The position numbers and the translations under genes are program-made. Positions 1 through 36,788 of a stretch of DNA of 36,788 nucleotides are shown here, in pieces (position 1 is the stretch's first letter; the number at the start of each line of letters is the position of its first letter). The stretch is from Candidatus Peribacteria bacterium (GTDB taxonomy: Bacteria; Patescibacteriota; Gracilibacteria; UBA1369; UBA12463), in NCBI GenBank assembly GCA_943355055.1, contig CALREA010000009.1, positions 1 to 36,788 on the forward strand, written 5' to 3'. Below the pieces are notes generated by a model that saw only the letters and a program-made list of their open reading frames with translations, searched no databases and was not told the DNA's origin.

Positions 1-191
1 GATTTTTTCTTTTGTCCGATAACGAGACCTTTTTCGAGAAGCATTTCAAGAATGTCGTAGGTGGTCGTGCGATTGATGTTCGCCTTTTTTGCAATGGTTG
101 ATACCGGGGAGGAGATACCGAGCGCGATGAGCGCGAGGTAGATGGATGCTTCTTTTTGCGATAGTCCGAGCCTGAGAAGTTGAGCGAGCAT
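1..191 (-). CDS. TrmB-family winged-helix transcriptional regulator (N-terminal fragment)
   Basis: The first 63 codons of a minus-strand gene that runs off the left edge; the start is the ATG whose first base is 191. The peptide begins MLAQLLRLGLSQKEASIYLA and continues with SPVSTIAKKANINRTTTYDI and LEKGLVIGQKKK. This is the TrmB/HTH_34 winged-helix signature: a tetra-helical start (LGLS..EA.IYLALL..G), a recognition helix with NRTTTYD and a wing start. Members bind operator DNA, often with a sugar- or metabolite-binding C-terminal domain, which is not visible here. It is divergent from the Cys-rich protein gene with about 200 bp between them. Family assignment is good; the regulated target is unknown. 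Confidence 0.75.
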   Translation of the reverse strand, partial: MLAQLLRLGLSQKEASIYLALIALGISSPVSTIAKKANINRTTTYDILEMLLEKGLVIGQKKK

Positions 192-231
192 AATTGTGAT
201 GTTTATGATATTGAGGCTTGATGTGTGGGGA

Positions 232-258
232 ACGGAATCCTGCAATCTTCGCTTCCGT
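232..258. promoter_or_regulatory. Imperfect operator-like inverted repeat in the divergent region
   Basis: ACGGAA (232-237) and TTCCGT (253-258) form a perfect 6-bp inverted repeat with 15 bp between the arms. It lies in the 203-bp region between the TrmB-type gene and the Cys-rich protein gene. It could be an operator for the regulator, but short arms like these also occur by chance. Apart from this and the promoter at 361-388 I see nothing else in the gap. Confidence 0.2.
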
Positions 259-360
259 GTTGTGTGGAATTGTTTCGTCAGAATAAATAGTAATACGGTT
301 GTGAGGCTAATGTAAAGCAGAATTTATGAATAGCGCTTGTTTGTATTTACCAACAATAAA

Positions 361-388
361 TTGACAACTGTAGAAAAAGGCTCATTAT
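361..388 (+). promoter_or_regulatory. Sigma70-type promoter, predicted leaderless start at 395
   Basis: TTGACA (361-366), a 16-nt spacer and CATTAT (383-388) are followed by exactly six nucleotides and then the ATG at 395. Transcription would begin at or next to the start codon, so the mRNA would have no leader. There is no Shine-Dalgarno sequence in front of the gene. Confidence 0.55.
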
Positions 389-394
389 GCACGC

Positions 395-2071
395 ATGAAT
401 ACTCACTGCCAATCTTGCCAACAACCATTTGGAGTTACCGAACAGGAAATCAAATTTCTGGATAAAATTTCGCCTGTCATTGGTGGGAAGAAGTTCGCGA
501 TTCCCCAGCCGGTTGAGTGTCCTCAGTGTCGACTTATGACCAGAACGTCCCAGAGGAATGAGCAGAATATGTATCGTGGTGTCTCGGTTGCTTCCGGCAA
601 GCCACTCATCACTCTCTACTGCCCGGATACAGAATGGGGAAAGAAATATACCATCATGACTCATGAAGAATGGTGGAGCGATGATTGGGATGGACTTACG
701 TATGCCAAAGATTTTGATTTTTCCAGAACGTTTTTTGATCAGTTTCACGAGTTGTGTTTGGAAATTCCTCACGTGAACCTGATTCAACTTCAAAATGAAA
801 ACTCTCCCTATACCACCGGTACGGCATACTGCAAAAACTGCTATCTGATCAACTGTTCCGAGAATTGTGAAGACTGTCTCTATGGAAAATTGATTCAAAA
901 TTCCCGTGATGTCATTGACTCGGATTATGTATACGATTCCGAGATGCTGTACGAGTGTTTCAATGTTAAGAACTGCCATAATTGTATCTATGTTTCTTAT
1001 TCTCAAAACTCGTTCGATTGCGGTTTTTCTGAAAATCTCAAGGGATGCAAAAACTGTTTTCTCTCAACTAATTTGAACAATCAGGAATATCGCTTCATGA
1101 ATGAACGCGTAACTCCTGAGATTTATTCGCAGAAGGTTGCGGAATTTCTTGGATCACGAGAAAGTGTCGCGAAAGCCAATGAAATCCTCAAAGCGTTGCG
1201 AGTGAAGCGCATCCGTAAGTACTCCAATATGATGAACTGCGAAGATTCAACAGGGGATTTTCTTACGAACTCACAAAATTGTACGGACTGTTACGACGTA
1301 AATGATAGTCAGGATTGTAAGTACGTCAACGTCGGAGTGAACGTGAAAGATCTCGTGGACTGCTCGAATATGTACCTGAAACCGGAGCTGAATTACCAGG
1401 TGATGGGTACGATTGAAACCTATAATGTTATTTTTTCAATCTATGTTTTCCACAGTCAAAATGTAATGTATAGCGAGTTCTGCTTCAATTCATCAAACCT
1501 GTTTGGCTGCAGCGGCTTGCGAAAAAAGCAGTATTGTATTTTCAACAAGCAGTATACGAAGGAGGAGTATGAAGTATTGGTACCTCGATTGATTGAATAC
1601 ATGAAGTCGACCGGCGAGTGGGGAAAAATGTTTCCTGCGTGGATGTCACCGTTTGGATATAACGAGAGCGTCGCGTATGATTATGTGCCGCTGACGCTAG
1701 AAGAGGCTCTCGCGCGAGGTATGCACTGGAAAGATCGCGATCAGCGCGATTACCTGCCTCAGACCTATGTTGTACCAAATGCGATTGGTGAAGTTACGAA
1801 TGATATCTTGAAGGAAACACTCGCGTGTGAAAAATGCGGGAAGAACTATCGAATAATTTTGAAGGAGCTGCTGAAATTGAAGGAAGCACAACTACCGATA
1901 CCAACGAAGTGTCCAGAGTGTCGTCATGCAGCACGTATGGAGCTGCGCAATCCCCCAAAGTTATATACTCGCCCATGCATGAAATGTGAGACTAACATTG
2001 AAACTACCTTTGCTGAGGGGCGTCCAGAAATCGTATACTGTGAGAAGTGCTATCTGGATGCGGTGTATTAG
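395..2071 (+). CDS. Cys-rich repeat protein with zinc-ribbon-like ends (unknown function)
   Basis: A 558-residue protein with about 33 cysteines. The N-terminus has CQSC (5-8) and CPQC, a probable zinc-binding pair. The middle (about 140-390) is a run of roughly 20-residue units with N-C-x-x-C motifs (YCKNC, NCEDC, NCHNC, GCKNC, NCTDC), a spacing suggestive of a right-handed beta-helix with stacked Cys/Asn ladders. The C-terminus carries three more pairs: CEKC, CPEC, CMKC, plus a final CEKC. The segment around SPFGYNESVAYDY is one I associate with hypothetical proteins common in CPR genomes, but I know of no assigned function. No signal peptide is visible, so it is probably cytosolic. Metal or nucleic-acid binding is inference. 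The start fits the promoter just upstream. Confidence 0.8.
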   Translation: MNTHCQSCQQPFGVTEQEIKFLDKISPVIGGKKFAIPQPVECPQCRLMTRTSQRNEQNMYRGVSVASGKPLITLYCPDTEWGKKYTIMTHEEWWSDDWDGLTYAKDFDFSRTFFDQFHELCLEIPHVNLIQLQNENSPYTTGTAYCKNCYLINCSENCEDCLYGKLIQNSRDVIDSDYVYDSEMLYECFNVKNCHNCIYVSYSQNSFDCGFSENLKGCKNCFLSTNLNNQEYRFMNERVTPEIYSQKVAEFLGSRESVAKANEILKALRVKRIRKYSNMMNCEDSTGDFLTNSQNCTDCYDVNDSQDCKYVNVGVNVKDLVDCSNMYLKPELNYQVMGTIETYNVIFSIYVFHSQNVMYSEFCFNSSNLFGCSGLRKKQYCIFNKQYTKEEYEVLVPRLIEYMKSTGEWGKMFPAWMSPFGYNESVAYDYVPLTLEEALARGMHWKDRDQRDYLPQTYVVPNAIGEVTNDILKETLACEKCGKNYRIILKELLKLKEAQLPIPTKCPECRHAARMELRNPPKLYTRPCMKCETNIETTFAEGRPEIVYCEKCYLDAVY

Positions 2072-2090
2072 GTCGCAATAATGCTTCATG

Positions 2091-2119
2091 TTGTATTTAT
2101 TCCGTGTTTGGCTTAGACT
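2091..2119 (+). promoter_or_regulatory. Promoter of the secreted Lys-rich protein gene
   Basis: TTGTAT (2091-2096), a 17-nt spacer and TAGACT (2114-2119). Transcription would start near 2126, giving a leader of about 20 nt before the ATG at 2145, with no Shine-Dalgarno sequence in it. The promoter supports 2145 rather than the upstream in-frame start at 2088. Confidence 0.4.
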
Positions 2120-2144
2120 TTTCGTATTCCCTCACTTTATTTTT

Positions 2145-3266
2145 ATGAAACGAAAAATCATTGCCTTGCTGGTTGCCATATCCATGACGCTTGTTTCTGC
2201 GCAGACCGTTTTTGCCGGACCGAAAAAGAAGCTTACTCAAGAGGAAATTACGAAGAAGATGCAAACGGCAAAGTTGAATAGTGGGAAAGCGATTTTTATT
2301 GATCCCGCGGTTCTTGCCACGATGGAAGCACTTCCGAAAGTGAACACTCAGCCGGATCCGATGAATTTGCAAAAAAATAAACCGGGTGAAGCGAAGAAGA
2401 GTACCAAACAGCGGCTCAATGATATAAAGGCCGCAAATCAGCTCAAAGAAGCGGCTAAAATTGAAGTTGAGAAAAAATCCAGAGAAGCGGCGCTTCAACT
2501 TGTTCAAATCGGCGAGCAGAAACTTCCGAAAGAGTTGTATGATCTTTATACCGGGACGACGTTTGCCAATACCGCACAAGATGCCATTCGCGATATCAAT
2601 GCCATGGTTAGTAGTGGTGGAACATCGCTTTCAAATACCGTACTTGAGGGCAAACTTCAGCCCTTATTTGATACCGCCGCGAAAGACAGTAGTGATTTTG
2701 CCGCAGGACTGATCAAGAAATATTCCGTTGAGAGTCTTGTCAATATCGCCATCACCAGACCGGAAAGTCTGAAAGACGTAAAGGAAGCTATGAAGCATGA
2801 AATGGAGGAGTATGCCAAACAAGAGCTGAACAAACTTGCCAATCAAGTCGTAGCCCAAATTTTCCCCGAACTCGCCATTGTCACGCTGGACTTCACCGAT
2901 CTTAACCGTAAAAATCTCAAGGCATCACTACGAAGCATGGCTGTTAACGCCCTGTCACAGAGCTATCTCGGTCCGGGATATGTAGCATTGTATATCGCCT
3001 TTGAAATGCTCTTCCCGAAAGAAGCGGCGAAAGTCCACGCCGAACTTCGAAGGTTCGACAAGAATTATATACGTCCCTATACCGACGCGTATCAGGATCT
3101 CATCAGTACCTCGGTTGAAAAATATATCGCCGAGGTGAAACGGGTTGGAAAGCGTGTCGATAAAGAGATAAAAAGAGAAGCCGAGGATGTGAAAAAAGAA
3201 GTGAAGCGTGTTGAAAAGAAGGCCAGCAAGGCTGTCAAGAAGTTGAAGAAAAAGTTGAAGTTCTAG
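2145..3266 (+). CDS. Secreted helical, Lys-rich protein of unknown function
   Basis: 373 residues from the ATG at 2145. This start gives a classic signal peptide, MKRKIIALLVAISMTLVSAQ followed by TVFA and a likely cleavage before GPKKK; the alternative start at 2088 would add a meaningless hydrophobic stretch. The mature protein is mostly predicted helix (long Glu/Lys/Ala-rich stretches). It ends in a strongly basic amphipathic tail (about 340-373) of repeated K-R-V-[GD]-K-like units that could form a coiled coil or bind an acidic wall polymer. I do not recognise a family. It is convergent with the VirD4-like gene, 36 bp away, and ends in TAG. Confidence 0.7.
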   Translation: MKRKIIALLVAISMTLVSAQTVFAGPKKKLTQEEITKKMQTAKLNSGKAIFIDPAVLATMEALPKVNTQPDPMNLQKNKPGEAKKSTKQRLNDIKAANQLKEAAKIEVEKKSREAALQLVQIGEQKLPKELYDLYTGTTFANTAQDAIRDINAMVSSGGTSLSNTVLEGKLQPLFDTAAKDSSDFAAGLIKKYSVESLVNIAITRPESLKDVKEAMKHEMEEYAKQELNKLANQVVAQIFPELAIVTLDFTDLNRKNLKASLRSMAVNALSQSYLGPGYVALYIAFEMLFPKEAAKVHAELRRFDKNYIRPYTDAYQDLISTSVEKYIAEVKRVGKRVDKEIKREAEDVKKEVKRVEKKASKAVKKLKKKLKF

Positions 3267-3302
3267 ATCCTGAGAACGTAGAAAACGCTTGCTTCGTTCA
3301 CG

Positions 3303-5552
3303 TCAAATCATCGGCTCTTCGAATTTTTCTTCGCCGGAGGCGGCGATTTCTTCGGGGGCGGGAGGGGCCGAGGCGGACTCGTCCCATTTGGCCAGAACCA
3401 TGTCGACTTCTTTGCGGGGGAGGCAGTATTTGGCGCGCGAGGCGTCGATGATTTCTTTGGTGAGGTCGTCGGTGACGGGTGGCACGCTCAATGTACGACC
3501 GGAGAACGCCTCGCGCAGCTCACCATTGACGGACATTTTTGTGTAAAATTCTCGCACTCCAAGGTTAATGATATCGCGGACTTTGAAGACTGGCGTGTAC
3601 TCACCTTCGAGAACGGCCGCATCCTCAGCACCTACACGGAAGCTCACCATTGATCCCACGTTACCGAATACCGTCTTGCGGACGACGTCGTTGAGCTGGC
3701 CCATATACTGGTGGGCGATTGTGAGATTGAGACGATATTTACGAGCCTCAGAGAGAATTTCCGCGAAGGTATCGGTGGCGAAGTTCTGAAACTCATCAAC
3801 GTAGAAGTAGAAATCTTCACGTTTTTCTTCGAGCATATCCGCGCGACTCATAGCCGCCTGAAATAACTTTGTAATTACCATCGATCCGATCAATCCGGAA
3901 TTTTCCTCACCGAGGAGACCTTTTGAGACCTTCATGAGAAGAATCTTTTTCTTATCCATCACGTCACGCAGACTGAATTTTGTTTTTGGCTGACCGATAA
4001 TATTACGAATCATGTTCGTGGAAATCAGCTGACCTACTTTGTTGAGGAGGGGAGTAATGGCTTCGGAATCGAACTTTTCGGACCACGCGGCAAACTCGGA
4101 AACCCAGAAACTTTTTACGGTGGTATCCTGAATACGTGAGACGATTTTTTGTCGATAATTTTTGTCGGTGAGCATTTTCTGAATGGAAACGACTGTTGTA
4201 TTCGGACTATCGAGAAGCGCGAGTGTCGTATAGCGAAGTACATGCTCGAGACGGTAGGTCCAGTTGTCGCCGAATACTTTTTTAAAAATGTTAAGAAAGC
4301 CGGTTGTCACCTGCATTTTATAGGCATCGTCTACGCTTTCCATGGGATTGAAGGCGATCGGAAATTCCGTATCAGCGGGATCAAAAAGAATGACATCGTC
4401 GATACGCTCTTTCGGAATATATCGCATGATATTGTCGATGAGATCGCCGTGGGGGTCGAGAACTCCAAAACCTTTTCCATTTTTAATATCATCAATAATG
4501 AGAAGCTCAAGGAGCTTCGATTTACCGGAACCGGACTTACCGACGGTATAGAGATGACGACGACGATCATCACGTTTAATACCAAACGGTACGAAGTTGT
4601 TATGATAGTTTGTTACGCCAAACCCGGATACTTCCGGCTCGCCAATTCTAGGAAGATCCTGTGGCGGATCGGCTTTGCGGGCTTGTACGTGCACGATATG
4701 AGGAACAAAATCGGCGTTTGGGAGGTGATACAATGTTGCAATTTCTTTGGTACTCGCAACGAATGGCGTGCCATGCAGTCTCAACTTATAATCACGCAGA
4801 AATTTTTTAATATCATGCGCGTGATGCGCGTGAAACTCATTCACATCACTGTCGTTGAACTGGTAAAACGAATTAATAACCGCTTCGATTTTCCTGTCTG
4901 CTTCTTCATGCGTCGGCGCGATATAGGCACAGCGAATACTGATTCTAAATGGCTTCTCCGCGTCCTTATCATGGGCTTTGTGATGCCTCATTTCATTGAT
5001 GGCCTTTCTGCCTCCGGTGCGAAAACGATCCTTGATAGAGAAAAAATGATGCACGGCCGCGAATCGATAGCGCCAGTTTCTCAGGAAAAAGAATGATGCC
5101 GTATCCGGAAGCGGCTCAGTAATGATCTGAATCCACACCTGGTCGTTGGCGGAAATTTTTGAAATAACGGAAAAAAGTCGTGACATACTGTCCTCTCCGA
5201 ACTCGTCGTATGTTTTAATCGGATATACATCGCTATGATGGAGGCTGACTTCCGCCCCGGCGATGGCCATCTGATCAGGGATAAATCGCTTGGTATAATC
5301 TTCCGTCTCCTGAATCTCCGCATCCGGATACGTCGCATAAATGAGCGACTCTATCGTCTCCTTGAGCGTCTCCTCAACGGCAATATAAAAGTATGCATAC
5401 TGGGCGTGCCCATAATACTCAAATGAAAATCGTCGACTGACGATCGTGTTTCTGAGATTGAGGAGCAGCCCCTGGAACTTGCTTTCCCATTTTTGCCCCT
5501 CCTCGATGGAGCCCTGTGGAACGATAATGTGGAGAAATCTGAGTTTTGCCAT
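3303..5552 (-). CDS. VirD4/TraG-like DNA-translocating ATPase
   Basis: A 749-residue cytosolic P-loop ATPase. Walker A is GKSGSGKS (338-345), followed by the LDPHGDLI segment (365-372) characteristic of the VirD4/TraG/HerA group. Walker B is FYFYVDEF (581-588), followed by the sensor-like TIAHQYMGQL segment (611-620). The N-terminal 300 residues form a separate domain with no transmembrane helices, unlike classical VirD4, which has an N-terminal membrane anchor. Family members couple ATP hydrolysis to moving DNA or proteins through type IV secretion or pilus machines. No other secretion gene lies in the window, so the partner is not evident. A consensus sigma70 promoter lies upstream. The ribbon-helix-helix gene is divergent from it and could be a partner (inference). 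Confidence 0.88.
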   Translation of the reverse strand: MAKLRFLHIIVPQGSIEEGQKWESKFQGLLLNLRNTIVSRRFSFEYYGHAQYAYFYIAVEETLKETIESLIYATYPDAEIQETEDYTKRFIPDQMAIAGAEVSLHHSDVYPIKTYDEFGEDSMSRLFSVISKISANDQVWIQIITEPLPDTASFFFLRNWRYRFAAVHHFFSIKDRFRTGGRKAINEMRHHKAHDKDAEKPFRISIRCAYIAPTHEEADRKIEAVINSFYQFNDSDVNEFHAHHAHDIKKFLRDYKLRLHGTPFVASTKEIATLYHLPNADFVPHIVHVQARKADPPQDLPRIGEPEVSGFGVTNYHNNFVPFGIKRDDRRRHLYTVGKSGSGKSKLLELLIIDDIKNGKGFGVLDPHGDLIDNIMRYIPKERIDDVILFDPADTEFPIAFNPMESVDDAYKMQVTTGFLNIFKKVFGDNWTYRLEHVLRYTTLALLDSPNTTVVSIQKMLTDKNYRQKIVSRIQDTTVKSFWVSEFAAWSEKFDSEAITPLLNKVGQLISTNMIRNIIGQPKTKFSLRDVMDKKKILLMKVSKGLLGEENSGLIGSMVITKLFQAAMSRADMLEEKREDFYFYVDEFQNFATDTFAEILSEARKYRLNLTIAHQYMGQLNDVVRKTVFGNVGSMVSFRVGAEDAAVLEGEYTPVFKVRDIINLGVREFYTKMSVNGELREAFSGRTLSVPPVTDDLTKEIIDASRAKYCLPRKEVDMVLAKWDESASAPPAPEEIAASGEEKFEEPMI

Positions 5553-5618
5553 GAGCGTGGATTTGATGTGTCGAAACGTGCCAGAGAGCGTGTCGGAGGT
5601 CGCAACTTTTCTCTCTTA

Positions 5619-5647
5619 ATTATACCGTTTCATTGGCATAATGTCAA
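5619..5647 (-). promoter_or_regulatory. Perfect-consensus sigma70 promoter of the VirD4-like gene
   Basis: Read on the minus strand: TTGACA (5647-5642), a 17-nt spacer and TATAAT (5624-5619), both hexamers exact consensus. The start point would be near 5612, giving a leader of about 60 nt before the ATG at 5552. The leader has no clear Shine-Dalgarno motif. This is the best promoter in the window. Confidence 0.75.
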
Positions 5648-5743
5648 GCTGGTTAAAGCTGAATTTCGTCTTCCCTTTGGCTTTGGTGAGGGTATGATAA
5701 TGGTATGGATATATTTTTACCCTATTTTTACTAAGAATTCTAT

Positions 5744-6058
5744 ATGTCATCTATTTATTTCAAACTTAATGAGATTCAAGAAAATGAGCTACAGGCGCTA
5801 ATGGCAAAAGAGGGCTTTACGAGTAGAGCCGGCTTTTTCCGTTTTCTTATAAAATTTTACAAGTATCATCAGTCACCATCAGCATCCCAAGATCTATTAT
5901 CTACTCCTTCGCTGCGTCCTGCTGAAATAGCACGCGTACCACAGGCCGTCACGCCACCGGATGATTCCCATCTTTCCCCTGAAAAACAAAGACTTCTCAA
6001 TGATCCTCGCATTTTTGACGAGGAAGTTAAGCAGTTCATTCGCGAGATGGAGGAGTAA
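5744..6058 (+). CDS. Small ribbon-helix-helix (Arc/MetJ-type) DNA-binding protein
   Basis: 104 residues. The first 45 read as a short beta strand (SSIYFKLNE) followed by two helices (IQENELQALMAKEGFTSRAG and FFRFLIKFYKYH). This is the ribbon-helix-helix layout, where the dimeric strand contacts DNA; the turn between helices is GFTSR. The rest is a Pro/Ser-rich linker and an acidic helix (about 75-104) that may bind a partner, as in antitoxins or relaxosome accessory proteins. No toxin gene follows. It is divergent from the VirD4-like gene and ends one base before the yifB stop codon on the other strand. TAAGAA lies six nucleotides before the ATG, a weak leaderless -10 candidate. Confidence 0.6.
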   Translation: MSSIYFKLNEIQENELQALMAKEGFTSRAGFFRFLIKFYKYHQSPSASQDLLSTPSLRPAEIARVPQAVTPPDDSHLSPEKQRLLNDPRIFDEEVKQFIREMEE

Positions 6059-6059
6059 G

Positions 6060-7619
6060 CTAATCAACCCGGAATTGGAGCGCTCGCATGAGGTGATCGG
6101 AGGTGACGGGAGAGCCAAGCGTGGCACCTACCTCCATGTCGGCAATGGTGCGGGCGAGCTTGATGAGCCGATGAATAGCACGAGGGGAGAGATGAAATTT
6201 CTTAATAGCATCGGCGAATTTTTTCTGTGTAACTCGGTCGAGTGGGCAGAGGGTACTCATGAGTCTTGAAGGAATATCGCTGTTTGCATAAAGGTGGTGC
6301 CCGTCGATTTGATACGAGCGGAAACGTTCGTACTGCAATGTTCTTGCTTGTACTATCGATCTCATCATTTTCAGGATTTCATGTTCTTTTTCTTCGGTGT
6401 TATTTTCTTCTGAGGATTCCCGAATCATCTCCGCAGGATCTATGGATTCCATTTGCACCCGTAGGTCGATCCGATCGAGAATGGGGCCGGAAATACGAGA
6501 CTGGTACTGCTTAATCCGATGGGGAAGGCAGGTACATCGTCCGCCCTGCAAAAGCCCGCATGGACATGGATTCGCGGTAGCGAGGAGAATGGCGTTTGCC
6601 GGATAGGTGATACTGCCGCTAGCACGATGAATCGTGATCTTTTTTTCTTCCAGTGGCTGCCTGAGACTCTCCAATACATCGCGTGAAAATTCGGGAAGCT
6701 CATCTAGGACCAGCACTCCGTGATGGGCGAGCGAGATCTCCCCCACTGTGAGACTAGAGGTGCCACCAATGATGGCTGCGACTGATGTCGTATGATGGAG
6801 CTCTCTGACCGGACGATGATGGTGCGCGAGAAGGCCGCTTGCCGTAATGGTGCTTGTGTTTTTGAGCGAATGAATGGCTGCCACCTCAATAAACTCCTCA
6901 TGAGAGAGTGGCGGAAGGAGCGCGGCCATCGCATGGGCGAGTAGTGTTTTTCCCACACCGGGAGGACCACTGAGTAGAATGTTGTGATGTCCCGCGGCGG
7001 CAATCGCGAGGGCGTGTTTTGCCGCCTCCTGTCCGATAATTCCCTTGAATGGATCACTGAATGAGCGTACTTCGCTCAACGAGTCCGTGGTGCGATATGG
7101 TTTTATTGTTGTCGTATCCGCAAGAAATTCAACCACTTGCTTGAGCGAGGTGACTCCAATAATGTCTGCTCCCTGAATAATGGCCGCATCCTCTGCATTT
7201 TCCAGCGGCATAATGATTCGTCGGATGCCACATTTTTTCGCAAATATCATCAGGGGAATTATTCCGGGGATCGGACGCAGGTCGCCCGTTAACGTCAGCT
7301 CGCCGACGAGCCAGGTGTTGTTCGTGATGGATGTAATCTGTTTTGAGGCGGCGAGGATGCCGATAGCGATGGGAAGATCGAATGCCGGCCCGTGTTTCCG
7401 CAGTCCCGATGGGGCGAGGTTGACCGTTTTGCGGTGCGCAGGGAAGTTGTAGCCGCTATTTTTGATAGCGGAACGTACGCGTTCCCGCGACTCCAGAACG
7501 GCCGTATCTGCCAGGCCGACAATGTTGAAAGCCGGTAATCCGGAGCTAATATCAACCTCGACCTGAATGATCCTGCCTTCTAGTCCAACCGTAGATGCTG
7601 TGGTAATACTGACCGGCAT
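6060..7619 (-). CDS. yifB: YifB/ComM-family Mg-chelatase-like AAA+ ATPase
   Basis: 519 residues from the ATG at 7619, which gives the family-typical start MPVSITTASTVGLEGRIIQV; the longer frame to 7637 adds six residues with no homology value. Domains: an N-terminal S5-like fold (1-170, with GLPAFNIVGLADTAVLESRE and APSGLRKHGPAFDLPIA), an AAA+ core with Walker A GPPGVGKT (218-225), Walker B VLVLDELPEF and the zinc-like motif CPCGLLQGGRCTC, and a C-terminal Mg_chelatase_C helical domain ending in RALQFR. ComM, the best-studied member, is a helicase promoting branch migration in natural transformation. It is downstream of the PEGA gene on the same strand (88 bp) and convergent with the RHH gene. 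Confidence 0.93.
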   Translation of the reverse strand: MPVSITTASTVGLEGRIIQVEVDISSGLPAFNIVGLADTAVLESRERVRSAIKNSGYNFPAHRKTVNLAPSGLRKHGPAFDLPIAIGILAASKQITSITNNTWLVGELTLTGDLRPIPGIIPLMIFAKKCGIRRIIMPLENAEDAAIIQGADIIGVTSLKQVVEFLADTTTIKPYRTTDSLSEVRSFSDPFKGIIGQEAAKHALAIAAAGHHNILLSGPPGVGKTLLAHAMAALLPPLSHEEFIEVAAIHSLKNTSTITASGLLAHHHRPVRELHHTTSVAAIIGGTSSLTVGEISLAHHGVLVLDELPEFSRDVLESLRQPLEEKKITIHRASGSITYPANAILLATANPCPCGLLQGGRCTCLPHRIKQYQSRISGPILDRIDLRVQMESIDPAEMIRESSEENNTEEKEHEILKMMRSIVQARTLQYERFRSYQIDGHHLYANSDIPSRLMSTLCPLDRVTQKKFADAIKKFHLSPRAIHRLIKLARTIADMEVGATLGSPVTSDHLMRALQFRVD

Positions 7620-7707
7620 ATGCGACAACCATACCACCCGGTTCTAACAAAACGCTGAAAAAAATATGAATAATTGTTGTGATTTTTCTGACACGGTTCT
7701 GACATTT

Positions 7708-8679
7708 TTACAATTTCACTACATACGCTTTTTTCTTCCCCTGCACGTGCAATTCTTGCAGCTTTTCTTCGAGATAGATAAATTCAATGGTGTCATCTTC
7801 GCTATCCCATTTTCCGATCTGGTCCATTTTTTTGACTTGGATGGATCCGCTGCCATCATCAAGTTGCGCGCGGCTCAATGAATCCTCCACCCCTGAATGC
7901 TGAACCAAAAATAGTGTCGACTCTCCGCCCCAGATAATTGTTTTTTCCGTGAGACCCGCCGTGCTCATTTTTGCCGTCAATGCTCCATCGTTCGTTACTA
8001 CTCTCACCCCGTTTTCCAATATAATGAGTAGTGAAGAACCTGAGGGCGAGGGGATCATTCCGAGTACGGGCTCTTCTGTCGCAAATATCGCCTTCCTGCT
8101 TTTTTCCTTTACATTGACCCTGTATATTGATGTTTCCGAGGTGCCATCAGCGATGCGATCACTTGACAATCTTTTGTCCGCGATCCATGCGAATCGGCTT
8201 AATTTGTCTGAAACTATGAATGGCGATGTGAATGGTCGCGCGAAATATACGATCGTTTCTTCATTTGAGGTGCCTGTTTTTTTTACTAAAGCTATTCTTC
8301 CTACTTTGTCTTCTCGGAGCGTGAATGGGTTTGCATTTTTCGGGAGCGTAAATGAAGCTTTCGGCTGACTTTCCACTGAGAGTACTCGCTGTAATACCGG
8401 CTTGAGCTCAATGCTTTTGCCCCGTTCGATCGTAATCTCGGCCAAAAAATTTGCGTATCCTTCTTTTGTAATTAACACATCGTGATTGCCGGATGCGAGC
8501 GAGAGAGCGCACTTTCCCGACGCACAATTCATCATATCCGAGGCGTCAAACATGAAGGCGAATGGGGCGGGTTCGATGATCGTGAGCGTCCCTGTATCTA
8601 TTCTTTTCCATATGCTACGTCCGACAAAAGTGAGAATAATAATTCCAATAATGATGAGTGAAATCTGACGTTTTGTCAT
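7708..8679 (-). CDS. Membrane-anchored PEGA-domain protein with beta-propeller-like C-terminus
   Basis: 323 residues. One N-terminal transmembrane helix (about 5-24, ISLIIIGIIILTFVG) anchors it, with the bulk outside the membrane. Residues about 30-95 resemble a PEGA domain (GTLTIIEPAPFAFMFD, SGNHDVLITKEGY), a beta-sandwich found on bacterial surface proteins. The rest (about 100-323) has repeated beta units such as LSRFAWIADKRL, GMIPSPSGSSLLIILENG and KTIIWGGESTLFLVQ that look like TolB/WD40 propeller blades. The start codon overlaps the stop of the YraN-like gene by one base (TAATG on the minus strand), so the two are likely translationally coupled. Specific role unknown. Confidence 0.72.
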   Translation of the reverse strand: MTKRQISLIIIGIIILTFVGRSIWKRIDTGTLTIIEPAPFAFMFDASDMMNCASGKCALSLASGNHDVLITKEGYANFLAEITIERGKSIELKPVLQRVLSVESQPKASFTLPKNANPFTLREDKVGRIALVKKTGTSNEETIVYFARPFTSPFIVSDKLSRFAWIADKRLSSDRIADGTSETSIYRVNVKEKSRKAIFATEEPVLGMIPSPSGSSLLIILENGVRVVTNDGALTAKMSTAGLTEKTIIWGGESTLFLVQHSGVEDSLSRAQLDDGSGSIQVKKMDQIGKWDSEDDTIEFIYLEEKLQELHVQGKKKAYVVKL

Positions 8680-9068
8680 TATGCGAGGGGGATATTTTTG
8701 TAGAAGATGATTTTGTGCGACGTTTTTTTCTTTTGCAGAGACGTGAACGGCTGTATGTCGACGATATCACATTGCCATCTCGTGACTCCCTTTGTCATGC
8801 AGTAGTATTCTATCGTTTTTTTTAAACGGAGACGTTTTTTGGCATTGACAGTTTCAGCGGGCGTGCCGAAAGTCGTATTTGAGCGGAGGCGAACTTCGAT
8901 AAAGTGATATTTTTCGTCCTTTTTTGCCACAATGTCTATCTCTCCGAAACGCCCTCGTACGTTGCGGTCCATAATTAGATAGCCTCGCCTTTGCAGGAGT
9001 CTGCAAGCCAGGTTTTCGCCCTGATCTCCAATATCTTTTGTGGTTTGGGTAGTCGCTACGATCTTCAT
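8679..9068 (-). CDS. yraN: UPF0102 (YraN) family nuclease-fold protein
   Basis: 129 residues. Family signature: GDQGENLACRLLQRRGYLI, then RNVRGRFGEIDIVAKKDEKY, HFIEVRLR and the CDIVDIQ strand near the end. GEID followed by FIEVR is the restriction-endonuclease-like (PD-(D/E)xK) core with the catalytic Asp and Glu. The biochemical role of the family is poorly defined; a role in DNA processing is commonly suggested. It is divergent from dnaB over 109 bp and coupled to the PEGA gene downstream. A promoter with an 8-nt gap to the ATG is present. Confidence 0.88.
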   Translation of the reverse strand: MKIVATTQTTKDIGDQGENLACRLLQRRGYLIMDRNVRGRFGEIDIVAKKDEKYHFIEVRLRSNTTFGTPAETVNAKKRLRLKKTIEYYCMTKGVTRWQCDIVDIQPFTSLQKKKTSHKIIFYKNIPLA

Positions 9069-9076
9069 AATTGATT

Positions 9077-9104
9077 ACTGTACATGAGTGTTCTGACAAG
9101 GCAA
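9077..9104 (-). promoter_or_regulatory. Promoter of the yraN-PEGA pair, predicted near-leaderless
   Basis: Minus strand: TTGCCT (9104-9099), a 16-nt spacer and TACAGT (9082-9077), eight nucleotides before the ATG at 9068. This fits a transcript starting at or next to the start codon. Confidence 0.4.
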
Positions 9105-9177
9105 TGACAAAAACTTTAAAAAAAGATGACATTGTGTCAGACTCGGTTCCCAATATCGACTGAAACATTGTTACCGT

Positions 9178-10542
9178 ATGGCTGAACATTTTGGTAAAAT
9201 ACCGCCGCACAGTCTGGATGCCGAGAGATCGATTCTCGGATCGCTTTTTGTTGATAAAGAAGCCGTTATCAAGGTGTCGGATATCCTGAATGCCGATGAT
9301 TTCTACCATGATATTCATGCGATTTTGTATCGAAGTGTGATGGAGCTCTATGACCGACGTATGCCGATTGATGTCGTTACTCTGACGAGTTACCTGTCAG
9401 ATCGCAACTTGCTGGATCAGGTGGGTGGCGTGTCGTTTATTGCTGAGCTCTCTACGGAAAATTTCACCTCATCCCATGTGGTACAGTATGCCCTGATCGT
9501 GAAAGAAAAGTCGACCCTACGGAGGTTGATTCGAGCAGGAGATACGATTATGGGCATGGGATACAGTGAGACCGAGCCACTAGAGGATTTGTTGGAAAAA
9601 TCTGAAAAGGCGTTATTCAATGTCTCCCAGACGTTTTTGAAAGATAAATTCGTGCATGTGCGAGACATTTTGGCACAGACGTTTGAGAAAATTTCGAATC
9701 TACATGATCCCGAGGCCAAGCAGAAGTACCGTGGTGTGCCGACGGGCTTTGCGGATATGGACGACCTGTTATCCGGCTTGCAGCCATCGGATCTGATCGT
9801 CATGGCTGCCCGTCCATCGATGGGGAAGACGGCGCTTGCCCTGAATTTGGCTCAAAATGCAGCAAAACGTGGATTCGGCGTTGGCGTGGTTTCATTGGAA
9901 ATGTCGAAGGAGCAGCTCGTAGAGCGTATGTTCTGCTCGCTGCTCCAGGTTGATTCCTGGAAACTTCGCACTGGAAAACTGACCGATGAGGACTTCGCCC
10001 GTATCGGTGGCGTGATGGATGAGTTGAATTCGATGAAGATTTTTATTGATGATACTTCGGGAAGTTCTATAGCGGAACTTCGCGCGAAGGCCAGGAGACT
10101 CCAAATGGAAAGCGGCATGGATCTCTTGATTATCGATTATATGCAGTTAATGTCGATGGGTAGCGGTATGGGAGTGAATCGTGTTCAGGAAATTTCCGAG
10201 ATTTCCCGTGCGCTCAAGCATCTTGCCCGTGAGTTGCATATTCCTGTTTTGGTACTGTCCCAGCTCTCTCGTGCCGTCGAGTCCCGCCCCGTCAAAATCC
10301 CGCAACTCTCCGATCTCCGTGAGTCCGGCGCTATCGAGCAGGATGCTGATGTCGTAATGATGCTCTATCGTGAGGACTACTACGAAGAAGACTCGCAGCG
10401 CAAAGGGGTTCTCGACGTCTATGTGAAAAAACACCGCAACGGCCCCACCGGCCGCATCGAACTCATGTTTAAAAAAGAACAGATGCGCTTCCTGACGATT
10501 GAGAAGTCGAGGAAGAGCCAGGATTACGCGATGGATGATTAG
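9178..10542 (+). CDS. dnaB: Replicative DNA helicase DnaB
   Basis: 454 residues, normal length for DnaB. The N-terminal domain (IPPHSLDAERSILGSLFVDK, 8-27) carries the primase-interacting helical bundle. The RecA-like C-terminal domain begins near 185 (GVPTGFADMDDLLSGLQPSD), with Walker A ARPSMGKTAL (211-220), Walker B LLIIDYMQLM and the DnaB motif LSQLSRAVESR followed by LSDLRESGAIEQDAD. It forms the hexameric ring that unwinds the replication fork. CATTGT lies six nucleotides before the ATG (9166-9171), matching the leaderless pattern of other genes here, though its -35 is poor. The stop overlaps the STAS-like gene on the other strand by three bases. Confidence 0.97.
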   Translation: MAEHFGKIPPHSLDAERSILGSLFVDKEAVIKVSDILNADDFYHDIHAILYRSVMELYDRRMPIDVVTLTSYLSDRNLLDQVGGVSFIAELSTENFTSSHVVQYALIVKEKSTLRRLIRAGDTIMGMGYSETEPLEDLLEKSEKALFNVSQTFLKDKFVHVRDILAQTFEKISNLHDPEAKQKYRGVPTGFADMDDLLSGLQPSDLIVMAARPSMGKTALALNLAQNAAKRGFGVGVVSLEMSKEQLVERMFCSLLQVDSWKLRTGKLTDEDFARIGGVMDELNSMKIFIDDTSGSSIAELRAKARRLQMESGMDLLIIDYMQLMSMGSGMGVNRVQEISEISRALKHLARELHIPVLVLSQLSRAVESRPVKIPQLSDLRESGAIEQDADVVMMLYREDYYEEDSQRKGVLDVYVKKHRNGPTGRIELMFKKEQMRFLTIEKSRKSQDYAMDD

Positions 10543-10811
10543 CGACCTGCTTTTCGAAGTGTTTCGAACGTTGCCTTAATCGAAGGATTTTCTGTGTGTA
10601 ATATTATCATTCTTTCTCCGTACTCTTTTTCTAATGGTGTGATAAATTCATCTGCCCATGAAGGGGTGAGCACCATGACACCTTCGAAATCGACTATGAT
10701 TTTCTCATCTTCTTTTATATGTCGCATGAGAGGCTGTAATCCTAAAAATGCCTCTTTCCCTGCAGGCCTGGAGATGAGTGTTGTCCCGAATTTTTTTACA
10801 AAGATTTGCAT
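10539..10811 (-). CDS. STAS-like (DUF4325) domain protein
   Basis: 90 residues, intact. It reads VKKFGTTLISRPAGKEAFLG, then an acidic strand IIVDFEGVMVLTPSWADEFI, the typical STAS-like DUF4325 pattern with a conserved S-x-x-D/E-[ED] turn at the position of the anti-anti-sigma phosphoserine (here T-P-S-W-A-D-E). Homologues commonly sit beside or are fused to HTH and GHKL-ATPase modules, suggesting a partner-switch type of signalling. Here the upstream gene is such a module but is broken, and the two are 18 bp apart on the same strand. Cellular role unknown. Confidence 0.75.
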   Translation of the reverse strand: MQIFVKKFGTTLISRPAGKEAFLGLQPLMRHIKEDEKIIVDFEGVMVLTPSWADEFITPLEKEYGERMIILHTENPSIKATFETLRKAGR

Positions 10812-10829
10812 AGGATGGGTGAGTGATGG

Positions 10830-11317
10830 TTAATAATGAATGATAGCAATACAGCTATGAAAATTTTTATCGGAAATTTCTATTTTTATCTCCGGCGTTT
10901 TGCGCCCGAGGTGCAATGTTGCGTTTCCGGTGTAAAACAATAAATCGAATGCGTTTGCCACTACGATATCTTTTACGAATTTAAGTCCATTTCCTCGATC
11001 TTCCGGTGCACGCGCTGAAATATATTGCGTAAAGGCCACCTCCAATGCCTCGCTGTCGGTTTTCAAACTGGTGAAATACTTGTTGGAGTTTTTTCCGTTG
11101 CCCACTGCACTGCCTGTTCTGCAAGATTCTCCTCATACGTTTTATTTTTCTTTTTGAGAAAATTTTCAATATCATCTTTTCGATACCATCGATTACCTCT
11201 TTCAGAGGCACGAAATGATGGCAGAACATTCTACTTGTCCCACTGCCTCATCATATCGATTGACACTCCGAGGTACGCAGCTGTTTCGCTAATTGAGAGC
11301 AATTTTTTATTTTCCAT
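10830..11317 (-). pseudogene. Broken HTH plus GHKL-ATPase-like regulator gene
   Basis: Translation from the ATG at 11317 gives an excisionase/MerR-like HTH start, MENKKLLSISETAAYLGVSI followed by DMMRQWDK, and then a TAG stop (11231-11233). The same frame continues past the stop as NVLPSFRASERGNRWYRKDD followed by IENFLKKK, the expected wing and end of the HTH domain. A six-A run (11089-11094) then seems to have lost one base: with one more A, the frame would pass smoothly into the downstream 91-residue ORF (start 11105). That ORF has EDRGNGLKFVKDIV and a strand pair like the G2 box and C-terminal half of a GHKL ATPase. The N-box half is not visible, so an internal deletion is also likely. 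Two to three lesions argue for decay rather than recoding. Confidence 0.6.
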
Positions 11318-11320
11318 TTC

Positions 11321-11360
11321 TATGTAAATCTAGTAAAATCTATGATAATCTGTGTAAATC
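11321..11360. repeat. Four tandem 10-bp repeats (operator-like)
   Basis: Four consecutive units, TATGTAAATC, TAGTAAAATC, TATGATAATC and TGTGTAAATC, lie directly upstream of the start codon (11317) of the HTH pseudogene. The 10-bp period is close to one helical turn, placing the AATC core on the same DNA face each time. This is the layout expected for cooperative binding by a small HTH protein; autoregulation by the neighbouring HTH gene is inference. Confidence 0.55.
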
Positions 11361-11505
11361 TTAGCACTTTTAGATGTTTATATATTTAGGCTATCCGAAT
11401 AAAATTTTGCCAATTTTAAAGCTCAGAGTCTTAATAACCTGAAAAAGTCCCGAAAGTATCTAGTGTGGCTTTACGAAAAGCTATATATTTTTCTTAGAAT
11501 ATGCT

Positions 11506-11521
11506 AAACTATATATAGTTT
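11506..11521. promoter_or_regulatory. 16-bp perfect palindrome upstream of the Fic gene
   Basis: AAACTATATATAGTTT is a perfect palindrome ending 13 bp before the ATG at 11535. It overlaps TATAGT (11515-11520), a plausible -10 box. The Fic protein has its own N-terminal Cro/CI-type HTH, so this is a natural candidate for its operator. The A/T-rich sequence raises the chance of a fortuitous palindrome. Confidence 0.4.
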
Positions 11522-11534
11522 TAAGCTAAGATAT

Positions 11535-12455
11535 ATGACCACTCAGGAGAAGCTGAAGCTAATACAGCGGTATTCCGGCCTTACGCAGGAGCAGTTGGCT
11601 GCCAAAGTGGGGGTAACCTTTGTTGCCCTTAATCGATGGATAAATGCTGCGTCAAAACCTCGGCCTAAGTCACAAGCAAAGATTGATGCGTTGTATTTGG
11701 AATATAGCGGTGAAAAAGTTATTCCGGAGAGCGTATTGCAGGCGAAGAAACATGCACTTGAAATGAGGTGCAAAAAATATAGTAATATTTTGCAGACCAT
11801 TTTGTCCCGTCCGGATCTTCGTGACCAGTTTGATCTTTCTCTTACCTACCACTCGAATAAAATTGAAGGAAGTACGTTGAGCGAGAATGAAACGGATGCC
11901 ATTTTATTTCACAATAAAGTTATTCCGAATAAAACGCTTCGTGAACAGCTGGAGGCGAAAAATCATCAGACCGCACTGCATATTCTGCTCGAGCATTCTC
12001 GTATTGGTGGCGCGTTTGATGAAAACTTTATTCTACGACTGCATGGTGTTCTCATGAGCGGTATCCATCCGGATGCCGGCACCTATAGGCGACATCCTGT
12101 GCGGATTCTTGGGACGCGAGTCGTGACGGCTAATTATATCAAAATTCCCGATCTTATGATGTCTCTTTGTGAGAAAATTTCCGCGGCTTCCGAAGATATT
12201 GTTGCATGGGTATCTGAAGTTCATGCGCAGTTTGAAAAAATTCATCCTTTTGGAGATGGTAATGGTCGTATGGGGAGATTACTTATGACGGGGATGCTTC
12301 TTCGGCATAACTTTCCTCCGGCTCTTATCAAAAACGACGATAGGCAGAAATACTTTGTTTATCTGAGTAGGGCTCAGGAAAGTGGTGATTCGAGTCTCCT
12401 TCAGGATTTTGTTTGTGAGGCGATTACGGAAGGATTCCGTATTATTTACCCTTGA
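11535..12455 (+). CDS. HTH-Fic protein (class II Fic AMP-transferase)
   Basis: 306 residues. The N-terminal Cro/CI-type HTH (about 4-50: LIQRYSGLTQEQLAAKVGVT, NRWINAASKPRP) precedes a full Fic domain. The catalytic motif HPFGDGNGRMGR (237-248) is canonical, so nucleotide transfer (usually AMP from ATP to a Ser/Thr/Tyr hydroxyl) should be possible. An inhibitory-helix motif, S-N-K-I-E-G (107-112), lies N-terminal to the catalytic motif, which defines class II Fic proteins that restrain their own activity; Glu111 would block the ATP gamma-phosphate. No separate antitoxin gene is present. The HTH suggests that it regulates its own promoter. It lies in an islet between dnaB and lysS, and the region is visibly more A/T-rich than dnaB. 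Confidence 0.9.
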   Translation: MTTQEKLKLIQRYSGLTQEQLAAKVGVTFVALNRWINAASKPRPKSQAKIDALYLEYSGEKVIPESVLQAKKHALEMRCKKYSNILQTILSRPDLRDQFDLSLTYHSNKIEGSTLSENETDAILFHNKVIPNKTLREQLEAKNHQTALHILLEHSRIGGAFDENFILRLHGVLMSGIHPDAGTYRRHPVRILGTRVVTANYIKIPDLMMSLCEKISAASEDIVAWVSEVHAQFEKIHPFGDGNGRMGRLLMTGMLLRHNFPPALIKNDDRQKYFVYLSRAQESGDSSLLQDFVCEAITEGFRIIYP

Positions 12456-12523
12456 GGTAATGTAGCTTTGCGCCGTATACTAGGACGGTCTCCAAGGTGT
12501 TGTATATTTTTGTACTGATTATC

Positions 12524-14131
12524 ATGTTTGAATTTTTGAGAAAAAAGAAGGTAGTTGAGAATACAAAACCCGCTAAAGAGCAGAAGAGTGAAAAAGTTGC
12601 GGTGAAGGAAGAACCAAAACAACCTTTGGAGTATTTTGATCGGATGAAGAAGCTGGAGGAGATGCGCGCGAGTGGGGTGCAGCCCTATCCTGAGCGGTTT
12701 GAGCGGTCTCATACGGCGGTGGAGGCGCGCGCGCTTGGCGACAAGGGTATGCGTGAGACGGATGATGTGGTGGGTGGCGTGAGTGGTGGTGAAAATGCGG
12801 GCGAAGAGATTTCTTTGGCAGGTCGCGTAATGACCTTCCGTTCTCATGGAAAATTGAGTTTTGCGCAGCTGCAGGATATTTCCGGAAGAGTGCAGTTATG
12901 TTTTATGCGCGATGTTTTGAAAGATGAGCCCTATAAATTTATTACGAAAAAAATTGATGCGGGGGATTTTGTCGGCGTGAAGGGTGAGTTGTTCAAGACG
13001 CAACATGGCGAGACGACGCTGCTCGTACGTGAATTTACGTTGCTGTCGAAAACACTGATGCCGCTGCCGGAAAAGTGGCATGGCGTTCAGGATCAGGAGA
13101 TGAAATATCGTTATCGCTATTTGGACATGCTCATGAGTCCGGAGACGTTTGCGCGGATGAAGATGAGGAGTCGACTGATGCAGGTTATTCGTGGATATTT
13201 GGAAAAACATGAATTTGTCGAAATTGAAACACCGATTTTGTCGGCAAAAGCGAGTGGCGCCTTGGCGAAGCCATTTATGACGCATCATAACGCACTTGAT
13301 CGAGATTTTTATTTGCGGATAGCGCCGGAGACGTATCTCAAGCGCGCCGTTGTCGGCGGACTGGAGCGCGTATTTGAATTTGCCAAATGCTTCCGTAATG
13401 AGGGGATGGATCCATCCCATCTCCAGGAATTTACGATGCTCGAGTACTACGCCTCGTATTGGAACTATGAAGACAATATGGATTTCACGGAGAAGTTATT
13501 TAAACATTTCATTCAGGAACTTTTTGGAACGTTAGTGATTACGGTTGGCGCAAATGAGATTGATTTCGGCAAGACGTGGCCACGAATGACCCTTCGTGAT
13601 TTGATTTTAGACAAAACGGGGATTGATATTTATGAAGAAAAAACGGCTGACGCCCTGAGAAAAAAAATTCAGGAAAAGGGAATTATCCTTGAAGACACGG
13701 CCAAACTAGGACGTGGCAATTTGATCGATGTTTTGTATAAAAAAACCGTACGACCTCAACTGATTCAGCCGATGTTTTTAACCTCGCATCCGATCGATCT
13801 CTCGCCGCTCGCGCGAAGAAACGATACGAATCCTGATATCACCGATCGATTCCAGCTCGTCGTGAATTCGTGGGAGGTGGTGAACGCCTACTCGGAGTTG
13901 GTCGATCCCGTCGATCAGCGTCAACGTTTTGAGCAGCAGGCCGCTCTCAAGGCCGCCGGCGATGAAGATGCGATGGAGGCCGATTATGACTATGTGCTAG
14001 CCATGGAACACGGTATGCCACCCATGTCCGGTTGGGGCATGGGCGTTGATCGCATACTCGCGCTCCTGACGAATCAGGAAAATTTGAAAGATGTTATTTT
14101 GTTCCCTTTGATGCGACCTTTGGAGGAGTAA
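12524..14131 (+). CDS. lysS: Lysyl-tRNA synthetase, class II
   Basis: 535 residues from the ATG at 12524; the frame is open to a TTG at 12497, but that would add a stray hydrophobic stretch. After a Lys-rich extension (1-40) comes the family start KLEEMRASGVQPYP, an OB-fold tRNA anticodon domain (ISLAGRVMTFRSHGKLSFAQ), and the class II core. Motif 2 is FRNEGMDPSHLQEFTMLEYY and motif 3 is GWGMGVDRILALLTN followed by the terminal DVILFPLMRP. It charges tRNA-Lys. The Lys-rich N-terminal extension is unusual for bacterial LysS (E. coli 505 residues) and could help tRNA binding. No Shine-Dalgarno precedes it. Its last 38 bases overlap the end of the unknown gene on the other strand. Confidence 0.95.
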   Translation: MFEFLRKKKVVENTKPAKEQKSEKVAVKEEPKQPLEYFDRMKKLEEMRASGVQPYPERFERSHTAVEARALGDKGMRETDDVVGGVSGGENAGEEISLAGRVMTFRSHGKLSFAQLQDISGRVQLCFMRDVLKDEPYKFITKKIDAGDFVGVKGELFKTQHGETTLLVREFTLLSKTLMPLPEKWHGVQDQEMKYRYRYLDMLMSPETFARMKMRSRLMQVIRGYLEKHEFVEIETPILSAKASGALAKPFMTHHNALDRDFYLRIAPETYLKRAVVGGLERVFEFAKCFRNEGMDPSHLQEFTMLEYYASYWNYEDNMDFTEKLFKHFIQELFGTLVITVGANEIDFGKTWPRMTLRDLILDKTGIDIYEEKTADALRKKIQEKGIILEDTAKLGRGNLIDVLYKKTVRPQLIQPMFLTSHPIDLSPLARRNDTNPDITDRFQLVVNSWEVVNAYSELVDPVDQRQRFEQQAALKAAGDEDAMEADYDYVLAMEHGMPPMSGWGMGVDRILALLTNQENLKDVILFPLMRPLEE

Positions 14132-14573
14132 ATGTGCTGAGACCATCGTGTACCGTGATGTGATTTCTCTGTACCTCATCTACGTTTGATGTGTCGGTAG
14201 CGACCACTTTTACCTCGTAGTCTCCGAATTGTTCTGTTGCGACCCTTCGTAATACTTTCGCAAGGAGAATTTTCAAACCATCCATATAAATATCAAGAGG
14301 GTTTTGGCTCTGCTCTCTGTTTCCCTGATCTTCGCCGTCTCCGTCAAGGGCGTCCGCCTCTCTGCCTATCTCGGTTATTCGCCTATTGGCCAAAACGTAT
14401 TCTCGTTCACTTGCATGTTCGGTATCAACCGGGCCTCTCGCGACGAGCGTCGTCCCATCAGCCAAGAATTTATCGAATGATACCCCTGTTCCGATAGCTT
14501 TATTATCGTTCGATCCAAACACTATTTCGATTTCCTCTCGAACCTCTTTCATCACGGCATCAATTACGGCCAT
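14094..14573 (-). CDS. Unknown protein, possible second part of a UAG-interrupted gene
   Basis: 159 residues from the ATG at 14573, starting MAVIDAVMKEVREEIEIVFG. The frame is continuous with the 42-residue ORF upstream, separated only by TAG CGA before this ATG. Content is mixed alpha/beta with an acidic Gly/Asp-rich linker (about 75-92) and a later helix YMDGLKILLAKVLRRVATEQ. I do not recognise a family and see no signal peptide or membrane segment. It overlaps the 3' end of lysS on the opposite strand by 38 bp. Either translation restarts here after the TAG, or the two ORFs were once one 203-codon gene. Confidence 0.5.
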   Translation of the reverse strand: MAVIDAVMKEVREEIEIVFGSNDNKAIGTGVSFDKFLADGTTLVARGPVDTEHASEREYVLANRRITEIGREADALDGDGEDQGNREQSQNPLDIYMDGLKILLAKVLRRVATEQFGDYEVKVVATDTSNVDEVQRNHITVHDGLSTFTPPKVASKGTK

Positions 14574-14576
14574 TCG

Positions 14577-14705
14577 CTATTGAATATCGGCCTGTGCCGC
14601 GATTTCCGCGGCTGAGAGGGTGCCATTATTAAGCTTATACAAGTAACTTCCCGGTTCTCCGGGAACTAGACCTTTTGAATCTGGAAGTGGACGTGGTGCT
14701 GCCAT
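14577..14705 (-). CDS. Small ORF (42 aa), possible first part of a UAG-interrupted gene
   Basis: ATG at 14705, MAAPRPLPDSKGLVPGEPGS then a helix rich in Ala ending at AAQADIQ and TAG (14579-14577). A good promoter lies about 30 bp upstream, so this stretch is probably transcribed and is the real 5' end of the unit. The following codons in the same frame (CGA, then ATG of the 159-residue ORF) continue what looks like one helix across the stop. Confidence 0.45.
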   Translation of the reverse strand: MAAPRPLPDSKGLVPGEPGSYLYKLNNGTLSAAEIAAQADIQ

Positions 14706-14738
14706 ATGATATTTGGTTAAAAATAATGTTGAGGTTGT

Positions 14739-14766
14739 ATTTTACTCTATTAATCTTTTATGTCAA
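14739..14766 (-). promoter_or_regulatory. Promoter of the UAG-interrupted unknown gene
   Basis: Minus strand: consensus TTGACA (14766-14761), a 16-nt spacer and TAAAAT (14744-14739). The start point near 14732 gives a leader of about 27 nt before the ATG at 14705. No Shine-Dalgarno sequence is visible. Confidence 0.55.
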
Positions 14767-14842
14767 TATCTGTATTATTTTTTAGCTTAGACTAGCTTTA
14801 TATTTACGATCATATGCGCTTAGTTTATTCTCCTGAAGGGTG

Positions 14843-14888
14843 GTTGTACATTTCTATACATAGATAATCTTGATTAATAATGTACAAC
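14843..14888. promoter_or_regulatory. Inverted repeat with perfect 10-bp arms
   Basis: GTTGTACATT (14843-14852) and AATGTACAAC (14879-14888) are exact reverse complements separated by 26 bp. A related TATACA follows the left arm (14856-14861) and TGTATA the right arm (14891-14896), so each side has two TGTACA-like half-sites about one turn apart. It is placed between two divergent promoters, which favours a protein-binding operator over an RNA hairpin. Confidence 0.45.
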
Positions 14889-14962
14889 TTTGTATACCTT
14901 ACCCCTGAAGATGGATGGGTGTCCTGGGTTATTTATTTGCTGACAAACTAGCCTTCATTTAT

Positions 14963-14991
14963 TTCACAAATTCAATCATTTCGGCTAGAAT
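14963..14991 (+). promoter_or_regulatory. Promoter of the three-SLH protein gene
   Basis: TTCACA (14963-14968), a 17-nt spacer and TAGAAT (14986-14991). Transcription would begin near 14998, leaving about 25 nt before the ATG at 15024, without a Shine-Dalgarno sequence. Confidence 0.5.
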
Positions 14992-15023
14992 ATCTTCGTT
15001 AGTATTTCTTTGTTTTTATCCTT

Positions 15024-17345
15024 ATGATTTCAACACTTTTCAGACGTGCTTTCACGGCTCTTTTGGCATTCTCTCTTTTACTTCCAAGTACCGGATTCGC
15101 GGCGGTTACGGGTTCAATTTCTGATGTGATGCCGGGGGATGTGACTACTTTTACACAGGCTGACCTGACGCAGTTTACGCCGAAGAGTCTCATTGATTCG
15201 CTCGTTAATTTAATCACTCAAGAGGTAGATTCACCTTCATTAAAATCATCCTCCGATGATGCCGCTACCGCGAAAAAACGTACGGGCCTTGCTGTTGATG
15301 TACTTACGGGCGGACCGTTTGGCTTAGGGATGCGCCTGGACGCTTCGCTTGGAGAGTTACAAAATTATTTTGTCGGAACGATTAATGATGTGCAGTGGAC
15401 CGCTTATCTCGATTTGGATGGAAAAAATTTGGAAAAAAAGACCTACGGTACTCACGAATACTATCTTCAAAAAACCGAGAATGGTGATAATGCGCTCTTA
15501 TCAAATGAGAAAAAATCATTGGCTCGTGTGAATCAGTTTTTCATCGGTGCCGATTCGGAAAAAAGTATAAAAATGTTTTTTGATACCCTCGATAAAGGCC
15601 AAGTCTTGAGCAAAAATAAAAACTATCAGGCGACGGCCGGTAGCGTAGGGACCGGATCTCTCCTGTCCGGCTATGTCGATCTCGGCTCGGCGCTCAAAGA
15701 AATAAAAGACGAAATGGAGAGTGGAAAAACTGCGAAGCAATCAATTTTTGATGTCGCGAATCATATGGGCTACGCCCTCGCACAGTTCACGGGAGGAGTG
15801 TCGATGTCGACCGTTGTAACCCGAGATTCCGCGCCAAAAGACAGCCTGTACATCCCGTCTCCATTTACCCCGTCACTTTATCAATACTCGACCGCCCAAC
15901 ATCCTCTTCTCTATGCCGAAGGATCGAATCTTGCTCAACTTGTGAAACAGGGGGAGTCGACGACAGGCACGAAAATCAGTGATGAGCTTGGTACTCCGGA
16001 GGCTATCGGTTTCGACTTCGAAAAGGACTTCCTGAATCTTTTCACCAAGGGATATTCGTTGACGGTGGAAAAAGGCAATGGAACATTTTTACCATCCTTC
16101 ACCTTCATGGCTGACATGAAAGGTAATGAGCCGGCTATGACCGAAACATTGAAAAAAATCTATACTGAGCTGACCACAACGAAATCGCCGGATGGTGTTG
16201 TCGTGAGCGGTTCTTCTCTCGGAGGACTGTATGATTTTTCCGTTACGTTTACACCCGATGATAACTTTTGGAATGAGTTTGAGGGAGTATTTCCACGCAT
16301 GTCCACTATGCTCACGCTTACGGTGAATCTGACGAATGATGGGGTGCTCGTGGTCTCTACCAAGCCAAATGTAATGACAAGTTACAAAACCGGTATGGAT
16401 GTAACGGAGTTTGGGGATGTGGCAAAACGTTCGGATGTCAGCATGCTTTTCTCGCTTAATTTCAATGAAATCACCACTATCGCCAAAGAGGCGGTACAGC
16501 AGTATTACACCAGTTTGGATGAGGAGAGTAAGCCATATGTCGACGTGACGGCGACGTTGAATGCCATTGATCAGATTTTTTCTCCTTGGCAACGCATCAG
16601 CGCTTCCGCTACATCGACCGATACTTCCGGATCGGCTACGGTGAAATTCTTTTTCGACCCGAGAATTTATGAAAGCGCTTATTGGGAAGGCGTTATGAAA
16701 TCGGCCAAGGTACTTGATGCTTCTTCGACGAAGTATGAACGCGTCACTTCAAAATTTAACGATGTACAGCCGGATCAGTGGTATGCGCATGATGTGAAGA
16801 ATCTCAAAGCTCGAGGTGTCGTGAAGGGATATTATGACAATTCTTTCAAGCCCGGGCAACTCGTTACTCGTATTGAGTTCCTTGCGATGTTGTACCGCGG
16901 TGTATACGGTGACGCCCCTTCAAGTTTCAGCATGGAGGGCGATACGTCAGGTGGTTCCGATATTGCTTTCAGTGATGTCGAGCCGTTTGAATGGTACTAT
17001 GATATGCTAGCCGATAGCTCGAAAAGGGGCTTGGTAAAGGGATATGCAGATAAATCTTTCAAACCGGGAGCTTTGATTTCCCGCTCCGAGGCGGTCGCGA
17101 TGATCGCACGATTCTACGAGTACAACAATGATACTGAATTCTTCGTGGATCTCCCTTGGCGCGATGATCGATCGTTTGGCGATGTTCCGGAGAACTCATG
17201 GTTTGGGCCGGCCGTTCACAACGCCTACAAACTCGGCATCGTGGATGGCACGGGAAAGGGTGACAAGTTCGAACCGGGAAGAAACCTCAACCGGGCCGAA
17301 GCGGCGAAGTTGATTAGTAGATTATTGAGGAAGAAGGTGGGATGA
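15024..17345 (+). CDS. Secreted surface protein with three C-terminal SLH domains
   Basis: 773 residues. A signal peptide (1-26, MISTLFRRAFTALLAFSLLL then PSTGFA) leads to a large domain (about 30-560). It is made of repeated alpha/beta units with long hydrophobic strands such as GTGSLLSGYVDLGSALKEIK, somewhat like DUF3352 proteins; this resemblance is weak. Three S-layer homology domains follow at about 578-628 (FNDVQPDQWYAHDVKNLKAR), 649-700 (FSDVEPFEWYYDMLADSSKR) and 718-770 (FGDVPENSWFGPAVHNAYKL), each with the F.DV...W and FKPG/FEPG...R.E motifs. SLH triplets dock to pyruvylated wall polysaccharide, so this protein is probably an S-layer or surface-anchored component. It overlaps the O-antigen-ligase-like gene tail to tail by 24 bp. 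Confidence 0.85.
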   Translation: MISTLFRRAFTALLAFSLLLPSTGFAAVTGSISDVMPGDVTTFTQADLTQFTPKSLIDSLVNLITQEVDSPSLKSSSDDAATAKKRTGLAVDVLTGGPFGLGMRLDASLGELQNYFVGTINDVQWTAYLDLDGKNLEKKTYGTHEYYLQKTENGDNALLSNEKKSLARVNQFFIGADSEKSIKMFFDTLDKGQVLSKNKNYQATAGSVGTGSLLSGYVDLGSALKEIKDEMESGKTAKQSIFDVANHMGYALAQFTGGVSMSTVVTRDSAPKDSLYIPSPFTPSLYQYSTAQHPLLYAEGSNLAQLVKQGESTTGTKISDELGTPEAIGFDFEKDFLNLFTKGYSLTVEKGNGTFLPSFTFMADMKGNEPAMTETLKKIYTELTTTKSPDGVVVSGSSLGGLYDFSVTFTPDDNFWNEFEGVFPRMSTMLTLTVNLTNDGVLVVSTKPNVMTSYKTGMDVTEFGDVAKRSDVSMLFSLNFNEITTIAKEAVQQYYTSLDEESKPYVDVTATLNAIDQIFSPWQRISASATSTDTSGSATVKFFFDPRIYESAYWEGVMKSAKVLDASSTKYERVTSKFNDVQPDQWYAHDVKNLKARGVVKGYYDNSFKPGQLVTRIEFLAMLYRGVYGDAPSSFSMEGDTSGGSDIAFSDVEPFEWYYDMLADSSKRGLVKGYADKSFKPGALISRSEAVAMIARFYEYNNDTEFFVDLPWRDDRSFGDVPENSWFGPAVHNAYKLGIVDGTGKGDKFEPGRNLNRAEAAKLISRLLRKKVG

Positions 17346-19181
17346 ACGAAGCGCCCTTTGTATTTTCAGGGCAAGTTTCCTGTCCCCCAATGTCTTCGCG
17401 AGAGCGACGCCGTCACGCGCATTCGATGTTTGCGCGGTGTAGTGAATGTTCGCTTTTACTTTTGCGGGATACGCGCGCAGTAATTTCAGCGCCTGGTCTT
17501 TTGTATCGGCGTACATTCCGGTATCGGTCATATTCTTGACTGTGGCGACGCGGAAGTAATCTCGATAGAAATTAAAGAAGTTTGACGGGTCTGCCTGAAT
17601 GGCATTTTCGTAGTACCGTAGCGCTTCTTTGCCGTTTTTATTCTTCTCGGCGATCTGTCCGAGCATACTCCATGCAAAGGCATCGTATGGATTTTTACGC
17701 ACCTGCACGCGCGCGTATTTTTCCGCTAACGGAAGGTTATTTTTTTTCATGGCATCACCCGACATTTCGAGAAAATAATTACGTGAAAACTGCATCTGTT
17801 CAAAGTGCTTCGTATAGGAGGAATAAGCCTCGTATCCTATTGAAGTGGTGGTGATACAAATCATGATTGCCACTATTCCTGAAAATAACGTTATTCCATG
17901 CTTATTACCGGCTTTTTGTGGCCATTTTTTGGCATATATATTTGTCGCGGCTACTCCCAAAATAATCCAAAAAACCATCTGATTCGTCATGAAATTCATA
18001 TTGTAATCGGCGAGCGAGTGGATGAGCGGACCGGAGAGCGAAAGCAATAAAACTCTTTCTGTCGTGACTGCGCATTCTTCACGTGAAGACTGTTTTTCCT
18101 TTTTGAGTGCAGGGCCGATGACTGTACCTATGAGAATTATAAAAAATATAAGCGCGGGAATGCCTTCCTCAAGCCCTATTTTCAAGTACCAGTTGTGCGG
18201 ATGATCGGAGATGGCGAGAAAATCCTTCTGAATTTTCGGATAGATAAACCGGAATGAAAACGGGCCACTCCCTAATATCGGATGCTGACGCATGAGCTGA
18301 ATCGCTCCCTCCATGAAATCAAATCGCTCCTGAAACGATGTCTGCTGCTCTGTTCCGGCGAAGGTCGCTTTTTTCAAAAATGAATTTGTTTCGTGACTAT
18401 TCACTATCGGTCGTAGCGCATGAATACCTCCCGTCAGAAGCAACGTACCGCATACTACGATGAAACATGTTTTTATTTGTTGAATAAATATTTTTTTACT
18501 ATTAAAATTGAATAGTGATTTTCGTTGTATGAAAGCCAAAATAACCAACTGCGTACAAAGGACGAGAAAAGCGGCACGAGAGAATGTGAGCAAAAGGGCT
18601 GAGAAAAGAATCGTCAGTGACAGTATTTTTATTATATTTTTTTTGAGAATGAGTCCTAGCGGCCAGACTGCGAGCAGGAAGGTGGCGAAGGCATTCGGCC
18701 AGTAGCTTGACGTCAGCCCTGAAACAAAAAATGGCCCGGCAATGCGACTTTCCGGACGATAGAGATATTGTGCGATTCCGAAAAGTGCGCTTGCTACACC
18801 GAGCGCGAGCATTATTTTGAGGAGATTTTTTTGCTCTTCTTCCCTCCACGTCTGCACGATGAAAAAAATTCCAATCCCGGAAATCATCATCGCTACCTCA
18901 CTCCATCCGAAGTTCTGAATGGGGGAGGATACTTTCGCAACGACGAACCAGAGTGCCAGCAATATGGCGCTTAGCCTTACTCCATTTGCTAAGGACCATT
19001 TCTTTTTCCAATCGAACTCGCATGCCGAAAGCTCCTTCCAACTCAAAAAAAGAAGCACCACTAAAAGTCCACCCAGACCATAAATCAGTGTTCCATGCAA
19101 GGCGGTATCAACCTTGTTCCAGCCTTGAGGCAGGAGGGTTAACCCTAAAAATAAAGCTAAAATGATACTTCTGAGCGACAT
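17322..19181 (-). CDS. O-antigen ligase-like (Wzy_C) membrane protein with C-terminal TPRs
   Basis: 619 residues from the ATG at 19181, which gives a clean hydrophobic start (MSLRSIILALFLGLTLLPQG). About ten or more membrane helices span 1-460. The Wzy_C signature lies near 300-345: a periplasm-type loop with RFDFMEGAIQLMRQHPILGS, GPFSFRFIYPK and SDHPHNWYLKIGLEEGIPAL, where the conserved Arg and His residues act in glycan transfer or polymerisation. The last 150 residues are soluble TPR repeats (PLAEKYARVQVRKNPYDAFA, EALRYYENAIQADPSNFFNF). Family members ligate or polymerise glycans on lipid carriers; surface polysaccharide or S-layer glycoprotein assembly is inferred from the SLH neighbours. 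A 37-bp gap separates it from divergent guaA. Confidence 0.83.
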   Translation of the reverse strand: MSLRSIILALFLGLTLLPQGWNKVDTALHGTLIYGLGGLLVVLLFLSWKELSACEFDWKKKWSLANGVRLSAILLALWFVVAKVSSPIQNFGWSEVAMMISGIGIFFIVQTWREEEQKNLLKIMLALGVASALFGIAQYLYRPESRIAGPFFVSGLTSSYWPNAFATFLLAVWPLGLILKKNIIKILSLTILFSALLLTFSRAAFLVLCTQLVILAFIQRKSLFNFNSKKIFIQQIKTCFIVVCGTLLLTGGIHALRPIVNSHETNSFLKKATFAGTEQQTSFQERFDFMEGAIQLMRQHPILGSGPFSFRFIYPKIQKDFLAISDHPHNWYLKIGLEEGIPALIFFIILIGTVIGPALKKEKQSSREECAVTTERVLLLSLSGPLIHSLADYNMNFMTNQMVFWIILGVAATNIYAKKWPQKAGNKHGITLFSGIVAIMICITTTSIGYEAYSSYTKHFEQMQFSRNYFLEMSGDAMKKNNLPLAEKYARVQVRKNPYDAFAWSMLGQIAEKNKNGKEALRYYENAIQADPSNFFNFYRDYFRVATVKNMTDTGMYADTKDQALKLLRAYPAKVKANIHYTAQTSNARDGVALAKTLGDRKLALKIQRALRSSHLLPQ

Positions 19182-19190
19182 TCTGGACTT

Positions 19191-19199
19191 ATAGTACCA
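19191..19199 (-). promoter_or_regulatory. Extended -10 promoter of the O-antigen-ligase-like gene
   Basis: Minus strand: TGGTACTAT (19199-19191), an extended -10 element (TG-n-TACTAT) nine nucleotides before the ATG at 19181. No -35 box is visible. It sits inside the 37-bp gap to guaA, so the two divergent promoters nearly touch and RNA polymerase binding is likely to be mutually exclusive. Confidence 0.35.
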
Positions 19200-19204
19200 T
19201 AGTG

Positions 19205-19210
19205 TATAAT
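19205..19210 (+). promoter_or_regulatory. -10 box of guaA, predicted leaderless
   Basis: Consensus TATAAT eight nucleotides before the ATG at 19219. There is no good -35 hexamer. No room exists for a normal leader or Shine-Dalgarno sequence. Confidence 0.45.
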
Positions 19211-19218
19211 GCACCCAT

Positions 19219-21021
19219 ATGGATAAGATTGCGGTGTTAGATTTTGGAGGACAGTATGCACATTTGATCGCGAACAGGATTCGTCGACTGGGTGTGTATA
19301 GTGAGATTTTTGATGCCGATACCGATGCAGTGAAGCTGCGATTTCACAAAGGAATTATTTTCTCAGGTGGTCCCAATAGTGTCTATGAGAAGGGCGCGCC
19401 GACGTGCGATCCTGGGATTTTTAAGCTGAATATTCCTGTTCTTGGTATCTGCTATGGTCATCAGCTGATGGCTCATCTCCTCGGTGGCAAGGTCAAGTCC
19501 GGCGGCGTGAAGGAGTACGGCCGTGCAAAAATAGATATTTCCCGCAACGTTGGCGTGCTGAAATTCATGGGCGACGAGCAGGAGGTCTGGATGAGCCACG
19601 GTGATGAGGTGACGCAGCTTCCGATTGGCATGGAGGTGATTGCCTCTACGGAAGGCTGCAAAACGGCTGCCATAGCCGATGAATATCGGAAATTCTTTGG
19701 GGTACAATTTCACCTGGAGGTTACCCACACGCCGAATGGTCAGAAGATGTTGGAAAATTTCGTCGATGTTTGCGCCGCGGAGAAAGAGTGGAATTTGAAG
19801 GAATACATCGAGCAGTTGAAAATGAATATTCAGAAAGAAGTAAAAAATCGAAATGTCTTCATGCTGGTAAGTGGCGGAGTTGATTCGTCGGTGGCGTTTG
19901 CGCTGTTAGAAAAAACTCTGGGTATTAACAATGTATATGGATTATTTGTGGATACCGGATTAATGCGAGAGAATGAGGCAAAAGAGGTCAAAGATTCCAT
20001 GGAAAAAGCCGGATTCAAGAACTTACACATCGAGGATGCCAGCGCGGATTTCTTCAAGGCATTAAAGGGAATTACTTCTCCAGAAAAAAAGCGCACGATT
20101 ATTGGAGATACATTCCTGGAAGTTCAGAAACGTGTCTTGAAAAAGATGAAATTGAATACGAAAGACTGGATGCTGGGGCAGGGTACGATTTATCCTGATA
20201 CGATTGAGACGGGTGGAACGAAACATTCCGCGAAGATCAAGACGCATCATAACAGAGTGCCGCAGATCGAGGAGATGATCAAGAAAGGGCTTGTAATAGA
20301 GCCTTTGAAGGAGTTTTATAAAGATGAGGTTCGCATGATTGGTGAGAAAATCGGCATGGAAAAAAGTCTCATTTGGAGACATCCATTCCCTGGTCCGGGC
20401 TTGGGCGTGCGCGTGTTGTGTGCCAAAAAGGCTGAGTTACCAACTACATGGAAGGCTACGGAGAAAAAAATGAATGAGGTATTGAAAAAAGATAAACTCA
20501 AGGCGTACATGCTGCCGGTGCAAAGTGTTGGTGTGCAGGGCGATAGCCGTTCGTACAAAAATCCTGTCGTACTTACCGGAGAGGCAGATTGGGAAAAATT
20601 GGCTCACATATCGACTCGATTGACCAATCAGTTTTCCGCCGTGAATCGCGTTGTATTGTCGGTTACCCCTGAAGAAATTTCTAAAGTTGAATTTTCCGGA
20701 GCGTGTTATATGGTGCCCGAGCGTGTGAAATTATTGCAGCGTGCCGATGCCGTGGTAAAAGATTTCTGCGTGAAAAAGGGGATACATAGTGCTATTTGGC
20801 AATTCCCTGTTATCCTGATTCCTGTGCGGATAAATGGCCGTGTCGGTGAAACGGTGGTACTGCGTCCTGTCTGCTCCGAAGAGGCGATGACCGCAAATTT
20901 CTACGAAATGGATTTTGCACTGTTGCGAAAATTGAGTGATCAATTAATGGCAACCAAGGGTGTGAGTGCGGTCCTCTATGATATTACGCATAAGCCACCG
21001 GGAACGATTGAGTGGGAGTAA
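19219..21021 (+). CDS. guaA: GMP synthase (glutamine-hydrolysing)
   Basis: 600 residues. The N-terminal class I amidotransferase domain has the Cys78 nucleophile in GICYGHQL and His165/Glu167 in FGVQFHLEVTHT (the usual Pro of FHPE is Leu). The synthetase domain carries the ATP pyrophosphatase loop SGGVDSS (218-224) and GQGTIYPDTIE. The C-terminal dimerisation domain ends IRPVCSEEAM-like and DITHKPPGTIEWE. It converts XMP, glutamine and ATP to GMP. At 600 residues it is about 75 longer than E. coli GuaA; the extra length is in the C-terminal half (about 430-540, around RLTNQFSAVNRVVLSVTPEE), reminiscent of the longer eukaryote-type enzymes. The start is fixed by the MDKIAVLDFGGQYAHLI pattern. 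Confidence 0.96.
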   Translation: MDKIAVLDFGGQYAHLIANRIRRLGVYSEIFDADTDAVKLRFHKGIIFSGGPNSVYEKGAPTCDPGIFKLNIPVLGICYGHQLMAHLLGGKVKSGGVKEYGRAKIDISRNVGVLKFMGDEQEVWMSHGDEVTQLPIGMEVIASTEGCKTAAIADEYRKFFGVQFHLEVTHTPNGQKMLENFVDVCAAEKEWNLKEYIEQLKMNIQKEVKNRNVFMLVSGGVDSSVAFALLEKTLGINNVYGLFVDTGLMRENEAKEVKDSMEKAGFKNLHIEDASADFFKALKGITSPEKKRTIIGDTFLEVQKRVLKKMKLNTKDWMLGQGTIYPDTIETGGTKHSAKIKTHHNRVPQIEEMIKKGLVIEPLKEFYKDEVRMIGEKIGMEKSLIWRHPFPGPGLGVRVLCAKKAELPTTWKATEKKMNEVLKKDKLKAYMLPVQSVGVQGDSRSYKNPVVLTGEADWEKLAHISTRLTNQFSAVNRVVLSVTPEEISKVEFSGACYMVPERVKLLQRADAVVKDFCVKKGIHSAIWQFPVILIPVRINGRVGETVVLRPVCSEEAMTANFYEMDFALLRKLSDQLMATKGVSAVLYDITHKPPGTIEWE

Positions 21022-21488
21022 AAATTATTATTTTCTTTCTTATCATTCTCTTCAGTGTTAAAAAAATATTTATCGTTCTTTCCGTTTTAGCTAATGCGGC
21101 ATTTTTTCTACTTTTTGTAGGTTATTTCTATATGCACTTTTTCGACTATACTATTACAAATGATGCTTTGACGAATCGGGTGCCATGGTTATGTCAGCAG
21201 ATGCAGAGCACCTCCCCTTTGTGCAATTTCATAAGAGAGAAACCAGTTGCGCCAAATGAATCTGATATAATAGTTCAATATAATTGCGAACAAAGCGGTG
21301 TTTCATTCGACGGTAAGGCATGTACATGTCCTTTTGAGGCGCAGCTCGGTCAGACATCCGAAAGTATGTATAACAAAATCAACGGTCAGTGCCAAACAAC
21401 CGCGGGGGGACCGGGCGGGAATCTAGGGGTCACCATGAATCAATGCATCGGCTTGAGGTTGGCGCTTGATGAGTGTAAGAAGAAATAA
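21012..21488 (+). CDS. Small membrane-anchored Cys-containing protein (unknown)
   Basis: Up to 158 residues from a GTG at 21012 that overlaps the guaA stop by 10 bases; the start is uncertain because the only in-frame ATG comes after the hydrophobic region (21132). The first 42 residues are one or two hydrophobic segments (IIIFFLIILFSV, IFIVLSVLANAAFFLLFVGY). The remainder is a short extracellular part with seven or so cysteines (WLCQQMQ, PLCNF, YNCEQ, ACTCPF, GQCQTT, QCIGL, DECKKK), probably disulphide-bonded. No family recognised. The overlap suggests translational coupling to guaA, but a functional link is not evident. Confidence 0.55.
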   Translation: MGVKIIIFFLIILFSVKKIFIVLSVLANAAFFLLFVGYFYMHFFDYTITNDALTNRVPWLCQQMQSTSPLCNFIREKPVAPNESDIIVQYNCEQSGVSFDGKACTCPFEAQLGQTSESMYNKINGQCQTTAGGPGGNLGVTMNQCIGLRLALDECKKK

Positions 21489-21552
21489 CCTCGTGGGTCA
21501 GTTGAAATTCGACCATTTTTTTGACTTTTCCGCTTTCGCTGTTCTAATCTGT

Positions 21553-21570
21553 AATTTCGGCGCCGAAATT
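21553..21570. terminator. 18-bp perfect palindrome between two convergent genes
   Basis: AATTTCGGCGCCGAAATT is a perfect 18-bp palindrome in the 175-bp gap between the small membrane protein gene (ends 21488) and the GNAT gene (ends 21664). As RNA it would fold to a 7-bp stem with a 4-nt loop on either strand. Short T-rich stretches flank it (TTTC after it on the plus strand). Its placement fits a bidirectional terminator, though no long U tract follows; an operator is the alternative. The rest of the gap is A/T-rich without a visible gene. Confidence 0.4.
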
Positions 21571-21663
21571 TTCAGCTTCAAAAATGCCTATTTTAGGGAA
21601 ATAATATGATTATGAATTAATATACAAAATTCACAAGTACCCAAAACCAAGCATTAAATATCC

Positions 21664-22353
21664 CTATTCGGGTTTCCCATCCCAAGGCACCATGCGCACC
21701 ATGTTATGCAATTCTCCTATATACAAAAAAGCCGTCCATCCATCCTCACTATCTTTATCCTTCCTCGATTTAATGTACTCATCTGGAGCGCCATGAATTC
21801 TTAAATACCTCTCAAAGCCGATCTCTTTCCAGCCATCTTTACGATGTAATTTCTTTATAGCATCATTTTGTGTCGCAGCTAGAATTGATACATCCCCATA
21901 TTTTTCCCTAAGGTTGGCGATTGCCTGTTCTCTTACTATTTTATAAATGCCCTGACCCTGCACTTCAGGAATAGTTAGAGCCTTACCAATCTCAAAAACT
22001 TTTCCTACTATAAGATCGTCTTGAGCAGCCCAAGTTATCTCCATCACTCTCACCATTCCTACAACCTTATCGTTCTTTCTGGCGATGGTCATATCACCTC
22101 TATTCAGAGCTCCATGCAGATCCTCCATGAGATGCGCACGCCTTTCCTTTTTCCGCTGATCCTCGGCAAGCTCACTTTCTGCCGAATTTTCTTCTAGAAC
22201 GCCACCAACGAGTTGTCGGGTCTCTGAAATTGGGGCATCGACCGGCTTGTCCATTTCCTGAAACCAAATATCCACTAACTCATCTAACTCTCCTGGCTTG
22301 AGATCTTCTTTAACTTCATTCCCGCCAATAATTTCTATGTCTTCTCGGGGCAT
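21664..22353 (-). CDS. GNAT-family N-acetyltransferase-like protein
   Basis: 229 residues. An acidic N-terminal extension (1-75) precedes a GNAT fold. Strand/helix elements are MTIARKNDKVVGMVRVMEI, the acetyl-CoA-binding motif A region IGKALTIPEVQGQGIYKIVR (Q-G-Q-G-I-Y in place of the common R/Q-x-x-G-x-G/A) and the motif B tail NDAIKKLHRKDGWKEIGFER. Substrate cannot be deduced. It has its own promoter, is downstream of and co-oriented with murI across 85 bp, and ends in TAG. Confidence 0.72.
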   Translation of the reverse strand: MPREDIEIIGGNEVKEDLKPGELDELVDIWFQEMDKPVDAPISETRQLVGGVLEENSAESELAEDQRKKERRAHLMEDLHGALNRGDMTIARKNDKVVGMVRVMEITWAAQDDLIVGKVFEIGKALTIPEVQGQGIYKIVREQAIANLREKYGDVSILAATQNDAIKKLHRKDGWKEIGFERYLRIHGAPDEYIKSRKDKDSEDGWTAFLYIGELHNMVRMVPWDGKPE

Positions 22354-22376
22354 TATTACATTTATTAATGTTCCTC

Positions 22377-22405
22377 ATTATAGCATAAATAAGCGGAATA
22401 GTAAA
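22377..22405 (-). promoter_or_regulatory. Promoter of the GNAT gene
   Basis: Minus strand: TTTACT (22405-22400), a 17-nt spacer and TATAAT (22382-22377), preceded by TG to make an extended -10 (TGCTATAAT). The start near 22370 gives a leader of about 17 nt before the ATG at 22353. Confidence 0.6.
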
Positions 22406-22438
22406 ATATTTCCTCTTAAAAAGGAGCTGTGCCAAATA

Positions 22439-23302
22439 CTAAAGCTTCACTATCTCCGCAATAACTCTCTCTCCTAAAAACTTCTGCGCAAACTCGCTAA
22501 ATCGTTCGGGGGCGTCGGTGCAGGTGAAGGTGACGGTGCCGAGTTTTGCAGATGCGGAACTATTGGTGGTGTCAGAGCTTTTGGTAAGTTGGGACTCGAT
22601 CTCGGGATGTCGATTGAGGTAATCGGCGAGGGAGTCGGCGACGGCGGTGGAGGAGTCTAATACGTGGACGCGGGTGCCCATGATGTCTTCGAAGACGTCG
22701 TGCATGATGGGGTAGTGCGTGCAGCCGAGGATGAGTGTGTCGGGGGCGAAGTCCTTGATGGGGGCGAGGTATTTTTTCAGAATAGAGCGAGCTTCGGGTT
22801 TGTGGTGCCAGCCCTCCTCGATGAGCGGAACGAGAAGCGGACATGCTTGGCCGAGAGTTTTGATATTAGGGTCTAATTTGTGAAGTTCTTTTTCGTAGGC
22901 TTTTGAGTTGATAGTGGCGCGGGTTCCGACGATGGCGATACGTTTGTTTTTAGTGATTTTGATGGCTTTTTCGGCGACGGGGATGATGACGCCGAGGACT
23001 TTTTTGTCCGCAAGGGATGCTACGCTATCTGTTACGTTTGGAGTTCTAAGATACTTCTCTTGTAAACAGGGAAGCGCCACTGCCGAGGCGGTGTTGCAGG
23101 CGAAGATAGTAAGAGGAATATTTTTTTTGAAAAAAAAATGAAGGGCTTCTTCGGAAAATTCGCGAATTGTTTCCGGTGAACGAGAGCCATACGGCACACG
23201 GAGATTGTCTCCGAGATATAAATAGTCATACTGAGGGAGTCGTTTGCGGAGCGCCTTCAAGACCGTGAGTCCACCATAGCCTGAGTCGAACAATCCAATC
23301 AT
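22439..23302 (-). CDS. murI: Glutamate racemase
   Basis: 287 residues from the ATG at 23302 (MIGLFDSGYGGLTVLKALRK), chosen because the family begins exactly there and because the promoter places transcription at this codon. The two catalytic cysteines are in FACNTASA (Cys69) and ILGCTHYP (Cys194), and DSGYGG plus YLGDNLRVPYG form the substrate-binding region. It makes D-glutamate from L-glutamate for peptidoglycan. Together with the Ddl fusion further right it implies that the organism makes its own peptidoglycan stem peptides. Ends in TAG. Confidence 0.95.
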   Translation of the reverse strand: MIGLFDSGYGGLTVLKALRKRLPQYDYLYLGDNLRVPYGSRSPETIREFSEEALHFFFKKNIPLTIFACNTASAVALPCLQEKYLRTPNVTDSVASLADKKVLGVIIPVAEKAIKITKNKRIAIVGTRATINSKAYEKELHKLDPNIKTLGQACPLLVPLIEEGWHHKPEARSILKKYLAPIKDFAPDTLILGCTHYPIMHDVFEDIMGTRVHVLDSSTAVADSLADYLNRHPEIESQLTKSSDTTNSSASAKLGTVTFTCTDAPERFSEFAQKFLGERVIAEIVKL

Positions 23303-23310
23303 ATGGCCGA

Positions 23311-23339
23311 ATAATGGCATATGGAAGGGAGGAATGCAA
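23311..23339 (-). promoter_or_regulatory. Promoter of murI, predicted leaderless
   Basis: Minus strand: TTGCAT (23339-23334), a 17-nt spacer and CATTAT (23316-23311), then eight nucleotides and the ATG at 23302. The longer frame start at 23320 lies between the two boxes and so cannot be translated from this promoter. Confidence 0.5.
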
Positions 23340-23390
23340 TCAGATGGGATCGGGAGACAAATACACTCGCTGAAAGGCGAGCGTATGGGT

Positions 23391-23396
23391 TATAAT
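23391..23396 (+). promoter_or_regulatory. -10 box of the first DUF881 gene, predicted leaderless
   Basis: Consensus TATAAT exactly six nucleotides before the ATG at 23403, the tightest example of the leaderless arrangement. A small inverted repeat (CTCGC/GCGAG, 23367-23382) lies where the -35 box would be, so activation or repression through that site is possible. Confidence 0.5.
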
Positions 23397-23402
23397 TGTG
23401 CT

Positions 23403-24119
23403 ATGAGCGCACGGCTTTCAACTATCTTCGTTGTTTTGGGAATCTTGATCGGTTTATTTTTCGCCGCACAGTTTCGCACAGGCATTCCTATCGATGGAAC
23501 CTATCCGGCAGATCAGTATCAGGCAAGACAAAATCTCATTAAAGACTTCTTGGATGAACAGGGGATTCTCCGTAACCAGATTGCAAATTTGAATGGTCAA
23601 ATCGATGAACAGCAAAAGAAAAATCAGGCGCTGCTTTCTCGGACAAAGTTATCATATCTGAATGAGCTGAAATCGGCCGCCGGCCTCACTTCCATCAAAG
23701 GAAGAGGGATTGAAATTCAGTTGAGCGATAGCCCGGGCGCGAATCGTGAGTCGACGGGAGTGATTCCGGAAGCGCTCGTACAGGCTGCGGATTTGCGTGA
23801 TATTATCAATCTCCTCCGTACGGGAAACGCGTCGGCGATTGCTATTAATAACCAACGTATCCTGCCGACTACCCACATTAGCGCGGTGGGAAATAGTATT
23901 CTGGTGAACAATTTTTATGTGGCTCCGCCATTTTCCATCACGGCCGTTGCTGATGAAGACTTTCTCTATGCCAGACTGAACGATATTACGACGCTCGTGG
24001 ATTTGAAAAAAAGGGCGACTCAGTATCTCATGCCTTTCACCCTCACACTTCGAACTCACATATCTTTATCTCCTTATAATGGCGATTTCCGCCTCAAATA
24101 TGTTATTGCACGACCTTAA
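23403..24119 (+). CDS. DUF881 family membrane protein (YlxW/YlxX-like), copy 1
   Basis: 238 residues from the ATG at 23403, which is six nucleotides after a consensus -10 box; the frame is open upstream to 23334 without reason to use it. One N-terminal membrane helix (STIFVVLGILIGLFFAAQF), a coiled coil (about 45-85, LIKDFLDEQGILRNQIANLN) and the DUF881 domain (about 100-235): KGRGIEIQLSDSP, ADLRDIINLLRTGNASAIAI, NNQRI and VAPPFSITAVADEDFL. In Gram-positives DUF881 genes sit near division genes (ylxW, ylxX), but the molecular role is not settled. It overlaps the second DUF881 gene by 20-41 bp, so the two are one transcription unit and probably a complex. Confidence 0.85.
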   Translation: MSARLSTIFVVLGILIGLFFAAQFRTGIPIDGTYPADQYQARQNLIKDFLDEQGILRNQIANLNGQIDEQQKKNQALLSRTKLSYLNELKSAAGLTSIKGRGIEIQLSDSPGANRESTGVIPEALVQAADLRDIINLLRTGNASAIAINNQRILPTTHISAVGNSILVNNFYVAPPFSITAVADEDFLYARLNDITTLVDLKKRATQYLMPFTLTLRTHISLSPYNGDFRLKYVIARP

Positions 24120-24747
24120 TACCGGTAGGAACAAGATGATTTTTGCCACAAGTTTGATTCTTGGAATTTTCCTCGTTGTGCAATCGAGATCGTTTATCGG
24201 GGTTACCATCGTTAACACTCGTGATTCCGCCTCCAATATGTTCCGCGAACTTCAGGTATTGCGCGACACTAACAAGAGTCTCACGGATGAAATCGGTTCA
24301 CTGGAGAACGTGCTCGCTAAATCAAAAGACAGCTCCCTGATTCTCAAGGCACTTGAAGATGAAATACATAAATTCAACGTTATTACTGGTGGTCTGCCCG
24401 TCTATGGTCCGGGCATCAAAGTCAGCGCGCCGGTTACCACGGAGGTTGCGTCGCTTGTTGATCTGGTTAATGAGCTGTTTAATTCCGGGGCGGAAGCGGT
24501 AAGTATCAATGGCGTTCGACTCACGGGAAATAGTTTTGGCTTAGATGGCATCCCAAGCGGCCAGATACTTCTGAAGGGAAATATTCTCACTACTCCCTAT
24601 GTTCTGATGGCTATTGGTGACTCTACGACGATGGAAAACACGCTTCGGCAGGTTGGTGGATTTCTCCGAAGATATGAGAAAAAACATCCGGGCAAAACGC
24701 TGAAAATTGAAAAGAAAGATCGAATTGATATGGAAAAAGCGGAATAA
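24079..24747 (+). CDS. DUF881 family membrane protein, copy 2
   Basis: 222 residues from 24079, or 215 from the in-frame ATG at 24100. One N-terminal membrane helix (MIFATSLILGIFLVVQSRSF), a coiled coil (about 50-95, ELQVLRDTNKSLTDEIGSLE) and a DUF881 domain: VYGPGIKVSAPVT, ASLVDLVNELFNSGAEAVSI, NGVRL and TPYVLMAIGDSTTME. The two copies share layout and core motifs but little sequence, so the duplication is old. A TATAAT at 24075-24080 could give a separate transcript starting at 24100, but no -35 box accompanies it. It is convergent with the HTH/coiled-coil gene, 27 bp apart. Confidence 0.82.
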   Translation: MAISASNMLLHDLNTGRNKMIFATSLILGIFLVVQSRSFIGVTIVNTRDSASNMFRELQVLRDTNKSLTDEIGSLENVLAKSKDSSLILKALEDEIHKFNVITGGLPVYGPGIKVSAPVTTEVASLVDLVNELFNSGAEAVSINGVRLTGNSFGLDGIPSGQILLKGNILTTPYVLMAIGDSTTMENTLRQVGGFLRRYEKKHPGKTLKIEKKDRIDMEKAE

Positions 24748-24774
24748 CTCCTGTCTGAACTCATTTCTGCTGGA

Positions 24775-25512
24775 CTAACTCTTGAGGAGAAGCCAGAGGG
24801 GCTGGAGGGCGAGGAGAGCCAAGACAATAGCGAGATAGATTCGCTTATTAAGTTTTTCGTAGTAGAGAGCCTCTCGAATTTTCTTGAGACGGGTGAGCTT
24901 GTCGGCGATTTCGGTTTGAAGAGACTTGGTGGATTCTGTGAGGAGTAGTATCTCATTTTTATTATCGAGAGTTACGGTTCGGTGCTCCTGGAGGGGAATA
25001 CTGTATTTAATTTGGCTCTCCAGTTGACCTATTCGATAGTGGGCTCCCTCCAACTCGTCCTGACGAGCCTTGAGCTCCGCCGTCAACTGTTCATACATTT
25101 TTTTGTATGTTTCTATGAGTTCGTGGTCACGCGTGTGCGACCGGGGGATAGTGTCGCTGTTATTTTGAGCTTGTGTCTGTCCACGGGTTGACGCTCGAGT
25201 TTCTACAAAAATCGGATCATTATTCGCGCTGTTTTCTTCGTCATTCCCTCCTGGACTGTCGTCACTGTCTACTCTCGTGTCGTTAGACATATTACTATAT
25301 CTATCATGTCTATTGTGTCTTGCTATTTTGCTTCTTTGACTAGCCATGAATTCTATTATTTCGCTTCTGCTCAGCAATATCTTGTTGTCTATTATTTTTG
25401 TCGTTAGCTGTCCAGCATGTCTATATCTATCAAGCGTGCGCATTGATACTTTTAACAGTCTACTTGCTGCTTTTCTATCGATTATATCTTTATTTTCTCC
25501 TATTGTGGACAT
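24775..25512 (-). CDS. Tail-anchored HTH / coiled-coil membrane protein
   Basis: 245 residues with an uncommon three-part layout. Residues about 10-58 are an excisionase/MerR-like HTH (DRKAASRLLKVSMRTLDRYR, HAGQLTTKIIDNKILLSRSE). Residues 60-125 are a polar, Ser/Asn/Asp-rich linker. Residues about 128-222 form a coiled coil (LIETYKKMYEQLTAELKARQ). Residues 224-243 are a single C-terminal membrane helix (RIYLAIVLALLALQPLWLLL). The DNA-binding end would face the cytoplasm, tethered to the membrane. RacA of Bacillus has HTH plus coiled coil, but no membrane helix, and I know of no described protein with this exact order. Ten TGTCTA sites cover its promoter and 5' coding half, suggesting self-regulation or DNA tethering. 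Adjacent to the DUF881 genes and an FG-GAP/SLH gene. Confidence 0.78.
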   Translation of the reverse strand: MSTIGENKDIIDRKAASRLLKVSMRTLDRYRHAGQLTTKIIDNKILLSRSEIIEFMASQRSKIARHNRHDRYSNMSNDTRVDSDDSPGGNDEENSANNDPIFVETRASTRGQTQAQNNSDTIPRSHTRDHELIETYKKMYEQLTAELKARQDELEGAHYRIGQLESQIKYSIPLQEHRTVTLDNKNEILLLTESTKSLQTEIADKLTRLKKIREALYYEKLNKRIYLAIVLALLALQPLWLLLKS

Positions 25513-25627
25513 ATATTTATTGTCTATGAATTGTCTACCCTGTGTGGACGCGCCGGAGAGACATGTTTATGGCTGTCTATCTACGCGTGTCTACTGTCTA
25601 TTATAGGCAGGTATCTGATAATGTCTA
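25266..25627. repeat. Cluster of ten direct TGTCTA repeats
   Basis: Exact TGTCTA on the plus strand begins at 25266, 25307, 25386, 25418, 25521, 25532, 25574, 25588, 25595 and 25622, with one inverted copy (TAGACA) at 25284-25289. Close variants are AGTCTA at 25457 and TGTCCA at 25409. A given hexamer is expected about once in 4 kb per strand, so ten in 362 bp on one strand is far above chance. The sites occupy both the intergenic promoter region and the first third of the HTH gene in different codon phases, so coding constraints do not explain them. Two copies sit on the -10 and -35 boxes of the HTH gene promoter. Confidence 0.75.
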
Positions 25628-25628
25628 A
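25600..25628 (-). promoter_or_regulatory. Promoter of the HTH/coiled-coil gene
   Basis: Minus strand: TTAGAC (25628-25623), a 17-nt spacer and consensus TATAAT (25605-25600). The start near 25593 gives a leader of about 80 nt. The TGTCTA copy at 25622-25627 lies in the -35 box and that at 25595-25600 abuts the -10 box, a layout expected for repression. Confidence 0.55.
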
Positions 25629-25666
25629 GCAAAAATTATTACCTTATCCGTCAAGCCTTACGTAGC

Positions 25667-25695
25667 TTTACTTTTTTGGATGGAATAGCCATAAT
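25667..25695 (+). promoter_or_regulatory. Promoter of the FG-GAP/SLH gene
   Basis: TTTACT (25667-25672), a 17-nt spacer and CATAAT (25690-25695). Transcription would begin near 25702, which excludes the in-frame ATG at 25694 and supports the start at 25718. It lies 40 bp from the nearest TGTCTA site. Confidence 0.45.
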
Positions 25696-25717
25696 GCAGC
25701 TACTTTTTTTCCGCTTT

Positions 25718-27943
25718 ATGCTCATCCGTACTACTCGTCATTCACCGCTTCTTGCCGCTGCTATCATTTCCGCTATTGTTGTCTCTCCACTGCCATTTCC
25801 GTCACCTGTTTCGGCTGAATCGAAGCCCTTTTACACCTATAATCTCTCCGCTGCCCCTGATTCTCTTCAGCCCTCCTCTTCTTCCTCTATAGCGAAATAC
25901 GGTTCCGGCTCGCACAACGCGCAATTTGGCGCCGTTCTGGCCAAGGGCGATTTCAATGACGATACCATTGATGATTTGGTTATTACCACCCCGTATTTTT
26001 CCAATAATAAAGGTAAAAATGTTGGCAAAATTGAAGTCTATTTTGGAAAGAAGGATTTTGCCCGTGCATTTGCCGATTCTGCTGCGACGCCGGATCTAAC
26101 CTATGTTGGTGTTACGAGCGGTGGTGAGCTTGGTACATCGTTTGTAAGTGGCGATGTAAACGGTGATGGCATCGATGATCTCCTGATGGGGGCTCCCGGT
26201 GAGCGCAGTGTCTATGTTGTCTATGGTAGACATTCGTTTTCTCCTCTTCCTGAAGCCATCGACCTCTTTCCTCCCCGTGCCGACTGGACACTTCGCGGGC
26301 GCAGTGAGGATGAGCAGTTCGGCTTCGCGTTAGACGCGGCCGATATCAATGGAGACAACATTGCCGATATTATTGTTGCTGCCCCGTTTGCCCCACAAGA
26401 TGGTCTCAAACGAGTAGGAAAGGTACATGTGATTTTCGGAAAGAAAGGTGTTGCCCGTGGTACCATCTATCCCCTTGATGCCGTCCCTTCTGATTTGATT
26501 TTTATTGGCAATGCTCTCGATGATCGATTTGGGATTACGCTCACTCATGGGGATTTTGACGCGGACAAAAAGACGGATTTGGCGATAGGTTCCTATATGG
26601 CTACTAACGGCAAGGCCAAGCAGGCGGGGACGGTCACTGTCATGTTTGGGAAAAAACTGGATATAAAAGGCATGGTGAGAGTGAGCTCCGAAAGTGTGCG
26701 AACCGATGATATAGGTGACACCGACGACAGTGATACTTTTTTTTCTGCGGATCACTCCTTTGATTGGTTTGGGTACTCGCTAACTACCGGAGATTTGAAT
26801 AGCGATGGAGTTGACGATCTCGTTATTGGATCATTTCCCTATCTAAAAAATAAACGTCAGGGTGAGGTATATGTGCTTTGGGGTGAGAAAAACAGTCAAT
26901 TCCAGGACGCCCGCCTTTCGCGCGTGTTTGCGCCGCGCGAGGAGTCACTGATTGGAGGTGCTGTGGCTGTTTCCGATCTGAATCATGATGGGACGCAGGA
27001 TTTGGTTATTGGCGCGCCTACTGGCGCGCCCGGCAGTTCCGCCAAAATCGGCCGAGTCTATGCCCTTAGCATTTTTCCCCGCAATAATCAGGCCTGGAAC
27101 TTCTCCAAAATCCCGGCTGATTTGACTATTCAGGGCAGGAGTACCAATGACTGGTTTGGGAATAGTCTCATTATTGGTGATTTTGATAATGATGGAAATA
27201 GAGATATGGTCGTTGGCGCTCCGAATAGCCGAAATGAGAAGATCGCTTCCGGTGCGGTTGAGTATATCCCAGGGCCGATTTTCCCCCATGGAGACGTTTC
27301 CTATACGGTAGCACCTCCTTCGGAATTTGTCAGAAGAGGCTCATTGATGGTTCAAATCATGAAATCTTTCCATTTTGACCTCAAAAATAAAGACTTCATT
27401 GACTCGTGCATGGCGCAGCTCGAGTTTTGCTTTTATCAATTCTCTTCTCAAACGAGCTTCGCGGGACTTACGCTTTCGCCGGTACTCCAGCTCTATCCTG
27501 ACGTGAAACCGACCGATCCCTATTATGCCGCCGTGACTATCGGTACGATTCTTGGTATCGTGCGCGGCTTTACTGATGAGCCGCAGACCCCGTTCCATCC
27601 ACAACGCTCCATCAGCCGCATACAGGCTCTGAAAATCCTCATGACGGCAACAGGAATACTTCCGTGGAAAGACTACTATGAGTTACAAAAAGAACTTACG
27701 GACGCCGGCAAGACCTCTTCTGGCAAAGACCATATTACTTCACAAAAAACTCCCTACCAGGATATTTCTGCGCGCATTCCTCATATGTGGTGGTATCCGC
27801 GTTACGTCAATTTCGCTTTTCTGAGCGGACTTATCGACGATACCGTGTTTTTCCAACCTGACGCGCCTCTCACGCAAAAAGATCTTGAGATATGGACCGC
27901 GAATATCAAAACCTATCTTGCCCGACATGAAACATCGCCTTAA
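25718..27943 (+). CDS. FG-GAP (integrin-alpha-like) beta-propeller surface protein with SLH-like C-terminus
   Basis: 741 residues from the ATG at 25718, which gives a proper signal peptide (MLIRTTRHSPLLAAAIISAI then VVSPLPFPSPVSA). Seven FG-GAP repeats with calcium-binding loops follow: GDFNDDTIDDLVI, GDVNGDGIDDLLM, ADINGDNIADIIV, GDFDADKKTDLAI, GDLNSDGVDDLVI, SDLNHDGTQDLVI and GDFDNDGNRDMVV. Seven repeats would close a seven-bladed propeller as in integrin alpha chains. The C-terminal 200 residues carry two diverged SLH domains (LYPDVKPTDPYYAAVTIGTI and YQDISARIPHMWWYPRYVNF), which would hold the propeller on the cell wall. Adhesion to other cells is a plausible inference for an episymbiotic lineage. 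It overlaps the next gene by 17 bp. Confidence 0.87.
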   Translation: MLIRTTRHSPLLAAAIISAIVVSPLPFPSPVSAESKPFYTYNLSAAPDSLQPSSSSSIAKYGSGSHNAQFGAVLAKGDFNDDTIDDLVITTPYFSNNKGKNVGKIEVYFGKKDFARAFADSAATPDLTYVGVTSGGELGTSFVSGDVNGDGIDDLLMGAPGERSVYVVYGRHSFSPLPEAIDLFPPRADWTLRGRSEDEQFGFALDAADINGDNIADIIVAAPFAPQDGLKRVGKVHVIFGKKGVARGTIYPLDAVPSDLIFIGNALDDRFGITLTHGDFDADKKTDLAIGSYMATNGKAKQAGTVTVMFGKKLDIKGMVRVSSESVRTDDIGDTDDSDTFFSADHSFDWFGYSLTTGDLNSDGVDDLVIGSFPYLKNKRQGEVYVLWGEKNSQFQDARLSRVFAPREESLIGGAVAVSDLNHDGTQDLVIGAPTGAPGSSAKIGRVYALSIFPRNNQAWNFSKIPADLTIQGRSTNDWFGNSLIIGDFDNDGNRDMVVGAPNSRNEKIASGAVEYIPGPIFPHGDVSYTVAPPSEFVRRGSLMVQIMKSFHFDLKNKDFIDSCMAQLEFCFYQFSSQTSFAGLTLSPVLQLYPDVKPTDPYYAAVTIGTILGIVRGFTDEPQTPFHPQRSISRIQALKILMTATGILPWKDYYELQKELTDAGKTSSGKDHITSQKTPYQDISARIPHMWWYPRYVNFAFLSGLIDDTVFFQPDAPLTQKDLEIWTANIKTYLARHETSP

Positions 27944-28967
27944 GGCTTATGCTCGAGCTGTTACTGCAAAAGGAACCGATGCCCATGCCATCCCCTCAAT
28001 TTCTCAGCTATTGAAGTATCTTGTCTTTTCTCTTGTTTTAGCCATTATTTTTGTGTGGTATATTGTATGGGGACCTCGTTCCGACTACCCAAAAGGATAC
28101 TTTGATCAGAAAAATAATGCCGTCTGGGCGCAGCATTCCTGGAGTGAAGATGTACACTCGCCCGAGGAGATTCGTGATTTCGTAGAGACACTTGGCAAGC
28201 ACCACATACGATATGTATATCTGCATGTTGGTCCACTCGAGTCGGATGGCCAGATCCCGGCAGCGCGCTATCGTCAACTTGGAGAGTTCCTGAAAGTGGC
28301 TCGCGTCTACAGCGATCGCATTGTTTATATTCCCTGGCTCGGACAAATTCGCAATAAACTCCCTCTTGATTCCCTCAGTGCCAGAAGCAATATTGCTGCT
28401 ATTTCTCGCATGTTCGTCCAAGATTTTGGCATGGGTGGAGTGCATATTGATATTGAGCCGATTCTTGATAACGACAGTGATTTTCTCTTTTTACTTGAAG
28501 ACGTAAGAAAGGCTATAGGAAGCGATAAAATCATATCCGTTGCTCTGTCTGAATACTTTCCCGAGTCGGTGGCGTTTGTCGCACAGAAATTTATGCGTGC
28601 TGAAGATTCTATCTCAAAAGATTATATGCGAAAAATCGATTCGCTCGCCGATCAACTCGTGATCATGACCTACGAAAACAGCATCCGAGATGGTCGATTC
28701 TATCGATATTTTCTGAAGAATGAGGTGATTTGGCTCACGAATGTTCTGAAGCACTCAAAGTTGATTATTGGGCTTCCTACCTACGATACCGAGAGCGACA
28801 CTTTCTATCCGCGCGCGGAGAATATCGATTTCGGATTGCGCGGTGTACTCGACGGCCTGAGTAGTTGGCGCAGCACGCATGAGGTGTTTGAGGGGGTGGC
28901 GCTCTATGGATACTGGACGACTGACAAGAAAGAGTGGGATACTATGCGTACGCTCTTTTTGGATTAA
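27927..28967 (+). CDS. Membrane-anchored GH18-like TIM-barrel protein
   Basis: 346 residues from the ATG at 27927, inside the end of the FG-GAP gene; the frame opens earlier (27885). A membrane helix (about 31-52, YLVFSLVLAIIFVWYIVWGP) anchors an outer domain of about 290 residues with alternating beta/alpha units. The segment GMGGVHIDIEPILD matches the GH18 active-site strand (consensus DGxDxDxE): the last Asp and catalytic Glu are kept (IDIE), while the first Asp is His. Later strands LVIMTYENS and LIIGLPTYDT fit positions where GH18 proteins have MxYD and GxP motifs. Glycan binding or hydrolysis at the cell wall is likely; the His substitution leaves activity open. Probably co-transcribed with the FG-GAP gene and ybeY. 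Confidence 0.65.
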   Translation: MKHRLKAYARAVTAKGTDAHAIPSISQLLKYLVFSLVLAIIFVWYIVWGPRSDYPKGYFDQKNNAVWAQHSWSEDVHSPEEIRDFVETLGKHHIRYVYLHVGPLESDGQIPAARYRQLGEFLKVARVYSDRIVYIPWLGQIRNKLPLDSLSARSNIAAISRMFVQDFGMGGVHIDIEPILDNDSDFLFLLEDVRKAIGSDKIISVALSEYFPESVAFVAQKFMRAEDSISKDYMRKIDSLADQLVIMTYENSIRDGRFYRYFLKNEVIWLTNVLKHSKLIIGLPTYDTESDTFYPRAENIDFGLRGVLDGLSSWRSTHEVFEGVALYGYWTTDKKEWDTMRTLFLD

Positions 28968-28991
28968 CCCTATCTCATTTCTCTTTATTTC

Positions 28992-29489
28992 ATGCATATT
29001 TCGTTCGAAAATAAAACCCATAAAAACGTTGATATTGAGCCACTGAAGCGGTATATCTCCATTGCTGAAAAACTGTTTCTCTCCAGGCTTCGATCGTACT
29101 GTCCGAAAGGCGCCACCGTACGTGACCTCGCCCTGAACGTGTATTTTGTGACCGATAGTGAGATTCGGAAGATTAATCGTGAATACCGCGGAAAAGATAC
29201 GGCGACGGATGTGATCTCTTTTTCTTACGTGGAAGATCGAAATTTTATGCCCTATATTGGTGAACCGGTGGTGGCCGGGGAAATTTTTCTCTCACTTCAA
29301 ACGATCGCCCGACAGGCCGCCGAGAAGAAGCTTAAGCCGGAAAATGAATTACTCTATATGCTCATTCATGGCTTTCTGCACGTGTTTGGATACGATCATC
29401 TGACCGACGAAGAGGAGCGCGATATGGAAAAAGCGTCCTTCGCTATTCTTGGGAAAAAATATCCCGAACGGACGAAATTCGGATTTTAG
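28992..29489 (+). CDS. ybeY: Endoribonuclease YbeY (rRNA maturation)
   Basis: 165 residues. The signature H-G-F-L-H-V-F-G-Y-D-H (126-136) supplies three zinc-binding histidines. GKDTATDVISFSY (68-80) and AGEIFLSLQTIARQA (95-109) are the other family blocks. YbeY processes the 3' end of 16S rRNA and takes part in ribosome quality control. It lies 24 bp after the GH18-like gene without a Shine-Dalgarno sequence, and is convergent with the lipoprotein gene (20 bp), where a small inverted repeat, TCCAC/GTGGA, is visible (29497-29509). Confidence 0.95.
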   Translation: MHISFENKTHKNVDIEPLKRYISIAEKLFLSRLRSYCPKGATVRDLALNVYFVTDSEIRKINREYRGKDTATDVISFSYVEDRNFMPYIGEPVVAGEIFLSLQTIARQAAEKKLKPENELLYMLIHGFLHVFGYDHLTDEEERDMEKASFAILGKKYPERTKFGF

Positions 29490-29509
29490 AAAATCTCCAC
29501 TCTGTGGAA

Positions 29510-30073
29510 CTATGGCAGCAGCGTCATCGACTGAGCCATTTTTTCGTATGTCGCAAAATGCTTGTCGAAATCAATCGGGTCTTCGTCGAGGATAATTGCA
29601 TACGCCTTGTTGTTCTTCACGGTGAGTGTTATCACTACCTTTTCGGTAATACTCTTGTCTATACTGTTGCGAAACTGCAATGTCACTCGCTTCGCCTTTT
29701 CGCCTAAGAGTAGCGCTTCTTTGGTTTCAACTTCCTTCATCTCTGTGACATTCGCTTCGATATATTTTTGCAGACCACTCAACTCATCCTCAATATTTAC
29801 CTTCTTGTCTCCCAACGGTTTCACGACACTGACGGCGACATGTCCTTCTACGTTTGATTCGTCGGTTGATGTCTGAGGAATACTGATAACGTAATCAATA
29901 TACTGGTTGTCACTTTGCGTTTTGATGTCCGACCAACTTGCCGGACGCTGAACGCTTACGCCAACATTATTCAGTTTCTCCGTTACATTTCCAATACCGA
30001 TCAGTGAACAACCGGTAGTCAAAATAAGGCTTGATAGAGCCAAAAGACTTGTTTTGATTTTGATGGTGTTCAT
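29510..30073 (-). CDS. Lipoprotein, PsbP-like fold possible
   Basis: 187 residues from the ATG at 30073. MNTIKIKTSLLALSSLILTT is followed by GC, giving a lipobox (L-T-T-G-C) with the lipidated Cys at position 22. The mature part alternates beta strands (VGVSVQRPASWSDIK, HVAVSVVKPLG, EKVVITLTVKNNKAYAIILD) and ends with FATYEKMAQSMTLLP, a layout seen in PsbP/Mog1-like small lipoproteins. That assignment is tentative. It would sit on the outer face of the cytoplasmic membrane. The longer frame start at 30112 would spoil the signal peptide. Confidence 0.75.
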   Translation of the reverse strand: MNTIKIKTSLLALSSLILTTGCSLIGIGNVTEKLNNVGVSVQRPASWSDIKTQSDNQYIDYVISIPQTSTDESNVEGHVAVSVVKPLGDKKVNIEDELSGLQKYIEANVTEMKEVETKEALLLGEKAKRVTLQFRNSIDKSITEKVVITLTVKNNKAYAIILDEDPIDFDKHFATYEKMAQSMTLLP

Positions 30074-30145
30074 GGATTTGAGGGGGAGGGAATCTGACAG
30101 CCTCTTCGGCACACCTCTGCTGAGGCGCCTGCTGGTGTCTGTATA

Positions 30146-32539
30146 CTACCCAAGTTCGATTATTTTCTCAAGGAGTTCTCGCGGGTAGACTGGGTCTGGT
30201 TCGGCGAGTGATTGGTGAAATATAACGGTGGACGGTGTCAAGGCCGGAAGAGTGTTCGCCTCGATGATGTATACCTCACCCGTCTGTGTGTGCATGAAGG
30301 CGTCGAGTCTGGCGTAGCCCTCGATTCCGAGCGTGTTCGCCGCGAGTTCGATGTGCTGTTTTGCCTTTTCTGTAGCCTCTTTTTTGACAAATGGTTCCGG
30401 AGGAGGAGTGATATTTATTCCTGTTCCGCCCTGAAACTTCTCTTCGAGAGAGAGAATATGTCCCATCGATACGGTCATACTTGGATTCAACGCATGAAGT
30501 TTTCCTTTCTTCCCGAGAACACCCACCGTCACCTCAATCCAATCCGTTTTGCGATCCCATCGAAGTTTGTTATTGGCGATGTGCGCCTTGTCCGTGCGAA
30601 TAAATCGCTCGAGCATAATATGTTTCATGGCTTGTGATGGCATTTCTATAATTCCATGCTGATCTTTCAGGGTATGCTCCGGAATTTCTTGGGCGCGTGA
30701 TTTCGCAAAATCTATATATTTTTGAAGGTCGGTATAGGTCGATATGCGGCATATGCCTGCGGAACAACCATCGTCAACCGGCTTGACGATATAGTCACCA
30801 CCTCTGAGATCTTTCTTGAGTTGAATCCAGAATTTTTGCCAATGTTGTTGATTTTTCAGCGTGTCAAAAAAATCTAAAGAAAAAACTTTTTTCTCGGCAG
30901 TGTAAATTTCCTGAAGGACAAGCGTATTGAGACGTTCGCCTGTTTTGAATTTATCCATGCAGAGGTGCGAGGCCTGCGCGCGCGAACCGTTGAAATGTTT
31001 TTTATGTGTCGTAAGTAATTCTTGCATTGTGCCATCTTCGCCGATACCCCCATGCAATCCGAGGAATACAAATCCATCTATTTCCATAAACTCCTTAAGC
31101 GTCATTTTACGCGGAGGGAAGAGGTTTTCCTGCGCTTCGTTATCCGCGAGCACTAATTTGAGGAGAACTTTTTCCCGGTGAGCACGGAGGAAATTTTCAT
31201 TTTTTTCGGCATCCTTCAACATCGCGTGAATTTCTTCAACGGTGTGATTCAGACTAAAATTGTAGGGTGTATGCCAGATTTCATCATCTCCTGTCATGAG
31301 GAAAAGCTCGGGCCAGTATTTTTTTGACTGACGAAGTTTGAGCCAAACATTGGTCGCGCTCATCAGGGACACCTGTCGCTCCGCGCTCGTTCCTCCACCA
31401 ATAACATTTACCCGCTTTTTGGCTTGTGAAATTTGTTGCTGCATTTTTGGCTCCTGTAAGCCATATTCTGCACATGCCGTTTTGAGAATATGCATGAGAA
31501 CGTCGCGATGACTCATGCCAATTTGCGAGGCCTGTTGGAAGAGAAAACTATTTTGTTCCATGCCACTGATCGGATTGAAATCGGAAAACCATATTTGACC
31601 ATCCGGTAAAAGCCATCCATCGAAGCGTCCAAAGTGCCGCATTCCCAGAAGAGAAAAGAGCTGCTCAGCCATGATCTGAATTTTTTCTATCTGTTCATGT
31701 GCGAATCTCGGAGGACAGTGATACCGAACTTTTCTCGTGGCGAGATATTTTTTTCTGAAATCAAAAATTTGATTTTCATTGTATGATGTTTCGATCTCCG
31801 ACGGAATTAGGGCTACGGGCTGCCCAAATCGGTTCTCGAGAATCACAACAGTGAATTCTCTCCCCTCGCAAAAAGGTTCGATGACGGCCTGCGTATCTAT
31901 TTTTTTACTGAAGATATCTTGCATCGCTTTGAAGGCCTCCATCGGCGTAGTGACCGAATGAACACCAATAGATGATCCGCCCGAGACGGGTTTGACGATC
32001 GCACGCTTGAGTTTGTGCTGAGAAAAGAATTTTTCTAATGTTTCCAGATTTTTGAATTTCGGAAGGTGACTTTTGAGAAGGTCGGAGGGGAGTGATGGAA
32101 ATCCATGTTCGCGAATTAACTGATTCGCCTTGAACTTGTTGAAGGCTGTTTTGCAGGCGAGCGATGATGAGCCGACGAAGGCTGCTTTTTTTCGTTCGAG
32201 AAGTTGCTGGAGTTGACCGTCCTCGCCATAGGCTCCGTGAATAATAGGGAAGACTAAATCCGCCTTCTTCAACTGTGAAGCAAGTTCGCGTTGTGTCAAT
32301 TTTTTGGTGTGTCGAGTGAGTTTGAAATCGAAGTCCGAGGGGGTATTCGAGTAAAGAGAGGAGGTCGAGATGAGGTAGTGTCTTTTTTGAACATCAACAT
32401 ATATTGCCTGTATATCAATAGCCTGATCGAACAGGTGATCGACCACACTACGACAGGAGTTTAGCGAAATTCCGCGCTCCATCGAAGGCCCTCCACATAT
32501 CACTAATAAGCGAAATTTCTTCTGTTTATTTCCTATCAT
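30146..32539 (-). CDS. Tandem D-alanine-D-alanine ligase fusion (Ddl-Ddl)
   Basis: 797 residues from the ATG at 32539 (MIGNKQKKFRLLVICGGPSM), about twice a normal Ddl. The two ATP-grasp ligases are at about 8-365 and 376-797. Both keep the N-terminal substrate Glu (GGPSMERGISL; GGTSAERQVSL), the HG(A/G).GEDG loop (101-108; 496-503), the lysine of VKPVSGGSS (182-190) and VKPVDDGCS (585-593), and the metal-binding Asp and Asn (GRFDG...SDFNP; ARLDA...IEANT; the first copy has Asp for the usual Glu). At the position of E. coli DdlB Tyr216, copy 1 has Tyr265 (KKYL) and copy 2 Phe702 (EEKF). It should make the D-Ala-D-X end of the peptidoglycan stem. The frame extends to 32620, but the promoter excludes it. 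Confidence 0.9.
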   Translation of the reverse strand: MIGNKQKKFRLLVICGGPSMERGISLNSCRSVVDHLFDQAIDIQAIYVDVQKRHYLISTSSLYSNTPSDFDFKLTRHTKKLTQRELASQLKKADLVFPIIHGAYGEDGQLQQLLERKKAAFVGSSSLACKTAFNKFKANQLIREHGFPSLPSDLLKSHLPKFKNLETLEKFFSQHKLKRAIVKPVSGGSSIGVHSVTTPMEAFKAMQDIFSKKIDTQAVIEPFCEGREFTVVILENRFGQPVALIPSEIETSYNENQIFDFRKKYLATRKVRYHCPPRFAHEQIEKIQIMAEQLFSLLGMRHFGRFDGWLLPDGQIWFSDFNPISGMEQNSFLFQQASQIGMSHRDVLMHILKTACAEYGLQEPKMQQQISQAKKRVNVIGGGTSAERQVSLMSATNVWLKLRQSKKYWPELFLMTGDDEIWHTPYNFSLNHTVEEIHAMLKDAEKNENFLRAHREKVLLKLVLADNEAQENLFPPRKMTLKEFMEIDGFVFLGLHGGIGEDGTMQELLTTHKKHFNGSRAQASHLCMDKFKTGERLNTLVLQEIYTAEKKVFSLDFFDTLKNQQHWQKFWIQLKKDLRGGDYIVKPVDDGCSAGICRISTYTDLQKYIDFAKSRAQEIPEHTLKDQHGIIEMPSQAMKHIMLERFIRTDKAHIANNKLRWDRKTDWIEVTVGVLGKKGKLHALNPSMTVSMGHILSLEEKFQGGTGINITPPPEPFVKKEATEKAKQHIELAANTLGIEGYARLDAFMHTQTGEVYIIEANTLPALTPSTVIFHQSLAEPDPVYPRELLEKIIELG

Positions 32540-32547
32540 TGAGCAAG

Positions 32548-32576
32548 ATATTACTCTGGATTCGGGGGAAATGCAA
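32548..32576 (-). promoter_or_regulatory. Promoter of the Ddl fusion, predicted leaderless
   Basis: Minus strand: TTGCAT (32576-32571), a 17-nt spacer and TAATAT (32553-32548), then eight nucleotides and the ATG at 32539. The -35 and the geometry match the murI promoter (TTGCAT-17-CATTAT-8-ATG), which hints at shared control of two peptidoglycan genes. Confidence 0.5.
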
Positions 32577-32716
32577 GTTGATAGAGAGATAAAGGGGACG
32601 GTGAAAATCAAGACACTCACTTCGTTCCTGTCTGTTAAAAATTATTCACCCCCAAGGGATGCTTCGGCTTCGCTACAAATTTGTAAGAAAAATGTCAGAG
32701 TTTTGTTAGGTTGGCA

Positions 32717-32725
32717 TGCTACGGT
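32717..32725 (+). promoter_or_regulatory. Extended -10 promoter of the NYN gene, predicted leaderless
   Basis: TGCTACGGT, an extended -10 element (TG-n-TACGGT), ends six nucleotides before the ATG at 32732. No -35 box is evident. Confidence 0.35.
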
Positions 32726-32731
32726 ACCTAT

Positions 32732-33223
32732 ATGACCCGACTATACGGCGACAAAATTGTGAATGCCTATATCGATGGAGCAAATCTCCACAAAGCTGTC
32801 GAATCTAATGGTCAACACTTGGATTACTATCGTCTTCGCGTCTGGTTGTCTGAAAAATATAACATCTCGAAAGTTTTTCTTTTTATTGGCTATATTCCAA
32901 AAAATTATGAACTTTATTTTTATCTCGAAAAGATCGGATTTATTTTAATATATAAGGAAGTTGTTATTGATCGAGCTGGAAAAATGAAGGGGAATTGTGA
33001 TGCTGATCTTGTTTTGCGGACTGTTCAAGATTATTTTGAAGATAGCTTTTCGAAGGCAATTATCATATCGAGTGATGGTGATTTTTCGTGTCTTGTCCGC
33101 TTTTTAAAAGACCGCAGCGCATTTCAGGTCTTAATATCCCCGAATAGGAGCTGCTCTTATCTTCTCAAGAAGCTCAATATTCCGATTGATTATCTCGCCA
33201 ATCATCCCAATCTTTTCTTTTAG
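32732..33223 (+). CDS. NYN-domain (LabA/DUF88-like) putative ribonuclease
   Basis: 163 residues from the ATG at 32732; a TTG at 32711 is possible but would add seven residues between the promoter and the domain. A PIN-like NYN fold: NAYIDGANLH with Asp15, KGNCDADLVLRTV with Asp90 and Asp92, and ISSDGDFSCLVRFL with Asp115 and Asp117. These acidic residues form the metal site of NYN nucleases. Target RNA is unknown. The gene is plainly more A/T-rich than its neighbours, which may point to recent acquisition. A complex hairpin follows its TAG stop. Confidence 0.8.
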   Translation: MTRLYGDKIVNAYIDGANLHKAVESNGQHLDYYRLRVWLSEKYNISKVFLFIGYIPKNYELYFYLEKIGFILIYKEVVIDRAGKMKGNCDADLVLRTVQDYFEDSFSKAIIISSDGDFSCLVRFLKDRSAFQVLISPNRSCSYLLKKLNIPIDYLANHPNLFF

Positions 33224-33230
33224 AATCGCG

Positions 33231-33274
33231 GAAAGAGCCCCCGGGTAGGACAGAACCTATCAAGGGTCTCTTTC
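33231..33274. terminator. Long two-part hairpin between NYN and rlmH genes
   Basis: GAAAGAGCCC (33231-33240) pairs with GGGTCTCTTTC (33264-33274) with one bulged T. Inside, GGTAGG (33244-33249) pairs with CCTATC (33256-33261, one G-U) around the loop ACAGAA. The structure sits just after the stop of the NYN gene and 38 bp from the stop of convergent rlmH, so it could end both transcripts. It lacks a clear U tract (ATAGTG follows on the plus strand). A structured RNA element is the alternative. Confidence 0.45.
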
Positions 33275-33311
33275 ATAGTGACTGTATTTTATCATCCTGA
33301 TAGGCCAAGAG

Positions 33312-33779
33312 TCAATAGTGATACCTCCGCTTACCTGCAATCATATAGGCGCGATATATCTGCTCGAGGAGGAATATCCGAACCATTTGGTGGGTGAAGG
33401 TCATCTTGGAGAGGGAGAGCCGGGCGTTGGCACGAGTAAGGATTGAAGGGTCGAGGCCCAGGGGGCCGCCGATGATGAGGGTGAGGTTAGGCGATTTGGT
33501 TGTCCACTGTGTGAGTTGCGTAGCAAATTCTTCGGAAGAGTAGGATTTTCCGTGTGAGTCGAGCGTGATGATGAAGTCGTCTTTGCTTAGGTGTTTGAGT
33601 ATTTTTTCAGCCTCTTTGTGTTTGATATTTTCAGGAGAGTCATTTTCGGAGAGGGTTTCTTCTTTCAGTTCCATAATCTCAATCGTGACGAAGGGCAAGA
33701 GACGTTTGAGGTACTCCTGCTCAGCTTCGCGCCAGTAGGACTCTTTCAGCTTGCCGAGGGTGATGAGACGAATCGTCAT
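33312..33779 (-). CDS. rlmH: 23S rRNA (pseudouridine1915-N3)-methyltransferase RlmH
   Basis: 155 residues, the normal length for this SPOUT methyltransferase. It starts MTIRLITLGKLKESYWREAE; the SAM-binding trefoil knot has LTLIIGGPLGLDPSI (about 98-112) and LSLSKMTFTHQMVRIFLLEQ (about 121-140), with the family ending QIYRAYMIAGKRRYHY. It methylates pseudouridine in helix 69 of 23S rRNA. It is preceded by an extended -10 box and follows the low-complexity protein gene by 45 bp. Confidence 0.96.
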   Translation of the reverse strand: MTIRLITLGKLKESYWREAEQEYLKRLLPFVTIEIMELKEETLSENDSPENIKHKEAEKILKHLSKDDFIITLDSHGKSYSSEEFATQLTQWTTKSPNLTLIIGGPLGLDPSILTRANARLSLSKMTFTHQMVRIFLLEQIYRAYMIAGKRRYHY

Positions 33780-33791
33780 GGGTGTGCTCGC

Positions 33792-33800
33792 AGTATAGCA
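33792..33800 (-). promoter_or_regulatory. Extended -10 promoter of rlmH
   Basis: Minus strand: TGCTATACT (33800-33792), an extended -10 element 12 nt before the ATG at 33779, giving a leader of only about five nucleotides. No -35 box is seen. Confidence 0.35.
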
Positions 33801-33824
33801 AGCATTGCCAATATTTTCCTATCC

Positions 33825-35075
33825 TTACGGTTGAGGGAGGGAGGTAACTGACTTATGAAGCAGAATCTCAATTCCTGTTTTCTCGTTGCTGGTAAGTGCC
33901 TGGAGATAGTGAGGATCGGCTTTACCTGTATTGAGAATGTTTTGCACCCATCCGGCGTTGCTGCTGTTTAGAAGGTATGATGCTGCGGCGGTTCGATCTG
34001 CCTGTGCAAATGCGCTCGTATCAACCTGTCCTCCACCTCCTGTCCTTCCCGCATCGCCTGTGTTTCCATAACTTGATGATGATCCAGAACTTCCGCTATT
34101 GCCATACATACTTTGGAAATACTGCTGCCGTTGGGCTTCCGTCATGGATGACAAATCTGTCGTGCTTGAATTTTGCGTGGTAGGAGTTGTTGTCTTGGTT
34201 GAAGTTTGTGCCGGGGAAACTGTCGTTTTTGGTGTTGACGTTGAGGTTTTCGCAGGCTGTACGATAGCAGGTTTTACTTCTTCCAATGCTTTCAAGATAT
34301 CTTCAATATCTTCGTCATCTTCGGAGTCGTCAGAAGAAGGCGCTACTATCGGCGCAGGTTTTCCCACTGTCTTGCTATTTTTTTCTGTCGTTGTCATCGT
34401 CGTCGGAGTTGGCGGAGCCGTCAGAGTCGTGAAGGCAGGGGCGCTGCTGAATGATGGTGTCGCCTTGAGAGGAGCCTGTATCGCTGTGCTCGTCGTATTT
34501 TTTGATGGGGAAGATACTTTTGAGGTTGATGGTGCTTCGATATTACCGCTTACCGGAGCCACAAATATGCTCTGTACTTGCTTCGTAGTTTCATCGCCCC
34601 AATCCTTGATTGCTCCACTGAGATCGTCAATATTGTTTGCTTTTATATCATCAATCAACTCTTTTCCTCTGCTTACTATCTCAATTATTTTTTTATCCTT
34701 TTTCCCGACCTTTTGAATTTGAGTGATAATTTTAGCCAAAGAATTCGCGCAATTTTTCATTTCTTTTTCGAGCTTTTTCTCTTCCGTCGATGATGCGATG
34801 CTTTCGTCAAAATCATCCTGCAATTTCGTCGCGGTCTTGCACTCTTTTGTCTCAGCCTTTTCGAGTGTTTTTAATAGTTTCTGAATGTTGGCAGGGATTT
34901 TTGCCGGTTTTATGGCACTGGACTTTTTGGCACTCGTACCGGTCAGGACCTGTTTACCTAAAATCGAAGCTTCCATATATGAGCTCGCGCTTACCCATAC
35001 AACTACTGTCGCGAAACTTACCGCAAATGATACTAAAAAAATAGCGAGCAGTGATTTCGTGGAATGTTTTTTCAT
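33825..35075 (-). CDS. Secreted or membrane-anchored low-complexity protein with coiled coil
   Basis: 416 residues. The N-terminus (about 8-31, LLAIFLVSFAVSFATVVVWV) is a signal peptide or anchor. A charged helical region with two cysteines follows (about 58-165, NIQKLLKTLEKAETKECKTA, EKEMKNCANSLAKIITQIQK). Residues about 170-320 are Thr/Ser/Pro/Ala-rich, with an acidic stretch DDSEDDEDIEDILKALEEV, like a wall-spanning stalk. A Ser/Gly-rich stretch (about 328-352) then leads to a small C-terminal helical part (QADRTAAASYLLNSSNAGWV, KTGIEILLHKS). I recognise no family. The composition suggests an extracellular, possibly glycosylated, surface protein. It has a consensus-like promoter and is divergent from the KamA-like gene. 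Confidence 0.75.
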   Translation of the reverse strand: MKKHSTKSLLAIFLVSFAVSFATVVVWVSASSYMEASILGKQVLTGTSAKKSSAIKPAKIPANIQKLLKTLEKAETKECKTATKLQDDFDESIASSTEEKKLEKEMKNCANSLAKIITQIQKVGKKDKKIIEIVSRGKELIDDIKANNIDDLSGAIKDWGDETTKQVQSIFVAPVSGNIEAPSTSKVSSPSKNTTSTAIQAPLKATPSFSSAPAFTTLTAPPTPTTMTTTEKNSKTVGKPAPIVAPSSDDSEDDEDIEDILKALEEVKPAIVQPAKTSTSTPKTTVSPAQTSTKTTTPTTQNSSTTDLSSMTEAQRQQYFQSMYGNSGSSGSSSSYGNTGDAGRTGGGGQVDTSAFAQADRTAAASYLLNSSNAGWVQNILNTGKADPHYLQALTSNEKTGIEILLHKSVTSLPQP

Positions 35076-35113
35076 TGGTGATGTATGTTTATTTTATAAT
35101 GTTATTTGTATAT

Positions 35114-35142
35114 ATTTTATACTGTTTTTGTCTTTTTGTCAA
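35114..35142 (-). promoter_or_regulatory. Promoter of the low-complexity surface protein gene
   Basis: Minus strand: consensus TTGACA (35142-35137), a 17-nt spacer and TAAAAT (35119-35114). The start near 35107 gives an A/T-rich leader of about 31 nt before the ATG at 35075. Confidence 0.6.
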
Positions 35143-35160
35143 TCTATGGGGGTTTTGGCA

Positions 35161-35189
35161 TTGTTCGCCCTCCTCAGGTTGATTAAGAT
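35161..35189 (+). promoter_or_regulatory. Promoter of the KamA-like gene, predicted leaderless
   Basis: TTGTTC (35161-35166), a 17-nt spacer and TAAGAT (35184-35189), then exactly six nucleotides and the ATG at 35196. The first transcribed base should be the A of the start codon. Confidence 0.5.
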
Positions 35190-35195
35190 GGCGGC

Positions 35196-36311
35196 ATGAT
35201 TCCTCGAGGATTTATTATTCCGGAAGCTACAAAGAAGATGGTGGGTAGCTTTGATAAGATGGCGAAGCGTGATGGACTGTTGCCGATTAAGATTTCTGAT
35301 TTTTATGCGAAAAAAGTTGAAGAAGAAGTTCGGGTAGTCGGAGGTGGCGTGGGTCCGTTGTATCGGTGTGTACTTCCTGGGACGGATCGATTTTCGAGTC
35401 GCGTTGCGGGCGAAGTTTCGGACTTCATCGGTGACAAGGTGAATATGCCGGAGGAATTGAAGGATGTACTTATTTGGAAGTACGATGATCGAGTATTATT
35501 TTTGCCAACGGATAATTGCGCATCGAACTGTCAGTACTGTTTTCGGACGGCGTATTTGAGCGATAGGCACGGGAGTAAGCCATTTACGCTGGAGGAAAAA
35601 GTTACGAAGTTGTTGGAATTTTTGCGTGAACACGCGCAAGTGGAAGAAGTGATTTTGTCGGGAGGGGATCCGATGGTGATGTCGCCACGCGATTTAGAAA
35701 TGATTTTGAGGCGGTTGAAAGAAGAAGGTGGTGTTACAAATATTCGCATACACTCCCGTGTTTTGGTGTACTCACCGTTTGTATATACTGAGGCGTGCTG
35801 CAAGATGTTGGCAAAATATCGTGTGCGACTGGTGCATCACATTGCGCATCCGTATGAGATTTGTGATGTCGTGCGAGAGCATGTTTCGCGGCTACGTACG
35901 GCGGGTGTTCGACAGTATAATCAGTTTCCATTGTTACGACAGGTGAATGATCATGTGGATGTTTTGAAAAAATTATTGTTAGAATTAGATGAATTTGGCA
36001 TACGAAATTTATCTATTTTCGCGCCCGACCCTGTGAATTTTTCTTCGCCGTTTCGAATTTCGCTAAAGCGTCAATTCGCTCTGATGGATGAGCTAAATTG
36101 GTCATCACCTGCATGGGTGCAGGCGACACGTTACGCGCTTGATAATCCCGCGGGCAAGGTGCGTAGAGAAGATTTTGTACGGTTTGAAAAAAATATGGAT
36201 GGAGCGCAGGTTGGAATTTTCCATAGAAACGGAAAAGAAATTCGCTATCCTGATTTTCCGGAAGAATTGGATATTCCCGGGAAGAGAGAGGTGATGTTGT
36301 GGAAGGAATGA
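35196..36311 (+). CDS. KamA-family radical SAM protein (lysine 2,3-aminomutase-like)
   Basis: 371 residues. The radical SAM cluster motif is C-x3-C-x2-C in TDNCASNCQYCFR (Cys108, Cys112, Cys115), followed by the SAM-binding EEVILSGGDPMVMSPRDLEM. HSRVLVYSP and VRLVHHIAHPYEICD fit the KamA barrel. Lysine 2,3-aminomutases use PLP bound to a Lys in a Gly-rich motif near the C-terminus; here the nearest match is NPAGKVRRED, shorter than the usual GGGGK, so PLP chemistry is less certain. The family includes lysine and glutamate 2,3-aminomutases and EpmB, which acts on EF-P lysine. No epmA or efp gene is in the window, so the substrate is open. Ends in TGA. Confidence 0.85.
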   Translation: MIPRGFIIPEATKKMVGSFDKMAKRDGLLPIKISDFYAKKVEEEVRVVGGGVGPLYRCVLPGTDRFSSRVAGEVSDFIGDKVNMPEELKDVLIWKYDDRVLFLPTDNCASNCQYCFRTAYLSDRHGSKPFTLEEKVTKLLEFLREHAQVEEVILSGGDPMVMSPRDLEMILRRLKEEGGVTNIRIHSRVLVYSPFVYTEACCKMLAKYRVRLVHHIAHPYEICDVVREHVSRLRTAGVRQYNQFPLLRQVNDHVDVLKKLLLELDEFGIRNLSIFAPDPVNFSSPFRISLKRQFALMDELNWSSPAWVQATRYALDNPAGKVRREDFVRFEKNMDGAQVGIFHRNGKEIRYPDFPEELDIPGKREVMLWKE

Positions 36312-36313
36312 GT

Positions 36314-36631
36314 TTAGTCCATATACGCCGTGCCTCCGGGAAATTTACTGACTTTTACCCGATACCAAACCTCCTCGAGGTTCGTACGTTTGGCATTGAA
36401 CATCGTCGTAAGTGTTCTTTTGGCAGTCGGATGACTTTCGAGGGAGTTGGGACAAAAAAGGAGCGATTCAATACATTTTCTTATCTCGGCCCCCAGAGCG
36501 GATATATTAGCTTTTTGGTTTATGGAAGCGTCTAGACCCTCTTTGATCGCGGCAGACAATGTATCGTATTGTGCAAGTTCGAGTTCGTCTTTCCCATCAA
36601 AAAGCGCGTGTAATTCCGGGTAGTCGGACAT
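36314..36631 (-). CDS. Small helical protein of unknown function
   Basis: 105 residues, MSDYPELHALFDGKDELELA onwards, mostly predicted helix with two cysteines (RKCIESLLFCPN). No signal peptide, membrane segment or recognised domain. The stop is two bases from the KamA-like gene stop on the other strand. TATAAT lies five nucleotides before the ATG, which supports it as an expressed, leaderless gene. A function is not suggested by the context. Confidence 0.6.
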   Translation of the reverse strand: MSDYPELHALFDGKDELELAQYDTLSAAIKEGLDASINQKANISALGAEIRKCIESLLFCPNSLESHPTAKRTLTTMFNAKRTNLEEVWYRVKVSKFPGGTAYMD

Positions 36632-36636
36632 AAATA

Positions 36637-36642
36637 ATTATA
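36637..36642 (-). promoter_or_regulatory. -10 box of the 105-residue protein gene
   Basis: Consensus TATAAT on the minus strand, five nucleotides before the ATG at 36631. No convincing -35 box is present in the sequence upstream. Confidence 0.35.
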
Positions 36643-36725
36643 TAAAAATATACATGTGACGGTCGGTATCGTGGGCTAATTTTTTTCCGGTGTCAATAAC
36701 GTCATTTCGTTTCATGGTGAAAATG

Positions 36726-36734
36726 TGCTATACA
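36726..36734 (+). promoter_or_regulatory. Extended -10 promoter of the right-edge gene
   Basis: TGCTATACA, an extended -10 element, ends six nucleotides before the ATG at 36741. A weak TTTCGT (36705-36710) lies 18 nt upstream. Confidence 0.4.
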
Positions 36735-36740
36735 GGGCTT

Positions 36741-36788
36741 ATGAAAAAGACTGATTCTGTTTTGATTATCTACGAAGATGAGTATCTT
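36741..36788 (+). CDS. Start of a gene cut by the window edge, possibly a response regulator
   Basis: Sixteen codons, MKKTDSVLIIYEDEYL, running off the right edge. The hydrophobic strand followed by acidic residues resembles the first strand of a receiver domain (consensus ILIVEDE), but with an extra Tyr, and too little is visible to be sure. The leaderless promoter pattern directly upstream supports this as a true start. Confidence 0.4.
   Translation, partial: MKKTDSVLIIYEDEYL

Follow-up and report, generated by a model that had tools for sequence, protein, structure and literature searches.

A dense TGTCTA/TAGACA array at the gene of a tail-anchored HTH protein, a candidate DNA-membrane tether in an order of the Patescibacteriota

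The array-associated gene and its product

The window, a 36,788-bp stretch of DNA from Candidatus Peribacteria bacterium, is one whole contig (C9) of a 1.14-Mb assembly of 44 contigs. It carries a gene for a protein composed of an HTH domain, a linker, a coiled coil and a C-terminal hydrophobic tail, and copies of TGTCTA (TAGACA on the gene strand) crowd the promoter and the coding sequence of this gene in two blocks (Table 1). The in-gene block had been described, from the sequence alone, as covering the 5' half of the gene; its actual reach is the first third.

Table 1. Coordinates of the array, its sites and the associated gene in the window
Feature	Position	Strand	Evidence or remark
TGTCTA/TAGACA array	25266-25627		Two blocks: in-gene, 25266-25423; upstream/promoter, 25521-25627
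TGTCTA site	25266-25271	+	Unchanged in 3/4 sister species
Inverted TGTCTA site	25284-25289	-	Unchanged in 4/4 sister species
TGTCTA site	25307-25312	+	Unchanged in 4/4 sister species
TGTCTA site	25386-25391	+	Unchanged in 4/4 sister species
Variant site TGTCCA	25409-25414	+	Sequence; variant class enriched in relatives, 45 vs 6.8
TGTCTA site within codons of the recognition-helix region (Y30-R31-H32)	25418-25423	+	4/4 sister species
Gene-strand variant site TGTCCA that overlaps the start codon	25506-25511	-	Sequence and enriched variant class
TGTCTA site, 9 bp 5' of the ATG	25521-25526	+	Unchanged in 4/4 sister species
TGTCTA site, 11 bp from the preceding site	25532-25537	+	Unchanged in 4/4 sister species
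TGTCTA site	25574-25579	+	Unchanged in 3/4 sister species
TGTCTA site	25588-25593	+	Unchanged in 4/4 sister species
TGTCTA site overlapping the -10	25595-25600	+	Variant TGGACA in 4/4 sister species
TGTCTA site doubling as -35 hexamer of the HTH gene	25622-25627	+	Unchanged in 1/4 sister species
Promoter-like site of the HTH gene, TAGACA-16-TATAAT	25600-25627	-	11/12 match
Array-associated protein, 245 aa: MerR/RacA-like HTH, variable linker, coiled coil, hydrophobic tail anchor	24775-25512	-	HTH_17, E=8.6e-7; full-length homologues
HTH domain, residues 12-60	25333-25479	-	R13, A16, R25, T26, D28 and R29 invariant in 47 homologues
Variable linker, residues 61-129, probably disordered	25126-25332	-	Alignment; DNA bears the in-gene site block
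Coiled coil, residues 130-215	24868-25125	-	Conserved consensus YKxLYxE...RLExANYRVGQLExQLKxSVPLLE
C-terminal tail anchor, residues 225-244, IYLAIVLALLALQPLWLLLK, with basic NKR ahead of it	24781-24840	-	Hydropathy; near-invariant QP.W

All family profile matches of the protein are limited to the HTH. Among 47 homologues, HTH_17 matched all 47 and MerR matched 18, and the RacA model (NF009649) gave a weak match in five (best E=1.2e-4) and none for the window protein. DUF536 was absent from the matches of the window protein and from the families listed for the 47 homologues (25 of 28), and the window protein had no ParB_N match. At the C-terminus, 54 of 55 homologues have a tail hydropathy of at least 1.6, a value scored as a membrane segment, and the profile of the 47 has the near-invariant QP.W within this hydrophobic segment and basic residues ahead of it. 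The linker varies in both length and sequence in the same set. No effector domain was seen in the protein sequence, and no periplasmic sensor domain follows the membrane tail. A PDB profile search with the protein returned nothing at E<=0.1, and an AlphaFold2 model from three sequences was poor (pLDDT 55, below 50 in the HTH). In all five cases checked (the window, L019, L020, L035 and L037), the direction of the HTH gene is opposed to that of the G-rich strand, which is presumed to be the leading one.

The 362 bp of the array hold 11 TGTCTA sites, compared with 0.07 expected on both strands at the background rate of the window outside the cluster (P(>=11) = 4.5e-21). The ten plus-strand copies and the single inverted copy claimed by the sequence-only reading are all in place, and its judgement that their density lies far beyond chance is borne out. 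Only seven more copies occur in the rest of the 36.8-kb window, three of them grouped at 26209-26232. In the whole 1.14-Mb assembly no second TGTCTA cluster was seen; outside the locus, close same-strand pairs of the site are as rare as those of a control pattern, and inverted pairs are few.

Conservation of the array with its gene

Homologues of the array-associated protein are found in 84 of 89 genomes of the order, and in 61 of the 62 good ones, normally as one full-length copy; across the order the proteins are approximately 30% identical. No homologue turned up in the 11 genomes of sister orders within the class; the rest of the phylum gives weak matches that for the most part cover just the HTH, and the phage and plasmid collections contained no relative. 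One complete-looking genome without the protein (G007) was considered as a case of loss and rejected: the neighbouring DUF881 gene is absent too, so that the locus is probably missing from this assembly.

The array follows the protein. At most homologue loci, clusters of exact sites lie at the same gene, so that the array is retained in place across the order, and the sister orders that lack the protein also lack the array; close site pairs in seven sister-order genomes number 0, 0, 0, 0, 1, 0 and 0. When 6-mers were counted without any preset motif, TAGACA ranked first or close to first among the informative ones in about 30 of 55 regions; by family group, TAGACA shows the highest enrichment around the gene start in all but f8, where TCGACA takes its place. 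In the strong group, TAGACA occurs 285 times against 12.5 expected; once it is masked, TCGACA (64 vs 4.2 expected) and TGGACA (45 vs 6.8) lead. TGTCTA, proposed as the motif from the window, is correct for the exact copies there, but the counts show a degenerate motif, T[A>C>G]GACA, with W-R preferred immediately before it. Similarly, the shared orientation of the sites is a trait of this genus and not of the element, because more distant relatives use both strands. Counts of 8-19 sites per genome are frequent, with sites extending some 300 bp into the gene; in families f4, f8, f15 and a few more, the exact sites number just 0-5 or so per genome. Site positions and orientation differ between families, and the density persists.

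The cluster is also singular on a genomic scale. In the complete 998-kb genome of a relative (G054), nine sites lie within 354 bp at this gene, the next best 600-bp window holds three, and the array is the sole cluster. It is likewise the top cluster on three further contigs of 245-313 kb from other genera. The array together with its adjacent protein is an ancient element of the order.

The gene neighbourhood is less constant. The convergent DUF881 gene pair downstream is retained in many families, and the divergent upstream gene varies by family, being of FG-GAP/SLH, GH18, YbeY or TrmH-like type (the last named from sequence reading); none of the genes beside the HTH gene, DUF881 included, encodes a motor NTPase. 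The array stays with the HTH gene while the upstream gene changes, which speaks against control of that neighbour as the main role of the array. The same evidence bears on the idea that the sites are bound by some other, unlinked protein and that the HTH protein merely lies nearby. Binding by the adjacent protein is something that we infer, which leaves room for this idea; however, the array and the protein have the same order-wide distribution and are both missing from the sister orders, the array lies inside the HTH gene itself whatever its upstream neighbour, and the HTH residues are invariant, as is the motif. Another binder is improbable on these grounds.

Selection on the DNA and helical phasing of the sites

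Selection acts on the array at synonymous positions. Among five species of the genus, 7 of the 11 sites are identical in all, compared with 3% of the other 6-mers in the same stretch. Moreover, the codons of the invariant RT[LVI]DR spell TAGACA in 14 of 49 genomes, where the codon usage of neighbouring genes predicts 1.4; because the genomes are related, this is to be read as a ratio and not as a P value. The sites fall into two blocks, one running from approximately -230 to the start codon and the other within the stretch that encodes the variable linker; the HTH codons hold fewer, and the linkers of relatives read like a translation of the array, with VD, MS and ID repeats. The locus is a clear case of a putative protein-binding DNA array kept inside coding sequence, in which the requirements of the DNA shape both the linker amino acids and the choice of synonymous codons.

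The spacing of the sites is regular. Same-orientation sites lie 9-13, 20-24, 30-34 and 41-45 bp apart with peaks at 11, 22, 33 and 44 bp; spacings near whole helical turns had already been noticed in the window. The best period is 11.3 bp, with weak power at 3 bp; site pairs share ancestry, and the Rayleigh value should therefore not be taken as a P value, but site positions and orientation vary from family to family. Opposed sites favour the dyads TGTCTAGACA, TGTCTATAGACA and TAGACATGTCTA. The phased spacing and the dyads point to protein units aligned on one face of the DNA, and the helical phasing supports cooperative binding on that face.

A satellite form of the array occurs in G047, in which contig C3 stops inside the array with 20 sites and contig C5 begins with 13, giving at least 33 copies of TAGACA in total. 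The repeat unit of this satellite is 44 bp and contains two TAGACA, one TGTCGACA and one ACTGACA. Assemblies break at satellites, and the break of the G047 assembly within the array is attributed to this one.

A functionless array, arising by chance, from codon usage or by decaying tandem duplication, would agree with the low-complexity linker, where some of the sites are read as V-D or M-S, but not with the P value of the cluster, the sites in non-coding DNA, the tenfold excess of TAGACA-spelling codons, the density that holds while positions vary between families, or the helical phasing. The statistics, the codon test, the density and the phasing already refute this reading, and its probability is negligible.

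Promoter overlap and proposed autoregulation

The sequence-only reading had placed sites at the -35 and -10 of the HTH gene, and this is what is found: the 11/12 promoter lies inside the array, one site serves as the -35 and a second overlaps the -10. Such an arrangement fits autorepression. In relatives, the best promoter matches use a site as the -35 in 17 of 34 cases against 10.8 expected, a count inflated by the resemblance of TAGACA to the -35 hexamer TTGACA; as evidence, this overlap was set aside as weak.

The main rival to the reading proposed below is pure autoregulation, in which the array is an unusually large operator limiting synthesis of the protein and the tail serves sensing or another role. 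The promoter within the array, with one site on the -35 and another at the -10, speaks for it, as does, subject to the inflation just described, the frequent use of a site as the -35 in relatives. However, a normal operator is far smaller than arrays that often hold 8-19 sites, run some 300 bp into the gene and, as a satellite, reach at least 33 sites, and the tail is followed by no periplasmic sensor domain. Pure autoregulation is considered unlikely.

Relation to the replication origin, ParB and SMC

Chromosomal parS sites usually lie at the origin or the terminus of replication. The array lies within uniform GC skew in G020, G023 and G045, with no switch there; in G054, dnaA is located away from the array; and no DnaA-box cluster was found at the array. 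The missing switch of GC skew implies that the locus is not an origin-linked parS. The dense repeats with the dyads TGTCTAGACA and TGTCGACA might still recall a replication origin, a terminus or a classical parS, but against the skew, the position of dnaA and the lack of DnaA boxes this is very improbable. The earlier proposal that the adjacent HTH protein binds the array, for autoregulation or as an anchoring or partition locus, gains support from conservation, uniqueness and phasing, and is weakened as far as partition of the origin type is concerned. Those of its refuting conditions that computation can check all came out in its favour.

The GC skew of G054, which belongs to the Peregrinibacteria order, is negative throughout: over the whole 998,424-bp contig (L047-L096) it is -0.22 to -0.37 per 50-kb block and switches nowhere, while the gene strands are mixed. 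A like case, Microgenomates Ch65, has been interpreted as one-way replication (PMC7143001).

ParB_N was detected in 11 of 59 genomes. An SMC_N search of 14 genomes of the order gave no match of SMC size; the matches were RecF-, ABC- and UvrA-sized, and were assigned to these families from size alone. A literature search on chromosome segregation in CPR bacteria without ParABS and SMC returned nothing for this group. The locus offers a concrete single-gene candidate, with a DNA target, for chromosome segregation in CPR bacteria; it is order-wide and small enough for a laboratory host.

A proposed DNA-membrane tether

The array, its conservation throughout the order, its tie to the gene, its spacing and the architecture of the protein are observed directly in the sequences. 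An HTH, a coiled coil and a membrane tail in one protein, together with a dense phased array, have the anatomy of a DNA-membrane tether. In the reading that we prefer, the locus is an autoregulated, centromere-like array that is covered cooperatively and tethered to the membrane by the protein of its own gene; its probability is put at roughly 0.6. The MerR/RacA-like HTH would bind half-sites T[A/C/G]GACA, the coiled coil would oligomerise the protein along sites spaced by whole helical turns, and the C-terminal tail would hold the resulting nucleoprotein patch at the cytoplasmic membrane. Since the array covers the promoter and the start of its own gene, occupancy would repress that gene, and the amount of tether would then track the number of loci.

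Binding, tethering and segregation are judged here from anatomy and conservation, and the parts of this reading differ in strength. It is very likely that the protein binds the array. Repression of the gene by array occupancy is probable, and tethering of the array to the membrane is probable to a similar degree. As a one-gene, centromere-like tether, the system may assist chromosome placement or separation in this order, where ParB went undetected in most genomes and no protein of SMC size was found; the chance of a role in chromosome segregation or placement is put slightly below even. A bolder version, in which the tail-anchored binder and the array in its own gene and promoter form a new type of chromosomal centromere and the main chromosome-placement system of an order mostly without ParB/SMC, is advanced only tentatively and is rather less likely than that.

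Comparison with known systems

In the available parts of one report (PMC11500499), RocS is described as the main segregation factor of the pneumococcus (Streptococcus pneumoniae), with an HTH resembling those of RacA and pSK1 Par. RocS resembles the array-associated protein in its MerR-type HTH, coiled coil and C-terminal membrane anchor, and it joins chromosome to membrane as a single protein where ParABS and SMC matter little. On the other hand, RocS has an amphipathic helix and DUF536, whereas a hydrophobic tail is present here and DUF536 is not among the families listed; a dense dedicated array lies here in the protein's own gene, and those parts of the report describe none for RocS. According to the same parts, pSK1 Par is a one-gene partition protein with a MerR-type HTH and a coiled coil that binds sequence repeats, but it is plasmid-borne, contains DUF536 and has a C-terminus like an amphipathic helix. 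The array-associated protein, by contrast, is chromosomal and order-wide, and was found on none of the plasmids searched.

RacA, which tethers the Bacillus subtilis chromosome, likewise combines a MerR-type HTH with a coiled coil and binds repeated, centromere-like ram sites (PMC6593407). The ram sites are densest near the origin yet chromosome-wide, and RacA is anchored by DivIVA (PMC6593407), whereas the present system has one compact array that is not placed at the origin, a hydrophobic tail of its own, and proteins of which 5 of 47 show only weak similarity to the RacA model. Among plasmid systems, the direct-repeat centromeres parC (bound by ParR) and tubC (bound by TubR) lie over or beside the promoter of the binder's own operon, sometimes split in blocks, and centromere-binding proteins often double as repressors (PMC5016525). 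The present array is similar in placing phased direct repeats across the promoter of a putative binder's gene, but those systems have a motor (ParM, TubZ or ParA; PMC5016525), and here there is no adjacent motor and the protein has its own membrane tail. The array-associated protein differs from ParABS in having no ParB_N match. The locus combines features of these systems while DUF536, an origin location and a motor are missing, and for this reason it is not assignable to the RacA, RocS or pSK1 Par families.

Site groups outside the locus

The three sites at 26209-26232 of the window (TGTCTATGTTGTCTATGGTAGACA) sit in the FG-GAP gene and are largely retained in two sister species; they may merely be the codons of SVYVVYG. 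In G045, seven sites lie within 390 bp in a 5'-3' exonuclease-like gene (L157, 15781-16169; contig C1, 175781-176169), directly upstream of ftsA- and ftsZ-like genes. This group was rejected as a further array, because the sister genomes retain only a pair of sites and no cluster. G020 (L186, 1506-2675; 154 aa) and G031 (L188, 1391-2161) have a second HTH gene, a short one whose product shows no clear membrane tail, with several TGTCTA upstream in both species. Finally, the genome of the window (G000) has two intergenic elements, L011 650-820 on contig C19 and L012 1440-1580 on contig C26, in which palindromic site groups lie in a similar frame, GGTATAGACA...TGTCTAGACA...ACATACC; they are possibly secondary binding sites or a small repeat family.
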